From assembly GCF_900142125.1 (NCBI RefSeq), contig NZ_FQZT01000004.1, forward strand, positions 124,001-188,000: a stretch of 64,000 nucleotides of DNA, read 5' to 3'. Positions within the stretch are counted from its first letter, which is position 1. Each line of letters begins with the position of its first letter. Positions 1 to 64,000 of the stretch are shown here, in pieces. This DNA is from Malonomonas rubra DSM 5091. Lineage in GTDB: Bacteria > Desulfobacterota > Desulfuromonadia > Desulfuromonadales > Geopsychrobacteraceae. The position numbers and the translations under genes were made by a program. The notes under the pieces are model-generated. The model did not search any database. It was not told the origin of the DNA and saw nothing but the letters and a program-made list of their open reading frames with translations.

Positions 1-1564
1 ATTCCTGCATCTCTGTGCCGTTCCATTTAAATATCGCCAGGCGACTGTTGTCGAAGCTTCGCCAGTAGGAAAGTATCCGCGGACCATAGTTTTGTGGGAC
101 CAGGAGCAAGCCGTCAGCAGAGGCCGACAGCTTTGACGGCATAAAATTCAGAACATCCGCCGGGCCGTCACCTGTTAGGTCCGATTCCAGTATTGTCAGC
201 GAGCCGCCATAAACCTCTTCCGACTGCCACAGAACCGTCCCTTGAGAATCGCTGACAACCAGCCTGTCGCTTCCGTTCAGGTAGGCGAAGCCCGGTTCTT
301 TGTCGATCCCTGCCAGGGGAATGAATCCATACAGGTTGCCACCGGGTAGTTCAAGCGTTTCCCCGGCAACCAGTTCATTGCCGGCGAGTGCGACTCTGAA
401 CGCTTTGCCCTGGAAGGCTTCACCGCGCAGACCGCGGTTCTGCCCCAGCAGGACAGGGCCCTCTCCAGGTAGCTCGACGCTGCGCAGGTACCAGCGGGTT
501 TTCGGGGTGTGCTGATTGTAGCTTCCGTTTTCGTAGCGGACTGAATAGGAGGACATGATCCCTCCGACTGCTGCCGTTACGTAGAGTTCTGGCAGACCGT
601 TGCGGTCAAGGTCGATCGCGTCAAGGCTGAGCAGCTTCGCCCCTCTTGGTGTATCCAGGCTCGCCAACTGCTGGTAGTTGCCTGCCGTGAGTTTACTGAT
701 GACTAGCTGGTTGTGCAGAGCGACCGCGATTTCCGACTGTCCATCACCATTAAAATCTGCGACCGCGATACCGATCGCTTTGCCGAGGATCGCCGGACTG
801 TTCCAGTCGCTGTGGAGCGCCTTTGTAGTGCTATTCTGGGGTGGACCATCAAGGGGTTTTCCTGTTGAGACAGTGCTGATCAGGCCTTTCAGGGCCGCAT
901 CAAGGAAGCCGGTTGAAGTTTCAGAGTCGTCGATGCTGAAGACGTTTTTAGGGGAAGCTTCGTCGGCCTCTACAGGTGCGGACTGGATTGCACTGAGCCC
1001 CTGGTCGTAGATTGCGTACTGGTAGAGCAGGTTGTTCTCTGAGCCTAAAATGCTGAGTTGATTGCCTTCCAGCTGAAACGTCATGAGTGCCGACTCGGTG
1101 GCGTTATCAGCCAGCCAGTGGAGTTGCGGCAGGGCGCCTTTGATGTCCCTGATTGTTTCCGTGTCACCGGCAGTTGCAGCGATGATGCGCGCAGGCGCTT
1201 GCTCGAAGCGAACCACCTTGTCGCCGCGCTGCGGTTTCGTCTCTGTGCTCAAGGGTTTGGCGTAGGAGTAGCCGGACTTGATCCGCGTAACGCTCAAAAA
1301 GCCTCTGGGGATATCAAGGGTGCCAAGGACTTCCTTGCTGACCGGGTGGATGATGGCTTCACCCGGGGAGATGAGCGTGACAATGTCGCCAAGCCTGAGG
1401 TTGCTCGAGCTGTCGAGGTCAATCAGGAATTCCTCGCCGATCGGTATGATGATGGTTCCTTCGATGGTTTTCAGATCCTCGGCCAGCATAGCGTAGTTGC
1501 TTGCGAAGGCGGGGAGCGTCATTGCGAACAGCAGGATCAGGGCTAACAGCGTTTTTTTCAGCAA
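1..1564 (-). CDS. Exported FG-GAP/VCBS-repeat-like protein (3' end outside window)
   Basis: About 521 codons are visible, reading in from a TTG start at 1564 that has a GGAG ribosome site seven bases upstream; the C-terminus lies beyond base 1. Residues 1-21 form a clear signal peptide (KK, then a leucine-rich core, ending AFA), so the protein is exported. Residues about 33-100 (PIGEEFLIDLD... LRLGDIVTLISPGE) resemble the small beta-barrel seen at the C-terminus of FlgT-like proteins; that is my reading from pattern only. FG-GAP-like calcium-loop motifs follow: DFNGDGQSEIAV near residue 265, DLDRNGLPELYV near 315 and DLTGDGPADVL near 463, implying a beta-propeller. It lies downstream of the porin gene but is separated by a terminator. 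Function is unknown; a surface or periplasmic binding role is inferred. Confidence 0.8.
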   Translation of the reverse strand, partial: MLKKTLLALILLFAMTLPAFASNYAMLAEDLKTIEGTIIIPIGEEFLIDLDSSSNLRLGDIVTLISPGEAIIHPVSKEVLGTLDIPRGFLSVTRIKSGYSYAKPLSTETKPQRGDKVVRFEQAPARIIAATAGDTETIRDIKGALPQLHWLADNATESALMTFQLEGNQLSILGSENNLLYQYAIYDQGLSAIQSAPVEADEASPKNVFSIDDSETSTGFLDAALKGLISTVSTGKPLDGPPQNSTTKALHSDWNSPAILGKAIGIAVADFNGDGQSEIAVALHNQLVISKLTAGNYQQLASLDTPRGAKLLSLDAIDLDRNGLPELYVTAAVGGIMSSYSVRYENGSYNQHTPKTRWYLRSVELPGEGPVLLGQNRGLRGEAFQGKAFRVALAGNELVAGETLELPGGNLYGFIPLAGIDKEPGFAYLNGSDRLVVSDSQGTVLWQSEEVYGGSLTILESDLTGDGPADVLNFMPSKLSASADGLLLVPQNYGPRILSYWRSFDNSRLAIFKWNGTEMQE

Positions 1565-1644
1565 AGCGGATCTCCGGCGAAACTTGGTTGGTCAATTGTC
1601 AAAACGGCCTGCGAAGTATAGCGACAGTATGCGTGCAAGGAAAT

Positions 1645-1684
1645 AAAAAACAGGACCCTGGTTTCCCGGGGCCCTGTTTTTTTG
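1645..1684 (-). terminator. Rho-independent terminator after the porin gene
   Basis: A GC stem (CAGG-CCC paired with GGG-CCTG) flanked by A-run and T-run on either side, so it can work in both directions. It sits between the porin stop at 1708 and the start of the FG-GAP gene at 1564. Confidence 0.8.
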
Positions 1685-1707
1685 TTAGCTAAGCTTCTAA
1701 TTGTGAA

Positions 1708-2697
1708 TTAGAAGTTGATCTGCCACTTGGCGCCAACATAGAGACGGTCGTCATCGGCACCGTCTACACCGGCGATATCGCTGTAGTCAGCATAGACAAT
1801 TTCAGGGCTGACAGTGAAGCCAGGAGCGATGGTGATCTGGTCTTGGATGAAGTAGACCATGCGGGTCTCTTTGTCGCCGGAGTCGATGTCTTCTTCAGCA
1901 TAGCCGATACCTGCGCTGATCAGGTTGCTGTCGTTAGCCTTCATCGATGCCTGGACGAAACCACTCAGCAGTTCTGCGTCGTCATCTGCGGTACCATTGT
2001 AGGTAGCGCCGCTCATGCCGTATTGCTTGGCATTCTGGCCGTAGTTGATGTTGAACTTGAGGGCAATGTTGCCAACAGGCATGTTGCCGATAAAGGAGGC
2101 CAGGTAGCAGTCGATGCTGTCATCAGCATTGAGCTGGTGGTCCTTGAAGCCGAAGGCGGCGGTGTAGGCGAAGTCGCCTGCTTTACCTTTGTAGGCAGCT
2201 TCCAGTTTCGGCAGAACAACGTCGTCGGTGTCGGACTCGGTGCTGTTTTCAACGGCTGCGAACATGAAACCATTATCGAAGGCAACTTTCAGGGATGTCA
2301 CGCGACCAGCGTAGCCAACCAGGCCCCATGCAGCACCACCAGCATCGTTGACTGCGTTGATTTTGGTGAAGCTGGCCGTGGTGAATGCATTGTACTGCTG
2401 ACCAAAGCTGAAGGTGCCACCATCAAACTTATAAGCACCATAGAGGAGACGGAGGCTGCCGTCCTGGGCAATTTCGTACTGACCAGAGATTGCACCTTTG
2501 CTGGCTTTCATGCCGAAGCGGGAGGTGTTCATCAGGTCGAGGGTGAGGTTCTGGGTGTCGGCTTCGTCTACGTCAGTGTAGTAAGTGTTGACACGAGCCT
2601 GACCGTAAACGCTGAACTTGTAGTCTTCGGCGATTGCCGGGGTAGCTAGTGCTGCGATCGCCAGCAGTGCGACCGCGATTTTCAGAAATCTGCTCAT
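1708..2697 (-). CDS. Outer-membrane porin
   Basis: A 329-residue protein with a signal peptide at residues 1-23 (SRFLKIAVALLAIAALATPAIA, cut before ED). The mature part is rich in alternating hydrophobic/polar stretches, has many Gly, Asp and aromatic residues, no long hydrophobic helix and no cysteine-rich sites, and ends WQINF; a C-terminal aromatic residue is the usual outer-membrane beta-barrel insertion signal. Segments such as SVYGQARVNTYYTD and FGQQYNAFTT look like porin strands. The start is fixed by a strong AGGAGG eight bases upstream of ATG. Substrate is not readable. A long leader with a sigma-54-like promoter and a hairpin precedes it, suggesting nutritional or stress regulation. 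Confidence 0.85.
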   Translation of the reverse strand: MSRFLKIAVALLAIAALATPAIAEDYKFSVYGQARVNTYYTDVDEADTQNLTLDLMNTSRFGMKASKGAISGQYEIAQDGSLRLLYGAYKFDGGTFSFGQQYNAFTTASFTKINAVNDAGGAAWGLVGYAGRVTSLKVAFDNGFMFAAVENSTESDTDDVVLPKLEAAYKGKAGDFAYTAAFGFKDHQLNADDSIDCYLASFIGNMPVGNIALKFNINYGQNAKQYGMSGATYNGTADDDAELLSGFVQASMKANDSNLISAGIGYAEEDIDSGDKETRMVYFIQDQITIAPGFTVSPEIVYADYSDIAGVDGADDDRLYVGAKWQINF

Positions 2698-2815
2698 TGG
2701 TGTTGCCTCCTTTAAAAAGGTTTGAGGGTTGCCGAACCATTCGGCTTTTCTAAAGCTTGACCTGCCAGGCCTTGTAAGGATTGTTTCTCCTAAGTCTTTC
2801 AGGTCGGCCTTTGTG

Positions 2816-2858
2816 AGATAATTTTACTCCCGCGGCTCAGTGGCCGCGAAATTATGAA
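2816..2858 (-). promoter_or_regulatory. Leader hairpin upstream of the porin gene
   Basis: CGCGGC and GCCGCG arms around a six-base loop, with partly complementary AT-rich flanks (ataatttt / aaattat), lie about 120-160 bases upstream of the porin ATG. If transcription starts at the -24/-12 element just upstream this hairpin is in the 5' leader. A role in mRNA stability or translation control is inferred only. Confidence 0.45.
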
Positions 2859-2873
2859 AAGTGATTTTATTTT

Positions 2874-2891
2874 TTGCACCAAGGGTGCCAA
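2874..2891 (-). promoter_or_regulatory. Candidate sigma-54 (-24/-12) promoter of the porin gene
   Basis: On the minus strand the sequence TTGGCACCCTTGGTGCAA has GG (2889-2888) and GC (2877-2876) separated by exactly ten bases, as sigma-54 promoters require, and the -24 half TGGCAC matches consensus. The -12 half is GTGC rather than TTGC. The same bases form an inverted repeat (GCACC aag GGTGC), so an operator is the alternative reading. Confidence 0.5.
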
Positions 2892-3296
2892 TAAAATTAA
2901 CGCAGTTTATTTTTTTCTAACTAGTTGTTATTAAAACAAATTTTTTAATTGCGATTGTCTCAGGCGCAATCTGTTTTTTTTTCGCCAGCCGAATTGTAGT
3001 TTTACTGCAACACAATATTGTTGGTTCTATAACACAGGAAGCAAGATTGCAACAGTTTAATCTTTTTTCTTTATTGGTTTCGGTCACTTTTTAATTTTCC
3101 CCGTCGACAGGCAATGTGGCCGGCGGGGAGGCTGCTGTGAGTGTCCCGAGTGTTGCTATGATGCAGGTTGAGCATCAAAACCAATTAAATCAAAAATGAG
3201 TATATTTTTCGTGAAAATAAAGTCAATTGAAAAAAATTTAATACACTATAAGGCCCTTAATTTAAAGGCTAAATAAAAAATATAACAATGTTATTT
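2892..3296. other. AT-rich gene-free interval
   Basis: About 400 bases between the porin promoter region and the epimerase stop. It is markedly AT-rich with T- and A-runs (for example around 2930-2950 and 3175-3296) and shows no coding frame, tRNA or clear hairpin terminator. It may hold upstream activator sites for the porin promoter; nothing specific can be supported. Confidence 0.5.
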
Positions 3297-3701
3297 TTAA
3301 TGCCCGCATTGACAGATTTCTGTCAGTACGCCACCGGTTGCTTTCGGGTGTAGGAACGCAATCAGGCTGTTGTGGGCACCGCGGCGCGGAGTCTCATCGA
3401 TCAGGCGGACGCCTTTTTCTTTCAGGTCAGCGAGCGCGGCTTCGATGTCTGCTACTTCGTAGGCCATGTGGTGGATGCCCTCGCCGTTCTTCTCCAGGAA
3501 TTTGGCGACTGGTGAATCTTCTGCGGTTGGCTCCAGCAGCTCGATACGGCTTTCGCCGACTTGCAGGAAGGCGACTTTAACTTTCTGCTCGGCCACTTCC
3601 TCGGTGCCTTCGAATGTCATGCCCAGGCCGTCACGATAAAAAGGGATGGACGCGTCGAGGCTTTTTACGGCGATACCGATGTGATTGATTTTTTCGGTCA
3701 T
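3297..3701 (-). CDS. mce: Methylmalonyl-CoA epimerase
   Basis: A 134-residue VOC (glyoxalase-fold) protein that interconverts the (R) and (S) forms of methylmalonyl-CoA, feeding or draining the mutase encoded upstream. Two beta-alpha-beta-beta-beta halves are visible: residues 1-60 (NHIGIAV, SIPFYRDGLGM, VGESRIELLEP) and 72-134 (GEGIHHMAYEV, GGVLTEICQ). Likely metal ligands are H7, H77 or H78 and E128, as in the family. Length is normal. It is the last gene of the mutase-meaB-mce series, cut off from meaB by a repeat element carrying a GxxExxY gene, so it could rely on read-through or on its own promoter. Confidence 0.93.
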   Translation of the reverse strand: MTEKINHIGIAVKSLDASIPFYRDGLGMTFEGTEEVAEQKVKVAFLQVGESRIELLEPTAEDSPVAKFLEKNGEGIHHMAYEVADIEAALADLKEKGVRLIDETPRRGAHNSLIAFLHPKATGGVLTEICQCGH

Positions 3702-3751
3702 GGTTATGGCTCCTGTTAGTCATGTTTGTGTGTAAGGCTTGAAAATCTGGT

Positions 3752-4228
3752 AGCCACCAAGGCACCAAGGGCACCAAGAGAGGCCAGTTCTTCAAAGTGA
3801 AAATCTTTGGATTCCTTGTTTGAATAATGGAGTATTGAAATTTATCAGGAATCCTAGCTGTTTGTTGGCTAGTTTCAGGTAGCTGATGATTTGGGCTTGC
3901 CAGAGTGGGTTTGCCTTTTCGGTTGCTTTTAGTTCTACAATCACTCTGTTTTCAACCAGCAGATCCAGGCGAAACCCTTCGTCGAAATTGATATCCGCGT
4001 ACTGGATCGGTACTGCAACCTGACGCGCAACCCTTAGCCCTCTACTTTTAAGCTCATATTCCAGGCAGGCTTCATAGACTTTTTCTAGAAGCCCTGGCCC
4101 AAGTTCTCTATGAACTTTAAAAGCTGCATCAACAACCACCTTGCCTATTTCATCATCCTTTTCGCAAGCTCCCATATCTTTCCCCCCCCCTAAAAGAATT
4201 TCTTGGTGTACTTGGTGCCTTGGTGGCT
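3752..4228. mobile_element. CACCAAG inverted-repeat element carrying a GxxExxY gene
   Basis: Two 28-base arms in inverted orientation (3752-3779 and 4201-4228), each built of three CACCAAG units, enclose a single small gene with only 12 and 25 bases to spare. The arms match each other at about 26 of 28 positions. The whole 477-base unit lies in the 530-base gap between meaB and mce, nine bases after the meaB stop. Three gene-free copies of the same arms occur at 5237-5335, 7536-7632 and 51062-51150. A mobile or formerly mobile unit is inferred from this pattern; no transposase and no clear target duplication is seen. Confidence 0.6.
3792..4175 (-). CDS. GxxExxY protein (PD-(D/E)XK-like)
   Basis: A 127-residue protein with the family signature G28-L-L-E31-K-V-Y34 after an amphipathic helix, then a nuclease-like core: D71 (FRLDLLV) and E81-L-K83 (VIVELKA), matching the D...ExK layout of PD-(D/E)XK nucleases. 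The C-terminal part (QIISYLKLANKQLGFLINF) is typical of the family. Biochemical function is not established to my knowledge. It is inserted in the methylmalonyl-CoA operon on the same strand and is framed by the inverted CACCAAG arms. The ATG is preceded by a run of nine G, six bases upstream, that probably serves as the ribosome site and could be slippage-prone. Confidence 0.85.
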   Translation of the reverse strand: MGACEKDDEIGKVVVDAAFKVHRELGPGLLEKVYEACLEYELKSRGLRVARQVAVPIQYADINFDEGFRLDLLVENRVIVELKATEKANPLWQAQIISYLKLANKQLGFLINFNTPLFKQGIQRFSL

Positions 4229-4237
4229 AAAAAGATT

Positions 4238-5215
4238 TCAATGCCGTTTGAACGCCTCCAGCAACCGTCGCGCTGCTGCTCCCGGTGTTGTCACTCCAGC
4301 ATTAATGCCGGCTTGCACCTGTTCAATCATCCCGGCGACATGTTTGTCGCGCATGAACTGATCTTTCAACTCTTCCAGAACCAACGACCACATCCAGTCG
4401 TTTGCCTGTAGTTTGCGTTTCTCGTCGAATTCGCCGCTGGACTGCATCTTGACTTTGAACCCTTGGACTGCCTGCCAGAGTTCTTCGATCCCTTCATTGT
4501 GCAGGGCGCTGCAGAGCATTGCTGGAACGATCCAGTTCTGGCTTTTTGGTTTGAACAGGTGGAGGGCGTTTTCATACTGCTGGCGGGCCAGTTCGGCCTT
4601 GGGACGGTTATCGCCTTCAGCTTTGTTGACGAGGATAGCGTCGGCGACTTCCATGACGCCTTTTTTGATCCCCTGCAGTTCGTCGCCGGCGTTCGGTAAT
4701 TGCAGCAGCAGGAAGAAGTCGACCATCGAAGCGACGGTAACCTCCGACTGGCCAACGCCGACCGTTTCGACGATGATCACATCGAAGCCGGCCGCTTCGC
4801 ACAGCAGCATGGTTTCCCGGGTTTTGCGCGCCACGCCGCCGAGGGTGTCGCCCGAGGGGGAAGGGCGGATGAAGGCGTTCTGCTCGCGGGACAGCTCTTC
4901 CATACGGGTTTTGTCGCCGAGGATCGAACCGCCGGAGAGCTGCGAAGTGGGGTCAACAGCAAGGATGGCGACTTTGTGCCCCTCCGCGATCAGGTGCATG
5001 CCGAGGGCTTCGATGAAGGTACTTTTGCCCGCACCGGGAACGCCGGAGATGCCGATGCGGATCGAATTGCCGGAATCGGGCAGGAGGTTGTCGAGCAGCT
5101 CGACTGCGTCGGCCGAATGGTCCGGGTTGCGACTTTCGATCAGGGTGATCGCTTTGGCCAGGGGGCGGATGTTGCCAGTCCTGACGCCCTCTGCGAGTTT
5201 TTCAATATTAGTCAA
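4238..5215 (-). CDS. meaB: Methylmalonyl-CoA mutase-associated GTPase MeaB (ArgK family)
   Basis: A G3E-type P-loop GTPase that protects and loads the B12 cofactor of methylmalonyl-CoA mutase. Walker A GVPGAGKS is at residues 58-65, an NKAE guanine-specificity motif follows (LVNKAEGD), and the switch region contains VETVGVGQSE. I choose the TTG at 5215 (MTNIEKLAEG...), giving 325 residues, because the longer frame would start inside the repeat element; an AGG lies eight bases upstream, and there is no ATG before the P-loop. It lies downstream of the mutase gene with a 99-base repeat element between them. Confidence 0.93.
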   Translation of the reverse strand: MTNIEKLAEGVRTGNIRPLAKAITLIESRNPDHSADAVELLDNLLPDSGNSIRIGISGVPGAGKSTFIEALGMHLIAEGHKVAILAVDPTSQLSGGSILGDKTRMEELSREQNAFIRPSPSGDTLGGVARKTRETMLLCEAAGFDVIIVETVGVGQSEVTVASMVDFFLLLQLPNAGDELQGIKKGVMEVADAILVNKAEGDNRPKAELARQQYENALHLFKPKSQNWIVPAMLCSALHNEGIEELWQAVQGFKVKMQSSGEFDEKRKLQANDWMWSLVLEELKDQFMRDKHVAGMIEQVQAGINAGVTTPGAAARRLLEAFKRH

Positions 5216-5236
5216 AATCTGAACCTGTAAAAAATT

Positions 5237-5335
5237 AGCCACCAAGGCACCAAGGACACCAAGAAAACCTTTTCTTTTGGCTTAAAATCCAAAGATTGGT
5301 TTGTCCCTCTTGGTGATCTTGGTGCCTTGGTGGCT
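5237..5335. repeat. CACCAAG inverted-repeat element, short copy
   Basis: Arms at 5237-5264 and 5308-5335 match those of the GxxExxY-bearing copy and pair with each other over 28 bases with about two mismatches. The interior has AAACC and GGTTT next to the arms and the string ATCCAAAGATT, which also occurs at the end of the GxxExxY reading frame. It fills the mutase-meaB gap, 20 bases after the mutase stop. In RNA it would form a long hairpin. Confidence 0.8.
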
Positions 5336-5355
5336 ATCGGTTTTGAAGTGTTCTG

Positions 5356-7494
5356 TTACTTCCCTTCAATCGCGTCCAGTGTCTGTGCGGCCGAAACTGT
5401 GATTGGGGTGCCTGGGCCGAAAATCTTGGCGGCACCGGCCTCGTAAAGCGCATCGTAATCCTGGCGCGGTATGACACCACCGCAGACCACGGCGATATCA
5501 TCTGCGCCGAGCTTTTTCAGCTCTGCGACCAGTTGTGGCACCAAGGTCTTGTGGCCAGCAGCCAGCGAGGAGACGCCGACGACATGGACGTCGTTCTCAA
5601 CGGCCATTTTGGCGGCTTCTTCCGGGGTCTGGAACAGTGGTCCGACATCGACATCGAAACCGGCATCGGCGTAAGCAGAAGCCACAACTTTGGCGCCGCG
5701 GTCGTGACCGTCCTGGCCCATCTTGGCGACCAGGATACGTGGGCGACGGCCTTCCTTGGCGGCGAAGGCATCGATCCGCTTCTTCACTTCGTTGAAATCA
5801 TTATCTTCGTTCACGACAGATCCGTATGCTCCTGAGACCAGCTTGATTTCGGCCTTGTGGCGGCCGAAGACTTTTTCCATGGCGTCGGAAATCTCGCCGA
5901 CTGAGGCGCGCAGGCGGGCTGCCTTGACGGAAAGGTCGAGCAGGTTGCCTGCGCCACTTTCGCAGGCAGCGGTGATGGCGTCAAGGGCCTGCTGGCAGGC
6001 AGCCTCATCACGATCAGCGCGCATCTTGTTGAGGCGGGCGATCTGTGACTCGCGCACAGCGGCGTTGTCAACGTCGAGAACTTCGATCTCGTCTTCTTCG
6101 GCCAACTTGTATTTGTTGACGCCGACAATGACGTCGCGGCCGGAATCGATGGAGGCCTGCTTTTTGGCAGCTGATTCCTCGATGCGCAGTTTCGGCATGC
6201 CCGACTCGATCGCCTTGGTCATGCCACCCAGCTCTTCGATTTCATCGAGAATCTTGGACGCTTCTTCGATCAACGAGTTGGTCAGAGATTCGACGTAGTA
6301 GGAGCCGCCGAGGGGGTCAACGACGTTGCAGACGCCCGACTCTTCCTGGATCACCAGCTGGGTGTTGCGGGCGATGCGGGCAGAGTGGTCGGTCGGCAGG
6401 GCGATCGCCTCGTCCAGTGCGTTGGTGTGCAGCGACTGGGTGCCACCGAGAACCGCAGCCAACGCTTCCAGGGTGGTGCGGATGACGTTGTTGTACGGAT
6501 CCTGCTCGGTCAGCGACCAGCCGCTAGTCTGGCAGTGGGTGCGCAGCATCGAAGATTTCGGGTTCTTCGGGTTGAACTGCTTCATCATTTTGGCCCAGAG
6601 GAAACGGGCGGCGCGCAGCTTGGAGGCTTCCATGAAGAAGTTCATGCCGATGGCGAAGAAGAAGGAGAGGCGCGGCGCGAAAGCGTCGACATCCAGCCCT
6701 TTGGCAACCGCCTGGCGAACGTACTCAAGGCCGTCGGCCAAGGTGAAAGCCAGTTCCAGCGCGTTGTTGGCACCTGCTTCCTGGATATGGTAGCCGGAGA
6801 TCGAGATCGAGTTGAACTTCGGCATCTTCTGGCTGGTGTATTCGATGATATCGCCGATGATCTTCATCGACGGGGCCGGCGGGTAGATGTAGGTGTTGCG
6901 AACCATGAACTCTTTAAGGATGTCGTTCTGGATGGTTCCGGCCAGCTTGTCTTCGCTGACACCCTGCTCCTCGGCAGCGATGATGTAGTTGGCCATGATC
7001 GGCAAAACGGCACCGTTCATGGTCATCGATACCGAGACCTTGTCCAGCGGGATGTCGCTGAAGAGAATTTTCATGTCCTCGACTGAGTCGATGGCGACAC
7101 CAGCTTTGCCGACATCACCGACCACGCGCGGGTGGTCAGAGTCGTAGCCACGGTGAGTCGCCAGGTCGAAAGCGACCGAAAGGCCCTGCTGACCGGCGGC
7201 CAGATTGCGCTTGTAGAAAGCGTTAGACTCTTCAGCGGTGGAGAAGCCGGCGTACTGGCGCACGGTCCAGGGACGACCGGCGTACATGGTGGCCATCGGT
7301 CCGCGCACGAAAGGCGCCAGGCCAGGCATGGTGTCGGCGGTCTCCAGTCCTTCGATGTCAGCGGCAGTGTAAAGTGGCTTGACGCTGATGCCTTCCGGGG
7401 TGTCCCATTTGAAGTCGGAGATATCATCCTTCTTCAGCAGTTTTTTCGCCTGCTCTTCCCAGTCGGCGATGGTTTTCTTTTCGAACGAACTCAT
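5356..7494 (-). CDS. scpA: Methylmalonyl-CoA mutase, single-chain
   Basis: A 712-residue adenosylcobalamin enzyme interconverting succinyl-CoA and (R)-methylmalonyl-CoA, used in propionate metabolism. The N-terminal TIM barrel (about residues 60-560) has family segments such as [37 protein letters not shown] and [19 protein letters not shown]. The C-terminal B12 domain has D595-x-H597-x-x-G600 ([12 protein letters not shown]) with the axial-ligand histidine, then SSLAAGH and CGGVIP. Length equals the homodimeric (E. coli Sbm-like) form, so no separate small subunit is needed. The ATG follows GAAGGG. It leads the series with meaB and mce and lies downstream of an XRE-cupin regulator gene. Confidence 0.97.
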
Positions 7495-7535
7495 AGAATG
7501 GATCCCTTCTTTGAATATCAGTTGAAAATATTGTC

Positions 7536-7632
7536 AGCCACCAAGACACCAAGGGCACCAAGAAAACCTTTTTAGATTTTAAAATCAAAAAACGGGTTTG
7601 ACTCTCTTGGTGTACTTGGTGCCTTGGTGGCC
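7536..7632. repeat. CACCAAG inverted-repeat element, short copy
   Basis: Arms at 7536-7563 and 7605-7632, about 24 of 28 positions pairing. Interior shares AAAACCTTTT and a TTAAAATC...GGTTTG stretch with the 5237-5335 copy, so these two are close relatives. It sits between the regulator stop (7646) and the mutase start (7494), so it would lie in a read-through transcript or just upstream of a mutase promoter. Confidence 0.8.
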
Positions 7633-7645
7633 AAAAAGTTTTGCT

Positions 7646-8206
7646 TTACCGTGTGACGACGGCCAACACCTGAACCGCCGAACCATCTTTGGAAAGCAGT
7701 CGATGTTTTACGGTGGAGTCGAAGTAGGCCGCGTCTCCTGCCTCGAGGATGAAGCGTTCGTCATCGAGAATGATTTCAGCCTGGCCCTCGAGGATCAGCA
7801 GGAATTCCTCGCCTTCATGGTTGTAGAGAGTTTCTTCCTTGGCTCGCTCATTGACAGTGAGCAGGAAAGGCTCCATTTTTTTATTCAGTTTTCGATAGGA
7901 GAGGGTTTCGTAGGTGTAGCCATGGCCGGAGCCATCTTTGGAAATAACCCGGCTGACCACCCGGCGCTCATCTTTGCGAACGATCTCGTAACGGGTTGCT
8001 CCCTCGCCCTCTTCGAAGAAGAAGCTCATTTTAACGTCGAAGAAGCGCGCGATTTTAGACAGGGTGGCGATCGGCGGAGAGACATTGTTGTTTTCAATCT
8101 GCGAAATCAGCGCGGGAGAGAAGCCGGTTTCGGTCGCAACGTCCTGCAAGGTAAGTTTCCTTTCCTTGCGCAACGCCTTTATTTTTTTGCCAATATCGAA
8201 TTCCAT
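7646..8206 (-). CDS. XRE-family transcriptional regulator with C-terminal cupin
   Basis: A 186-residue DNA-binding regulator. Residues about 5-62 form a helix-turn-helix (LRKERKLTLQDVATETGFSPALISQIENN); residues about 105-185 form a cupin small-molecule domain (EEFLLILEGQAEIILDDERFILEAGDAAYFD). This architecture is common in regulators of acyl-CoA and amino-acid metabolism. It lies immediately upstream and co-directional with the methylmalonyl-CoA mutase operon, so control of that operon is a reasonable inference. No strong ribosome site precedes the ATG. A good sigma-70 promoter and short CGTACG/CGTATAG sequences upstream suggest autoregulation. Confidence 0.9.
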   Translation of the reverse strand: MEFDIGKKIKALRKERKLTLQDVATETGFSPALISQIENNNVSPPIATLSKIARFFDVKMSFFFEEGEGATRYEIVRKDERRVVSRVISKDGSGHGYTYETLSYRKLNKKMEPFLLTVNERAKEETLYNHEGEEFLLILEGQAEIILDDERFILEAGDAAYFDSTVKHRLLSKDGSAVQVLAVVTR

Positions 8207-8255
8207 GGTATTTAGTATGCCGTACGAAAATAGAAAAGGGTTTTATCGAGAGTTC

Positions 8256-8284
8256 CGTATAGCGGACGTGGTAGAAAATGTCAA
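8256..8284 (-). promoter_or_regulatory. Sigma-70 promoter of the XRE-cupin gene
   Basis: On the minus strand, TTGACA (8284-8279), a 17-base spacer and TATACG (8261-8256) give a near-consensus promoter about 50 bases upstream of the ATG at 8206. A CGTACG palindrome at about 8220-8225 lies just downstream and could be an operator. Confidence 0.65.
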
Positions 8285-8590
8285 TATTAATATTTATTGG
8301 CAATAAAAAGGTTTCGTGCCGATAAATCTTTTTCACTTTCCTTAAAGTCTTGTCTAAATAGTTGTTTTTCTGCTGTAAGTTCCCCTTTTTTTGTTTGGCT
8401 GGAAAATTCATGTCCACCTCAGCCTTTAGGCTCACTTTAATCAAAGGACCTTGGTTCGTTGATGAATATACCATTTCGGGTATCTTAACTGCCTTGCCAT
8501 GACGACCAGTGAAAGTCGTCGATGAAAGCGTTTCTTTACTGCGCTGTTTTGCAGAGGGAGGAGTACTGCGGATTTGCATGAAAAAATGAC
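8285..8590. other. Gene-free divergent interval upstream of groESL
   Basis: About 300 bases between the XRE-gene promoter and the groE promoter. It is AT-rich at 8285-8400 and of mixed composition after that. No convincing frame, RNA gene or repeat is seen. A GGGAGGAG string at about 8555 is not followed by a plausible gene. Confidence 0.5.
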
Positions 8591-8657
8591 TTGACAATAG
8601 CGGGCGGCAGATTATTATGGTTGACCGTTGTTAGCACTCAGGCCCATAGAGTGCTAA
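8591..8657 (+). promoter_or_regulatory. groESL promoter with CIRCE operator
   Basis: TTGACA (8591-8596), 16-base spacer, TATTAT (8613-8618), then a perfect CIRCE element: TTAGCACTC (8631-8639), nine bases, GAGTGCTAA (8649-8657). CIRCE is the operator of the heat-shock repressor HrcA; its place just downstream of the expected transcription start fits repression by HrcA with sigma-70 transcription. hrcA itself is not in the window. Confidence 0.95.
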
Positions 8658-8771
8658 CAGGCATGAGTGGCTGACCTGCATAGGGATCAGTTATGAGCCA
8701 CCTATGTCCCTTATCCATAACCGCAATGGCCGCAAGGCCCGCATTGATTGTTTGTGAAAGGAGATCCAACA

Positions 8772-9062
8772 ATGAACATCAGACCATTGCAGGACCGCAT
8801 CATCGTAGAGCGCGTCGAAGAAGAAACCACCACTGCTGGTGGCATCATCATCCCGGATACCGTTTCCAAGGAAAAGCCGCAGGAAGGCGTTGTCGTGGCT
8901 GCTGGTAAAGGCAAAGTGACTCCTGAGGGCAAAGTTCTGCCGCTGGACGTTAAAACTGGCGACAAGGTTCTGTTCGGCAAGTATGCCGGTAGCGAGATCA
9001 AGGTTGACGGTAAAGAATATCTGATTATGCGCGAAGACGACATCCTCGGTGTTGTTGAGTAA
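8772..9062 (+). CDS. groES: Co-chaperonin GroES
   Basis: A 96-residue GroES, the heptameric lid of the chaperonin folding chamber. It begins [15 protein letters not shown], has the mobile-loop segment [13 protein letters not shown] and ends DDILGVVE. The ATG at 8772 is chosen because AAGGAGAT lies just upstream and the family starts there; an in-frame upstream ATG at 8748 would add eight unrelated residues. It is the first gene of the CIRCE-controlled operon with groEL. Confidence 0.98.
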
Positions 9063-10872
<1,810 letters not shown>

Positions 10873-10898
10873 GCCGACCCAGCTACGCTGTAAAACGA

Positions 10899-10936
10899 AA
10901 CGCCCCGTCGGAGAAATCCGGCGGGGCGTTTTTGTT
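10899..10936 (+). terminator. Rho-independent terminator of groESL
   Basis: Stem ACGCCCCG-CGG paired with CCG-CGGGGCGT, followed by a T-run, 27 bases after the groEL stop. Confidence 0.92.
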
Positions 10937-10944
10937 TGTTTTAT

Positions 10945-11046
10945 AACCCTTCTCCCCAAGGGAGAAGGTGCCCGAAGGGCGGATGAGGGGGGGGATTTCG
11001 ATAAAAGGCCCCCTCACCCCAACCCTCTCCCCAGGGGAGAGGGAGA
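10945..11046. repeat. CTCTCCC/TTCTCCC intergenic repeat, copy 1
   Basis: A two-part imperfect palindrome: TTCTCCCcaaGGGAGAA with a GGATGAGGGG tail, then CCCCTCACCCCAACCC and CTCTCCCcagGGGAGAG. The same composite occurs inverted at 21342-21438, and a looser relative at 31158-31251. This looks like a dispersed intergenic palindromic repeat; the type is common in proteobacterial genomes. It lies between two convergent genes. Confidence 0.75.
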
Positions 11047-11054
11047 TGATTTAT

Positions 11055-12032
11055 TCAAGACAGAATCATTCCCCGTGATTCATCACGTGGCATCGGTTTG
11101 ATATTGATGCAGAACTGTTTCTTTTCGTCCATGAAGAGGACGTCGAGTTGTGGTTCATCTTTGCCTTTTCCGTAAGAGGCAAGGATTGCTGCGGCTGTTT
11201 CCAGGTCTTCCTGCTTTGGCTCCCCGCAGAAAACGCCGAGGGGGCCGCTGAAGTTGGCGCAGCGCAATTTCAGGACGCAGCCTTCCGAGAGGTGCTGCAG
11301 CTTTTCGTTGTCTGCTTTGTTGCGCCCGACCACCAGTTTGGCGCTAGGGGAGATGCGGAACTGCCGGCCGACCTTCAGCAGCTCAACATCATTGACATCG
11401 GCGTCCGGCTTGTATTTCAACAGGTCGCGAAGCTGGTTGGAAAAGCCGACTTCGGTCAACAGGCAGCCGCCGCTGCTTGAGGGATATTCCGGGTAATTCC
11501 ACTCTTCCGCCAACTGCTGCTGGCGCTTGCGCGAGCGGCCCTGGATGTCGAGCAGCTGTTCGCGGTCGACCAGACCATTTTCTTCCATCGCCGTGATCGG
11601 CAGCAGCTTGGCCGAAAGCGGCCGCAGGATTTTATCTGCGTAACCGGAGAGCTTGGCGACAGAGCGCAGAGCGTTGGCATTCTGACTCATCGGGCGCTGG
11701 CCGAGAACTTCCCCGGAAAAAAGGAAGTCGTATCCCTCCTGCTCCATAATTTCGCCCGCCAGCCTGAACATCATGGCGTGACAATCAATGCAGGGGTTCA
11801 TGTTACGCCCGTAGCCGTAGCGCGGGTTTTTCAGCATCTCCAGATGCACGTCACTGATATTTCTTACCAGCAGTTTGTGATCAGTCGCTTTCGCTGCTGC
11901 TTTCGCCCGTTCGGCCCCGAAAAAAGGGGTGACGAAGGCAACGCCTGCGACATCGATACCCTGCCTTTGCAGGGCGAGAACTGCCAAGGTGCTGTCGATC
12001 CCGCCAGACACCAGCCCGAGTGCTTTTGCCAT
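11055..12032 (-). CDS. PP-loop ATPase, ThiI/MnmA-like tRNA-thiolation family
   Basis: A 325-residue protein with an N-terminal ATP-pyrophosphatase loop SGGIDS at about residues 9-14, the signature of enzymes that adenylate a substrate such as a tRNA uridine before sulfur or nitrogen transfer. A CIDC motif (NPCIDCHAMM) lies near residue 75, then SGEVLGQRPMSQ, and a C-terminal extension of unknown role begins near 230. The ATG at 12032 follows GGAG; an upstream extension of the frame lacks support and would run into the pilT gene. A tRNA-thiolation role is inferred from the fold; exact substrate is unknown. Confidence 0.75.
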   Translation of the reverse strand: MAKALGLVSGGIDSTLAVLALQRQGIDVAGVAFVTPFFGAERAKAAAKATDHKLLVRNISDVHLEMLKNPRYGYGRNMNPCIDCHAMMFRLAGEIMEQEGYDFLFSGEVLGQRPMSQNANALRSVAKLSGYADKILRPLSAKLLPITAMEENGLVDREQLLDIQGRSRKRQQQLAEEWNYPEYPSSSGGCLLTEVGFSNQLRDLLKYKPDADVNDVELLKVGRQFRISPSAKLVVGRNKADNEKLQHLSEGCVLKLRCANFSGPLGVFCGEPKQEDLETAAAILASYGKGKDEPQLDVLFMDEKKQFCINIKPMPRDESRGMILS

Positions 12033-12186
12033 CAAAATTTCTCCAGTTAAATATGTCTTTATACGAGTTTTGGAATTTATCATAGCAGCATTCTGCGGGG
12101 CAAGCCTTCCCGGTGCAATTGCTTGACAGCGGCTGGATCGGCTGCCAAAATAAGCAATCTTTAATTGTCCTGAAAGGGGAGTTTTC

Positions 12187-13260
12187 ATGGCGAAGATTGA
12201 TGCGCTGTTCAAGATGATGCAGCAGCAGGGTGCGAGTGATCTGCATATCTCCACCGGGGCGCCGCCGATGCTGCGCCTGCATGGCGAGATCGTCAAAATC
12301 AAGTCGCCCAATCTGACCAACGAGCAGGTTACGGCGCTGCTGTATGAAATCCTTGATGAAGAGCAGAAGCAGACTTTCGAGGAGAAACGTGATCTTGATT
12401 TTGCTTACGCGCTCCCCGCTATGGCCCGTTTTCGTGGCAACATGCTCGATACCCATCGGGGCGTAGCTGCCGTCTTCCGCATTATCCCGGGAGAGATTCT
12501 CACCGCCGATCAGTTGAAGCTGCCGGAAGGTGTGCGCAAGATGACCCGCTTCAAAAAGGGCCTGGTGCTGGTCACCGGGCCGACCGGCAGCGGCAAGTCG
12601 ACCACGCTGGCAGCGATGATCGATCTGATCAACAGTACCCGCAAAGAGCACATCCTGACCCTGGAAGATCCGCTCGAATTTATCCACGAAAACAAGATGT
12701 CGCTGATCAACCAGCGGCAGATTGGCACCCACAGCCAGTCGTTTTCTGCTGCACTGAAGGCTGCGCTGCGAGAAGACCCGGACATCATCCTGGTTGGCGA
12801 GATGCGTGACCTGGAGACGATCGAGCTGGCGATGAGCGCGGCCGAAACCGGCCACCTGGTGTTCGGCACCCTGCATACCAACTCGGCGCCCAAGACCATC
12901 GACCGGATTATCGATGTTTTCCCGACCGATGCCCAGGAGCAGGTACGGACCATGCTTGGCGAAAGCCTGAAGGGGGTGGTCTGCCAGCAGCTTTGCCGCA
13001 CTGCCGACGGAAAGGGGCGGGTTGCAGCGCTGGAAATCATGCTCGGTAATGCAGCTGTCGGCAACCTGATTCGCGAGGGCAAAACCTTCCAGATTCCGTC
13101 GATCATCCAGACCGCAAGAAAAGATGGCATGCAGCTGATGGACAGCCACCTGATGGAGCTGCTCAATGAGGGGCGGATCACGCCGGAAGAGGCGTATCGA
13201 TGCGCGGTGGAAAAGCGCACCTTCGAGGCGAAGCTGCCACAGGATGCAGAAACCGAATAG
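12187..13260 (+). CDS. pilT: Type IV pilus retraction ATPase PilT
   Basis: A 357-residue hexameric ATPase that powers pilus retraction and twitching motility at the inner membrane. It starts MAKIDALFKMMQQQGASDLHIS, has Walker A GPTGSGKST near residue 135-143, an Asp box, Walker B (LREDPDIILVGEMRDLET) and His box (GHLVFGTLHTNSA), all at standard spacing. RBS AGGGGAG precedes the ATG. It stands alone here, away from other pilus genes, divergent from the PP-loop gene. Confidence 0.96.
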   Translation: MAKIDALFKMMQQQGASDLHISTGAPPMLRLHGEIVKIKSPNLTNEQVTALLYEILDEEQKQTFEEKRDLDFAYALPAMARFRGNMLDTHRGVAAVFRIIPGEILTADQLKLPEGVRKMTRFKKGLVLVTGPTGSGKSTTLAAMIDLINSTRKEHILTLEDPLEFIHENKMSLINQRQIGTHSQSFSAALKAALREDPDIILVGEMRDLETIELAMSAAETGHLVFGTLHTNSAPKTIDRIIDVFPTDAQEQVRTMLGESLKGVVCQQLCRTADGKGRVAALEIMLGNAAVGNLIREGKTFQIPSIIQTARKDGMQLMDSHLMELLNEGRITPEEAYRCAVEKRTFEAKLPQDAETE

Positions 13261-13271
13261 CTTGCCCGTGT

Positions 13272-13283
13272 TCCGTATACGGA
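13272..13283. promoter_or_regulatory. TCCGTATACGGA palindrome
   Basis: A perfect 12-base palindrome in the pilT-moaA gap. Relatives with the core CGTATACG lie at 26989-26996 and 28470-28477 in the hydrogenase control regions and at 61632-61639. Could be a binding site for a shared regulator, inferred from recurrence only. Confidence 0.4.
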
Positions 13284-13296
13284 GTATATTTCCGCT

Positions 13297-13328
13297 TGTA
13301 GGGGCGAACCTCTGTGTTCGCCCTTTTT
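13297..13328 (+). terminator. Hairpin with T-run after pilT
   Basis: GGGCGAAC, six-base loop, GTTCGCCC, then TTTTT. It can end the pilT transcript. The same hairpin type is also seen as a dispersed repeat in other genomes (recollection, not checked). moaA starts only about 25 bases further on. Confidence 0.7.
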
Positions 13329-13353
13329 ACGTCGCTACTATTCGGAGCCTGTT

Positions 13354-14331
13354 TTGCGTGATTCTTATGCCCGGAAAATAGATTATTTACGTATCTCGAT
13401 CACTGATCGCTGCAACTTGCGTTGCCGCTATTGTATGCCGGAAGAAGGGGTTGCTTCGGTTGGTCACGGCGCGGTGCTCAGTTATGAAGAGCTCTACCGG
13501 GTGGCGCGAATCGCCGTCGAGCGGGGTGTGCGCAAAATCCGCTTGACCGGAGGTGAGCCGCTGGTGCGTAAGGGCGTGGTTGACTTTATCGCCTCACTGG
13601 TGGCATTGCCAGAAAAGCCGGAGTTGACTCTGACCACTAACGGTGTACTGCTGAGCGATTATGCCGAACCGCTGCGACAGGCTGGGTTGGCGCGAATCAA
13701 TGTCAGCCTTGACAGCTTGCAGGCGGAAAGGTTCAAGCAGATCACCCGGCGTGATCAGTTGCAGAGCGTGCTGGACGGCTTGCGTGCGGCCGAAGCGGCA
13801 GGGCTGGCTCCAATCAAAATCAACATGGTGCCGATCCGTGGTGTCAATGAGGATGAGATCGCGGCTTTTGCCCGCCTCAGCTACAAGCACAACTGGGAGG
13901 TTCGTTTTATCGAATTCATGCCGGTCAGCTCCGGGCTGGATTACACCGATAGGCAACTTTACCCTGCCGTGCAGATAAAGCAAGATCTGGAACAGGTGGC
14001 GCCGCTTGTCCCCGAACAGCGCCAGGGGATTTTAGGGCCGGCGCGGATTTATCGGTTGCAGGGCGCTGTCGGCACTGTCGGGATCATTCACGCAGTTTCG
14101 TCCCACTTCTGCCGCGAGTGCAACCGTCTACGCCTGACCGCCGACGGTCAACTTCGCCCGTGCCTGCTTTCTGATCACGAGATCGACCTGCGCAGTGTTT
14201 TGCGTTCTGGTGCAGATGATGAAAAAGTGGCGAATGTTTTGCTGCGTTCTGTTGCGGAAAAGCCGGAGCGGCATTGCCTGGGACAGGATTATCAGCCGGG
14301 AGAACGCAGGATGCAGGGAATCGGCGGCTAG
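13354..14331 (+). CDS. moaA: GTP 3',8-cyclase MoaA
   Basis: A 325-residue radical SAM enzyme carrying out the first step of molybdenum-cofactor synthesis (GTP to 3',8-cyclo-7,8-dihydro-GTP). The N-terminal cluster motif is CNLRCRYC (about residues 22-29); the C-terminal second cluster motif is CRECNRLRLTADGQLRPC, and the end GERRMQGIGG carries the conserved C-terminal GG. The start is TTG at 13354, with CGGAG seven bases upstream. moaC is about 22 kb away at 36387, so the pathway genes are scattered. Confidence 0.96.
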   Translation: MRDSYARKIDYLRISITDRCNLRCRYCMPEEGVASVGHGAVLSYEELYRVARIAVERGVRKIRLTGGEPLVRKGVVDFIASLVALPEKPELTLTTNGVLLSDYAEPLRQAGLARINVSLDSLQAERFKQITRRDQLQSVLDGLRAAEAAGLAPIKINMVPIRGVNEDEIAAFARLSYKHNWEVRFIEFMPVSSGLDYTDRQLYPAVQIKQDLEQVAPLVPEQRQGILGPARIYRLQGAVGTVGIIHAVSSHFCRECNRLRLTADGQLRPCLLSDHEIDLRSVLRSGADDEKVANVLLRSVAEKPERHCLGQDYQPGERRMQGIGG

Positions 14332-14347
14332 CAAGCCCCGGTTCAGC

Positions 14348-14393
14348 CCAATAAAAAAAGGAGCAGGCCGATGTCGGCTGCTCCTTTTTTAAA
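14348..14393. terminator. Bidirectional terminator between moaA and tatA
   Basis: AAAAAAAGGAGCAG paired with CTGCTCCTTTTTT around a short loop; A- and T-runs on both sides allow use by both convergent genes. Confidence 0.9.
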
Positions 14394-14411
14394 TTTTCGC
14401 TGACATCAAGA

Positions 14412-14618
14412 TCAAGCGTCTTTTTTCTCGTCCTTCTTCTCGATCTCTTCAACTTTTGCTTCTTCTATTTCTTCTTCGTCCGCGTCGTTCATACCTTTTT
14501 TGAAATTACGCAGGCCTTTACCGAGGGAGCTGCCAACTTGCGGCAATTTGCCAGCGCCGAAGACGATCATCACCAGAACCAGGATGATCAACAGCTCTTG
14601 TGTACCCAATCCAAACAT
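14412..14618 (-). CDS. tatA: Twin-arginine translocase subunit TatA/E
   Basis: A 68-residue inner-membrane protein of the Tat pathway, which exports folded proteins. It opens MFGLGTQELLIILVLVMIVFG (one membrane helix), then GAGKLPQVGSSLGKGLRNFKK (amphipathic helix with the F-G/P hinge), then an acidic-basic tail rich in E and K. The ATG at 14618 is chosen for its AAGGAGGAG site. The Tat-dependent hydrogenase proteins HybO and HybA in this window are likely clients. No tatB or tatC is present here. Confidence 0.93.
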   Translation of the reverse strand: MFGLGTQELLIILVLVMIVFGAGKLPQVGSSLGKGLRNFKKGMNDADEEEIEEAKVEEIEKKDEKKDA

Positions 14619-14743
14619 CACTCTCCTCCTTATATAGCGAAAACGTATAGTCAGATTTTCCAGACAGACAAGATACACCTGTCAGGCAAAAAAAACAATC
14701 TAAGTTAAGGCTGTATACGGTGTTTGTTGATTCGAGGAGAGAA

Positions 14744-14779
14744 AAAACCGCTCCCGGTGGAAGGCCCGGGAGCGGCGCA
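14744..14779 (-). terminator. Rho-independent terminator of the chemoreceptor gene
   Basis: On the minus strand, CCGCTCCCGGG, a short loop, CCGGGAGCGG and TTTTTT, about ten bases after the chemoreceptor stop. Confidence 0.9.
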
Positions 14780-14787
14780 GGTTCTAT

Positions 14788-16662
14788 TTACATGTCGGCC
14801 CAGCTGAGAGCCTGAGGTGCGGCAGGGTTGTGTGCTTGCGCTGATTGTGCCATACGCATGTCGCCCTGCAGGGTGAACTGGGATAGTAGCTGATTCAGGC
14901 GCGCCGCCTGGGCAGACAACTCTTCGCTGGTTGCCGCGCTCTCTTCTGAGTTGGCGGTGTTGGTCTGGATCACTTGATCAATCTGGTTAAGCCCGGTGTT
15001 TACTTCGGCAATGCCGTTCGCCTGGTCTTTGCTTGCCGTTGTTATCTCCCCGACCAGGTCGGATACCTTGGTGATCGCAGTGACGATTTCACTCAGTGCA
15101 CTTGCGGTTTCATCGGCAATCTGGACACCATTCTCAGTCTTCTCGACCGAACCCTGAATCAGTGCGGTGGTCTCGTTTGCAGCTTTGGCGCTGCGTGCAG
15201 CGAGATTGCGAACCTCTTCGGCGACCACGGCAAAGCCCTTACCGTGCTGGCCGGCGCGAGCCGCTTCGACAGCAGCATTGAGGGCCAGCAGGTTGGTCTG
15301 GAAGGCAATCTCGTCGATCGCTTTGATGATTTTGCTGATGCCCTGGCCCGATTCGCGAATCTCGACCATGGCATTGACCATCTGCTGCATCTTCTGGTTG
15401 CCCGATTCGGCAGTCTTTTTGGCTGTTGTGGAAAGGCCGTTAGCCTGTTCTGCGTTGCCTGCGCTCGCCTGGATCTGTTGCGACATCACATTCATCGAAG
15501 CGCTGATTTCTTCCAGCGAAGCTGCAGACGTTGTTGCACCGTGTGAGAGCTGCTGTGCGCTATCGGCAACTTGTTCGCTACCGCTGGCAATCTGTTCACT
15601 GGCGCTGAGAATTTCATGCATGGTCCCGCTAAGCTTATCGGCGGTTTGCTTCAGCGCAGCGCGGACAATGTCCTGCTCGTCTTTGGCGTGGATTTCGATG
15701 TTGAAGTTACCGTTTGCCAGGCTCTGCATGGCATCGACGACTTCGTGTTCCAGCTCATCAGCGAACTCGTTGAGGGCGCGCGCCATGCTGCCGAATTCAT
15801 CGCCGCGCTCACTTCCTTTCAGGCGTGCGGAGACGCGCCCGGCGCGCAGAGAGCGGGCCATTTCGACGGTTTCAGTCAGCGGGCGGGTGATGCTAAGAGC
15901 GAAGAGGCCATAAATAATCCCGAGGACGACAATGGTGATGACAAAGACGACCATTAGGCTCATGCCGGCCTGGCTGGCGGTGTCGTGTAGATCTTGTTTG
16001 ATTGCCACCATCTCGGTATCTGCGTCAGCCAGCGCTGTTTTCAGACTCTGCTTCGCGCTTTTAACTTCTGCCAAGCTGTTTTCTGCCAGACCCTGCAGGT
16101 TTTTGGCGATGAAGTAGTACATGCTGGCCATCGACAGGGCAATTTCTCCCTGGCGGGCTTTGAAGGCCTGGCGATCATCCATGAGTGCGAACAGATCAGG
16201 CAGCTCGAATTCAAGCAGGGTGGCGACATCAACAACATTACTGACGGTGACTTTGCCGATACTGTTCTTGGTTTTTCCAAAAGCGGCGTCGCTTCCCGGA
16301 ACCTTGTGAACCATTTCGGCATCTTTAGCGAGCTTTTTCGCAGCAGTCATAATCTGCTGCTCAGTGACGCCACGCGCGGGGCCGGTAATGACCATATCCA
16401 TCAGTTCGATCAGGCGCTGGTTCAGGCTGCCGAGCTCGCGGGCCAGGCTCTCGCTTTCCAGGGCTTTGTCGTAGCTGCTGACAAGGTTGGCGCGGATCTC
16501 GCCGTTACGGTCGAGTGCGTTGACCGCCGTTGTGTCGATATTGGTGGTTGACCAGTAGCCAATGCCGCCAAGTGCAAGCATGCCGATGAGTCCAAGAGCT
16601 GCAATCAGGCTCATCTTATGGAAAATCTTCAACTGGAACTTGCTTTGTGCTGGTTGTGCCAT
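14788..16662 (-). CDS. Methyl-accepting chemotaxis protein
   Basis: A 624-residue inner-membrane chemoreceptor. An N-terminal membrane helix (SLIAALGLIGMLALGGIGYW), a long helical periplasmic sensor region and a second membrane helix (LMVVFVITIVVLGIIYGLFAL, about 235-257) are followed by a HAMP domain and the cytoplasmic signalling hairpin, with the hallmark tip EIAFQTNLLALNAAVEAARAG. The ATG at 16662 (MAQPAQSKFQ) is preferred over an upstream one because GGAG lies nine bases before it. Ligand unknown. It stands alone, with its own terminator. Confidence 0.93.
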   Translation of the reverse strand: MAQPAQSKFQLKIFHKMSLIAALGLIGMLALGGIGYWSTTNIDTTAVNALDRNGEIRANLVSSYDKALESESLARELGSLNQRLIELMDMVITGPARGVTEQQIMTAAKKLAKDAEMVHKVPGSDAAFGKTKNSIGKVTVSNVVDVATLLEFELPDLFALMDDRQAFKARQGEIALSMASMYYFIAKNLQGLAENSLAEVKSAKQSLKTALADADTEMVAIKQDLHDTASQAGMSLMVVFVITIVVLGIIYGLFALSITRPLTETVEMARSLRAGRVSARLKGSERGDEFGSMARALNEFADELEHEVVDAMQSLANGNFNIEIHAKDEQDIVRAALKQTADKLSGTMHEILSASEQIASGSEQVADSAQQLSHGATTSAASLEEISASMNVMSQQIQASAGNAEQANGLSTTAKKTAESGNQKMQQMVNAMVEIRESGQGISKIIKAIDEIAFQTNLLALNAAVEAARAGQHGKGFAVVAEEVRNLAARSAKAANETTALIQGSVEKTENGVQIADETASALSEIVTAITKVSDLVGEITTASKDQANGIAEVNTGLNQIDQVIQTNTANSEESAATSEELSAQAARLNQLLSQFTLQGDMRMAQSAQAHNPAAPQALSWADM

Positions 16663-16881
16663 CCGTGTCGACTCCTTGTTGGCCCCCTCGAGAATATATG
16701 CGTAAAACGACATTAATCTTAGCAGTGTTTAAGATTAGCAAGATGGTTTGTCGATTGCAATAAAAAAGCTCTAATATTCTCGAGTTTCTCCACGAACTTG
16801 TGCTGAATACCTTGTTTGGATTTTTTTGAGCGTTTTGATTGGAATCTGCTGCTGGCTGAACGACTTGGTTGAGGGCTGCAA

Positions 16882-18141
16882 TCAGTGAGTCGAGCAGCTC
16901 AGGCAGGGGTCATAGGCACGCACCAACATTTCCAGCTTGTGCTGGATGTCGGCAGCAGAAAGATCGAGCAATTGTGGTAGCAGGCGTTTGAAGTCCTCTT
17001 CGATCGAGGCAAGGTTTTGAGCTGTCGGGATGATGCAGTTTGCCTCTTCGATGATGCCCTGTGTATTGAATCGGTAGCTGTGAAAAAGGGTACCGCGTGG
17101 CGCTTCAATCGCGGCCGTCGCTTCCCCGGCGAGCGAGGGGATGTTGGGGGTGACCACTCTCCCCATGCCGCGCAGAAGCAGTTCGTCAATACAGTGGAGT
17201 GCTTCCTCGATACAATGAATCACCTCGACCAGGCGGGCTTTCAGATTCTCGAAAGGGTTGAGAGTCGTTTGCTCGAGGCTCAACGCGGTTGCAACTTTTG
17301 CCGCCATCGGCGAAAGCTTTTGCTGGCCGTTTCGCAGGCGGGCCTGGGGGCCGACCATGTAGCAGTCTCCTTCACAGCGGGCCAGTTTGGCGGTTGAGTC
17401 GGGTGAGATGTATTCTTCAATCCGCTGGTGGTGGCTGGTTACGGGAAAGCGTTCATGGTTGCTGCTGAGCAGGTTGTCGCTACTTAAAGGGTAGTCATTT
17501 TCCGGAGCCAGGCAGAGGGCATTTCGCTGGCGGTTGAAGGCCGGGAATTCGAAGCTGGCAAACAGCTCGACCGTCGCTTCCAGGTCGGGAAGAGTTGCGA
17601 CCAGTTCCTGGCGCAATTTTTTCAATTCGCTTGCTTCCGGCCGGGCCGAAAAACCACCCAGGCAAGTGGTGACCGGATGAATGCTACGGCCGCCGACCAC
17701 CTCGCAAATGCGGTTCGCAGTCCGCTTCAGTCGTAGTGCCCGGGCGACCAGTTCCTGCTTGCTGTCCAGAAGTTTAAACAGGCTGGGAACTCCGAGGTGA
17801 TCAGGCAGAGCCATGAAATACAGGTGCAGCAGATGACTCTGGGCCGTTTCGCCGTAGCTGAGCAAGCGGCGCAAGAGCTGGGCCTGCGGCGGAACTTCGA
17901 TCTGCAGCGCTTTTTCCATAGTTTTCAGCGAAACCAGTGTGTGCGAGATGGAGCAGACGCCGCAAACCCGGGCGACGATTGTCGATACATCGCTGATATG
18001 TCGCCCCTGCAGCATTGCCTCGAAAAAACGTGGCGTTTCAACTACCTGCAGGCGACAATTGACGATTTTATCGCCATCCCGTTCTACAATCAGGTGGCCA
18101 TGCCCTTCAATGCGGGTGAGGTAATCGAGCTCGATTTTCAT
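16882..18141 (-). CDS. Group-3-type [NiFe] hydrogenase large (alpha) subunit
   Basis: A 419-residue cytoplasmic hydrogenase catalytic subunit. The N-terminal ligand motif RVCGVC gives C60 and C63; the C-terminal motif DPCLSC gives C413 and C416. The frame ends exactly at the histidine of DPCLSCSTH (H419), so there is no C-terminal extension for a maturation endopeptidase to remove, unlike HybC in this window. It overlaps the small-subunit gene by ATGA. With the beta-gamma fusion upstream it forms a soluble, NAD(P)-linked enzyme of the sulfhydrogenase/group 3b type; assignment to 3b rather than another group 3 is by subunit layout. Confidence 0.9.
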   Translation of the reverse strand: MKIELDYLTRIEGHGHLIVERDGDKIVNCRLQVVETPRFFEAMLQGRHISDVSTIVARVCGVCSISHTLVSLKTMEKALQIEVPPQAQLLRRLLSYGETAQSHLLHLYFMALPDHLGVPSLFKLLDSKQELVARALRLKRTANRICEVVGGRSIHPVTTCLGGFSARPEASELKKLRQELVATLPDLEATVELFASFEFPAFNRQRNALCLAPENDYPLSSDNLLSSNHERFPVTSHHQRIEEYISPDSTAKLARCEGDCYMVGPQARLRNGQQKLSPMAAKVATALSLEQTTLNPFENLKARLVEVIHCIEEALHCIDELLLRGMGRVVTPNIPSLAGEATAAIEAPRGTLFHSYRFNTQGIIEEANCIIPTAQNLASIEEDFKRLLPQLLDLSAADIQHKLEMLVRAYDPCLSCSTH

Positions 18142-18872
18142 GGCGCTTTCTCGCTGACATTGAAAGTGCGGTACTGGTCGAGGATTTCTTCGACGGTTAA
18201 TCCGTGCTGCTCCAGAATACGATGATAGGGCGATGTGCGCGGGTTATCAATCAGGCCGCGACAGCCGCGACAGTGGCCGCCGCCGTCGATGCAGATGGCC
18301 CGGCAGCCGGCACGGGTGACCGGGCCAAGGCAGACTTGTCCATAATCGAAGCTGCATGGATACTCTGCCAGTTTGCATTCGACGCAAACGGCAAAGGCTG
18401 GTAATTCCGGCTGCTGCTGTAACAGTAGCGCCTGCAGGATGGCGAGAAACTCCTGGCCGTCGATGGGGCAGCCGGGAACGCGATAATCGACTTTGACGAC
18501 AGCCGACAGCGGCTGTGGAGTTTCCGTGTAGAGATGCGGAAGATCGTTGGCATATACCTGCTGTCGCAGCACCTCCGGTGTGCGATCGCTCCCCAAAGCG
18601 TTGACCCCGCCGTTATCGGCGCAGGAGCCGAGGGCGACGAGGACTTTGCTGCGCTGTCTGATCTGTTTCAATCTTTGACGATCGCCGGGGCGACAGATGC
18701 TGCCCTCGACAAAAGCGATGTCGATCTGTTCCGCGGTTTCAGTCATCAGTTCGCGGAATTCCACCAGCTCAATGTGTTGAAGGACCTGCAGCAGCTGATC
18801 CTCCAGGTTCATCACCGTCAACTGGCAGCCTTCACAACCGGCAAAATCGAAAAGTCCGACTTTCATCTTCAT
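18138..18872 (-). CDS. Group-3-type [NiFe] hydrogenase small (delta) subunit
   Basis: A 244-residue iron-sulfur subunit passing electrons between the NiFe site and the diaphorase part. It begins MKMKVGLFDFAGCEGCQLT, with the proximal-cluster CxxC, continues with VALGSCADNGG and VPGCPID for the remaining proximal ligands, and has a C-terminal cysteine cluster (CRAICIDGGGHCRGCRG). No Tat signal, so it is cytoplasmic. The ATG overlaps the stop of the beta-gamma gene by ATGA, and its own stop overlaps the large-subunit ATG, indicating tight translational coupling. Confidence 0.9.
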   Translation of the reverse strand: MKMKVGLFDFAGCEGCQLTVMNLEDQLLQVLQHIELVEFRELMTETAEQIDIAFVEGSICRPGDRQRLKQIRQRSKVLVALGSCADNGGVNALGSDRTPEVLRQQVYANDLPHLYTETPQPLSAVVKVDYRVPGCPIDGQEFLAILQALLLQQQPELPAFAVCVECKLAEYPCSFDYGQVCLGPVTRAGCRAICIDGGGHCRGCRGLIDNPRTSPYHRILEQHGLTVEEILDQYRTFNVSEKAP

Positions 18873-20764
18873 CGTTCGATCGCCTCGCCGAGATGTTTGA
18901 TGGCGCTGTAGGGGAAGATGGGGCCGCATTCGCAGACATAGATGTTGTTGATCTGGCATTTGCCGCATTTGCCCAGGCCGCACTTCATGTGCCGTTCAAG
19001 GTTGAGGTACAGGTTCTCTTCCGCCAGTCCCATGCGGAACAGCAGCGGGTTAACCTGGCGATACATTTCCGGTGGGCCGGAGACCGCGGCGATAGTGCGT
19101 TGCGGATCGATGTCAAGGTCTTTGAACAGGTAGCTGATATCGAGCGACGGGATGCCCCAGCTATTGTCCGGATCTTTGACGGCGATGCGGCAATCGAGCA
19201 ATTCCGAGCGATGCCAGTCGAGCAGGTCCTCCGGGAAAACCAGCGCTTCGATATCGCGGGCGCCACAGAGCAGGGTGATGCGGCCAAAGTTGTGTCGATC
19301 GGCCAGAGCGGCCTGCAGCAGCGAACGGATCGCCAGCAGGCCGCGACCGCCGGCAACCAGCAGCAGGTCTTTTCCGTGCATGCTGGCAAGCGGATAGCCA
19401 CTGCCGAAGGGGCCACGCAGGCCGATACTGTCCCCCTTGCGGCTGCGGTGCAGGGCCTGGGTCAGGGTTCCGGCCTTGCGCACCATCAACTCGATCTCGT
19501 TGCCGCCGTCCGGTGCCGAGGCGATGGAAAAGGGCGCTTCACCGAGGCCGAAGACCGATATCTGCATGAAACTGCCGGGGGTGAAATCGATGCTTTGTGG
19601 CAGGCGCAGCCGGAACAGCCGGTCTTTTTCCGACAGCTGCTCGACATCGATAATCTGCGCCATCTGTGGTTGATATTCACTGCCGGGCCGGGTTTCTGCC
19701 GGTTGCGGTGAGTCGGCGAACATCTGGTTGAGAACGGTAACCGGCTCGATTTCGGAGAGGCACTCGCGGCGGCAGCGGCCACAGCCAACACAGGCTGTGC
19801 GCTGATGCTTTTCCCACAGGTATTTGTATTTACGGAAGAAGCGATGGCGTTGGCGGTCGGCCTGGCTTGAGCGGAAATTATTGCCGTTGGCGACCTGGGC
19901 AAACTGGTCGAACTGGCAGGAATCCCAGGTGCGAATGCGTTGCCCCTCCTGCATGCTGATCTCCAACTTGTCTTGAACATTGAAGCAGTAGCAGGTCGGG
20001 CAAAGCAGGGTGCAGGAACCGCAACCGAGGCAGCGATGTCCCAGTTCCTGCCAGATTTTATCGTCGTAAGCGTCCTCCAGCAGGTTGGGCAGTGATTCGA
20101 ACGGGAACTTGATTTTGTTGTCGCACTGCTTGACCTGCAACGGCAAAGGTGACTCCTCCGGTCCATCGTAGGTCTCGGGAGCATGATCCTGCAAAAGCTT
20201 GCGTCCGCGTTCGCTGCCGGTCTGAATCAGGTAATGGCCGTCCCGCTTGTGCAGAAAAAGGTCGAAGCCTTCGGCGATACGATCGGTCCCGAGGCTGGTG
20301 CAGAAGCAGAACTCGTCCGGCGTGCAGTCGACGCCGATCAGCAGAGTCGCTTCCCGCTTTGCACGATATGAACTGTCGGTTTCTCCTTCGAACAGGCAGT
20401 CATCAAGAATCTTCACAGCGTGCAAGTCGCAGGGATGCATGCCGAAGATGATGCGAGGAGGCGCAGCGGTTTCCGCTTCCAGCAGGATGTTCTCATCCAG
20501 CTTAAAACGGAACAGCTGATCCCAGTGAGGAAAGAGAAATTTTTTCGGCGAGTGCACAGCCGGGGGAAACTCAAGCACCAGGTCGGCCGCGTCCTGAAGG
20601 CTGTCGAGAACCAGTCGGCCGCGCTTTTTCTGGACACCGATGACATCATAGGCAAGCAGCAATGAGCGCACGAAGTGGAGAATTTCAGTGCTCTGGATCG
20701 CACGCCAGAGCGGCCTTTCCGGTTGCTCTTCTGCTTGGAATTTCAGAGAAAAATCGCTCAACAT
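18869..20764 (-). CDS. Fused hydrogenase beta-gamma subunit (4Fe-4S dicluster plus FAD/NAD(P) module)
   Basis: A 631-residue protein joining two parts that are separate in typical group 3b hydrogenases. Residues about 1-355 match the beta (AsrA-like) part with two ferredoxin clusters, CLGCGSCTLLCPTC and CVGCGRCRREC. Residues about 365-631 match the gamma (AsrB-like) part: flavin site APFSIASAPDG, nucleotide-binding GGRGLLAIRSLL, and a C-terminal 2Fe-2S motif CGLGKCGKCQ...C. Together they would carry electrons between NAD(P)H and the small subunit. It is the first of three overlapping genes. The junction near residue 350-370 is open and continuous, with no sign of a frameshift. Confidence 0.88.
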   Translation of the reverse strand: MLSDFSLKFQAEEQPERPLWRAIQSTEILHFVRSLLLAYDVIGVQKKRGRLVLDSLQDAADLVLEFPPAVHSPKKFLFPHWDQLFRFKLDENILLEAETAAPPRIIFGMHPCDLHAVKILDDCLFEGETDSSYRAKREATLLIGVDCTPDEFCFCTSLGTDRIAEGFDLFLHKRDGHYLIQTGSERGRKLLQDHAPETYDGPEESPLPLQVKQCDNKIKFPFESLPNLLEDAYDDKIWQELGHRCLGCGSCTLLCPTCYCFNVQDKLEISMQEGQRIRTWDSCQFDQFAQVANGNNFRSSQADRQRHRFFRKYKYLWEKHQRTACVGCGRCRRECLSEIEPVTVLNQMFADSPQPAETRPGSEYQPQMAQIIDVEQLSEKDRLFRLRLPQSIDFTPGSFMQISVFGLGEAPFSIASAPDGGNEIELMVRKAGTLTQALHRSRKGDSIGLRGPFGSGYPLASMHGKDLLLVAGGRGLLAIRSLLQAALADRHNFGRITLLCGARDIEALVFPEDLLDWHRSELLDCRIAVKDPDNSWGIPSLDISYLFKDLDIDPQRTIAAVSGPPEMYRQVNPLLFRMGLAEENLYLNLERHMKCGLGKCGKCQINNIYVCECGPIFPYSAIKHLGEAIER

Positions 20765-20819
20765 GCTGTGGTCTGCTTGCAGCTGTCCTGATTTTAAAAA
20801 GGTTGTTTAGGTTGCGGAA

Positions 20820-20876
20820 GTGTAAGCGGTTGAATGCTTTTTGGTCAAGTTTAACCATTTTGTATACATTTGACCA
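20820..20876 (-). promoter_or_regulatory. Promoter and inverted-repeat operator of the group-3 hydrogenase operon
   Basis: On the minus strand TTGACC (20848-20843), 17 bases, TTACAC (20825-20820) forms a sigma-70-like promoter about 55 bases before the ATG at 20764. The -35 box is one arm of an inverted repeat TGGTCAA (20842-20848) / TTGACCA (20870-20876), with a GTATAC (20862-20867) between the arms, which suggests a repressor or activator site. Confidence 0.5.
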
Positions 20877-21020
20877 GGCGAATGGCGTGGCTGAAACCGG
20901 ACAAAGGTGTTATCAGCAGCACAGGATGAGCCGGTTTACGTATTGAGTCGTTTTTGGTGTTATGTTAAAAAGCTGTGGCTTGTTAATGAGAAAATAAATG
21001 AAAAGAGCAGGGAGGGCAGG

Positions 21021-21278
21021 ATGAATTTTACCGAGCTGATTTCACAGGCTGGCCGGCAACGCAGAACCGTTCGTTTAACCTTTCGCGGGAAAGTGGACGA
21101 GCAGCAAGTCGAATCGGCTGAATTGGAGCCGTACAACACCCGGGAGTTTGGCGGCAAAGTTTCTTTGTTCTGTCTCGATGTTGAGCGCTGTGTGTGTCTG
21201 AATGTCGACCTGGCTTCGATCATCGATGCCGAAATTACCAATCATAGTTTCAAGCCACGGTTCCCGGTTGCTTTTTAA
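21021..21278 (+). CDS. Small stand-alone WYL-like domain protein
   Basis: An 85-residue protein starting MNFTELISQAGRQRRTVRLTF, ATG preceded by GGGAGG. The body (VRLTFRGKVDEQQV, AELEPYNTREFGGKVSLFCLD, LASIIDAEIT, FKPRF) follows the beta-barrel pattern of WYL ligand-binding domains, normally fused to a helix-turn-helix, including the R-x-V-x-P-Y-type segment. No DNA-binding part is present. It is divergent from the group-3 hydrogenase operon and convergent with the Hyb operon. WYL assignment is by pattern and is tentative; function unknown. Confidence 0.65.
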   Translation: MNFTELISQAGRQRRTVRLTFRGKVDEQQVESAELEPYNTREFGGKVSLFCLDVERCVCLNVDLASIIDAEITNHSFKPRFPVAF

Positions 21279-21299
21279 ACAAGGAGCGGGATGATATCA

Positions 21300-21338
21300 G
21301 CAAAGCGGGCTGTCGGTTATCGGCAGCCCGCTTTTATT
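21300..21338 (+). terminator. Rho-independent terminator after the WYL-like gene
   Basis: AAAGCGGGCTG, short loop, CAGCCCGCTTTT followed by T-rich sequence, about 22 bases after the stop. Confidence 0.88.
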
Positions 21339-21341
21339 TTA

Positions 21342-21438
21342 GCCCCCTCTCCCACGGGGAGAGGGTTGGGGTGAGGGGCGCTCCAGCCGTTTTCCCCTCA
21401 TCCGGCCTTCGGCCACCTTCTCCCAGTGGGAGAAGGGA
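21342..21438. repeat. CTCTCCC/TTCTCCC intergenic repeat, copy 2 (inverted)
   Basis: The same composite palindrome as at 10945-11046 in opposite orientation: CTCTCCCacgGGGAGAG, GGGGTGAGGGG, a spacer, CCCCTCATCC and TTCTCCCagtGGGAGAA. It ends a few bases from the hybB stop between convergent genes. Confidence 0.75.
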
Positions 21439-21445
21439 TAATCTC

Positions 21446-22630
21446 CTAGTGCTCTTCTTCCAGGATCGGCAGATAGTTGACGGCAATTTTGTACATCATC
21501 ACGCCGAGTGCCAAGAAAGCGAAGGTGACTGAAAACTCACCGACAGACGGGAAGTAGTTCCAGTTCGGTCCCATGTCCATGCCGATCAAAAAGACGTTGA
21601 AGCGGTTCAGCACTACGCCGCAGATAACCGACATGGCGCAGAGGAACAGCTTGGTGCCGTTGTAGCGAACATTCGTCGACTTCAAAGCGAAGTAAGGCAC
21701 GATGAACAGCGCCATCTCCAGCAGGAAGGAGTATCCGGCAACGCTGCCGTCGAAGGCCTGGGCGAGAACGCCGCGGTAGGCCAGATCCATGAAGCGCAGC
21801 AGCAGGTAGGTGCCGAGGAACAGCGGGATGTACTTGGCAAAACTACCGAGCAGTTCAGTTTCCGGCTTGCGGCCGAAGAACTTGCTGGCCAAGGTGCCCT
21901 CGAAGATGACCATCGACGGACCGACGCAGACTGCCGAAGTCAAAAACAGCAGCGGCGACATCGGGGTGTACCAGAGGTCGTGCAGCTTGTAGGGCGCGAT
22001 CAGCATCATGGTGCCCAGCGATGACTGGTGGCCGAAGGAGAGCACGACGCCGGCAATAACGAAGAACGCCATGGTCTTCTTGGTGAACCAGTCGGCCTTG
22101 CCGAGGACCCAGTTGCCGAGACCGTTGAACCCGGCCAGCGGCCCGGGCAGGTTGACCTTGCCGGAGTACTGCTCAACCACGTTCGGAATGTTCTCGATAC
22201 CGAGAACGGTCAGGTAGAGCATAACGCACCAGGCGACCTCGAACAGCACCGAGGTGCCGTTCCAGTAGATCAGCGCGTGCCAGATGTTGTAGTACTTACC
22301 GAGGTCAAAAAAGACCGCCAGCCCGACCAGGAAGTAACCGATGAATGCGGTCAGGATCGCCGGGCGCACCAGGGCATGATACTTCTCACGGCCGAAGATC
22401 TCGACAATCGCAGCCGTCGTAAAACCACCGGCTGCCAGCGCAACGCCACAGGCGACGTCGAAAGCAATCCAGAGGCCGAAGGGATAGGCTTTGCTCATGT
22501 TGGTGACGCTGCCGAAGCCCTCGAAGAAACGGAAATAAGCGAACCCGGCGCCGGACAACATGAAGAAGATCAGGACCCAGAAGTTCGGGGTAATAAATTT
22601 TTGATGCAGCGGTGCCGCCTTAATACTCAT
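21446..22630 (-). CDS. hybB: Hydrogenase membrane subunit HybB (NrfD family)
   Basis: A 394-residue polytopic inner-membrane protein with about ten hydrophobic helices (FWVLIFFMLSGAGFAYFRF, FGLWIAFDVACGVALAAGG, and so on). NrfD-type HybB links the periplasmic hydrogenase and HybA to the menaquinone pool without haem. The ATG at 22630 is used because AGGAGG is five bases upstream; the frame overlaps the hybA end by 11 bases. It is the last gene of the Hyb operon. Length and helix pattern are normal. Confidence 0.93.
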   Translation of the reverse strand: MSIKAAPLHQKFITPNFWVLIFFMLSGAGFAYFRFFEGFGSVTNMSKAYPFGLWIAFDVACGVALAAGGFTTAAIVEIFGREKYHALVRPAILTAFIGYFLVGLAVFFDLGKYYNIWHALIYWNGTSVLFEVAWCVMLYLTVLGIENIPNVVEQYSGKVNLPGPLAGFNGLGNWVLGKADWFTKKTMAFFVIAGVVLSFGHQSSLGTMMLIAPYKLHDLWYTPMSPLLFLTSAVCVGPSMVIFEGTLASKFFGRKPETELLGSFAKYIPLFLGTYLLLRFMDLAYRGVLAQAFDGSVAGYSFLLEMALFIVPYFALKSTNVRYNGTKLFLCAMSVICGVVLNRFNVFLIGMDMGPNWNYFPSVGEFSVTFAFLALGVMMYKIAVNYLPILEEEH

Positions 22631-23549
22631 CGTCACCTCCTAAAGTGCCGGCCTCTTTTTTGCGCCGCTGGTTGTAAGCCATGATGCCGCCCAGGATGCT
22701 GTAGACAGCGATTGGCGGAATGAAATACTGGAAAATCCGGTGCTGGATGCTTTCGGTCAGGCCGGATACTGCTTTGTAATCGAAATCCTGCAGACCGAGG
22801 CTGGCGAATGCGACCTTCGGTTTGGTCAGGTAGAGGACGTTGGTGCCGCCGACTTCCTTTTCGCCATAAATGTGATCCAGGTACTGTTCAGGGTTTTGTT
22901 CGATCCGCTTGCGCGCCAGCTTGATCAGGTCGGTGCGCTTGCCGAAGACGATAGCGCCGGCCGGACAGGCACTGGAGCATGCGGTCGGCTGGCCTTTGCT
23001 CAGGCGCGACTCACTGCACAGGGTGCATTTTTTGATCGACGGAATCGCCTTGAACCACTCGAACTGCGGTACGCTGAACGGGCAGGCGACCATGCAGTAA
23101 CGGCAACCCATGCACAGGCCTGCGTCGTACTTGACAGAACCGTCAGCTTCCTTTGTCAGCGCGCCAACGATACAGGCCGATTGGCAGGCCGGGTCGACAC
23201 AGTGCATGCACTGCTGCTTGACGAAGGTGGTCTCGTTGGTTTCTGCATCCTGATGCGCTTTGATCAGGGTGTAGGTGTGTTCCGACAGCTCACGCGGCGA
23301 ATCGTAGATTGCTTGACCGAACTGCTTGTCGTCGCCGAGGGTTGTTTCCGCCGGCAATTTGTTTTCAGTTTTACAGGCGACCTGGCAGGCCTTGCAGCCG
23401 ATGCAGCGCGTTGAGTCGTTGAGCATGCCGTACCAGTTCGGATCCGGCTCCCGCTCATCGCGCGCCAGAGCCGGTGCGGCGGGACTGCAGGCTGCAGCTC
23501 CACCGGCGGCAGCGCCGATTTTTAGAAATTTTCTTCGATCGAGTTCCAT
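22620..23549 (-). CDS. hybA: Hydrogenase ferredoxin subunit HybA (Tat-exported)
   Basis: A 309-residue periplasmic iron-sulfur protein that carries electrons between the hydrogenase dimer and HybB. An N-terminal Tat signal has DRRKFLK followed by a Gly/Ala-rich stretch. Four cluster-binding cysteine groups follow: CIGCKACQVAC, CMHCVDPACQSAC, CMGCRYCMVAC and CTLC...CSSACPAGA. A C-terminal hydrophobic helix near residues 275-295 (FIPPIAVYSILGGIMAY) can anchor it in the membrane. It sits between the small-subunit gene and hybB, as in hyb operons. Confidence 0.94.
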   Translation of the reverse strand: MELDRRKFLKIGAAAGGAAACSPAAPALARDEREPDPNWYGMLNDSTRCIGCKACQVACKTENKLPAETTLGDDKQFGQAIYDSPRELSEHTYTLIKAHQDAETNETTFVKQQCMHCVDPACQSACIVGALTKEADGSVKYDAGLCMGCRYCMVACPFSVPQFEWFKAIPSIKKCTLCSESRLSKGQPTACSSACPAGAIVFGKRTDLIKLARKRIEQNPEQYLDHIYGEKEVGGTNVLYLTKPKVAFASLGLQDFDYKAVSGLTESIQHRIFQYFIPPIAVYSILGGIMAYNQRRKKEAGTLGGDDEY

Positions 23550-23570
23550 TTAAATCATCCTCCCGGAAAA

Positions 23571-24656
23571 TTATTCCTTATCAGAATCGCTCTTTTTCCC
23601 CAACACCTTGGCGCCGACGGCACCAGCTGCCAGGCCGGCCAGTGCGGCGTAGCCCGGAGTGACGTCAACCGAGGTCTTGTTGTCGGTCATGATCGGGGGA
23701 TAGAGTCCCGGAGGAGTAACACCGGCGATCGGCACGGTGTCCCACATGCTGCCCTCGTAGGGGTATTCCGGTTCGGTGCAGCCCTGACAAGGGTGGCGGT
23801 TGTCGATACACCAGTTGGTGCCGGAGTTGAACTTGCGCTCAGCACAGTCGGAGTGGGTCACAGGACCTTTGCAGCCGAGCTTGTAGAGGCAGCCTTCGTC
23901 GCCCATCTTTTCGGCAAAAACGCCTTTGTCGAACTGGCCGCGCAGCGGACAGTTGTCGTGGATCAGCTTACGGTAGAACATTTCCGGACGGCCGTACTGG
24001 TCGACCTTGATCGCTTCCGGACCATGCAGCAGAACAGCTGCCAAGGTGCCGACGAACCAGTCGGGATGCATGGCGCAACCGGGCAGGCTGATGGTCGGGG
24101 TCGTGATCCCTTCCTGGGCGAAGAATTCTTTCACGCCAATCGAACCGCTCGGGTTCATGTTGGCTTTATTGACACCACCGAAAGCCGCGCAGGAACCGGC
24201 GGCGATGACCGCTTTCGCCTTCTTGCCCATGCGGCGGATATGCTCGACACCGGGAATGCCGTGGCCGTGGTCTTCACCCACCTCGCACATGACACCGCTG
24301 TCGGCGGTCATGACCGAACCTTCAACCACAAGTACGAACGGTTTCTCTTCGGTGTCGTACATCGCCTGCATCGCCATGTCGCCGGAGGCAGCCATGACGG
24401 TTGGGTGGAAGTTGAGCGAGATATGATGTCCGGGCAGAACTTGGTCGAGCAGGACATCCTGGATGCGCGGGCTCAAGGAATTAAGCAGCGAAACCGAGCA
24501 ACCGGAACAGCAACCGGAGGCCAGCCAGACCACCGGAGTCTCCTGGACAGCGGATGCAAAAGCGCTGCGCATGGTCGGGTTGTCGAACAGGCTGACACCG
24601 AGTGCGGCGGTGCCCGCTGCGGACGTTTTCAAAAAGGAACGTCGGGTTAAAGCCAT
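23571..24656 (-). CDS. hybO: Periplasmic [NiFe] hydrogenase small subunit HybO
   Basis: A 361-residue iron-sulfur subunit of a group 1 membrane-bound uptake hydrogenase. It opens with a Tat signal (MALTRRSFLKTSAAGTAALG). Proximal cluster ligands start at SGCCSGCSVSLL; further ligands are in GSCAAFGGVN, PGCAMHPDW and the medial/distal region (CPLRGQFD, CLYKLGCKGP, CIDNRHPCQGC). A C-terminal hydrophobic stretch (YAALAGLAAGAVGAKVL) is a likely membrane anchor. The second of two close ATGs (24656) is preferred, at proper distance from AGGAG. The partner HybC has no signal and would be co-exported. Confidence 0.95.
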   Translation of the reverse strand: MALTRRSFLKTSAAGTAALGVSLFDNPTMRSAFASAVQETPVVWLASGCCSGCSVSLLNSLSPRIQDVLLDQVLPGHHISLNFHPTVMAASGDMAMQAMYDTEEKPFVLVVEGSVMTADSGVMCEVGEDHGHGIPGVEHIRRMGKKAKAVIAAGSCAAFGGVNKANMNPSGSIGVKEFFAQEGITTPTISLPGCAMHPDWFVGTLAAVLLHGPEAIKVDQYGRPEMFYRKLIHDNCPLRGQFDKGVFAEKMGDEGCLYKLGCKGPVTHSDCAERKFNSGTNWCIDNRHPCQGCTEPEYPYEGSMWDTVPIAGVTPPGLYPPIMTDNKTSVDVTPGYAALAGLAAGAVGAKVLGKKSDSDKE

Positions 24657-24667
24657 TGTCATTTCTC

Positions 24668-25168
24668 CTATAAATTCGATTCAATAAATTGATTGATTTC
24701 TTTCAGCACCAGTTCGCTGGCCCGCTCGATCTGCGCTTTTACCGGTTCGCTTAAGCCGATGCCGAGGCCGGTATCTTGCGGCTGACAGCCGATGATCACC
24801 GTCGATTTCGGTTTGCAGTCGACCAGCTCGCCCAGCTTCAGGGTTTCCAGCAGGCCGACCTGGTGCAGTGAGTTCATCGGCAGGGCCCCATCTTCCACTT
24901 CCTGCGGGCTGAAGCGGTAGAGGGTGCCTGGCTCCTGGCCACCGCGCACGGCGTCGATGACGATCAGTTTTTCGCGCCGATCGAACACTTCCATCAGATC
25001 GATGGCGCTGGTGCCGGCGTCGAAAAGCTCGACATCTTCTGGCAGCTCCATCTCTGCCAGATGGTTAAGCACTGCATCGGCGAAGCCATCATCCATTTTC
25101 AGGATGTTACCGACCGCCATCACCAGCAGCGGCGCGCGCTCTTCTGCGAACAGGGCTGCGGCTTCCAT
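24668..25168 (-). CDS. hybD: Hydrogenase maturation endopeptidase (HybD/HyaD family)
   Basis: A 166-residue nickel-dependent protease that trims the C-terminal tail of the large subunit after NiFe insertion. Family signatures are GNILKMDDGFAD near residue 21 (first metal ligand in the acidic pair), FDAGTSAIDL near 50 and SLHQVGL for the histidine ligand. Its ATG directly abuts the hybC stop (TAAATG), and it precedes hybO by a few bases. The cytoplasmic group-3 large subunit in this window has no tail, so HybC is the only evident local client. Confidence 0.93.
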   Translation of the reverse strand: MEAAALFAEERAPLLVMAVGNILKMDDGFADAVLNHLAEMELPEDVELFDAGTSAIDLMEVFDRREKLIVIDAVRGGQEPGTLYRFSPQEVEDGALPMNSLHQVGLLETLKLGELVDCKPKSTVIIGCQPQDTGLGIGLSEPVKAQIERASELVLKEINQFIESNL

Positions 25169-26728
25169 TTACTGCGCTCCGACGACGAAACGGCCGAGGT
25201 CTTCACCCTTCGGGGTGACGACGTGAACCGCACAGGAGAGGCAAGGGTCGTAGGAGCGGACGATACGAACCAGTTCGAACGGGTTCTTGGCGTCCTTGAC
25301 CTTGGTGCCAATGATCGATTGCTCGATCGGACCCGGCTGGCCTTTGGCGTCCATCGGGCCGGCGTTCCAGGTGGTCGGAACCACGGCCTGGTAGTTTTTG
25401 GTCTTGCCACCTTCGACAACGATCCAGTGTCCCAGGGCACCGCGCGGTGCTTCGTGCAGACCCATGCCGCGGCTGGTGACGTCGAGGTTGAAGTCGGTGA
25501 AGCTTGGCTGACCCGGCTGCAGCTGCAGTGCCCACTCTTTGCACTTCTCGGCAACGATCTTGGTCTCGATAGCGCGGGCGGCGTGCCGGCCGAGAACCGA
25601 GAACAGGGCATCCGGACCGGCGTTGAATTTGCCGAGGACACCGTTGATCATGCCTTGAACCTGTTTGTCGCCGGCAACGTAGCTGGCCAGCATCCGCGCC
25701 AATGGGCCGACTTCCAGTACCTGACCGTCGTAACGTGGCGACTTGATCCAGCTGTATGCGCCAGGCTTCTCGCGATCCGGGATGGTGGTGCCGTCGTAGG
25801 GGTGCTGCGCACCGTGGTCCTGGAACCAGCTGCTCTGAACTTCCTCGGTGATCTTGTTCGGATCGAGGCGGGTCATCTTCAGGTCGGAACTGACAATGCC
25901 CTGTGGGATGTAGCGGTGACGCTTGGTCAGGTCCGGGTCGCTGTCCATATCGAAAACACCGAAGGACATGAACTGCTTGCAGCCGGCGCCGATGCCGAAG
26001 TAGTCGCTGTAGCGGCTGGCGACCAGCAGTACGTCAGGAATGTAACAGCTGTCGATGAAGTCGATCAGTTGCTCCATGCGCCAGATGAAGGCGGCGATCT
26101 TGTCGACGGAAGGTGCGGCGGTAACGCCACCGGCAACGATCGACATGTTGTGCGGCATCTTGCCGCCGAAAACGGCGACAGTCTCGTGTGCCAGACGACG
26201 CATGTTGAGCGCCTTGACGTAGTGGGAAACCGCAGCGATGTTTTCTTCTTTGCTCAGGCGGTAGTCGCCTTCGTAGCGGGGCACGAAAGGACCCAGGTGG
26301 CCACGGGCGATGAAGTCTTTGATCTTGGTCAGCTCAGGATCGCCACCTGTGTAGTCGGCGCAGGCGGCGACATCAACATAGTCGAGGGCGGCCAACTGAT
26401 AGAAGTGCAGGATATGCGACTGGACGAAGTTGGCGCCCTGGATCAGGTTACGCAGGATGCGGCCGTTATCGGTGATGTTACCGTTAACACCGTAAGCTTC
26501 GTCGAGGGCGAAGGAGGCGGCCAGACCGTGGGAGGTCGGACAGACACCGCAGATACGCTGAACGATGCGGGCGGCATCGCGCGGATCGCGGTCAATCAGG
26601 ATGTTCTCCAGACCCCGGTACATCATACCTGAGCTTTTTGCTTCTTTGACGACACCGTTCTCGACGACGGCCTCCACTTTCATGTGGCCTTCGACGCGCG
26701 AGATCGGATCGATGACGATTTTTGCCAT
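25169..26728 (-). CDS. hybC: Periplasmic [NiFe] hydrogenase large subunit HybC
   Basis: A 519-residue catalytic subunit of the uptake hydrogenase. Nickel-iron ligands are C60 and C63 in RICGVC and C496 and C499 in DPCLSC; a 17-residue tail follows H502 (VVTPKGEDLGRFVVGAQ) and would be cut by the HybD-type protease next door. The ATG at 26728 follows AGGAGAG. It is the first gene of the operon, unlike E. coli, where hybO leads and hybC is fourth. A -24/-12 promoter lies about 150 bases upstream. Confidence 0.96.
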   Translation of the reverse strand: MAKIVIDPISRVEGHMKVEAVVENGVVKEAKSSGMMYRGLENILIDRDPRDAARIVQRICGVCPTSHGLAASFALDEAYGVNGNITDNGRILRNLIQGANFVQSHILHFYQLAALDYVDVAACADYTGGDPELTKIKDFIARGHLGPFVPRYEGDYRLSKEENIAAVSHYVKALNMRRLAHETVAVFGGKMPHNMSIVAGGVTAAPSVDKIAAFIWRMEQLIDFIDSCYIPDVLLVASRYSDYFGIGAGCKQFMSFGVFDMDSDPDLTKRHRYIPQGIVSSDLKMTRLDPNKITEEVQSSWFQDHGAQHPYDGTTIPDREKPGAYSWIKSPRYDGQVLEVGPLARMLASYVAGDKQVQGMINGVLGKFNAGPDALFSVLGRHAARAIETKIVAEKCKEWALQLQPGQPSFTDFNLDVTSRGMGLHEAPRGALGHWIVVEGGKTKNYQAVVPTTWNAGPMDAKGQPGPIEQSIIGTKVKDAKNPFELVRIVRSYDPCLSCAVHVVTPKGEDLGRFVVGAQ

Positions 26729-26890
26729 GATGCTCTTCTCTCCTCTAAGTGAGGGCATAGTGCCCTTTGTTAAATTGATGGGTCGGTCAATACTGCACTG
26801 GCCGGCCTATGTGTAATTGAAAGGTGGCATTGCAGCTGTGGCTTCTAGTGTTAATGAAAGACAGGAAGACACATTAGCCGGTAGCATTCG

Positions 26891-26906
26891 GCAAGGACTG
26901 TGCCCA
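26891..26906 (-). promoter_or_regulatory. Sigma-54 promoter of the hyb operon
   Basis: Minus-strand GGGCACAGTCCTTGC has GG (26904-26903) and GC (26892-26891) exactly ten bases apart, and the -12 half is the consensus TTGC. It lies about 165 bases upstream of hybC and downstream of the gene for a sigma-54 activator, which strengthens the call. Confidence 0.75.
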
Positions 26907-26943
26907 AAAAAACGTAAACAGGGCTAAGGCTCTGGAATGAATA

Positions 26944-26998
26944 GGTGTATACGTTTACGGATAAGCGATTGGTTTCGTTGTGGAATTGCGTATACGGA
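26944..26998. promoter_or_regulatory. Paired GTATAC boxes upstream of the hyb promoter
   Basis: GTGTATACGT (GTATAC at 26947-26952) and GCGTATACGG (GTATAC at 26990-26995) are 43 bases apart centre to centre, about four helical turns, and lie about 45-90 bases upstream of the -24 element. Another CCGTATACGG is in the activator's own upstream region at 28469-28478. They are good candidates for the activator's binding sites. Confidence 0.5.
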
Positions 26999-27028
26999 CA
27001 GAATTAAACAGGGTGGGTCATTTTGGCG

Positions 27029-27063
27029 TGCAAGCTGACCGGATTGGTTTTAGTCAGCTTGCA
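27029..27063. repeat. Perfect 11-base inverted repeat at the end of the activator gene
   Basis: TGCAAGCTGAC (27029-27039), a 13-base loop and GTCAGCTTGCA (27053-27063). The right arm includes the activator stop codon. There is no T-run on the minus strand after it, so it is not a standard terminator; it may be a transcript-end stabiliser or an operator. Confidence 0.7.
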
Positions 27064-28418
27064 TCTTTCTGAATACCGTACTGCTGCAGCTTGCGGTCGA
27101 GGGTGCGGCGGGCGATGTCGAGGATCTGCGAAGTGCGCAGCTTATGATAGCCGGTTTCGCGGTAAATCTGTTCAATGTACATTTTTTCCACGTCTTCCAG
27201 CGTCATTCCCGCTTTCGGTGTCGGCATCGGCGTCACTTGGTCGGTGGTCAACTTGGGTGGCAACTGGGCGGCATCGATCACACCTTGGTCGGCCAAAATA
27301 ACCGCCATCTCGATGACGTTTTCCAGTTCGCGCACGTTGCCGGGCCAGCTGTAACCAGCGAGTAAGGCGACCGCTTCGCGGGTCAGCTCGAGTTTGCCGC
27401 GGCCGGCAAATTTCTCCATGAACAGTTTTGCCAGCGGTTCAATGTCTTCCGGCCGTTCGCGCAGAGCTGGCACCTGCAGGGTGACGACGTTGAGGCGATA
27501 GAACAGGTCTTCGCGGAAGCGACCGGCTTTGACCTCTTCCTGCAGGTCTTTGTTGGTGGCGGCAACGAAGCGAACATTGGCTCGCCGGACTTTGGTCGAG
27601 CCGACCGGGATGAACTCCTTTTCCTGCAGCACGCGCAAAAGCTTGGCCTGCAGGCCAGGGCTGATATCACCGATTTCATCCAGAAACAGGGTGCCCAGGT
27701 CCGCTTCTTCGATCAGGCCACGTTGGCTGCCGACAGCGCCGGTAAAGGCCCCTTTGACGTGGCCGAACAGCTGACTTTCCAGCAGGGTGTCGGTCAGCGC
27801 GGCGCAGTTGATGGTGAGGAAGCGCTGATCGCGGCGCCCGCTGCTGTAGTGGATGGTCGAGGCGATGATTTCTTTGCCGGCACCGCTCTCTCCCATGATC
27901 AGGATGCTGGCATCGGCGGCGGCGACCTTTTTCGCCAGCTCGAACACTTGGGCAAAACAGGGGCTTTTAAAGACCACCTGCTCCGGGTCGAAGCGGCGGC
28001 GGATTTCTGCTTTCAGCGAGCGGTTTTCCGAGACCAGCCGGTTGTGTTCGATCAGTTTATCTACCAGGCTGTTCAGCTCGCTGGCAGTAAAAGGTTTGAG
28101 GAGGTAATCGTAAGCGCCCTGCTTCATTGCTTCGATCGCACCGCGTACCGTGCCGAAGGCGTTCATCGGGATGACATGCAGTTGTGGGCGCAGGCGTTTG
28201 ATGCGGCGCAACAGGTCGAAGCCGCTGATGTCGGGCAGGTGCATGTCGATCAGCAGCAGGTCGGGTGCTTCGTCCTGTTGCTCTTCCAGCGCCTGCAGCA
28301 ATTGATTGCCCTGGGCGTAACTGGTCAGCTGATGGCCTTGCAATTTCAGGGTTTCTTCGAGGAAGCGCCGGGAGTTTTTATCGCCGTCACAGATGTAAAT
28401 TTTGCCGCTGTGCATCAT
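27054..28418 (-). CDS. Sigma-54-dependent response regulator (HydG/NtrC family)
   Basis: A 454-residue activator. The receiver domain (1-120) has D58 ([10 protein letters not shown]) as phosphoacceptor and K108, but the conserved Thr/Ser is N86 (PMNAFG) and the acidic pocket reads D11-G12-D13. The AAA+ domain has Walker A GESGAGKE (176-183) and the sigma-54 contact loop GAFTGA (223-228), then a C-terminal Fis-type helix-turn-helix ([20 protein letters not shown]). It directly precedes the hyb operon on the same strand and is divergent from hypA, so it probably activates hydrogenase genes. No partner kinase is adjacent. Confidence 0.92.
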
Positions 28419-28466
28419 TTTGTCCCATACTGATTCAGGAAGTGGGTAACATGTATCGAATGCTTG

Positions 28467-28518
28467 TACCGTATACGGCTTCGCCCCAACTTGCTTTTTT
28501 GTCGGTTTTGCCTATAGT
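28467..28518. promoter_or_regulatory. Divergent control region: CCGTATACGG box and hypA promoter
   Basis: CCGTATACGG (28469-28478) lies about 50 bases upstream of the activator ATG. On the plus strand TTGCTT (28491-28496), 16 bases, TATAGT (28513-28518) forms a plausible sigma-70 promoter about 85 bases before hypA. No -24/-12 element was found on the hyp side. Confidence 0.45.
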
Positions 28519-28601
28519 GAGCAAATTGTAAACAAAATGTAACATTTTGTCTCGTTTCTCTAGAAAGACACTTTTTGCTTTTTCTGTCAAAGGGAAATTT
28601 T

Positions 28602-28943
28602 TTGCACGAACTGGGAATCACTCAGAGCATTGTCGAAATAGCAGAACGCGCTGCCAGGGAGCAGCAGGCAGAGGTGATCCGATCAGTGACGGTCGAGGTC
28701 GGCAGCCTCTCCGGCGTCGTGCCGGAGGCGATGGAATTTTGCTTCGAAGCCTGCACCAGAGGGACGATGCTGGAAGGAGCCGCGTTGCTGATTGAACAGA
28801 TCCCTGCGAGAGCACGTTGCTTGAATTGTTCTTACGAGTTTCCGCTGGAAGAGCTGCTGGCCTGTTGTCCCGAGTGTGACAGCGCCGCGAGTGAACTGCT
28901 CTCCGGCGAAGAGTTGCGCATCAAGGAAATGGAGGTCGACTGA
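28602..28943 (+). CDS. hypA: Hydrogenase nickel-insertion protein HypA
   Basis: A 113-residue nickel and zinc protein that delivers Ni to the hydrogenase large subunit with HypB. The TTG at 28602 is chosen because translation then begins M-H-E-L-G-I-T, with the nickel ligand His at position 2, and AAGGGA lies seven bases upstream. The zinc site is CLNC...CCPEC in the second half. It leads hypABCDE and is separated from hypB by two bases. Confidence 0.95.
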   Translation: MHELGITQSIVEIAERAAREQQAEVIRSVTVEVGSLSGVVPEAMEFCFEACTRGTMLEGAALLIEQIPARARCLNCSYEFPLEELLACCPECDSAASELLSGEELRIKEMEVD

Positions 28944-28945
28944 CC

Positions 28946-29695
28946 ATGTGTATCGATTGCGGTTGCGGCAGCAGTGCCGATCATCATCACCATCATGACC
29001 ATGACCACAGTCATGATCATTCCCACGATCACGTTAAGGGCAAAACCATCAGCATCGAAGAGGATTTGCTCTCCAAGAATAACCGCCTGGCCGGAAACAA
29101 CCGGGCGCTGTTTCAGGAGAAGGGACTGCTGGTACTCAACCTGGTCAGCTCGCCCGGTAGCGGCAAGACCACCATCCTCGAGACAACACTGAAAGAATTG
29201 CAGAGCGAGCTCGGTTTCGCCGTGCTGGAAGGTGATCAGCAGACCAGTAACGACGCCGACCGTATCGCTGCCACCGGCGTGCCGGCTCACCAGATCAACA
29301 CCGGTGCCGGGTGCCACCTCGATGCCCACATGGTCGGTCACGGTGTCGAGCATTTTGACCTGGATAAGACCGATGTGCTGATGATCGAGAACGTCGGCAA
29401 CCTGGTCTGCCCGGCCTCTTTCGATCTGGGTGAGGATTGCAAAGTGGCTGTGCTCTCGGTCACCGAGGGCGAGGACAAGCCGCTCAAGTACCCGCAGATG
29501 TTCCGTAACAGCAAGCTGATGCTGATCAACAAAATGGATCTGATACCGCACCTGCGCTTCGACCTGGAGAAGTGCCGCGAGTACGCCAAGCGGGTCAATC
29601 CCGAGATCGAGATTATCGAGCTCTCCTGCTACAGCGGTGAAGGGTTGGATAAGTGGTACGACTGGTTGCGGGAGAAGTTGGCGGCGAAGAAATAA
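28946..29695 (+). CDS. hypB: Hydrogenase nickel-incorporation GTPase HypB
   Basis: A 249-residue GTPase. It has an N-terminal MCIDCGCG metal motif, then a histidine/aspartate-rich stretch (HHHHHDHDHSHDHSHDH) that can store nickel, Walker A SSPGSGKTT, and the nucleotide-specificity NKMD. The internal metal site CHLDAHM is present. It drives GTP-dependent Ni transfer with HypA. Follows hypA immediately. Confidence 0.97.
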   Translation: MCIDCGCGSSADHHHHHDHDHSHDHSHDHVKGKTISIEEDLLSKNNRLAGNNRALFQEKGLLVLNLVSSPGSGKTTILETTLKELQSELGFAVLEGDQQTSNDADRIAATGVPAHQINTGAGCHLDAHMVGHGVEHFDLDKTDVLMIENVGNLVCPASFDLGEDCKVAVLSVTEGEDKPLKYPQMFRNSKLMLINKMDLIPHLRFDLEKCREYAKRVNPEIEIIELSCYSGEGLDKWYDWLREKLAAKK

Positions 29696-29700
29696 ATTGC

Positions 29701-29752
29701 GAATCAAGGCACCCATTCCAGAGGACGCATAAACCCGTCCCTGGGGCTTGAT
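29701..29752 (+). other. Imperfect hairpin in the hypB-hypC gap
   Basis: AATCAAG and CTTGATT ends enclose partly pairing CACCC/GGGG and AGGAC/GTCCCT segments. There is no T-run, so it is not an intrinsic terminator. It may be an intra-operon processing site. The 124-base gap otherwise holds only the hypC ribosome site. Confidence 0.4.
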
Positions 29753-29819
29753 TGTCGCCATCCGGGCGGCAAACACCTCTTTCATGGGTATCCTGATTCT
29801 CTTTGTGCGGAGTAGGAAT

Positions 29820-30050
29820 ATGTGTTTAGCCGTACCGATGAAGGTGGTCGAAATCGAAGAGGGGACCGCAGTCTGCGAAATCGACGGGGTGCGTCGTGAA
29901 GGCAGTTTGATGATGCTCGACGATGTTGCGGTCGGTGATTATGTGCTGCTGCACGCCGGGTTTGCCATCGAGAAGATTGATCCGGAGGAAGCGGAGAAGA
30001 CGCTGCAAGTTTTCCGGGAAGCTTTGGATGCAGGATTGGGCGCGGAATGA
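29820..30050 (+). CDS. hypC: Hydrogenase assembly chaperone HypC
   Basis: A 76-residue chaperone that carries the Fe(CN)2CO unit with HypD and escorts the large subunit precursor. It starts MCLAVPMKVVEIEEG, with the essential Cys at position 2. ATG at 29820 with GGAG upstream; in-frame upstream codons would mask Cys2. Its stop overlaps the hypD start (ATGA). Confidence 0.96.
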   Translation: MCLAVPMKVVEIEEGTAVCEIDGVRREGSLMMLDDVAVGDYVLLHAGFAIEKIDPEEAEKTLQVFREALDAGLGAE

Positions 30051-31141
30051 AATACGCTGGAGAATTCCGCGATCCCGCTCTGGCCAAAGCGATGCTGGCG
30101 ACCATCGAAAAGCAAGTGGCCGATTATCCGGGTGTCATCACGTTAATGGAGGTTTGCGGCACCCACACCATGTCGATCTACCAGCATGGGATCCGCAACC
30201 TGTTGCCAAAACAGATCAGATTGATTTCCGGCCCCGGTTGCCCGGTCTGTGTCACGCCGATCGAATATGTCGATAAAGCGGTCGCTTACGCCCGGCAGGC
30301 GGATGTCGTTATCGCTACCTTCGGCGATATGGTCCGTGTGCCCGGTTCCAGCAGCAGCCTGCTGCGCGAACAGGCGAGCGGTGCCCAGATCAAGATTGTC
30401 TACTCGCCCCTCGACGCAGTCGCCCTGGCGGAAAAAAATCCGGAGAAGATTGTTATCTTCCTCGGGGTCGGTTTCGAAACCACCGCACCGACCATTGCCG
30501 GTTCCATCGTTGAGGCGAAAAAGCGTGGGTTGAAAAATTACTTTGTCCTCTGCGCGCACAAGACCATGCCAACGCCGATGGCGGCGCTGACCAGTGACCC
30601 CGAGCTGCAGGTCGACGGCTATATCTGCCCGGCCCACGTTAGCGCGGTAATTGGTGCCGAAGCCTATAAGCCGTTGGCCGAGCAGTTCAAAGTTCCCTGC
30701 GTAGTAACCGGTTTTGAGCCTCTCGACATGCTGCGCGGTGTGCAGATGTTGGTGCAGCAGGTGCTGGATGGCCGCGCCGAAGTGGAGAACGAATACCAGC
30801 GCATTGTCAAGCCGCAAGGTAATGCTAAAGCACAGGCGCTGCTGGCAGATGTTTTCGAGCTCTGCGATACCGGTTGGCGAGGCATCGGCATGATACCCGG
30901 CAGCGGTTTGCGGATTCGGGATGAGTTCGCTGAATTTGATGCCGAGAAGCAGATTCCGGTCGAGGTTGAAGAGCCGAAAGAGCACGAAGGCTGTCTCTGT
31001 GGAGAAATCCTCAAAGGGAAAGTGACGCCGAAGGATTGCCCACTGTTTCGCACAGCCTGTACCCCGGAAAACCCGGTCGGAGCGTGTATGGTGTCGTCGG
31101 AAGGAACTTGTGCGGCGGAATATAAGTACGGAACGGATTGA
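30047..31141 (+). CDS. hypD: Hydrogenase formation protein HypD
   Basis: A 364-residue iron-sulfur scaffold where the Fe(CN)2CO group is built. Conserved segments are MEVCGTHTMSIYQHGI, SGPGCPVCVTP (thiol pair) and the C-terminal cluster motif with CLCGEILKGKVTPKDC, LFRTACTPENPVGACMVSSEG. Length is normal. Translationally coupled to hypC. Confidence 0.97.
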   Translation: MKYAGEFRDPALAKAMLATIEKQVADYPGVITLMEVCGTHTMSIYQHGIRNLLPKQIRLISGPGCPVCVTPIEYVDKAVAYARQADVVIATFGDMVRVPGSSSSLLREQASGAQIKIVYSPLDAVALAEKNPEKIVIFLGVGFETTAPTIAGSIVEAKKRGLKNYFVLCAHKTMPTPMAALTSDPELQVDGYICPAHVSAVIGAEAYKPLAEQFKVPCVVTGFEPLDMLRGVQMLVQQVLDGRAEVENEYQRIVKPQGNAKAQALLADVFELCDTGWRGIGMIPGSGLRIRDEFAEFDAEKQIPVEVEEPKEHEGCLCGEILKGKVTPKDCPLFRTACTPENPVGACMVSSEGTCAAEYKYGTD

Positions 31142-31157
31142 TTTTATCCTGAGATCT

Positions 31158-31251
31158 TTTCCCTCCCCCTTGAGGGGGGAGGGCTAGGGTGGGGGTGATG
31201 CTCGACAATCCCCCCTCCCCTCAATCCCCTCCCTCCAGGGGAGGGGAGGTT
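31158..31251. repeat. CCCTCCC intergenic repeat, diverged copy
   Basis: CCCTCCCCCTTGAGGGGGGAGGG then TAGGGTGGGGG, a spacer, CCCCCCTCCCC and CCCTCCctccaGGGGAGGGG. The two-palindrome layout is like the repeats at 10945 and 21342 but the sequence is diverged. It fills the hypD-hypE gap inside the operon. Confidence 0.6.
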
Positions 31252-31272
31252 TTCTTTGCGAAGGAATTAAAA

Positions 31273-32289
31273 TTGAACACTGACGTCATCCTCCTCGGCC
31301 ACGGCAGTGGTGGCAAGCTGAGTCACCAATTGCTCGACGAGTTGATTATCCCGACCCTGTCGCAAGTGGCTCAGTCGGACCAGAACGATGCTGCCATTCT
31401 CGAAGGAATCGACAGCACCCGTCTCGCTTTCACCACTGATTCCTACGTCGTCGATCCGATCATATTCCCCGGCGGCAACATCGGCGACCTGGCGATCAAC
31501 GGCACGGTTAACGACCTGGCGATGAGTGGCGCCCGCCCGCTGGCGATCAGTGTCGGGCTGATCCTCGAAGAAGGGTTGGCGCTTGCCGAGCTGCGTGAAG
31601 TGCTGCAGGCGATGAAGGCTGCGGCCGATAAAGCGCAAGTAAAAATTGTCACTGGCGATACCAAGGTGGTGCCGCGCGGCAAGGGGGATAAGATTTTCAT
31701 CAATACCTCCGGGATCGGTGTTTTTGATCACGATTTGAAAATCCTCGGGAATGCCGCCAAACCGGGTGACAAGATTCTGATCAACGGCAGTATTGGCGAT
31801 CACGGTATGGCGGTGCTGGCCAGCCGCGAAGGGCTCGATCTGCAGAGCGATATTGCGACCGATTCAATGGCGTTGAATCATCTGGTGACGAAACTTCTGG
31901 CAGAATTTGGCGAGAATGTCCACGTGCTGCGCGACCCGACTCGTGGTGGCGTTGCTACGACCCTGAAGGAAATAGCACTGCAGTCGCAGGTTGATATCTG
32001 TTTGCAGGAAACTGAACTGCCGATCACACAGACAGTCGCCGGAGCCTGTTCAATTTTGGGCCTTGATCCGCTTTTTGTCGCCAACGAAGGCAAGCTGCTG
32101 GCAATTATCGATGCTGAAAAGGCTGATGCCGCACTGGCGTTGATGCGCAGTCAGCCTGAAGGTGGAGGTGCTGCGATCATCGGAGACGTGGTCGAAAAAT
32201 CGAGCGGCCGGGTGATGATGCAGACCGCAATCGGCGGAATGAGGGCGATTGAGATGTTAGCCGGAGAGCAATTGCCGCGAATTTGCTGA
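31273..32289 (+). CDS. hypE: Hydrogenase maturation protein HypE (thiocyanate-forming)
   Basis: A 338-residue PurM-fold protein that converts a C-terminal thiocarbamate to thiocyanate, the source of CN ligands. The end is PRIC, with the required terminal Cys. The TTG at 31273 gives a start at M-N-T-D-V-I-L-L-G-H-G-S-G-G, with AAGGAA six bases upstream; in-frame ATGs further up fall inside the intergenic repeat. HypF, which supplies the carbamoyl group, is not encoded here and must be elsewhere. Confidence 0.95.
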   Translation: MNTDVILLGHGSGGKLSHQLLDELIIPTLSQVAQSDQNDAAILEGIDSTRLAFTTDSYVVDPIIFPGGNIGDLAINGTVNDLAMSGARPLAISVGLILEEGLALAELREVLQAMKAAADKAQVKIVTGDTKVVPRGKGDKIFINTSGIGVFDHDLKILGNAAKPGDKILINGSIGDHGMAVLASREGLDLQSDIATDSMALNHLVTKLLAEFGENVHVLRDPTRGGVATTLKEIALQSQVDICLQETELPITQTVAGACSILGLDPLFVANEGKLLAIIDAEKADAALALMRSQPEGGGAAIIGDVVEKSSGRVMMQTAIGGMRAIEMLAGEQLPRIC

Positions 32290-32355
32290 ATGGGTACAGG
32301 GGCCAGGGTGTTGGAGAGTAAAAAATCTGTTACTGCTGGTGTTTTTTATCTTTGG

Positions 32356-32808
32356 TTATGGCTGACATTGCTTTTTTAGCTCTTCGAGTTTTTTGCAGTG
32401 TCGTTCATCATCCTTAGCCATTGCTGAAAACATGCTTTTTAAATGTTCTTCCTTGAACTGGAAGGAATTTCCGATGTGGGCCTGGCAGAATTTTTTCTCC
32501 AGTTCAACGCCGATATTGACGGCTTGCTGGTCGCTGACAACATTCTGCTCCACGTGCTGTAAGGCTTTTTGTGCCAGTTGCAACAACCGCTCTGCTTCCT
32601 GCAGCATTCCCGGCAGACTGTCGACGATCGAACCATCTGGGAAGCGCAGGGCAAATTGCAGTTGACTGGCGTGATCATCTTCCTCCTGAGCCAACTCCAA
32701 GAGGCCTGTACGAACAGCAGGTGAGAGCTTGCTAGACTCGGCCATCTTGCGGTAGATCTGAGCGACGGTCTTTTCTATCTGGATGCAGATGTTTAAGTGT
32801 TTTCTCAT
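32356..32808 (-). CDS. Ferritin-like/rubrerythrin-type helical protein
   Basis: A 150-residue all-helical protein with E...ExxH-type pairs (IEKTVAQIYRKM, AQEEDDHASQL, ELEKKFCQAHIG, AKDDERHCKKLEEL), the layout of a diiron four-helix bundle. No rubredoxin domain. Convergent with hypE and not obviously linked to it. A role in iron handling or peroxide reduction is inferred from the fold only. Confidence 0.7.
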   Translation of the reverse strand: MRKHLNICIQIEKTVAQIYRKMAESSKLSPAVRTGLLELAQEEDDHASQLQFALRFPDGSIVDSLPGMLQEAERLLQLAQKALQHVEQNVVSDQQAVNIGVELEKKFCQAHIGNSFQFKEEHLKSMFSAMAKDDERHCKKLEELKKQCQP

Positions 32809-32860
32809 GGTGCAGCCATCAATAGCGTTTGCCGGTCATCTTTGCAAGCCATTTAATCAA

Positions 32861-32903
32861 TAAAAAAGCCCGGTGCTGGAGGGGGGGGAGCACCGGGCTT
32901 TCA
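32861..32903. terminator. Hairpin terminator with a G-run loop
   Basis: AAAAAAGCCCGGTGCT and AGCACCGGGCTTT arms with a loop containing nine G. Located upstream of the minus-strand ferritin-like gene, facing the small plus-strand gene at 33106; it may protect this interval from read-through. Confidence 0.75.
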
Positions 32904-33105
32904 GGTGAACAAGTCACCTTTTTGTGATTAAAATCCTAACTGAAAAAATATTGATCGGTCAAGTGAGAAACGGACTGAACCGGTAAAATGCAGCACGGTT
33001 TCTGTCTCTGTTGATTCACCTTTTTGCCTTTGCAGTGGAAAAAAATATTTGAATCTTGTAATCTTTGTGCTTGCCAATATTTTCAATAGCTGCAGAGGGA
33101 ATCAA

Positions 33106-33339
33106 GTGAAAATTACGCAAATCAAAGTTGTCTATCTGGATGGGACCACCGGGGTGGTCAGTAACGATGTGCTCGATGTGCTGATCGCAACGGGAAAAAT
33201 AAAGTGCTTTAAACGCAGTGACGGTTGGGTCGATATCATTCGTGACCATGCTAGTTTGCGGGATTATCGTAATGCGACGTCCTACCCTGGGCCGGAAAGG
33301 CGCGCTCCCTGGCCGGACGCGGAGCAGCGGAAAGATTAG
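33106..33339 (+). CDS. Small conserved-type protein with PGPERR tail
   Basis: A 77-residue protein from a GTG start at 33106 with AGAGGGA upstream (VKITQIKVVYLDGTTGVV). A compact beta-rich N-terminal half is followed by a charged tail containing SYPGPERRAPW; PGPERR-like tails recur in small proteins of Geobacter-type genomes by my recollection. No catalytic motif. A terminator follows, supporting an independent transcript. Function unknown. Confidence 0.7.
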   Translation: MKITQIKVVYLDGTTGVVSNDVLDVLIATGKIKCFKRSDGWVDIIRDHASLRDYRNATSYPGPERRAPWPDAEQRKD

Positions 33340-33341
33340 TC

Positions 33342-33378
33342 TCTCAACAGGGTTCGCGTGGTCGGACCCTGTTTTTTA
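33342..33378 (+). terminator. Terminator after the PGPERR gene
   Basis: AACAGGGTTC and GACCCTGTT arms followed by TTTTTT, just after the stop at 33339. Confidence 0.88.
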
Positions 33379-33384
33379 TGGCCT

Positions 33385-35283
33385 TTAACCCAGCATCTGC
33401 CCGACCGGGTCGGCGGAAATCTGATTTAGCCGAACCGGGAGAATAACGCTGAAACAGGCTCCGGATGCGGTGTTGATGGCTTCGATCTCCCCCTGGTGAT
33501 GCTCAATAATACGGTGGCTGATCGGTAGGCCGAGGCCGGTTCCTTCCTCCTTGGTGGTAAAAAACGGATTGAAGATGTTGCGCATCAATTTTGGCGGGAT
33601 GCCCCCGCCGCTGTCGTGAAATTCAATCCGCACGGCCGGCTCTCCACGCAGCCGGCTCATAGATGATTTTATCTGCAGAATACCTCCTTCATTCATTGCC
33701 TGTTTGGCATTTGTGATCAGGTTGATGAAAACCTGTTCCAGTTGTTCCGCATCCCCCTGCATTTGTGGTAATTCATCGATCAAATCGAGCTGCAGTTCAA
33801 TGTTCGCCCGCTGCAGTTTTTCTGCTTCCATGACCAGGGTTCGATCGAGAACCTGCTCCAGCCGATATTCACGGATACATAGCAGGTGCTGTTTGGAGAA
33901 AGAAAGGATGTTGTCCAGCATTTTCTCTAACCGCTCGCTTTCCTGCTGAATAATGTCAGCGTACTTATAGGACGGGCTCTGCTCATCCAGAGATTTGGTC
34001 AGCCTGCGGGCAAAGCCGCCGACAGAAACCAGTGGATTTTTCAGCTCATGAGCGATTGATGCGGACATTTCACCGATGGTGGCCAGTTTTTCTTTCTGCA
34101 GTAACTGCTCCTGGGTTTCACGCAGATTGCGATGGGCGGTTTCGACTCGCTGAAGCAACTGGGCGTTGTCGAGAGCAATACCAGCCTGACCGGCAAACAT
34201 CTCGAGAAAACGCAGCCTTTCGGCATCGATTGCCTCGCCGCTGTCGCCATTATCGACTGCCAGAACCGAGAGTGTGCGACCACGGCTGAGCAGGGGGATG
34301 GTTGCGTGATGGCCGCTGTGCAGTTTTTCGCAGAGCGGGTCGACCAGCCCGGCGTGAATTTGCTCGCGGGTAATCAGCATTGCTTTTTTTTCACGCGCGG
34401 CGATAGCCAGGCAACTATTGTTATTGGCGATATCGATCCGCTGCTGCATGACTTTGCGGGAAAAAGGATCTTCCCGCTGCGCTTGTTGGGCCTCTTCCGG
34501 GATATTTACGGCCGGTTCGCCAACGGGGGGCAGTCCGTCCGGCAGCAGCCAGCGGACGCTTTCGCGGGTGACGCCGAGAATTCCCTGCATGGTGCCGCTG
34601 CGGGGGTTGACCATGAACAGCATGGCACGATGGAAACTGCCTCCATCCGGGGAAACCAGCAGCGACAGGATCAGGTGCAGCAGCTCGTTTGGCGACAGGG
34701 TGCTGTGCAGCAGTTGAGTGATGCGGTAGAGCAGCGAAAGGTCCTGCAGTCGCCTGAAATCGGATGCCGAAACCTGACGCAGGCGGGCGACCGTGACCAA
34801 TTGTTCAAAAGCCTGGGCAATCTGGAAAGCGCAAGTTTGGAAAAATTGGATCTGTTCTTCATCGAATGGCAGGTGACCATTCGGGCTGCCGCCGAAAAAA
34901 CTGAGGGTGCCGAAATTGCGGTCGTGAATTCGTAACGGCAGTGAATAAATGGATGCCGGCAATTGTTCATGGCGGACATTGGAGAGCGGATAATAGAGCC
35001 GCTGCTTGCCCTGGTGCAGAACCTGGTTGCTGAGCTGGCAATCCTGCTGCTGCAGGAAGATTCTCAAGGCAGGATCAGTCGATTCGAGCTGGCAGTAGCA
35101 ATTTCTCGGTGGTGGGTTGCCGTAAAGGCGTGGGCGAATGATGACGCCCGTGACCTGTTCACAGTCGAGCAGCAACTGGCTGGTGACGGTGCAGAGTGAG
35201 TGCAGACTATTGGCGGCGTTGAGGGCTTGCCCCAGCTGGGTTAACAGGGTTAATTGAGCCAAACGACGATTGGTCGAATCCAT
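33385..35283 (-). CDS. GAF-domain sensor histidine kinase
   Basis: A 632-residue soluble kinase with no membrane helix. Two GAF-like sensor regions (about residues 20-165 and 185-380) precede a short coiled coil, a HisKA domain with the phospho-acceptor in SIAHELKNPL, and a HATPase domain (DSGGGIPP, FTTKEEGTGLGLPISHRI). The ligand is unknown. No response regulator is adjacent. The ATG lacks a strong ribosome site. Confidence 0.9.
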   Translation of the reverse strand: MDSTNRRLAQLTLLTQLGQALNAANSLHSLCTVTSQLLLDCEQVTGVIIRPRLYGNPPPRNCYCQLESTDPALRIFLQQQDCQLSNQVLHQGKQRLYYPLSNVRHEQLPASIYSLPLRIHDRNFGTLSFFGGSPNGHLPFDEEQIQFFQTCAFQIAQAFEQLVTVARLRQVSASDFRRLQDLSLLYRITQLLHSTLSPNELLHLILSLLVSPDGGSFHRAMLFMVNPRSGTMQGILGVTRESVRWLLPDGLPPVGEPAVNIPEEAQQAQREDPFSRKVMQQRIDIANNNSCLAIAAREKKAMLITREQIHAGLVDPLCEKLHSGHHATIPLLSRGRTLSVLAVDNGDSGEAIDAERLRFLEMFAGQAGIALDNAQLLQRVETAHRNLRETQEQLLQKEKLATIGEMSASIAHELKNPLVSVGGFARRLTKSLDEQSPSYKYADIIQQESERLEKMLDNILSFSKQHLLCIREYRLEQVLDRTLVMEAEKLQRANIELQLDLIDELPQMQGDAEQLEQVFINLITNAKQAMNEGGILQIKSSMSRLRGEPAVRIEFHDSGGGIPPKLMRNIFNPFFTTKEEGTGLGLPISHRIIEHHQGEIEAINTASGACFSVILPVRLNQISADPVGQMLG

Positions 35284-35317
35284 GGTTACGTCCCGCCGTC
35301 AGAAGGTTCCGGAGAAA

Positions 35318-35350
35318 AGAAACGGGGGTAGTTTTCACCGCCCCCGTTTC
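35318..35350 (-). terminator. Terminator after the DksA-type gene
   Basis: Minus-strand AAACGGGGG, loop, CCCCCGTTT and a T-rich end, between the DksA-type stop (35368) and the kinase start (35283). Confidence 0.88.
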
Positions 35351-35367
35351 GGAATATAAAGATTTGA

Positions 35368-35724
35368 TCAACCGATTCTTTCCTGCCGCTCTTGCTCGGT
35401 TTTGCACTCGATGCACAGGGTCGTGACAGGTCTGGCTCTCAGGCGCTCAACACTTATCGGTTCTTCGCAGCTTTCGCACAAGCCGAACTCGCCGTCATCG
35501 ATGCGTTCGATCGCTTCACGGATCTTGTTGATCAGCTTGCGTTCGCGGTCGCGGATACGCAACTCGAAGTTGCGATCCGACTCGAGCGAGGCCCGGTCAG
35601 TCGGGTCGGGAAAATTGGTTTTTTCCTCGGTCATTTCTGAAACCGTTTCCCCTACGTTCTGCAGCAGGTCGTCCATCTGCTTTTGCAGCAGCTCTTTGAA
35701 TTCAGCCAGAGTAGTTTCATCCAT
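35368..35724 (-). CDS. dksA: DksA/TraR-type zinc-finger protein
   Basis: A 118-residue protein with a coiled-coil N-terminal half (LKELLQKQMDDLLQNV... FELRIRDRERKLINKI) and a four-cysteine zinc finger (CESCEEPI... CIEC), as in DksA proteins that modulate RNA polymerase in the stringent response. The tip region is acidic (RASLESDRN). Length is slightly shorter than E. coli DksA (151), normal for this group. Monocistronic with its own terminator. Confidence 0.88.
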   Translation of the reverse strand: MDETTLAEFKELLQKQMDDLLQNVGETVSEMTEEKTNFPDPTDRASLESDRNFELRIRDRERKLINKIREAIERIDDGEFGLCESCEEPISVERLRARPVTTLCIECKTEQERQERIG

Positions 35725-35784
35725 AACACATATCCTTCCTCGCTGACGGCAGTATCTCAGCCGCTATCATAACCTAAAGGGCAA

Positions 35785-36321
35785 TTAAAATGCGCCCCTC
35801 AGTTGGACATAAATTATCAGCACCAGTACCGCGACGGCAATCCAGGCCGAGAAAACGTCACTGCTCTTTTCCGGTGGATTGTTTGCCATCTGCCGGGTTT
35901 CGTCACTGATGGTTTTTTCCGGTGACCTCTCCAACAGGAGGTTGACCAGGCGGCCAAAGTCTGCGTAGCCGTTGGAGATAATGATAAAATCAGCCTCGCT
36001 GCTGAGGCTGATAAAGGCCCGCTTGCGCACCAGTACAGTATCAACCGCCGTTAACTCCCCGTAGTCGATCCGTTTGCTGCGCAGTGGTTTATCGATCTGT
36101 ACGCCTTTTTCATCTATCGTGACCCGGCGCAGGGAACTTTCGATGAACAGGGCAATCACCGGGATGGTGAATGCAGCCAGAATCAGGGTTTTCGCCAGCG
36201 GCACCTGCAGCAGGATACAACAAACCAGCAGGGTCAGGGTAAGGAGTACCACCAACCCGAGCGGGAGCAGAAAGCTTTTGCGGATGCTGAAACTTTGAGT
36301 TTCCATAAAATGATTGTCCAA
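35785..36321 (-). CDS. Membrane protein with PH-like central domain
   Basis: A 178-residue protein with two N-terminal membrane helices (residues about 15-60), a central beta-rich part (RRVTIDEKGVQIDKPL, IDYGELTAVDTVLVRK, FIIISNGYADFGRLVNLLLE) resembling bacterial PH domains, and a C-terminal helix (AWIAVAVLVLIIYVQL). The longest frame starts at TTG 36321 behind AGGGA; an ATG at 36306 is an alternative. Function unknown. Confidence 0.65.
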   Translation of the reverse strand: MDNHFMETQSFSIRKSFLLPLGLVVLLTLTLLVCCILLQVPLAKTLILAAFTIPVIALFIESSLRRVTIDEKGVQIDKPLRSKRIDYGELTAVDTVLVRKRAFISLSSEADFIIISNGYADFGRLVNLLLERSPEKTISDETRQMANNPPEKSSDVFSAWIAVAVLVLIIYVQLRGAF

Positions 36322-36386
36322 GGTTCCCTGTTCAAGTCAACAGGATTAAATTTATCAGATGTTGTTAATTGTTCCAAGTTAATTGC

Positions 36387-36878
36387 TCAGTTGTTCAGCT
36401 CCGGACGGACGAAAGTTCCGCTGCGGCCGCCGCTCTTTCTCAGCAGACGGATCTGGCCGATTTCCATCTCCTTGTCAATCGCTTTGCACATGTCGTAGAT
36501 GGTCAACGCGGCAATGGAAACAGCCGTCAGTGCTTCCATCTCGATGCCGGTTTGCCCGGTAACTTTTGTCAGCGCTCCGATGTGGACAATACCCTTTTCA
36601 GGTTCGCACTCGAAATCGACTTCAACCGATGTAATCGGCAGCGGGTGGCACAGCGGGATCAGGTTGGAGGTCTGCTTAGCGCCCATGATTCCTGCGAGAC
36701 GGGCGACCGCCAGCACATCCCCTTTTTTCATCGTGTTGTCGAGGATTTTTTTCAGCGTGGCCGGGTTCATTTTGACTTCTCCGGCCGCCAGTGCTTCCCG
36801 CTTGGTGATCGCTTTATCGCCGACATCAACCATAATAGCTTTGCCGTCGGCATCAAAATGGGTCAATTCATCAGGCAT
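36387..36878 (-). CDS. moaC: Cyclic pyranopterin monophosphate synthase MoaC
   Basis: A 163-residue enzyme converting the MoaA product to cPMP in molybdenum-cofactor synthesis. Conserved segments: [34 protein letters not shown], and [23 protein letters not shown]. Length is normal. It follows radA by 15 bases on the same strand, so the two may be co-transcribed. Confidence 0.97.
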
Positions 36879-36893
36879 CTGTTCTCTCTTTTC

Positions 36894-38249
36894 TTAAATG
36901 AAAATCGCGTCCAGCGCTTCGCTGGCGTGACGCACGCCGATCAACTGCATCCCTTTCGGCGCATCCAGGTTTTTCAGACTGCTCTGTGGCAGAACGCAGC
37001 GGTTGAAACCGAGCCGGCTCGCCTCTTTCACTCGCAGTTCCGGTTGCGAAACAGCACGGACTTCGCCGGTCAGGCCGACTTCACCGAACAGCACTGTTTG
37101 TGGGTCGACCACTTTATTCAAATGGCTCGAAGCCAGCGCAGCAATGGCGCCGAGATCGACCGCCGGTTCGTCCAGCCGGACGCCGCCGGCGACGTTGAGA
37201 AAGATATCCTGTCCGGCGATCGATAGCTCGACCTTTTTTTCCAGAATCGCCACTAGCAGGCCGACCCGTTTATGATCGAGGCCGATAGCGGTTCGTTGCG
37301 GTGTGCCGAAGGAGCTGCTGGAAACCAGCGCTTGCAACTCGACCAGGATCGGCCGGCTGCCTTCCAGTGAAGGAACGACAACTGATCCGGCGCTCTTCTC
37401 CGGCCGCTCGGCGAGAAACAGCTCCGAGGGGTTGCTCACTTCGCGCAGACCCTGCTCCTGCATCTCGAAGACGCCGATCTCGTTGGTCGAGCCGAAGCGG
37501 TTTTTCACCGCGCGCAGAATCCGGTAGGGGTGTCCGGGATCGCCTTCGAAGTAGAGGACCGTGTCGACCATGTGTTCAAGCACCCGCGGTCCGGCGATGG
37601 CGCCGTCCTTGGTGACGTGACCGACGAGAAAGGTCGGCAGTCCGTCGCCCTTGGCCTGGATCATCAACTGACCGGTGCATTCGCGCACCTGGCTGACGCT
37701 GCCGGGGGCGGACTCGATACTGCTGGTGAAGATGGTCTGGATCGAGTCGATGACGAGAAAATCGGGCTTCAGCTCTTTGATCCGCGCCTTGATCTGTTCC
37801 AGCGAGGTTTCTGCCAGCAGGTAAAGATTATCGGTATTGACGCCGAGCCGTTCGCCGCGCAGTTTGACCTGCCGCGCCGATTCCTCAGCAGTGACGTAGA
37901 GGGCGGTGCCCTGTTTTGCCAGCTGGTCAGTCGCTTGCAGCAGCAGGGTCGATTTGCCGATGCCGGGGTCGCCTCCAACGAGGATCAGCGAACCGGGCAC
38001 TACGCCGCCGCCGAGGGTCCGGTCGAGCTCGCCGATACCGCAGCGCAGGCGATCCTCCTCGCGGCTGGTGATTTCAGAGAATTTCTGCGGCTTGCCTGGA
38101 GCAGCGAGGGCGCGGCTGTGGTTAGTCTGCTCGACCGGCTGCTCCTCGATCAGGGTGTTCCACTGGTTGCAGTCGGGACACTTGCCGAGCCATTTCGGGC
38201 TTTGAAAGCCGCACTGGGTGCAGCTGAAAACGGTTTTTTTTCTGGCCAC
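36894..38249 (-). CDS. radA: DNA repair protein RadA (Sms)
   Basis: A 451-residue RecA-like ATPase for branch migration in recombination. N-terminal zinc finger CTQCG...CPDC, Walker A GGDPGIGKST (about residues 92-101), the RadA-specific KNRFG motif (AVKNRFGSTNEIG), and a Lon-protease-like C-terminal domain. ATG and length normal. Co-directional with moaC. Confidence 0.97.
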   Translation of the reverse strand: MARKKTVFSCTQCGFQSPKWLGKCPDCNQWNTLIEEQPVEQTNHSRALAAPGKPQKFSEITSREEDRLRCGIGELDRTLGGGVVPGSLILVGGDPGIGKSTLLLQATDQLAKQGTALYVTAEESARQVKLRGERLGVNTDNLYLLAETSLEQIKARIKELKPDFLVIDSIQTIFTSSIESAPGSVSQVRECTGQLMIQAKGDGLPTFLVGHVTKDGAIAGPRVLEHMVDTVLYFEGDPGHPYRILRAVKNRFGSTNEIGVFEMQEQGLREVSNPSELFLAERPEKSAGSVVVPSLEGSRPILVELQALVSSSSFGTPQRTAIGLDHKRVGLLVAILEKKVELSIAGQDIFLNVAGGVRLDEPAVDLGAIAALASSHLNKVVDPQTVLFGEVGLTGEVRAVSQPELRVKEASRLGFNRCVLPQSSLKNLDAPKGMQLIGVRHASEALDAIFI

Positions 38250-38417
38250 TGCCGCTCCGTTGAGATCGGTTTCTAAAAGTCAAAACAAGCGGTTATCCTA
38301 TGCCGAAAAAGCTGAAACTGTCAATTGATGTGGCTGCCCCTTTTGTCCGATTTTTTTCTGGGGTATACTGCCTGCCGTTGAGATCCCTTGTCACGGAAAA
38401 TTTGCCTCGGAGGGTTT

Positions 38418-38711
38418 ATGACTTTCGATGATCTGCAGGCTGCGCTGGATGAATTCGATCTGTCGTCGCAGACGAGCTGGAAGAAAATCAAGGCACGGCA
38501 TCGTGAGCTGGTGCGCCGTTATCATCCTGATAAAGGTGAACAGGCTGATCCGGACAGGATCCGCCGCATAAACGCGGCTTACAAAATTCTCAGCACCTAC
38601 GTTGGCGATTACCGTTTCGATTTTTCCCGCGAGCAATTTCTGGATCAGTATCCTGAGGAGCGGTTGCGAGAGCAGTTCTGGAGTGAGAAACTCTGGGGCG
38701 ACGATATTTGA
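38418..38711 (+). CDS. J-domain (DnaJ-like) protein
   Basis: A 97-residue co-chaperone-like protein. The ATG at 38418 follows GGAGGG and opens MTFDDLQAALDEF. A J-domain with intact HPD (RRYHPDKG) near residue 40 covers about residues 5-70, then an acidic-aromatic tail (YPEERLREQFWSEKLWGDDI). It would stimulate a DnaK ATPase; client unknown. No G/F or zinc domains, so it is a type III J-protein. Confidence 0.88.
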   Translation: MTFDDLQAALDEFDLSSQTSWKKIKARHRELVRRYHPDKGEQADPDRIRRINAAYKILSTYVGDYRFDFSREQFLDQYPEERLREQFWSEKLWGDDI

Positions 38712-38767
38712 TAAAAAGCGGAGTAGTTTTCGAGGGCAGGTTCTAGACTTGTCACCGGTGAGCAATT

Positions 38768-38798
38768 TCAGGGCCTCCTGCCAAGCGGGAGGCCCTGA
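38768..38798. terminator. Bidirectional hairpin between J-domain and alpha-E genes
   Basis: TCAGGGCCTCC, eight-base loop, GGGAGGCCCTGA followed by T-rich sequence. Serves the convergent genes ending at 38711 and 38814. Confidence 0.8.
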
Positions 38799-38813
38799 TT
38801 GTTTTCTAAAGAA

Positions 38814-39752
38814 CTAGGGGCTGAAAAAATTGTTCTGGACCGCAGCGCCGACCTCGTTGATCCGGGTCTGGGTCTGATCGAGATACTCGTGCAGGCCGAT
38901 CTCGAAAACTTCGTCCAGCGAGCCGAAATTGAATTCGGCCAGCAGCCGTCCCAGTTTCTGCTCCGCTTTATTGGCAAAGGTGCCACGCGGGCTGCCGGTA
39001 ATGTTGTTCATCGAGATGATGGCGGTCACGATCGAATAATGCACTGCCCGCGGAAAGCGCGGATCGAGCAGGAGGAATTCGACGATCTTGTCAGGGTTTA
39101 TTCTGCCGTGGCGCTTACGATACATCTCGAAAGCACTGGCTGAGCGCAACAGCGCCCCCCAAAGCAGGTTGTCGTAGGAACTGCCGACATAATCGACCGA
39201 AGGCAGCAGAATATAGTATTTCACATCTAGAATCCGGGTGGTTTTATCCGCCCGCTCGAGCATCCGTCCCATCCGCCCGAAATGCCAGCCTTCTCCGTGA
39301 TCCATGGTGGAATCGGTGATGCCGATAAAGGTGTGGCTGGCGGTCATGATATCGACGAAGAATTGGTGCGGCAGATCCATCGAGGTGTCTCTGGCTGCTG
39401 AATTGATCATCAAATAGAAGGTGTTGATCTGCTCCCACATTTCTGAACTGATGTATTCACGCACCGAACGGGCATTTTCCCGCGCCGCCCGGACACAGGA
39501 GTAGATCGAGTTGGGGTTGTTACGGTCGAAGACTAGGAACTCGATACTGTTCTCCTGATTGGCCTCGCCGTACAGCTCGGCAAACAGTTCGTGGTCACCA
39601 GTGGTGTTGATCAGCGGTTGCCACTGGGTGCTGGCGCTGTCAGGGATGTCGAGGGTCATGTGATAGTTGGCGTCGATAAAACGAGCGACGTTTTCTGCTC
39701 GTTCGATATAGCGATTCAGCCAGTAGATGGAATTGGCGACACGACTTAACAT
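38814..39752 (-). CDS. Alpha-E domain protein
   Basis: A 312-residue all-helical protein starting MLSRVANSIYWLNRYIERAENVARF, the family signature (YWLxRYxERAE). ATG at 39752 has GGAGGG upstream. It is the last gene of a five-gene operon, three bases after the ATP-grasp stop. Alpha-E proteins always accompany circularly permuted ATP-grasp and transglutaminase-like proteins; a role as partner or substrate adaptor in a predicted peptide-synthesis system is proposed in the literature on ATP-grasp amidoligases (Iyer and Aravind), not proved. Confidence 0.93.
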   Translation of the reverse strand: MLSRVANSIYWLNRYIERAENVARFIDANYHMTLDIPDSASTQWQPLINTTGDHELFAELYGEANQENSIEFLVFDRNNPNSIYSCVRAARENARSVREYISSEMWEQINTFYLMINSAARDTSMDLPHQFFVDIMTASHTFIGITDSTMDHGEGWHFGRMGRMLERADKTTRILDVKYYILLPSVDYVGSSYDNLLWGALLRSASAFEMYRKRHGRINPDKIVEFLLLDPRFPRAVHYSIVTAIISMNNITGSPRGTFANKAEQKLGRLLAEFNFGSLDEVFEIGLHEYLDQTQTRINEVGAAVQNNFFSP

Positions 39753-39754
39753 GG

Positions 39755-41248
39755 TTATCCCTCCTGGCTCTGCGACTGTTCCGACAATGTCGATTCCGGC
39801 GAACTTCCGCCCTCGTGGTTCAGGACCCAAGTGTCTTTGCTGCCTCCACCTTGAGATGAATTGACCACCAGCGACCCTTTTTTCAGCGCGACCCGGGTCA
39901 AGCCACCCGGCAACACGTAAGTGCTTTTGGCGCCGAACAGAATATAGGGGCGCAGGTCGACGTGCCGGCCTTCGAAATGATCGTCCATCAGCACCGGAAC
40001 CCGTGACAGCGCCAGCGTCGGCTGAGCGATGTAGGTGCGCGGCTTGGCCTTGATCCGGGTAGCGAATTCCGCCCGTTCGGCGGCCGTCGCGTGCGGCCCG
40101 ATCAGCATGCCGTAACCGCCCGATTCGTTGACCGCCTTGACAACCAGTTTGTCGAGATTCTCCAGCACGTACTTGCGATCATCCTCGCGCCAGCAGGCGT
40201 AGGTCGGAACATTGTTGATGATCGGGTCTTCGCCCAAGTAATACTTGATGATCTCCGGCACATAGGCATAAACAGCTTTATCATCAGCGACCCCGGTTCC
40301 CGGAGCATTCGCCAGCGCGACTTTGCCTTTGCGGTAGGCTTTCATCAGGCCGGGGACCCCGAGCAGGGAGTCGGGCCGGAAAGCTTTCGGATCCATGAAA
40401 TCGTCGTCAACCCGGCGGTAGATGACATCGACCCGCTCAAGCCCCTTGGTGGTGCGCATCATCACTTCTCCGCGATGCACCACCAGGTCGCCTCCTTCAA
40501 CCAGCGGCACACCCATCTGCTGGGCCAGGAAGCTGTGCTCAAAGTAGGCGGAATTGTAAATGCCCGGCGTCCAGACCACCACCACCGGGGCGCGTACACC
40601 GGGAGGCGCCATCTCCTGCAGCATCTCCAGCAGGCGGCTTGGATAGTCGGTCACCGGCTGCACGCTGCAGGCGTCGAAGACCATCGGGAAGGTCCGTTTC
40701 ATGATCAGCCGGTTCTCCAGCACATAGGAGACACCGGACGGGCAGCGCAGGTTGTCTTCCAGCACGAAGAACTCGCCGGAGCCGTCACGCACCAGATCGG
40801 TTCCAGTGATGTGACACCAGATCCCGCAGGGTGGTTCGACACCGATGCAGGCCTCGCGGAAGCCATCAGCCGACAGCACAAGATCTTTCGGGATGACGCC
40901 ATCCTTGATGATCTTCTGCGCGTTGTAGATATCGTCGATGAAAGTATTCAGCGCGTTAATCCGCTGTTTCAGACCTTTTTCCAAGACATCCCATTCAGAG
41001 GCCTGGACAATGCGTGGAACGATATCGAAAGGAAAAATCTTCTCAGTCTGCGCCTCGTCACTGTACACGTTGAAGGTAATTCCCAGATTCAACAGGGCGT
41101 GTTCGGCGGCTTTCTGCCGGCGCTGCAGCTCCGTCTCCGGCAAACCATTGATCCGCTCGATCAGCAGGTCGGCGCCTGCCCGTGGTTTTCCTGCGGGGTC
41201 GAACAGCTCATCGTAAAAACCTTCAGTGTCATAACCGTCAAATCTCAT
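39755..41248 (-). CDS. Circularly permuted ATP-grasp protein
   Basis: A 497-residue ATP-grasp of the permuted type, a predicted carboxylate-amine ligase forming amide or peptide bonds. It starts [17 protein letters not shown] (ATG 41248, GGAGG upstream). Family segments are [81 protein letters not shown] and [13 protein letters not shown]. Product and substrates unknown. Followed by the alpha-E gene. Confidence 0.93.
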
Positions 41249-41317
41249 GGACTTTCCTCCGATACAGAAAATTTTGCCAGCACTCAAAGCATAGCAAAGA
41301 CCTACATGGGGGCAAAA

Positions 41318-42208
41318 TTACGTTGGCATTTCGCTCACTCGTTCGACATCGACCGAAACCTGCACGCTGTGCTCACCGCCGCCGAGTGCGACTCCGCGCA
41401 GGGGTGATACATCATCGAAATCACGCCCCCAGGCGACCGTGACATGCTGGTCGGCAATCAGTTGATTATTCGTCGGGTCGAAATCGAGCCAGCCCGCATC
41501 GCCGGTAAAAACTGAGAACCAGGCATGCGAGGCGTCGGCACCGACCAGTCGCGGCTGTCCCGGTGGCGGCAGGGTTTCGATGTAACCACTGACATATCGT
41601 GCCGGCAGCCCGAGTGAGCGCAGACAGGCGACCCCCAGGTGAGCGAAATCCTGACAGACGCCCTGGCGTGTTTTCAACACCTGCGAAAGAGGGGTCGCCA
41701 CCGTGGTGACGCCCGGCTGATAGGTGAAATCCTGATAAATGCGGCTCATCAGGTCCATGGCCGCGTCTGCCAACGGCCTTCCGTTCGGAAATGATGGCCG
41801 GGCATAGTCGCTTAGCGCCGATGATGATCCTGCCAGCGGAGAATCGTATAAAAATGGCAATGCCGCCAGGATTTCAGGGCTTTTGTTGCTGCGCAACTGG
41901 GGGATCAACTGGTCCCAGCTGTTTCGGTTGGCTGCGGCGAAGCGTTCCGGATCCGTTTTTATCTTGATTTCACTCTTTGCGGTTACCGTCAGCTTTTTGT
42001 GTGCGTGCTGCAAGGCAAAATGACTGACGCGGTTCCCGAAGGGATCAAGCCGCTCCCGTAAATCGACCGGTTGTGGGTCGATTTCCAGGGTGCTTATCAG
42101 GCAATGCTGCCACGGTGTCTGGCGCGGTAGCAGATAGGCCTGGTTGCGGCACAAGGCGACCGCGTCCTTGTACTCATAGGCGGTTATGTGCGTGACCCTG
42201 AATCTCAT
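41318..42208 (-). CDS. Transglutaminase-like protein
   Basis: A 296-residue protein with an N-terminal beta domain (MRFRVTHITAYEYKDAV) and a papain-like core with the triad C185 (QGVCQDFAHL), H228 (DASHAWF) and D244 (WLDFDPTNN). Such proteins are usually peptidases or amidases in bacteria. Its ATG overlaps the stop of the upstream fused gene (ATGA), so expression is coupled. Likely hydrolase or acyltransferase partner of the ATP-grasp ligases. Confidence 0.92.
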   Translation of the reverse strand: MRFRVTHITAYEYKDAVALCRNQAYLLPRQTPWQHCLISTLEIDPQPVDLRERLDPFGNRVSHFALQHAHKKLTVTAKSEIKIKTDPERFAAANRNSWDQLIPQLRSNKSPEILAALPFLYDSPLAGSSSALSDYARPSFPNGRPLADAAMDLMSRIYQDFTYQPGVTTVATPLSQVLKTRQGVCQDFAHLGVACLRSLGLPARYVSGYIETLPPPGQPRLVGADASHAWFSVFTGDAGWLDFDPTNNQLIADQHVTVAWGRDFDDVSPLRGVALGGGEHSVQVSVDVERVSEMPT

Positions 42209-44802
42209 GAGGCTCTGTCCAAGCGTGCTGAACCGAGCTGTTGCGGGACCAGGCTCGGGCTGAAGTAGAGATTCATCAGCGCCTCGGAAAGCCGCTCCAG
42301 CTGATCTTTCTGCTGGGTCAAAAGCTCTTCGAGCAGCGGGTAGCAATCGTTGTTGCGCGACAGTTGGGCAAGCGCTTTCGGTTCTGAACCACGAAGAGTC
42401 GCCAGCACCTCGCTGATTAACAGGGTGTCAGGGTCGGCCTGCGATTGTTCCCGTTCGGCTGGCAGCTCTGCAATCATCCGTTCCAACTGGCGCAGCTGGT
42501 AGGCCAGCGAACGTGGATAGTTTTCGTCACAGAGCAGCAGCTCCAGAATTGTTGGTAGCTGCATGAAAGAGCGGTAGCGTCGCCGGTAGGTGATCAGGCT
42601 GTTACTGTTGGCCAGAACCGTCTCGAACATCTGTGCTTCCATCGATGGCTTGAAATAGGGAACCAGGGTCGCGCGCAGCAGGGCGATCAGGTTGAGGGCT
42701 CGTTCCAGGCTGCGCCCGATCTTCAGCAGCAGCCAGTCGGTTTCCCGCGCCATGTTGTCGTTGTTCAGGCCACTGAATGCCGACAGTTGTACCAGTAACT
42801 GGTTGATGCTGTCATGCAAGCGGCCGCTGCCGATCTGGGTGATCGAGAAGCGTGGGTTCCAGTTCTGCTGAATGTTATCAACGATCCGCCAGGCATCGGT
42901 CGGCAGAAGGTCCCGGACGATGTAGGCCGCCTGGCCGAAGCCGCGCAGGGATGAGCGCAGGCTGCCGGGGCGATCGACATCGCGGGCCAACGACATCAGC
43001 TCGGAGCGGGGATCAGCAAGTTTTTTCCTGCCACCTTCACCGACAAAGCCGGGATAGGTCACGGTGACATGAGTTAACGCACGCAGCAGGTGCTCCAGGC
43101 TGAGGCGATCGTCCGGGTCGCGGAACTCGCTGTACTCGCGGAACTTGATAAGAATTGAGCGCAGCAGCCTGGCCGTCGCTTCAGAGCGTTCGGCGTAACG
43201 CCCGGCCCAGTACAGGTTTTCCGCTGCCCGGCTGGGCAGAGGACCGAGCAGTGGCTCTATCAGCTGGTCTGGTTGGGCCAGCCGCCAGAGATTAACTTCT
43301 TTCTTGGGTTCTGCCGTCAAAACCCAGGTGTCTTTGCTGTAGCCGCCGCTTTGTGCCACCAGCAGTTTTGCCTCGTCATCATCGACCCGTGCCAGCCCGC
43401 CGGACATGGCGACATAAGAATCGTCTTTGGCTGTCAGGTAGGTGCTCAAAACGCAGGGACGCTCTTCGATTTGTCCGCTGACGAAAGAGGGGGCCGTTGT
43501 CAGGCTGGAAATTTCCTGGCCGACAAAAAGATGCGGGTTGGCAATGATCCGCTGGCGCCATTCTGCGAGCTGTGACTCGTTCAGTCGACCCGGGATTGAC
43601 GCGGGCAGTCCGGGGAGTGGATGGATCGGCCGGATGATCAGTTGGTTGAGGTGCTGCAGCACAAATTCCCGTTCCCGGGGTTGGCCGCACCACCAGGTGG
43701 CAACCGACGGCAGGATCAACTCTTCCCCCAGAAGTTCTTTCGCCAGGCTTGGTAAGAATGAGAGTAGTGCAGGGTTCTGCAGGGCACCGCTGCCAATAGC
43801 GTTGGCGGTGGCGCAGTTGCCGAGGCGAATCGCTTCGAGCAGGCCGGGAACTCCGAACAGCGAATCGGCACGCAATTCAAGCGGATCACAGAGATCATCG
43901 GCCAATCGTTGCAGGATCACATCAACCTGCCGCAGGCCACTGACCGTCTTTAACCAGACACAGCCGTTGCGGACAACCAGGTCGGCTCCCTGCACCAGTG
44001 GGCAACCGAGATAGGAGGCGAGGTAGCTGTGTTCAAAATAGAGCGGGTGCTCCGGTCCCGGCGTGAGGACGACAATGGTTGGCTCGGCACGGTTGTGGCG
44101 GGCCAACTGCGCCAATCGGTTGCGCAGAGTGCGGAAATACATGGCCAGGCGGTGGACCTGAAAATCCTGAAACAGGCGGGCAAAACTACGGGTCATGACA
44201 ATCCGGTTTTCCAGCGCGTAGCCGGAGCCGAAGGGAGGCTGGGCAAAATCTTCAAACACCCAGAAACGGCCGTCTTTGCCTTTGGCGAGGTTCGCCGAGT
44301 AAAGGTTGAGATATTTCTCTTCGGGGGGGAGTAGCCCGACGCAGGGCCAGAGGAACCCCTTGTGGGTGTAGACCAGTTCCGGCGGCAGTAAACCTTTGGC
44401 GAGCAGTTCGCGTGGTCCGTACATGTCATGCAGGATCAGGTTTAGCAGTTCGGCCCGCTGCACCAGACCCTGTTCAACCTGTGCCCAGTCCTCCCGGCCT
44501 ATGATCAGAGGGATCGGGTCGAACTGCCAGGAACGGGAGGTATCGGACGTTTCGAAATCGTTGAAGGTCGCGCCATTTTCCCGCAGCAGTCGCTGGGCCT
44601 CTTTGCGTCGTTTGTCCAAGCGTTTGTTGCCGAGTTTATTCAGCGTCTGTAGCAGCTGGTTATCGTGCGCTGGGCGCGACTGACCCGGCTCACTGGTCTG
44701 GTCAAAGCGGCCCAGCTCCCGGGCAAAAGATTGTCCCCCGCTGTGTTGCCGTTGTTCCTGAAACTGTTTTATGTCTGAATTCACGTCGTTCTCACTTAAC
44801 AT
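42205..44802 (-). CDS. Fused permuted ATP-grasp and alpha-E protein
   Basis: An 865-residue protein joining both functions that are separate in the downstream pair. Residues about 60-515 form a circularly permuted ATP-grasp (VYTHKGFLWPCVGLLPPEEKY, FWVFEDFAQPPFGSGYALENR, VVLTPGPEHPLYFEHSYLA, FGVPGLLEAIRLGN). Residues about 530-850 are an alpha-E domain (RAAENLYWAGRYAERSEATARLL). The two are linked by QPDQLIEPLLGPLPS without any frame break. It is the second gene of the operon. Confidence 0.92.
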   Translation of the reverse strand: MLSENDVNSDIKQFQEQRQHSGGQSFARELGRFDQTSEPGQSRPAHDNQLLQTLNKLGNKRLDKRRKEAQRLLRENGATFNDFETSDTSRSWQFDPIPLIIGREDWAQVEQGLVQRAELLNLILHDMYGPRELLAKGLLPPELVYTHKGFLWPCVGLLPPEEKYLNLYSANLAKGKDGRFWVFEDFAQPPFGSGYALENRIVMTRSFARLFQDFQVHRLAMYFRTLRNRLAQLARHNRAEPTIVVLTPGPEHPLYFEHSYLASYLGCPLVQGADLVVRNGCVWLKTVSGLRQVDVILQRLADDLCDPLELRADSLFGVPGLLEAIRLGNCATANAIGSGALQNPALLSFLPSLAKELLGEELILPSVATWWCGQPREREFVLQHLNQLIIRPIHPLPGLPASIPGRLNESQLAEWRQRIIANPHLFVGQEISSLTTAPSFVSGQIEERPCVLSTYLTAKDDSYVAMSGGLARVDDDEAKLLVAQSGGYSKDTWVLTAEPKKEVNLWRLAQPDQLIEPLLGPLPSRAAENLYWAGRYAERSEATARLLRSILIKFREYSEFRDPDDRLSLEHLLRALTHVTVTYPGFVGEGGRKKLADPRSELMSLARDVDRPGSLRSSLRGFGQAAYIVRDLLPTDAWRIVDNIQQNWNPRFSITQIGSGRLHDSINQLLVQLSAFSGLNNDNMARETDWLLLKIGRSLERALNLIALLRATLVPYFKPSMEAQMFETVLANSNSLITYRRRYRSFMQLPTILELLLCDENYPRSLAYQLRQLERMIAELPAEREQSQADPDTLLISEVLATLRGSEPKALAQLSRNNDCYPLLEELLTQQKDQLERLSEALMNLYFSPSLVPQQLGSARLDRAS

Positions 44803-44829
44803 CGTTTCTTTGAGAATTTTATCGTAGGC

Positions 44830-47800
44830 CTAATTCCGTCCGAGGCGCAGGTCGAGGGTGTAGGGGAATTCCGGGTTGCGTTCCTCAAGCGGTGGCTCCA
44901 TCGGTCCCGGCAGGTTTCCTTCCGGGAAGAACTTGCCGAGGCTCGAGAACTCCGGCTGCGGCTGCAGTGGTCCCTGGGTGTGCTCGGTTACGTGGAACAG
45001 GGCATCGCGACGTGCTTCAGCGGTGATTGCGTTGACCGGGAAATCCTCGTAGTTGCGGCCGCCCGGATGCGAAACATGATAGCTGCAGCCACCTATCGAG
45101 CGGCCGTTCCAGGTGTCGATGACATCGAACACCAGCGGCGAGTGCGGCTTGATGGTCGGGTGCAGCGCTGAGGGTGGTTGCCAGGCACGGTAACGTACCC
45201 CGGCGACGAACTCATCCTTGCGCCCGGTCTGGCGTAGCGGAACCCGGCGGCCGTTGCAGGCGATCACGTGCCGGCCTTCGGTCAGCCCGGTGACGTGCAG
45301 CTGCAGACGCTCGACAGAAGAATCGACATAGCGTGAAGTTCCCTGGCTGCCGACCTCTTCGCCGAGCACATGCCAGGGCTCAATGGCGAAGCGCAGCTCC
45401 AGCTCGATATCGTCGATCCGGGTGGTGCCGTAACGGGGGAAGCGGAACTCGAAGAACGGATCGAACCAGTCGAGCTGGAACGGATAACCCGCTTCCTGCA
45501 GGCTGGCGACGACATCCTGCATGTCTTGGCGGACGAAATAGGGCAGCAAGAAGCGGTCATGCAGGGAGGTTCCCCAGCGCACCAGGTCCTGCTTGTAGGG
45601 CTGCTTCCAGAACCAGGCGATCAGGGTGCGCAGCAGCAGGTTCTGCACCAGGCTCATGCGCGCGTGCGGTGGCATCTCGAAGGCGCGCAGTTCGAGCAGT
45701 CCCAAGCGGCCGGAGGCGCTGTCGGGCGAATAGAGCTTGTCGATGCAGAACTCGGCGCGGTGGGTGTTGCCGGTGACATCGATCAGCAGGTTGCGCAGCA
45801 GGCGATCGACCAGCCATGGTGCCGGCACTTCTCCCTCTGGGACCTGTTGGAAAGCGATCTCCAGCTCGTAGAGCGAGTCGTTGCGGGCTTCGTCGATCCG
45901 TGGTGCCTGGCTGGTCGGTCCCATGAACATGCCGGAGAAGAGGTACGAGAGTGCCGGATGATGCTGCCAGAAGGTGACCAGGCTGCGCAGCAGGTCGGGG
46001 CGGCGCAGCATCGGGCTGTCGCTCGGGGTCAACCCGCCGAGGGTGATATGGTTGCCGCCGCCGGTGCCGGTGTGGCGGCCGTCGAGCATGAACTTTTCCG
46101 TACCGAGGCGGCACTGACGGGCTTCCTCGTAAAGGCGCACGGTGTTGTCGACGATCTCCTGCCAGCTTTCGGCCGGGTGAATGTTGACTTCGATGACGCC
46201 CGGGTCGGGGGTGACCGAAAGCCGCTGGATGCGCCAGTCGTGCGGTGGTTCGTAGCCCTCGATGACCACCGGAATTTCCATTTCAGCAGCAGTGGTTTCG
46301 ATCAGCGCGATCAGGTCGAGGTATTCTTCCAGCCGGCCCAGCGGCGGCATGAAGATATGTAGCCGGCCGTTGCGGGCTTCGACGCAGAGCGCGGTATGGG
46401 TCACCTCGACCTGCTGCGGTTCCTTTTCTTCAGTTTCTTTTTCTGCCTTTTCTCTTTGGCTGGCGCTGGTCTGCAGCTCAGGTTCCGGCACCAGTTTACC
46501 AGCCCAGAGACCGTGGTAATTGTCCAACTCCGGCAGCGGCTGGAACTGGCTTTGCTCGACAAAGGGCTCGCGCTTCTCCGGCGCTATCCAGGGCAGCGAA
46601 TCGAGCGGTAATCTCAGTCCCATGGCAGAGTCGCCGGGGATCAGGTACATCTGCTCGCGGCGGAACTCCCAGGGGCTGCTGGTCCAGCAGGACTCGGCCA
46701 GATCCCACTTCAGCGGCAGGGCGTAGCCGACCGGATCGCCCAAACCTTTTTGCAGCACCTGCGCCAGAGTACGTCGCTCCGAGGAGTCTTTCAGGCTGGC
46801 CTTCTCAGAGTCCAGGTTGGCCGGCACCGAGCCTTCTTTCCAGAGCCAGTAGAGGGTGTCCTCGTAACCGGGCACCAGATAATCGTTGCCGATGCCGAGG
46901 GCCTGTACCAGCTGCCCGGCGAACTTTTGCGCATCCTTGTGGGTGACCTGATAGTCCTTGTTGATATCGGCCAGCAGCTTGGGATCCTGCCAGATCGGTT
47001 GTTTGTCTTTGCGCCAGAAGCAGCCGTTGGCCCAGCGTGGCAGTGGTTCGCCCGGGTACCATTTGCCCTGGCCGAAATGCAGCAGCCCGCCGACGGTGAA
47101 GGCATCGCGCAGGCGCAGGGTCAGATCGTAGGCCAGTTCCCGCTTGTGTTCCCCATCGGCGCTGACGTTCCACTGCGCGCTCTCCATATCGTCGATGGAA
47201 ACGAAGGTCGGCTCGCCGCCCATGGTCAAGCGCACATCCCCGGCGACGAGTTCCTCGTCAACCTGCTGACCGAGGGCGTTGATCAGGTCCCACTGTTCGT
47301 CACTGTAGGGTTTGGTGACCCGAGGATCTTCGTGAATTCGACTGACTTTGTTGCTGTGTTCAAACTCGACCTCGCATTTGTCCATCGCCCCGGTGACCGG
47401 AGCGGCACTGACCGGGTGCGGCGTGCAGGCGAGGGGAATGTGGCCTTCGCTGGCCAACAGGCCAGAGGTCGGGTCGAGGCCGATCCAGCCGGCACCCGGA
47501 ACATAAACCTCGGTCCAGGCGTGCAGGTCGGTAAAGTCGGTTTCCGGCCCGGAGGGTCCGTCGAGTGATTTTTCATCGGCAGTCAGCTGCACCAGGTAGC
47601 CGCTGACAAAGCGCGCCGCCAGGCCGAGATGACGGAAGACCTGCACCAGCAGCCAGGCCGAATCCCGGCAGGAGCCGATTTGACGCTTTAACGTCGTTTC
47701 GCAGGTCTGTACCCCCGGTTCCATCCGCACCGAGTAGTTCACGGACTCCTGAACCTGGCGGTTGACCTCAACCAGGAAATCTACGGTTCGTGTTTCACTG

Positions 47801-48207
47801 CGATCGATCCGCTGTAGCCATTTCTCCAGGCGCGGGCCGGTGACAACTTTCTGCAGATAGGGAGCCAGTTCGGTCTTTTCCTGCTTGCTGTAGGTAAATG
47901 GATAGTTTTCGGCATATTCTTCGATGAAGAAATCGAACGGGTTGTAAGCCGCCATGTCGGCGATGACTTCAACCTCGAAGCGGAGCTGCCGGGTCTTCTC
48001 CGGAAACACCAAACGCGCCAGGTAGTTACCGAAGGCGTCCTGCTGCCAGTTGAGAAAGTGCTCTTCCGGGAGGACCTTCAGAGAGTAGGAAAGGATCGGT
48101 GTCCGACAGTGTGCCGCCGGTCGCAAACGCAAAACATGGGGCGAAAGAGAAACCGGGCGATCAAATTTATAGTCAGTGACGTGATTACAGGCAATACGAA
48201 TCGGCAT
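44830..48207 (-). CDS. Transglutaminase-like protein with large DUF2126 region
   Basis: An 1125-residue protein, first gene of the operon. N-terminal transglutaminase part (residues 1-300): MPIRIACNHVTDYKFDRPVS, with triad C180 (GSCRDSAWL), H229 (DLHAWTEVY) and D245 (WIGLDPTSG). The rest (about 330-1125) matches the DUF2126 region of large transglutaminase-like proteins (RLTMGGEPTFVSIDDME, FMLDGRHTGTGGGNHITLGG, AFEMPPHARMS), whose fold resembles glutamine-synthetase/GCS ligases by published prediction (recollection). ATG at 48207 follows AGGGG. It probably couples ligation to hydrolysis or transfer. Confidence 0.92.
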   Translation of the reverse strand: MPIRIACNHVTDYKFDRPVSLSPHVLRLRPAAHCRTPILSYSLKVLPEEHFLNWQQDAFGNYLARLVFPEKTRQLRFEVEVIADMAAYNPFDFFIEEYAENYPFTYSKQEKTELAPYLQKVVTGPRLEKWLQRIDRSETRTVDFLVEVNRQVQESVNYSVRMEPGVQTCETTLKRQIGSCRDSAWLLVQVFRHLGLAARFVSGYLVQLTADEKSLDGPSGPETDFTDLHAWTEVYVPGAGWIGLDPTSGLLASEGHIPLACTPHPVSAAPVTGAMDKCEVEFEHSNKVSRIHEDPRVTKPYSDEQWDLINALGQQVDEELVAGDVRLTMGGEPTFVSIDDMESAQWNVSADGEHKRELAYDLTLRLRDAFTVGGLLHFGQGKWYPGEPLPRWANGCFWRKDKQPIWQDPKLLADINKDYQVTHKDAQKFAGQLVQALGIGNDYLVPGYEDTLYWLWKEGSVPANLDSEKASLKDSSERRTLAQVLQKGLGDPVGYALPLKWDLAESCWTSSPWEFRREQMYLIPGDSAMGLRLPLDSLPWIAPEKREPFVEQSQFQPLPELDNYHGLWAGKLVPEPELQTSASQREKAEKETEEKEPQQVEVTHTALCVEARNGRLHIFMPPLGRLEEYLDLIALIETTAAEMEIPVVIEGYEPPHDWRIQRLSVTPDPGVIEVNIHPAESWQEIVDNTVRLYEEARQCRLGTEKFMLDGRHTGTGGGNHITLGGLTPSDSPMLRRPDLLRSLVTFWQHHPALSYLFSGMFMGPTSQAPRIDEARNDSLYELEIAFQQVPEGEVPAPWLVDRLLRNLLIDVTGNTHRAEFCIDKLYSPDSASGRLGLLELRAFEMPPHARMSLVQNLLLRTLIAWFWKQPYKQDLVRWGTSLHDRFLLPYFVRQDMQDVVASLQEAGYPFQLDWFDPFFEFRFPRYGTTRIDDIELELRFAIEPWHVLGEEVGSQGTSRYVDSSVERLQLHVTGLTEGRHVIACNGRRVPLRQTGRKDEFVAGVRYRAWQPPSALHPTIKPHSPLVFDVIDTWNGRSIGGCSYHVSHPGGRNYEDFPVNAITAEARRDALFHVTEHTQGPLQPQPEFSSLGKFFPEGNLPGPMEPPLEERNPEFPYTLDLRLGRN

Positions 48208-48427
48208 AGCTGAGCCCCTGTCTCTGCTGGGGAGAGTGAAATGATGACTAATATAGAAAAGTTTTGTCAATCATAGCATGTTCATTGTTTTCTGATGAAT
48301 AATTTAGCGGCTAGATTGAGTTTTTGCAGCCTTGGTTGACGGGATTCGATTGAGCGGACGCTCAGTGGTTGCTCGCAGTGGTAGGCGGGCAAGAGAAAAA
48401 CCTTTTAAATCGCTTGTCTTGATTTTC

Positions 48428-48456
48428 CGGGGGTGATAATTTAGCCCCCTTTTTGC
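48428..48456 (+). promoter_or_regulatory. Short hairpin with T-run upstream of the radical SAM gene
   Basis: GGGGG, 11 bases including GATAAT, CCCCC then TTTTT, 25 bases before the TTG start. Either a weak terminator/attenuator or simply a -10 region (GATAAT at 48435-48440) in a GC context. The remaining 220 bases back to 48208 show a TTGACA on the minus strand near 48270 but no complete promoter I can defend. Confidence 0.35.
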
Positions 48457-48480
48457 TTCTTTCCTAAAGAAGGTTGTCCT

Positions 48481-50991
48481 TTGTCAAAAATTGATCAGAC
48501 AGAAGCGCTGCTGCAGGTGACCAAACCCTCCCGCTATCTCGGTGGCGAGCTGGGGTCGATTTGTAAGCTGGATGATGGCATCGAGGTGCGGATGGCGTTG
48601 GCTTTCCCCGATGTCTATGAAGTCGGTATGAGTCATATCGGTTTCCCGATCCTCTACCATATTCTCAACAGCCTCGACTGGGCCGCGGCCGAGCGGGTTT
48701 ATTCCGCCTGGCCCGATATGGCGCAGTGGCTGGAGGAGAACAACCAGCCGCTCTGCTCACTGGAGAGCAGCCGGCTTCTGGCCGAGTTTGACATCATCGG
48801 CTTCACCCTCCAGTACGAGCTCAGTTACACCAACCTGCTTGGCATGCTGCGGCAGGCAGGCTTGCCGCTTCGGCGCGAGCAAAGAGATGAGTCCGCGCCG
48901 CTGATTGTTGTTGGCGGCCCCTGCGCTTACAACCCCGAGCCTCTGGCCGAGTTTTTCGATGTTGCCCTGATCGGTGACGGCGAAGAAGCGATTGTCGAGC
49001 TAGCCGCAGCGGTGCGACGCAGCAAACGGGAAAACTGGAGCCGCTTGCAATTGCTGGAGCACCTCTCCGGGATCGAAGGCTTCTACCTGCCGCAGTTTTT
49101 CGCTGTCAGTTACAACGACGAGGGGACTGTTGCTGAAATTTCTCCGCGGCGTGATGGCTATGAAAAAGTCGGTCGCCGTTACCTCAACGACTTGGAAACC
49201 GCACCCTTTCCAACCCAGCCGATCATCCCTTATATGCAGACGGTCCACAACCGGGTGGCAATGGAGATCGCCCGTGGCTGCACCCGTGGCTGCCGTTTCT
49301 GCCAGGCAGGTTATATCTATCGGCCGGTGCGTGAACGCAGCCCGGAAACAATACGCAATCTGATCAACCAGTCGCTGGGAAATTCCGGTTTTGAGGAGAT
49401 CTCCCTGCTTTCGCTGTCGACCGGCGACTACAGCTGTATCGAAGGCCTGCTTGGCAGTTTGATGGCGGAGCATGCCGCCGACCGGGTAGCTGTGTCTCTG
49501 CCAAGCCTGCGGGTCGGTTCGCTGACCGAAGAGCTGATGGAAGAGGTGAAGAAGGTGCGCAAGACCGGCTTCACTCTCGCGCCTGAAGCGGGCAGTGAGC
49601 GGTTGCGGGCAGTGATCAATAAAGGGATCAGTGCCGACGATCTGCTCGAAACTACCGGCAACGCTTACCGGCTCGGTTGGCGGCTGATCAAGCTCTACTT
49701 CATGATGGGACTGCCGACCGAAACCGACGATGACCTGCAGCAGTTGATCGAACTGGCGACACAGGTCAAGCGAAGTGGCAAGGGGACCGGCGGCAACGAT
49801 GTGAATGTCGCGGTGTCGACCTTCGTGCCGAAACCGCACACGCCGTTCCAATGGCATGGGCAGATCGATATCGAAGAAACCCGGCGGAAGCAGGAGATGC
49901 TGAAAGAAGGGTTGCGCAAAAAAAAGCTGCGCTTCAAGTATCACGAAGCGGAGCTCTCGTTTCTCGAAGGGGTGTTCGCGCGCGGCGACCGGCGGCTGGC
50001 AAAAGTTTTGGAGCGGGCCGTCGAACTCGGTTGCCGTTTCGACGGTTGGCGTGAGCATTTTGATTTCGAAAAATGGATGCAGGCCTTCGCCGATTGCGAC
50101 ATCGATCCGTTCTGGTATCTGCGTCAGCGCGATTTTGATGAAGTGCTGCCCTGGGATCATATCGATTGTGGCCTGCCGAAAAGCTTTTTCCGCAGCGAAC
50201 TGGATAAAGCCCTTGAGGGTGATGCCACACCAGATTGTCGCGACGGCGATTGCCACGCCTGCGGTGTTTGCGATTTCAAAGAACGCAGAATGCGTTTGAC
50301 CGATTCAGAAGCTGAAAGGCCCGCGCAGCAAGCGGAAGGCGAAAGCGAAGAAGAATTGACCCGCGTCCGCCTGACCCTGACCAAGCAGGGGCGCGCACGC
50401 ATGGTTGCTCATCTCGAATACCTGGCGATGTTCCAGCGTGCAGTGCGCCGGGCGGGCTTGCCGGTGCGTTTTTCCGGTGGGTTTCATCCGAAACCGAAGG
50501 TCTCTTATCTGGAAGCGCTGCCGATGGGTGTTTCTAGCGAAGCTGAGTTGATCGACCTCGAATTGACTCAAAAAATTGATGTTGATCATGTTTTGTCTAG
50601 TTTGAATGTTCAACTTCCGGATGGGTTCAAAATAATTGAAGCTAAAGAAATTCCCTGGAAGTCTCTTTCTCCTTCATCTGCGGTCGCTTCCAGCCGCTAC
50701 CGTGTGCCTTTGCCGGCGAAGTTGCCACTTGACCTGCAAAAACGGATCGAAGCCTTCCTGCAGGCGGAGCAGGTGACCGTTGTGTTGATGAAAAAAGGAC
50801 GCGAAAAGCAGGTTGATTTGCGCGCCGATGTGCAGGAGATGAGCCTGGTTGATGGTGAGTTGGAGTTGCTGCTGAAAAAGGGCAGCCCGTTGCAAGTTGC
50901 CGCTTATCTGCTGGAAATGGAGATCGAAGAAATTCGGCGCTTGCAGGTTCGCAAGATCGGTATTATCCTTAAAAATTCTGCGGAAGAATAA
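48481..50991 (+). CDS. B12-binding radical SAM protein with C-terminal DUF2344 (TIGR03960/TIGR03936 type)
   Basis: An 836-residue fusion. An N-terminal cobalamin-binding-like region (about 1-230: MALAFPDVYEVGMSHIGF, VGGPCAYNPEPLAEFFD) leads into a radical SAM core with CTRGCRFC near residue 262-270, then a second cysteine group (CRDGDCHACGVC, about 580-591), and a C-terminal DUF2344 part from about 620 (VRLTLTKQGRARMVAHLEYL... FSGGFHPKPKVSYL). Start TTG 48481, AAGAAGG upstream. Commonly next to RNase G, as here. Function is not established; an RNA or ribosome modification is possible. Confidence 0.9.
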   Translation: MSKIDQTEALLQVTKPSRYLGGELGSICKLDDGIEVRMALAFPDVYEVGMSHIGFPILYHILNSLDWAAAERVYSAWPDMAQWLEENNQPLCSLESSRLLAEFDIIGFTLQYELSYTNLLGMLRQAGLPLRREQRDESAPLIVVGGPCAYNPEPLAEFFDVALIGDGEEAIVELAAAVRRSKRENWSRLQLLEHLSGIEGFYLPQFFAVSYNDEGTVAEISPRRDGYEKVGRRYLNDLETAPFPTQPIIPYMQTVHNRVAMEIARGCTRGCRFCQAGYIYRPVRERSPETIRNLINQSLGNSGFEEISLLSLSTGDYSCIEGLLGSLMAEHAADRVAVSLPSLRVGSLTEELMEEVKKVRKTGFTLAPEAGSERLRAVINKGISADDLLETTGNAYRLGWRLIKLYFMMGLPTETDDDLQQLIELATQVKRSGKGTGGNDVNVAVSTFVPKPHTPFQWHGQIDIEETRRKQEMLKEGLRKKKLRFKYHEAELSFLEGVFARGDRRLAKVLERAVELGCRFDGWREHFDFEKWMQAFADCDIDPFWYLRQRDFDEVLPWDHIDCGLPKSFFRSELDKALEGDATPDCRDGDCHACGVCDFKERRMRLTDSEAERPAQQAEGESEEELTRVRLTLTKQGRARMVAHLEYLAMFQRAVRRAGLPVRFSGGFHPKPKVSYLEALPMGVSSEAELIDLELTQKIDVDHVLSSLNVQLPDGFKIIEAKEIPWKSLSPSSAVASSRYRVPLPAKLPLDLQKRIEAFLQAEQVTVVLMKKGREKQVDLRADVQEMSLVDGELELLLKKGSPLQVAAYLLEMEIEEIRRLQVRKIGIILKNSAEE

Positions 50992-51061
50992 TGTTTTTCG
51001 CGGATTATGTGAGGGGTTGAGGTTGCACGCGACTTCCCTCTCAAAAACCCAAAACAAGGTT

Positions 51062-51150
51062 GGCCACCAAGTACACCAAGAAGAGCTCTTTTTAGGGAAA
51101 ACCCTAGAATTAGGTTCGGACCTTCTTGGTGCTCTTTGTGCCTTGGTGGC
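51062..51150. repeat. CACCAAG inverted-repeat element, diverged short copy
   Basis: Left arm 51062-51083 with two CACCAAG units, right arm 51122-51150 with three; interior unlike the copies at 5237 and 7536. It sits in the radical SAM-rng gap, again between co-directional genes. Confidence 0.7.
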
Positions 51151-51227
51151 AGAGATCTTTATTAGGGTTTCAGATCAAAAAACTTAAAGTTTCGCTTTGA
51201 AATATATACAGAATCTGGAGAAAAATT

Positions 51228-52733
51228 ATGCGTAAGGAGTTGGTCATCAGCACCACCTCCCACGAGACCCGTGTGGCTTTGCTCGAAGGCGGTCACATTG
51301 CTGAGCTCTATATTGAGCGCGAGCGTGAGAGGGGAATCGTCGGGAATATTTACAAGGGCAAGGTTATCCGTGTGCTGCCTGGCATGCAGGCGGCTTTTGT
51401 CGACATTGGGCTGGAGAAAGCGGCCTTTTTGTATGTCGCTGACGTGCTTGATGAAATGGAGCAGGTCGAACGCACCATCGAGGGGGAGGACCCCGGACTT
51501 GAGCAGTCGGATGGTAGCGAGTTGGCCACTCTGCCGCCGATCGAGGATCTGCTGAAAGAAGGCCAGGAATTGCTGGTGCAGATTTCCAAGGAGCCGATCG
51601 GCACCAAGGGGGCACGCATCACCTCGCATATTTCCCTGCCGGGCCGCCACCTGGTCTACATGCCGACGGTCGATCATGTCGGTATCTCCCGCCGCATCGA
51701 ATGTGAAGAAGAGCGAGAACGACTTAAAAATGTCGTCGAATCGATGCGCGAGCCGGGCACAGGCTTTATCGTCCGTACTGTCTCCGAAGGCAAAAGCGAG
51801 GAGGAGCTGCGCGGTGATATGGAGTTCCTGGTCGGCCTGTGGGACGATCTGAGCAGCAATATCGATGAGCGCAAAGCACCCAGCCTGATCCATTCCGACC
51901 TCGACGTCACCAGCAAGGTGCTGCGTGATATCCTGACCGAAGAGATTCAGCGGATCGTTGTCGACAACCAGGAAGAGTACAACAAGATCGTTCGCTTCAT
52001 TCGCACCTTCATGCCGAAGCTGAACTACTGCATCGAACTCTATGATGGCGACGAACCGATCTTCGACGCCTACGGGCTGGAGGTGGAAATTTCCCGTGCG
52101 CTGGGGCGTAAAGTCTGGCTGAAGAGTGGTGGTTCCATCATCATCGAGCAGACTGAAGCGCTGACCGCCATCGACGTCAACACCGGACGCTACGTTGGCA
52201 AGCACAACCTCGAGGACACGATTCTCAAAACCAATCTTGAAGCGCTCAAAGAGATCGCTTTCCAGTTGCGGCTGCGCAATATCGGTGGGTTGATTATCAT
52301 CGACTTTATCGATATGGAGAAAGAGGCGCACCGCGAAAAGGTCCACGCCGCATTGGAAGAGGCGCTGAAGAGCGACAAGAACAAGACCAACATCCTGAAG
52401 ATTTCCGAGTTGGGCCTGGTCGAGATGACCCGTAAGCGGGTGCGCGAATCGATCGGCCGCACCCTCTGCGAACCCTGCCCTTACTGCGAGGGCAAGGGCT
52501 ATGTCAAAGGTCAGCTGACCATTATTTACGAAGTATTGCGTGAGCTGCACCGGGAGTTGGCCGATCTGCCCGCCGGCCATGTCACCCTGCTGGCCCATCC
52601 CGATATCGCCAGCCTGCTGGTCGATGAAGAGCGTGCCGGAATCGACGAGTTGGAACAGCGCTACGGCCGCCACATCAGCATTAACTCGCGACCCGGTTTC
52701 CATATCGAGCAGTACGAGATTGCGGTCGGTTGA
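51228..52733 (+). CDS. rng: Ribonuclease G
   Basis: A 501-residue RNase E/G endonuclease for rRNA 5' maturation and mRNA decay. An S1 domain (residues about 30-130: NIYKGKVIRVLPGMQAAFVDIG) precedes the catalytic part, with DNase I-like acidic residues in TAIDVNTG and IIDFIDM, and the zinc-link CPYCEGKG near residue 415. ATG follows GGAG. Length is that of RNase G, without the RNase E scaffold. Downstream of the radical SAM gene, with a repeat element in between. Confidence 0.97.
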   Translation: MRKELVISTTSHETRVALLEGGHIAELYIERERERGIVGNIYKGKVIRVLPGMQAAFVDIGLEKAAFLYVADVLDEMEQVERTIEGEDPGLEQSDGSELATLPPIEDLLKEGQELLVQISKEPIGTKGARITSHISLPGRHLVYMPTVDHVGISRRIECEEERERLKNVVESMREPGTGFIVRTVSEGKSEEELRGDMEFLVGLWDDLSSNIDERKAPSLIHSDLDVTSKVLRDILTEEIQRIVVDNQEEYNKIVRFIRTFMPKLNYCIELYDGDEPIFDAYGLEVEISRALGRKVWLKSGGSIIIEQTEALTAIDVNTGRYVGKHNLEDTILKTNLEALKEIAFQLRLRNIGGLIIIDFIDMEKEAHREKVHAALEEALKSDKNKTNILKISELGLVEMTRKRVRESIGRTLCEPCPYCEGKGYVKGQLTIIYEVLRELHRELADLPAGHVTLLAHPDIASLLVDEERAGIDELEQRYGRHISINSRPGFHIEQYEIAVG

Positions 52734-52753
52734 GAAACTATTCAGCGCAATCA

Positions 52754-52789
52754 CGACGGGGGCAGAGTTTAACTCTGCCCCCGTTTTTT
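52754..52789 (+). terminator. Terminator after rng
   Basis: ACGGGGGCAGAG and CTCTGCCCCCGT arms, then TTTTTT, 20 bases after the stop. Confidence 0.92.
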
Positions 52790-52990
52790 GTTGAGAACAG
52801 GGTAGTTTTATCGAAATGAGCAGCTGGACGTTAACCTTTGTCGGTTCGCGCGTTTTCTGCCCGGCAGGTTTAAGCTTTTGACAATATCAGGCAGCTAGAT
52901 AAACTACATATGGATGTTTTAGGTTTTTCAGTAGACTATGCCCTTATTTAGTTTGATTGATCTTTATAGATTCTTCGTGTTTGAGTGAAT

Positions 52991-55483
52991 ATGAATTTTC
53001 TGATTGAACTCATAAACAATGTTGCTCTGCTGATTACTCTCGGACTGCTCTACGATATCTCCTCCCGCAGGGAAACGGAAAATCAGTTATCTCCCATGCC
53101 GCTCGTTTTTGGTTTGGGCATCGGCCTTATTTCAATCGTGCTGATGTCAACTCCGGCTAAATTTTCCCCTGGAATTATTTTTGATACCCGGACCATTTTG
53201 CTCTGTGTGACCGGTCTTTATTTTGGCCCTCTGACAACGGTGATTGCAATGCTCGTTGCCATCGCTTATCGCTATCATATTGGTGGCATCGGAACCATTG
53301 CTGGAGCCGCTACAATTATCACTTCGGGCACAATCGGCATTCTCTGGAATCGTTATAGATACCGGGAAGATAAATTATACTCCCTGAAAGAACTCTACCT
53401 TTTTGGTTTTACGGTACATGCCGTCATGCTCTTGTGTATGTTTCTTTTGCCGGCTGAAGTTATCCAGAAAACCCTCAAAGTTCTCGTTATCCCGGCTATT
53501 TTTATTTACCCTCTGGGGACAATGTTGCTGGGCTATCTTCTGGGAGTCCGGAAAAAACATTTTCTCACCGAAAAAAAACTCCAGCTTGTTTCCCGTCGTG
53601 AGCAGGAATTGGCTGATATCGTGCGCAACGCACCAGTCGGCATCGCGACCGGCTACCCTGATGGCACCCTGGAAATCTGCAATGCCAACTTTTCTGAGAT
53701 GACAGGCTACTCCACGGCAGAGCTGGAGACAGTGAGATGGAATGACATGCTCACCCCGGGAAAATGGCGTGCTCTGGAAGAAGAAGAGCTGAAGCGGCTT
53801 AATCCGCAGAAGAGAATTGTTCAGTACGAAAAAGAGTTTCTCTGCAAAGATGGCAAAATTCTACCCGTTGAAATGACGGTCTCCGGTGGCTTTGATAGCA
53901 ACGGAAAACCTACTTACTACTTCGCTTTCGCCCAAGACATAACAACGCGCAAAATGGCAGAGCGAAAAGACAAAGCCAACCAGCAGCAGCTCATTACCAT
54001 ATTGAACAGTATCGATGCCAATGTTTATGTCGCCGACCTGGAAAGCTATGAAATCCTGTTTATGAACAACAACATGATTCAGGATTTTGGCCAGGATCTG
54101 ACGGGTGAAATCTGCTGGAAGGTTTTCCGGGGAGAGTCAGGCCCTTGTCCTGCCTGCAAAAATGATTTGCTGGTTGATGAGAACGGGCAACCGACTGATG
54201 GGTCTGTTTGGGACAATCAGAACCCGATCACTGGCAAATATTACATTAACCATGACCGGGCTATCGAGTGGCTAGATGGGCAACTTGTTCACCTGCAGAT
54301 TTCTACCGATATCAGCCATATCAAATCGATGGAAGAGCAGCTCCGACAGAAGTACAAAATGGAAGCCATTGGGGTTATGGCCGGTGGCATGGCGCATAAC
54401 TTCAATAATAATCTGTCCGTTATTCTCGGCAACCTGGAACTGGCCAAAATGAAATTAACCGGGGCGAGCGAGATCGATGAACTTCTCGATCATGCCAAAA
54501 TAGCGGTTTTGCGGTCCCGCGATCTGATCAAGCAGATTATGACCTACAGCCGCAAAGAGGAGAAGGATAAGACGGCTCTGCAGCTTGCAGTCACAATCGA
54601 AGAGGTCATGCTGCTGCTCAAGTCGACCATCCCCAGCAGTGTTTATATCCAGCAAAAATTAAGTCCCGCTAGTATCACACAGACAATTCACGCTAATGCG
54701 ACACAGATTCAGGAGATTCTGCTCAATCTCTGTAACAATGCTGTCCATGCCATGGATGAACAGGGAACGCTAACCATTGGTCTTGATACCGTCGAATTAG
54801 ATCGGCGGCAGATCCCGGCCAATTCCCTCGGCCAGCCAGGCTCTTATTTGCACCTCTGGGTTCAGGATACTGGGTGTGGCATCGCTTCGGACCTGCTGGA
54901 CAAGATCTTCGATCCTTTCTTTACCACCAAGGCCTTGCATGAAGGAACTGGCATGGGATTATCCACGGTGCAAGGCATTATGAGGCACCTGCACGGCGTG
55001 ACTCGCGTAGAAAGTCAAATTGGGGAAGGGACGACCGTTCATCTTTACTTTCCCGTCACTGAGCAGAACGAAGGGAAACAGGTCGGGACTATCGACATTG
55101 AACCGTTCAAAGGGAAAGAAAGTGTTTTGTTCGTCGATGACGATGAGATGATCGCCTCCATGGCGCAAAGTGCACTGTCAGGGATGGGCTATCAGGTGAC
55201 GACGTTGACAGATAGCCATGAGGCACTCAAACTTTTTACGGATGATCCTGGCCGATTCGACCTGGTTATTACTGATCAGACCATGCCAGAGATGACAGGT
55301 CGTGACCTGATTCTGCAGTTAAAGCAAGTGCGATCAGATATCCCAACAATTATCTGCACTGGCTACAGCAGCAAGGTTGATGAAGCCGAAGCCGAAAAGC
55401 TCGGGGCCGACATCTTTCTGATGAAGCCGATGGAACTGCCGGAATTACTGAAAACCGTGAGGCAGGTGCTCGACAAGAAATAA
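52991..55483 (+). CDS. Hybrid histidine kinase with 5TM-LYT sensor, PAS and receiver
   Basis: An 830-residue inner-membrane sensor. Residues 1-195 hold about six hydrophobic helices of the 5TMR-LYT type (LytS/YhcK-like). PAS domain about 205-325 (VRNAPVGIATGYPDGTLEI), a second PAS-like region about 335-435 with a CPAC motif, then HisKA with H469 (MAHNFNNNLS), HATPase (DTGCGIAS, GTGMGLSTVQGIM) and a C-terminal receiver with D762 (VITDQTMPEM). The ATG at 52991 is preferred over a GTG six bases upstream. Preceded by a 250-base interval with only the rng terminator. Stimulus unknown. Confidence 0.9.
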   Translation: MNFLIELINNVALLITLGLLYDISSRRETENQLSPMPLVFGLGIGLISIVLMSTPAKFSPGIIFDTRTILLCVTGLYFGPLTTVIAMLVAIAYRYHIGGIGTIAGAATIITSGTIGILWNRYRYREDKLYSLKELYLFGFTVHAVMLLCMFLLPAEVIQKTLKVLVIPAIFIYPLGTMLLGYLLGVRKKHFLTEKKLQLVSRREQELADIVRNAPVGIATGYPDGTLEICNANFSEMTGYSTAELETVRWNDMLTPGKWRALEEEELKRLNPQKRIVQYEKEFLCKDGKILPVEMTVSGGFDSNGKPTYYFAFAQDITTRKMAERKDKANQQQLITILNSIDANVYVADLESYEILFMNNNMIQDFGQDLTGEICWKVFRGESGPCPACKNDLLVDENGQPTDGSVWDNQNPITGKYYINHDRAIEWLDGQLVHLQISTDISHIKSMEEQLRQKYKMEAIGVMAGGMAHNFNNNLSVILGNLELAKMKLTGASEIDELLDHAKIAVLRSRDLIKQIMTYSRKEEKDKTALQLAVTIEEVMLLLKSTIPSSVYIQQKLSPASITQTIHANATQIQEILLNLCNNAVHAMDEQGTLTIGLDTVELDRRQIPANSLGQPGSYLHLWVQDTGCGIASDLLDKIFDPFFTTKALHEGTGMGLSTVQGIMRHLHGVTRVESQIGEGTTVHLYFPVTEQNEGKQVGTIDIEPFKGKESVLFVDDDEMIASMAQSALSGMGYQVTTLTDSHEALKLFTDDPGRFDLVITDQTMPEMTGRDLILQLKQVRSDIPTIICTGYSSKVDEAEAEKLGADIFLMKPMELPELLKTVRQVLDKK

Positions 55484-55513
55484 CCCTGCTGCGGCTTATT
55501 GTTTAGTATCTCA

Positions 55514-55552
55514 TCGTAAGAAAAGCTCCCAGCGATAGCTGGGAGCTTTTCT
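55514..55552. terminator. Terminator between hybrid kinase and MscS genes
   Basis: AAAAGCTCCCAGC, short loop, GCTGGGAGCTTTTCTT; usable in both directions by the convergent genes. Confidence 0.88.
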
Positions 55553-57966
55553 TATTCCTCTGTTGCCTCGACCGGAGCCCCTGGTAAAACTCCGGGTGAA
55601 ACCGAGCGAATATGCAGATCGTGCTGGGAGAACGGAATTTCGATTTTTTCTTCGCGGAATCGCTTATCGATATAGAGCAGCAATTCATTCTTGATGCGTG
55701 GTCTGTTGTCGACGTTGGCGATCCAGACCCGTAGCTCGAAATCGAGTGAACTGGCGCCGAACTGAACAAAAAATGGGGTTGGTTTGGGGAAGCCGAGAAC
55801 TTCGGGGTGGCTCTGACCGGCCTCTTCAAGGATAGCCAGCACCTTTTCCAGATCGCTGCCGTAAGCGACCCCGACCGGGACAACGATACGCACCCGTCGG
55901 TTCGTCAGCGTCCAGTTGGTCACCTTCTGAGAGATCATCTGCGAATTCGGAACGATCAGTTCTGCTTCATCAAGATTCTGTACAACCGTAGATCGCATAC
56001 CGATGCGCATGACCGTGCCATATTCACCATCGATGACGACGCCATCTCCAACTTTAATCGGTCGCTCAAACAGCAGAATCAGGCCGGAGAGAAAGTTGTT
56101 AACAATATCCTGCAAGCCGAAACCGATACCGACACCGAAAGCACTGAGCAGCACGACAAAATTCTGCACGCCCAACCCGAGCATGCTCAGGGCAAGCAGA
56201 AAGCCGATCAGCACAATGGCATAGTGAATCAGTTTCTTGACGGCATCCTGCACGCCGCGGTCAGCATTTTTCCTGCGCAGGACTTGTGTTTCAGTTGCTG
56301 CCTGCAGCACCCAGGAAACCTGCATCGCCAGATAAAAAGCGATCAGTGCCGAACCGAACATTTGCGCCGTCAACGCGAAACTTCCGATCTCGATCGACAG
56401 ATCGCTGAAAAACTGCCAGCCCTCGTTGAGGGTGGCGAACAGGCGCCAGACCGGGAGCAGGTAAAAAACCGAAAACCCGTACACGAAAAAGGTGATCAGG
56501 CGTTTGAGCCGTGCCCCAAGCTCAGCTCCATACTCCTGAAAAAATGCCAGCTTTGATTGGGCCAGAGTATCGTTGGTCAGTTCAATCCCGCCACTGAGCA
56601 GGCGCACCACCATACGGGCGAACAGAACGACTACACCTGTTTCAAATGTCGCCTGGATCAACCAGGTGGAAAAATTCATCAAGCCGGCAAGTTGGCCAAA
56701 AAAACTGAGACAGAGAACCAGGATGGCAATCCTGAGTAACATCCGATAGAAGCGGCCTTGGCCGGAGGCACAGCGCTGCCTCGATTCACCGACCTGACGG
56801 GAGAGAACCGGGACAAAGATGACTGCCAGGGCCAGAATGTAGATCCGGAACAGGGGTTGTGGAAAGGAGATCAGCAGGAAAAGGTTCGTCAACAAAAAAA
56901 CCAGCGCAGCCATCATCAGGAAACGAACCTGTCGCCGATTTTCGAGCAACGACATGGCCAGGGCAACTGCGGTCAAAACAGCAAAACAGACCAAGGCAAA
57001 ATGCAACAAAGCCGGGGGTGTCGGTAGCCAAAGCCAGCTGAGAGAAACGGTGACAAACCCGGCTGCAGCCAAAGGTCGCCTAAGAATAAAATGCCAGTCC
57101 TCAGTTGCTGTATGCCGCCGCCGGAAATAGAGCAGGCCCCAGGCAACCAGGGCCATGGTGCCAGCGAGGAAGCCGAGCCGCCAGCCATTGTCTTGGAGAT
57201 AGTGCCGGTCGATCTTTAACGCGGCTTTGGCACCCTCCTTGACTTGCAAACCAAGATCAGCGGAGAACTGTTGATAATATTCGGCAGAGAAAAAGGAGTA
57301 TGCATTGCGGCGGAAAGTGGCCTGCCGAAGTTTGCTAAGAGCAGTGGTCAACCGATCGATGACAGGCATAACCTCCCTCTGGGAAACGCCAATTTTTTCC
57401 TGTAGCAGCAGCAGTAGATCGGACGTTTTTTTCAGCTTCTTTTGTAATTCGGCCAGCTGTTGCTTGGCTTCAGAAATTGTCTGTTTGGGGAGATTCACAT
57501 CCTGCTTTTTCAGATCTTTTTCCCAGCCAGACCAGAAATCGAGATTTTTTTGCAGTTGGGTACGGATCTTTTCCGTTTCCTGCTGACGCATGGTCAGGCG
57601 TTGCTGCAAGCTTGCTAAGTTCTGCTGCAATTGGCTGAAGCGGTTGAGGAAATGATTGAGACGATCGACATACCAATCCTCGGGGGGGCCGAACAGCTGC
57701 ATCTCTCCGTTCACCTGGGTGAACTGTTGAGCTATTTCATTGAGCGCTTCATGTTGCCCGGCTAACTCAGACAGCTGGATCAAGCGTTCTTCCGATGCGG
57801 CGATAAAATCATTCAGTGCGCTGACACGCGCTCCCAGTTCACTGAGCCCGGGAGTTTCAACCGCAACAGCGGTCTCGGCATTTGCCGGGGGCTCGGCAGC
57901 GAGCAGGCAGGGCGGGACAATGAGGCTGAAAAAAACAATAATCAGAAAGATAACTCTCAGAACCAT
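55552..57966 (-). CDS. Large mechanosensitive channel (MscS/MscK family)
   Basis: An 804-residue inner-membrane channel. A signal peptide (FLIIVFFSLIVPPCLLAA) leads to a periplasmic helical/coiled-coil region (about 30-230), then about ten membrane helices, and the MscS core near 560-730: LLSAFGVGIGFGLQDIVNN (pore helix), SGLILLFERPIKVGDGVVIDG, VPNSQMISQKVTNWT. ATG at 57966 follows AAGAGG and overlaps corA by ten bases. It would open at high membrane tension to release solutes. Last gene of the rimB-like/rimK/astE-like/corA string. Confidence 0.92.
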   Translation of the reverse strand: MVLRVIFLIIVFFSLIVPPCLLAAEPPANAETAVAVETPGLSELGARVSALNDFIAASEERLIQLSELAGQHEALNEIAQQFTQVNGEMQLFGPPEDWYVDRLNHFLNRFSQLQQNLASLQQRLTMRQQETEKIRTQLQKNLDFWSGWEKDLKKQDVNLPKQTISEAKQQLAELQKKLKKTSDLLLLLQEKIGVSQREVMPVIDRLTTALSKLRQATFRRNAYSFFSAEYYQQFSADLGLQVKEGAKAALKIDRHYLQDNGWRLGFLAGTMALVAWGLLYFRRRHTATEDWHFILRRPLAAAGFVTVSLSWLWLPTPPALLHFALVCFAVLTAVALAMSLLENRRQVRFLMMAALVFLLTNLFLLISFPQPLFRIYILALAVIFVPVLSRQVGESRQRCASGQGRFYRMLLRIAILVLCLSFFGQLAGLMNFSTWLIQATFETGVVVLFARMVVRLLSGGIELTNDTLAQSKLAFFQEYGAELGARLKRLITFFVYGFSVFYLLPVWRLFATLNEGWQFFSDLSIEIGSFALTAQMFGSALIAFYLAMQVSWVLQAATETQVLRRKNADRGVQDAVKKLIHYAIVLIGFLLALSMLGLGVQNFVVLLSAFGVGIGFGLQDIVNNFLSGLILLFERPIKVGDGVVIDGEYGTVMRIGMRSTVVQNLDEAELIVPNSQMISQKVTNWTLTNRRVRIVVPVGVAYGSDLEKVLAILEEAGQSHPEVLGFPKPTPFFVQFGASSLDFELRVWIANVDNRPRIKNELLLYIDKRFREEKIEIPFSQHDLHIRSVSPGVLPGAPVEATEE

Positions 57967-59048
57967 TTTTTCCTCTTGAAAAACCAGAGCAACCCCATGG
58001 CACAGAGCACCATCAGTCCCCAGACCATCGGGTAACCATAGCGCCACTTTAACTCTGGCATCAGTTCGAAGTTCATTCCGTAAATGCCGGCGATGAAGGT
58101 GAGGGGGATGAAGATCGAGGCCATGACAGTCAACACCCGCATCACTTCGTTCATCCGCTGACTGACGCTTGACATGTAAAGGTCGACAAGCCCGGACGCA
58201 GTTTCACGAAAACTTTCCACCGTGTCCAGAACCTGAACGGCATGATCGTAAAGGTCACGTAGAAATACTGTGGTGGACTCGTCAAACAGTTCAGATTCAT
58301 TTTGCAGCATTTTGGCAGCGACTTCGCGCATCGGCCAGATTGACTTACGCAGAAAGATCAGCTGGCTTTTCATCTGGTGGATTTGCTGCAATAATTCCTG
58401 GCTCGGCTGGCTGATCAATTCATTTTCCAACTGATCGAGCCGGTCCCCTATTTTTTCCAGCACATGGAAGTAGCTGTCAACCACCGAATCGATCATTGTA
58501 TAGGCAAGATAATCGGCTCCCCGCTGTCGAATTCTGCCACTTTTACGTTTGAGCCGTTCACGGAGTTCGTCAAAGATATCGCCCGGTTGCTCCTGGAAGG
58601 TGAGGACATTGCTGACAGTCAGCACCAGGCTGATCTGCTCAGCTTGAATCTGGCAGGTCTGCTGGTCAAAAAAGAACAGTTTCGTGATGATGAGAACACA
58701 ATTGTCGTACTCTTCAAGCTTTGGCGGGTGCCCCGTGTTAAGAATGTCCTCCAAGGCCAATGGGTGAAGGTCAAAAGCTTTGCCGAAAGCCTCTACCTGT
58801 GAAGGGTCGTGAACGCCGTCCAGATTGATCCAGCTGACGCTGGCCTTATCTTTCAGCCGCAGGCATTCCGCAAAAGGAACATCCTTGGCCAGTTGAAATT
58901 CTTCGCTGGTGTAGTCGATAAACGAGAAGATCGGGCGCTCGACCTTCTGCTCGCCAACGTGAACCAGCGAACCGGGAGACAGCCCGATTTTTTTCGGCTC
59001 GTTGCGGGACAACGAAGTGACTGTCTGCAGCGGGTTGAAAATCTTCAT
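57957..59048 (-). CDS. corA: CorA-type divalent cation transporter
   Basis: A 363-residue pentameric Mg2+/Co2+ channel. The cytoplasmic N-terminal funnel is followed by two C-terminal helices (VMASIFIPLTFIAGIYGMNFE and MVWGLMVLCAMGLLWFF) with the pore signature GMN. ATG follows CAGGAG. Overlaps the mscS gene by ten bases and follows the AstE-like gene by 36. Confidence 0.95.
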   Translation of the reverse strand: MKIFNPLQTVTSLSRNEPKKIGLSPGSLVHVGEQKVERPIFSFIDYTSEEFQLAKDVPFAECLRLKDKASVSWINLDGVHDPSQVEAFGKAFDLHPLALEDILNTGHPPKLEEYDNCVLIITKLFFFDQQTCQIQAEQISLVLTVSNVLTFQEQPGDIFDELRERLKRKSGRIRQRGADYLAYTMIDSVVDSYFHVLEKIGDRLDQLENELISQPSQELLQQIHQMKSQLIFLRKSIWPMREVAAKMLQNESELFDESTTVFLRDLYDHAVQVLDTVESFRETASGLVDLYMSSVSQRMNEVMRVLTVMASIFIPLTFIAGIYGMNFELMPELKWRYGYPMVWGLMVLCAMGLLWFFKRKKWF

Positions 59049-59084
59049 CCGAGGAATCTCCTGAGGCTCTCAAAAAACAGTTGC

Positions 59085-60122
59085 TCAGCGTTCGAGGCCA
59101 AAGTCCTCATCCGTCAAAGAGGAGCTGTAAATGTCGAGTGCTTCTTCCGCTTCGTCGGGGTCCACAACCCGGGCCAGATGGATCAAGGCGTCCCCTTCGT
59201 GTGCCAGCGGCAGGTTGAGCTGCCCGATCACGACACCTCTGAATGGCGCGTAAACCTCTTCCCGGTCATCACCAAGGGGATCGCTCAACACCCCGAGCAG
59301 GTCACCCCGCTTGACCATTTCTCCCAGTTTGGCCCGGCGCGAAAACAGGCCGCTCATCATCGCCCTGATCCAGCTGCTGCGGTTTGTCACGATCGGCTCG
59401 GTTATCTTCGTTCGTTTCACAGGCGGCAACATGCCGACATGGCGCAGCACGTTGATGATGCCGCGCAGTCCAACCCTGATTACCGGCTCGCTGAAATAAA
59501 GGGCTTCGCCCCCCTCGTAAACCAGGACCGGTTTGCCGAGTGATGCAACCGCTTCGCGCAGTGAGCCTTCGCGCAGTTCAGAAGGAACCACGATCGGCGC
59601 GCCGAATGCCCTCGCCAGCTCCAGCGTCAGTGGATCGTCCATGCTCGAGCGGATCTGCGGCAGGTTGCTGCGGAAGTTCGAGCCGGTGTGCAGATCGATG
59701 CCGAAGTCGCAACGGGAAGCAACCTCATTCATGAACAGGTGTGCCAGCCTGCCCGCCAGAGACCCTTTGGCGGTCCCCGGAAAAGAGCGGTTCAGGTCGC
59801 GTCGATCCGGCAGGTAGCGCGAGCGTTGAATAAAGCCGAAAGGATTGACGACCGGAACGGCCAGCAGGGTGCCGCGTAAATTTCTCAGCGATTTTCCGGC
59901 CAGCAGCCGGCGGATGATTTCGACACCGTTGATTTCGTCGCCGTGAACGGCTGCGCTGACAAAGATCGTCGGGCCAGGGCGTTTGCCATGGACAACCTGC
60001 ACCGGCAGAGTCATTTCGTTGCTGGTGTAAAGACGCGCCATAGGCAGCTCGACAGTCAGGCGTTCTCCTGGCTTAATTGTCGATCCGCCAAATTCAAAGG
60101 GCGGCGCTAGGGTCCTTTTCAT
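59085..60122 (-). CDS. Succinylglutamate desuccinylase/aspartoacylase-family deacylase
   Basis: A 345-residue zinc hydrolase of the M14-like AstE/ASPA family. Zinc ligands H60 and E63 ([12 protein letters not shown]) and H145 (DLHTGS) are visible; a beta-rich C-terminal part ([15 protein letters not shown]) is as in the family. It overlaps the rimK stop (ATGA), so it belongs to that ATP-grasp module; removal of an acyl or amino-acid cap from a peptide product is a reasonable guess. Confidence 0.9.
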
Positions 60123-61024
60123 CCTTTCCCCCGGGTCCGGGTTTTTCCCGGTTTGGCCTGCCTTTCGATGAACTGGATAATTATCCCGGCGACATCCTTC
60201 TCTGTTGCTACCTCGATCCCTTCCAGCCCGGGAGAGGAATTGACTTCCATCACCACCGGCCCATGATTGGAGCGCAAGAGATCCACCCCGGCGACATTCA
60301 GGCCCATGATGCGAGCTGCGCGGACAGCGGTGGAACGTTCTTCCGGGGTCAGCCGGACGATGCTGGCTGATCCTCCCCGGTGCAGGTTGGAGCGGAATTC
60401 GCCCTCTTTGCCCTGCCGCTTCATTGCAGCCACGACCTTATCGCCGACGACAAAGCAGCGGATATCGGAACCACCAGCTTCCTTGATGAACTCCTGCACC
60501 AGAATATTTTCTTTCAGCCCACGGAAGGCTTCGATGACCGACTCGGCCGCCTTGTTGGTTTCAGCCAGGACAACGCCGATCCCTTGTGTCCCTTCCAGCA
60601 GTTTGATCACAAGGGGGGCTCCGCCAGCCAGCTTGATCAAGTCATCGGTATACTGTGTCGAGTGGGAAAAACCGGTGACTGGCAGGCCGATTCCCTTGCG
60701 AGCCAGTAACTGCAGACTGCGCAGTTTATCGCGCGAACGACTGATCGCCACCGATTCGTTGATGCTGTAGACCCCCATCATTTCGAACTGGCGTACTACC
60801 GCGGTACCGTAAAAGGTGATCGAAGCGCCAATGCGGGGGATGATTGCGTCGTAGCCGATCAACTCTTCCCCTTTGTAGTGAATCGTCGGGCGCTGGGTAG
60901 CGATGGTCATGTAGCAGCGCAGGGGATCGATGACACGGACGTCATGCCCCTTTTGCTTTGCCGCTTCAACCAGCCGACGGGTCGAGTAGAGTTCAGCGTT
61001 GCGTGACAAAACAGCAATTTTCAT
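60119..61024 (-). CDS. rimK: RimK-type ATP-grasp ligase
   Basis: A 301-residue ATP-dependent alpha-L-glutamate ligase-type enzyme. It starts [22 protein letters not shown] (ATG 61024, GTGAGG upstream) and has [21 protein letters not shown], an ATP-grasp core ([38 protein letters not shown]) and metal site [15 protein letters not shown]. coli RimK adds glutamates to ribosomal protein S6 or makes poly-glutamate. Preceded by the retropepsin-like gene and overlapped by the AstE-like gene. Confidence 0.94.
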
Positions 61025-61050
61025 GTGTACCTCACTTTCATGCAATTATT

Positions 61051-61479
61051 TTAGTCCGGTCGTCCGAACAGAAAAGACTGGTCTGGTAGCACCTGCATCC
61101 CCGCCATTGCGGTGCGGCCGAGGAGCATGCGGAACTTCATGCTGTCCCGGTTGGTCAGGGTCATCTCGATCGGCCAACTCCGATCCCCGAGATTGACCAA
61201 CGTTTCGATGACATAGCGCATTTCACGATGCCCGCCGGAGTCACTGACTTCGCGGAAATCCTTGACCGGGTAGCAACAGATAATTTCTGTGTCGACGCGC
61301 TTCTGTAATGGGTGAACACCGAAGCGAACCATCTGCAGGCCGTTTTCTTCGTAAGGCTCAACAAAAAAAGCATGCAGCGCGGAAGTTCTCGCGCCGGTGT
61401 CGACCTTAGCCTTTATATGTGGAATGTTCAACTCTGGCAGGGAACACCACTCGCGCCAACCGATTGATAATTTTTCCAT
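61051..61479 (-). CDS. rimB: RimB-like retropepsin-fold protease (DUF785)
   Basis: A 142-residue protein with D27-T-G-A (KVDTGARTSAL), the active-site motif of retroviral-type aspartic proteases, and a second half (GRTAMAGMQVLPDQSFLFG) typical of the family, once called ATP-dependent zinc protease. The ATG at 61479 is chosen from three close ATGs for its GGTGA. First gene of the rimB-rimK-astE-like-corA-mscS string. RimB-type proteases act on RimK products in other bacteria (recollection). Confidence 0.9.
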   Translation of the reverse strand: MEKLSIGWREWCSLPELNIPHIKAKVDTGARTSALHAFFVEPYEENGLQMVRFGVHPLQKRVDTEIICCYPVKDFREVSDSGGHREMRYVIETLVNLGDRSWPIEMTLTNRDSMKFRMLLGRTAMAGMQVLPDQSFLFGRPD

Positions 61480-61735
61480 AGATTTCACCATTTTATTTAG
61501 ATAATAACCGATCAGAAAAAAAAGGTGGCGCTTTATACTCTTTTTATTTCTTCTTTGCACTTCTTTTTATGTGAAAGGGGGTGTTTTTCATTGCGACCCA
61601 GAAAAATCTGTTCTGTTGTGTTGAATTGCTGCCGTATACGTACATTTCTCTTTCAGCTTGCGTTCTCAACCGGTTTTGTTATGATCAGTCTGGGTGGGGG
61701 CAGGCTTGTGATTTAACTTTTCAGGAGGAAGCTTC
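61480..61735. other. Divergent interval upstream of rimB and the IS200-like gene
   Basis: About 255 AT-rich bases. A CCGTATACGT box lies at 61632-61641. No complete promoter with both elements is obvious on either strand; AGGAGG at about 61724 is the ribosome site of the plus-strand gene. Confidence 0.5.
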
Positions 61736-62677
61736 ATGGCACGCAAACCAAGATTGCATTTCCCCGGCGCTGTTTATCATGTCACCTTGCACGGTAACGG
61801 CAACCAGCAGATCTTTTCTGACGACACTGACCGCACCCGCTTTCTGCTGCTGATCCAGGAAGGAATCGAAAAGTTCGGCCATAAAGTTTATGCCTACTGC
61901 CTGCACCCCAGCTACTTGCAACTTGTGATAGAGGTTGATGAAACTCCCCTTTCGCGCATCATGCAACAGCTCGGTTTCCGCTACACCCGCTGGTACAACG
62001 ACTATCACCAACAGAATGGCCACTTGTTCCAGGGGCGCTACAAAGCAATCCTGATCGATCCGGAAGTGCATCTGCTTAATCTGGTGCGTGAAGTCCACCT
62101 TGCCCCGGTGCGCAACGGTGAAGAGAGCGACCCGATGCGTTTTGCATGGTCGAGCCACCGCGCTTACTGCGGGCGGGAGAAAGTGATCTGGCTGTCGACC
62201 GACCGCCCGATGTTGCAGATCGAAGAAACCGGGATCAAGGCATTGATGAGATTCCACAGTTATGTCAACGAGGGTTCGCAGCAGGAGGCGACTGAGGATT
62301 TCACGCGTGGCAGCGCCTACGATCCACGGGTTCTCGGCAGCGACGATTTCGTCCGTGGCGTCTTTAAACTGTCACGGCAGAAATACAAGCCGAAAGTGAA
62401 TCCGGAAAAGGTGCAGAGGATCGTGTTGGAACGCTACAAACTGACCGAAGATGAGCTGGCTGCACCCGGCAAAAATCGCCACTGTGCCGAAGCCCGAGCC
62501 TATCTCGCCTGGCTTTATCTCGAAACCGGTTGTGACACCTTGACCGCTCTCGGTGAACAGCTGGGGCGGGATGTTTCCTCCCTTAGTTCCGCTGTCCGGC
62601 GGTTGCAGCTGAAAGCGAAAAAGGATGAGAAAACGGCAGATCGGTTTCAGAAGTTGATGAATCGGATCAGGAGATAA
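61736..62677 (+). CDS. IS200/RAYT-like protein with lost catalytic residues and DnaA-IV-like C-terminus
   Basis: A 313-residue protein whose first 140 residues clearly align with Y1 (REP-associated tyrosine) transposases: KPRLHFPGAVYHVTLHGNGNQ, RYTRWYNDYHQQNGHLFQGRYKAIL, LAPVRNG. The HUH histidine pair, normally in a PNHVH-type string, reads P58-S59-Y60-L61-Q62, and the catalytic Tyr of the usual YIHLNP string is E119 (REVHLAP). The C-terminal part (about 235-305, AEARAYLAWLYLETGCDTLT, LGEQLGRDVSSLSSAVRRL) resembles the DNA-binding domain IV of DnaA. So it is probably a domesticated DNA-binding protein, not an active element; no flanking repeats were seen. Confidence 0.8.
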   Translation: MARKPRLHFPGAVYHVTLHGNGNQQIFSDDTDRTRFLLLIQEGIEKFGHKVYAYCLHPSYLQLVIEVDETPLSRIMQQLGFRYTRWYNDYHQQNGHLFQGRYKAILIDPEVHLLNLVREVHLAPVRNGEESDPMRFAWSSHRAYCGREKVIWLSTDRPMLQIEETGIKALMRFHSYVNEGSQQEATEDFTRGSAYDPRVLGSDDFVRGVFKLSRQKYKPKVNPEKVQRIVLERYKLTEDELAAPGKNRHCAEARAYLAWLYLETGCDTLTALGEQLGRDVSSLSSAVRRLQLKAKKDEKTADRFQKLMNRIRR

Positions 62678-62693
62678 AGATGGTCCCGCTATT

Positions 62694-62724
62694 AAAGGGG
62701 CTGAAGTTTACGCAGCCCTTTTAT
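62694..62724. terminator. Bidirectional terminator
   Basis: AAAGGGGCTG, short loop, CAGCCCTTTT between the convergent IS200-like and M14-type genes. Confidence 0.8.
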
Positions 62725-64000
62725 CTGGCGGTAAACTCCACCAATATCATGCCGCAAAATTTATCCTGCCGATAAACTTCGAGTCGATAGATCCGACCAT
62801 CGTTATCGACAGAATAGTTGCTGTTGCAGGCCGCTAGAGTGATCTCCTGACCGCTGTCATCTCTGGTGTTCTCCTGATGCTGATAACCGATCAGGTTGAC
62901 GCGATAGTCTTCTGAGGGCTGCAGAAGAATCTTATCTTTAACTTTGATGTGGTCACCGAGGGCAATGTCTGCTACTCGCTTGTCAATTTGCGCCTGTATT
63001 TCCTGCAGGCTGTCATCATATGTCACATAGTAGGGATCCAGGTAGGAGAAGCGGTTGTTGCCGAAATAGATGCGGTAGCGCTCGCCGTCTTTTCTCACGC
63101 TGACCAGCGGATTGTCAGCGCTGTAGCTCAGCGGTATGCCTTTTTCCAGCGGGAAGTGTTTCAGCTCCGGCCGCATGTTAGTCAGTTGCAGCTTGATTCT
63201 GCCGTCCGCCAGATCCAGTTCGATATCCTCGGTCAGCGCTTTTTTCACCGCTTTCGGGGTGAGCGGGAAATCACGCTCGAAATCGATGCCGATTTCGGCG
63301 AAATAGGCCTCTAACGCAGTCAACAGGTAGTACACACGCTGGTGGGTTGGCAGGCATTTGCTCGCTTCCAGGCCGATCGCTGGTTTGCCCTTACGCAAGG
63401 CGTAGTAGGTGAGAGATTTCTGCATCACCTTGTCGGAGGTCGCTGTGTGGGTGTTTTTGACATGAAAACGGTGCTCGGCGTGCAACAGCATTTGGTTGAT
63501 CCGCTCAGTTGCCTTGCCGCTGAGCATCTCAAGCTGGCCAAACTTTGCCCCGATGAGTTCCGCCTGATCGATGACGCTGCTTTGCCCCCAGCGGCTGGGC
63601 TTGCGTTTGCTCGACTGGCGCTGCGGTGAATAATAGCCACTGCCGTCGTGCAGGTTGAGGATCAGATCAACCTGCGGGTCGGTGATCAGTTTTTTGATCT
63701 TTTGGACAAGAGCGTAATCCCTGTCCGATTTATCGAGGCCGTTGAATTTATAGTTCATGTCGCCGTACCAGCCGTGCGCCCGGCGCAAAATACTGGTGCG
63801 GTTGAGGTCGGGCACGATCCACAGCTGCCCCGTTCTTAAACGATAGCGGGTGGCGAGAAGCGCGGCAGCATTGAATCCGCCCGGTTCGTCACCGTGGATA
63901 CCGCCGATGACTAGCAGCGTCGGCCCCGGTTTGTCGCTGTTCAGTGTTTTCAGGGTAAAGTCTTCAGCAAGGCAGAAGGCCGGCAACAGAAGCAGGAAGA
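62721..64000 (-). CDS. Exported M14/AstE-like metallopeptidase or deacylase (5' end outside window)
   Basis: About 426 codons are visible, entering from the right edge. The first visible residues are the hydrophobic end of a signal peptide (FLLLLPAFCLA, then EDF), so the start lies beyond 64000. Zinc-site motifs are GGIHGDEPGG and NLHDGSGYY, as in the zinc carboxypeptidase/succinylglutamate desuccinylase superfamily. The C-terminal third is a beta-rich region. A periplasmic peptidase or amidase is likely; substrate unknown. It is the second M14-like hydrolase within 5 kb, after the AstE-like protein. Confidence 0.85.
   Translation of the reverse strand, partial: FLLLLPAFCLAEDFTLKTLNSDKPGPTLLVIGGIHGDEPGGFNAAALLATRYRLRTGQLWIVPDLNRTSILRRAHGWYGDMNYKFNGLDKSDRDYALVQKIKKLITDPQVDLILNLHDGSGYYSPQRQSSKRKPSRWGQSSVIDQAELIGAKFGQLEMLSGKATERINQMLLHAEHRFHVKNTHTATSDKVMQKSLTYYALRKGKPAIGLEASKCLPTHQRVYYLLTALEAYFAEIGIDFERDFPLTPKAVKKALTEDIELDLADGRIKLQLTNMRPELKHFPLEKGIPLSYSADNPLVSVRKDGERYRIYFGNNRFSYLDPYYVTYDDSLQEIQAQIDKRVADIALGDHIKVKDKILLQPSEDYRVNLIGYQHQENTRDDSGQEITLAACNSNYSVDNDGRIYRLEVYRQDKFCGMILVEFTAR

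Follow-up and report, generated by a model that had tools for sequence, protein, structure and literature searches.

The question raised by this locus is why a small gene of the GxxExxY family should lie between two inverted arms that recur, without the gene, elsewhere in the same genome. The window (the whole stretch of DNA that was analyzed, 64,000 nucleotides in length) contains one such gene, and a sequence-only reading of it had described a unit of 477 bases, from 3752 to 4228, in which the arms frame the gene with 12 and 25 bases to spare. Those measurements are correct. The two arms are 29-nt inverted repeats, and the features of the unit and of its gene-free relatives are provided in Table 1. 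Judging from the translations, its neighbors are presumably MeaB-like on one side and methylmalonyl-CoA epimerase-like on the other.

Table 1. Positions in the window of the GxxExxY unit and of the gene-free hairpins that share its arms.
Feature	Position	Strand	Description
Unit arm, 3' end of GxxExxY gene	3751..3779	+	TAGCCACCAAGGCACCAAGGGCACCAAGA, three CACCAAG iterons, spacing 8 and 9 bp
GxxExxY protein gene, 127 aa	3792..4175	-	predicted PD-(D/E)XK nuclease of Cas4/lambda-exonuclease-like fold
Unit arm, 5' end of GxxExxY gene	4201..4229	-	inverted copy, three CACCAAG iterons
Gene-free hairpin	5236..5336	.	both arms, 43-nt loop; between MeaB-like and methylmalonyl-CoA mutase-like genes
Gene-free hairpin	about 7536..7632	.	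between mutase-like gene and next gene
Gene-free hairpin, partly decayed	about 51065..51150	.	CACCAAG iterons

Allowing up to two mismatches, CACCAAGRCACCAAG occurs seven times in the window; in 100 dinucleotide shuffles, it appeared 0.27 times on average and never more than 2 times. The three gene-free hairpins listed in Table 1 share the arms of the unit, as had been claimed, and so do four more CACCAAG hairpins that lie outside of the window, elsewhere in the genome. Five of the eight CACCAAG copies, counting the gene unit, are found on one contig within about 60 kb. Between positions 3700 and 7640 a copy of the element occupies each of three successive gaps in one gene cluster, and in relatives the mutase-MeaB gap holds other hairpin types; the cluster may thus be a hot spot. 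A search against Rfam gave three miRNA matches, all at chance level and below the gathering scores, and no sigma-70-like match was found just upstream of the gene.

The gene-free copies had been interpreted as internal deletions of the unit on the basis of a string common to the first hairpin and the GxxExxY frame. The shared word is indeed present (AATCCAAAGATT, 12 nt, at 5286-5297 on the plus strand and at 3802-3813 on the minus strand, that of the gene), and a shared word of that length was reached in 2 of 2000 base-shuffled loops. In five other hairpin loops of the genome, the longest word in common with the gene is 7-9 nt. Because the loop of the 5236-5336 hairpin is the sole one of these with a long word, internal deletion fits this one copy but is unproven as a rule, and as a general origin of the gene-free copies it was rejected. 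The genome contains a second GxxExxY gene (L002) with its own arms of the same design, built from CACAGAC/CACGGAC iterons, and for this reason the rule was first taken to be "own arms" rather than "CACCAAG." Hairpins matching the CACRGAC arms of this second gene were absent from the genome when searched for by exact pattern.

The protein encoded by the window gene scores 145.4 bits against TIGR04256 (GxxExxY; cut-off 35) and 143.4 bits against PF13366 (PDDEXK_3; cut-off 22), in each case over nearly the full model. Searches of Pfam and NCBIfam at an E value of 0.001 gave these two families and nothing further; an IS200/IS605-like (HUH/Y1) transposase domain was absent from the protein at that threshold, and no known transposase was recognized in the unit. 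An AlphaFold2 model of the protein has a pLDDT of 93.9. The top solved structures matched by the model are SSO0001, which we take to be a Cas4 protein, LHK-Exo, and lambda exonuclease; the matches are moderate, with none at an E value of 0.001 or better (Foldseek E of 0.0088 and TM-score by query of 0.50 for SSO0001). The tRNA-splicing endonucleases appear at ranks 6 and 9-12, and MGME1 at rank 17. By sequence search, there are weak matches to Cas4 models in a defense library (E of 0.0034) and to T7 endonuclease I (E of 1.9). Conserved in the window protein are E31, D71, E81, K83, Q95, and Y99, the last two being those of the QxxxY motif. Invariant among 28 diverse proteins are G26, G28, E31, Y34, D71, K83, Q95, Y99, N112, F113, and R124, and E81 is present in at least 90% of those sequences. 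The predicted fold and the D...E-x-K active site agree in suggesting a PD-(D/E)XK nuclease, which is the assignment made from the sequence alone. The dN/dS ratios for eight non-independent pairs range from 0.03 to 0.19, with a median of 0.085. At another locus (L049 in G184:C3), the GxxExxY frame, with its start codon assumed, begins within the arm, and thus the iterons seem to encode the N-terminus (MNHETHENHEK...).

Of 297 genomes sampled from the phylum to which the window belongs, 109 have a GxxExxY match, and the genes are present in 30 of 41 relatives, at a low copy number of 1-10 per genome. There were 222 distinct genes in the pooled set, 208 of which were full-length, and 196 of these were bordered on each side by at least 150 nt free of long runs of N. 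Inverted arms scoring at least 15 flank 176 of these 196 testable, mostly high-scoring genes (median score 22), which are the best-scoring matches rather than a random draw and therefore over-represent intact genes. The same score was reached by 43 of 666 other ORFs of the same loci (median 11) and by 125 of 980 mispaired flanks, and inverted arms were found at none of the 30 PIN genes taken from that phylum, among the matches listed. Note that the downstream flank was measured from the end of the HMM match because some arms overlap the stop codon, a choice that raised the count from the 163 of 198 obtained by measuring from the stop codon. For the control ORFs, which ran from stop to stop over 110-400 codons, the flanks were measured from the ends of the frame, and the 30 PIN loci, like the 30 TIGR02436 loci considered below, came from longer match lists. 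In 20 of the 176 scoring elements, the regular expression recognized no iteron, and a small number of these alignments do not represent iteron arms.

The association extends well beyond the phylum. Of 80 loci from named genomes, three were dropped for too little flank, and 69 of the remaining 77 have inverted arms. According to the record titles, the loci with arms include Acidobacteria, Planctomycetota, Bacteroidetes, Chloroflexi, Nostoc, Dolichospermum, Verrucomicrobiales, Alpha-, Beta-, Gamma-, and Zetaproteobacteria, Nitrospiria, Gemmatimonadetes, Armatimonadetes, and others, together with one archaeal locus from Methanosarcinales (L088). Carriage by phages or plasmids was rejected: the gene was found in none of 50,697 phage records and in 8 of 72,556 plasmid records, and none of 18 pattern matches in viral contigs was confirmed. 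Of the six plasmid matches examined, four score at least 15, one of them (L228) without clear CRCNRAK iterons. That GxxExxY genes are associated with inverted arms is close to certain. The expectation that the arms elsewhere would be CACCAAG did not hold, however; the arms are general, and their iteron is specific to the protein within the pattern CRCNRAK.

The usual arm consists of three iterons of the form C-R-C-N-R-A-K, with a spacing of 8-10 bp in 437 of 482 cases measured. At least four iterons are present in 139 of the 176 elements, six being the commonest number, and the outer span of the elements has a median of 532 bp. In 124 elements, the outer end reads approximately TTnACC, located at and before the first iteron, with weak conservation further out. 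In the genus of G055, the CGCAGAG-type hairpins (for example, Aq1 349964 and 363742 of G055) have, outside of the generic TTnACC, an additional inverted end near TTGATCAATTCGTAAAAA. The two arms of one element have a similarity of 0.87 versus 0.49, a difference that is partly built in because the alignment chose the arms.

When the iterons of the 139 elements with at least four regular-expression iterons were mapped onto protein trees, base 7 required 5 changes, as compared to a mean of 29 and a minimum of 26 after shuffling. The corresponding values are 17 versus 46 for base 2, 20 versus 46.5 for base 5, 32 versus 49 for base 4, and 26 versus 49 for the spacing (91 elements); for each of these there were fewer changes than in every shuffle. 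The iteron similarity to the element of the nearest protein in another genome is 0.78, or 0.70 if the proteins are less than 65% identical, and that between random elements is 0.51. For another element of the same genome, it is 0.61 over all 38 comparisons and 0.43 over the 24 ordered comparisons in which the proteins are less than 60% identical. The iteron sequence thus follows the protein rather than the host. The match between iterons and protein tree, together with the contrast within genomes, argues against host composition as the cause and favors a single unit made up of gene and arms. Base composition was also rejected as the source of the CGC/CAC difference, the locus GC contents being 0.527 and 0.504. 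By itself, this matching cannot tell recognition from co-inheritance, and it is compatible with either.

The gene type present in a genome is also reflected in its hairpins. Across the 41 relatives, pairs of iterons were counted with all hits within 300 bp of GxxExxY genes excluded, and one-sided p values were calculated. The median number of CACCAAG pairs is 18.5 in the 4 genomes with a matching gene and 1 in the other 37 (p of 0.010). For CACAGAG, the values are 8 in 3 genomes and 0 in 38 (p of 0.010), and for CGCAGAT, 2 in 6 genomes and 1 in 35 (p of 0.021). With the arms of the genes themselves counted in, the p values are 0.007, 0.010, and 0.005, respectively, and the CGCAGAT effect shrinks upon their removal. 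Reversed-pattern controls were mostly zero, with a maximum of 8 in G329. Some genomes are rich in hairpin iterons of an arm type for which they carry no gene, namely G297, G301, G315, and G329 for CACCAAG (24, 25, 31, and 32) and G324 and G327 for CGCAGAT (34 and 41). Such a pattern would be produced by relics and by incomplete genomes, and also by another mobilizing agent.

Movement of the unit was addressed at orthologous sites. The gap next to MeaB holds a gene-bearing unit in G302, G308, G225, and G311 (gene broken), and by coordinates in G178 and G313 (gene broken); a gene-free hairpin occupies it in G307, and where neither is present it measures about 50 bases (for example, G303, G126, and G309). 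All seven gene copies in this gap, including that of the window, have arms. On a quick protein tree, six of them (window included, G313 left out) fall in three separate places, and thus the gap seems to have been reached repeatedly. In G329:C1, the MeaB-epimerase gap contains a gene with AGAATA-type arms (L185), which from its translation we take to be S23-like. The sequence-only reading was to fall if the family lacked such repeats in other genomes, or if the gene sat fixed without arms at orthologous sites; the survey and this gap display the opposite on both counts, and together they support the proposed pairing of an autonomous unit with non-autonomous hairpins. The empty sites that it had called for were found in the form of the short gaps next to MeaB, but no exact empty site that would define the ends of the unit was found.

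A comparison of G055 with G017, whose blocks are mostly 93-98% identical, revealed 69 length differences over about 227 kb aligned. Twelve of these rows, one event appearing twice, have CRCNRAK arms on at least one side. A GxxExxY unit is present in one of the two genomes where the other has a different hairpin, and in G055 a CACCAAG hairpin is nested within another hairpin at a place where G017 lacks it; similar nesting with another outer type occurs at L174. At several orthologous sites, one hairpin family stands in place of another rather than as a clean insertion. Further iterated hairpin families, of the AGAATACAGAAT, TTTTGAATTTTGCA, and GGAACTCAGGAACTCA types, also differ between these genomes at intergenic sites (L289-L306). 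Near-identical copies of the unit lie at unrelated sites in G153 (97% over 480 bp) and in G072 (95% over 537 bp), the matches extending 48-72 bases above and 63-144 bases below the gene match. Two of the three G153 copies share their downstream flank, and part of that cluster is thus ordinary duplication. From these comparisons of sequence, the mobility of the unit is well supported.

No target-site duplication above the level of shuffles was detected in 124 elements for lengths of 2, 3, 4, 5, and 8 bp at 12 x 12 offsets; such duplications are not made by all mobile elements. A clean 5-bp duplication, ATTAG, does accompany a CAGCTATCAGC-iteron hairpin (G055:C10, position 1131) at a site that is empty in the sister genome (G017:C3, position 18498), and it was rejected as a GxxExxY target duplication because it belongs to that other hairpin family. 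Iterons similar to CAGCTATCAGC flank some TIGR02436 genes (L392, L397, L406, and L408).

The elements are not uniform in the orientation of their repeats. Direct repeats scoring at least 15 are found at 105 of the 196 genes, as compared to 67 of 666 control ORFs and 3 of 30 PIN genes among the matches listed. The direct score exceeds the inverted one at 75 of the 196, and at 29 of these a whole hairpin lies in one or both flanks. Among the 20 genes that lack inverted arms, 15 are flanked by direct repeats; in either orientation, repeats are present at 191 of 196 genes versus 91 of 666 controls. These counts indicate that the simple picture of two inverted ends fails for some copies, and the whole hairpins in the flanks indicate that many units have other hairpins as neighbors. 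At L251, L261, L262, L263, and L141, the iterons on the two sides of the gene share one direction, and those of the near-identical unit copies in G072 are likewise direct rather than inverted.

On balance, we lean toward the view that the unit is an autonomous mobile element moved by its own Cas4-like nuclease, with the gene-free hairpins as its non-autonomous companions. The 477-bp unit would consist of two inverted terminal arms of three iterons apiece and a single gene that encodes a small Cas4-like PD-(D/E)XK nuclease. Most likely, the nuclease binds its own iterons, draws the two ends to each other or acts on them when folded as hairpins, and cuts or processes them. The unit, and the gene-free hairpins with matching arms, would then be copied into new intergenic sites, and a unit without an evident promoter of its own would stay intact when sense-oriented in a host operon. 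This explanation is built upon the near-constant arms, the matching of arms to protein, the conserved active site residues, the low dN/dS in eight pairs, the presence or absence at orthologous sites, and the copies at unrelated sites; from these we infer binding, cutting, a DNA intermediate, and the nuclease, rather than a host function, as the mover. Standing against it are the lack of a target duplication and of an exact empty site in the comparisons above, the direct repeats, the sites where one hairpin family replaces another, the 20 scoring elements without a recognized iteron, the genomes with hairpins and no gene, the low copy number, the rarity on plasmids, and the absence from the phage records. 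Nor are we aware of a stand-alone PD-(D/E)XK domain capable of transposing DNA.

The main rival, which we regard as rather unlikely, is that the hairpins are spread by another agent and that the nuclease gene is a homing-type invader of them, the enzyme cutting a gene-free hairpin and the gene being copied in by way of the homologous arms. Gene-bearing and gene-free hairpins do occur at the same orthologous site (L163/L168 versus L171, and G055/G017 versus G148/G091/G120), protein and arm type match, and gene-less hairpins exist, all of which homing would produce. Yet the same gap holds units from three places on the tree with different arms, as in the arrival of whole units, and between genomes the arms and the gene go together.

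A role at the level of RNA, in which the arms would form a stem in operon transcripts that the protein processes or binds and the unit would serve as a regulatory or self-excising cassette much like the rRNA intervening sequences, is improbable. The predicted stems are very stable, at -60.1 kcal/mol (z of -9.5) for the 5236-5336 hairpin and -54.1 kcal/mol (z of -8.2) for the 7536-7632 hairpin, the S23-like family has the same architecture, and the tRNA-splicing endonucleases are among the weaker fold matches. In addition, of 147 genes with both neighbors within 600 bp, as called by a simple longest-ORF script, 91 are oriented along both neighbors, 9 against both, and 47 are mixed. The top fold matches, however, are DNA nucleases, and a sense bias is also expected of a promoterless element that needs expression to stay intact. 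Least probable of all is that the hairpins arise or move by replication slippage or a host transposase with the nuclease as a passenger employed elsewhere, for example in defense, given that arms flank nearly all family members tested and none of the listed PIN genes and that the iterons are protein-specific even within one genome, although the genomes compared also differ in other iterated hairpin families, hairpins commonly occur with no gene to match them, and the defense library contains the weakly matching Cas4 models.

The preferred reading, an element moved by its own nuclease, may be part of something larger. Among the matches listed, 27 of 29 testable TIGR02436 genes (30 loci, L387-L416) have inverted iterated arms, and the best period is 7 in 24 of the 29 arms measured, which are mostly not CRCNRAK. 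This family, which we take to be that of the S23 four-helix bundles, may be a second protein family that is carried by elements of this design. More tentatively, and with doubts that outweigh our confidence, we suggest that the GxxExxY units constitute a new superfamily of mobile elements of minimal size in prokaryotes (about 450-700 bp, driven by one Cas4-like nuclease recognizing triple iterons at both ends) within a wider iteron-armed class that includes the S23-like TIGR02436 family with its 7-bp iterons. If true, the wider class would account for intergenic hairpin repeats in many phyla as well as for the 23S rRNA intervening sequences, which have been a puzzle for a long time.

No function for GxxExxY, PF13366, TIGR04256, or PDDEXK_3 was found in the literature searched, which contains passing mentions of the family. 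A description of the arm-gene association was likewise not found in that literature, a scope that left aside preprints and most subscription papers, and neither were six representative arm strings. To our knowledge, there is no catalogued family with these parts, and the units are apparently a widespread and undescribed kind of tiny mobile DNA element. With a near-constant DNA partner, an "unknown nuclease" becomes a testable protein-DNA pair, and abundant orphan intergenic hairpins gain an owner. The results also suggest that one small nuclease domain may suffice for DNA mobility.

Several known systems invite comparison. The predicted PD-(D/E)XK fold is that of Cas4, lambda exonuclease, and LHK-Exo, from which the GxxExxY protein differs in being a stand-alone domain of 127 amino acids whose match is moderate. 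Like miniature inverted-repeat elements (MITEs) and their partner insertion sequences, the short gene-free relatives share the ends of the gene-bearing unit and the ends are inverted; unlike them, no transposase family was recognized and no target-site duplication was found. In the 23S rRNA intervening sequences, a small gene also lies inside a stem of terminal inverted repeats, and the S23 gene is known from these sequences, which have been described as a selfish element with terminal inverted repeats whose origin and functionality are unclear (PMC4990558). The GxxExxY protein is, however, unrelated to S23, and the intervening sequences reside within 23S rRNA genes, with RNase III excising them, whereas the window unit lies between two protein genes. 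The S23-like parallel opens the old question of how the rRNA intervening sequences spread to direct tests. The closest resemblance in general strategy is to the REP-RAYT system, for which the source describes a chromosomal gene between two inverted repeats, gene-free intergenic repeats, repeats that co-vary with the protein, and copies that may cluster near the gene (PMC2817692). Inverted repeats co-varying with the protein are found here as well, with exceptions at 20 of 196 genes. The REPs carry their own palindrome, whereas in a GxxExxY unit each arm consists of direct iterons, and it takes both arms to make the palindrome. According to that source, the RAYT enzyme is related to the IS200/IS605 transposases (Pfam01797; PMC2817692), and thus the GxxExxY units, with their predicted PD-(D/E)XK nuclease, would pursue a similar strategy with an unrelated enzyme.
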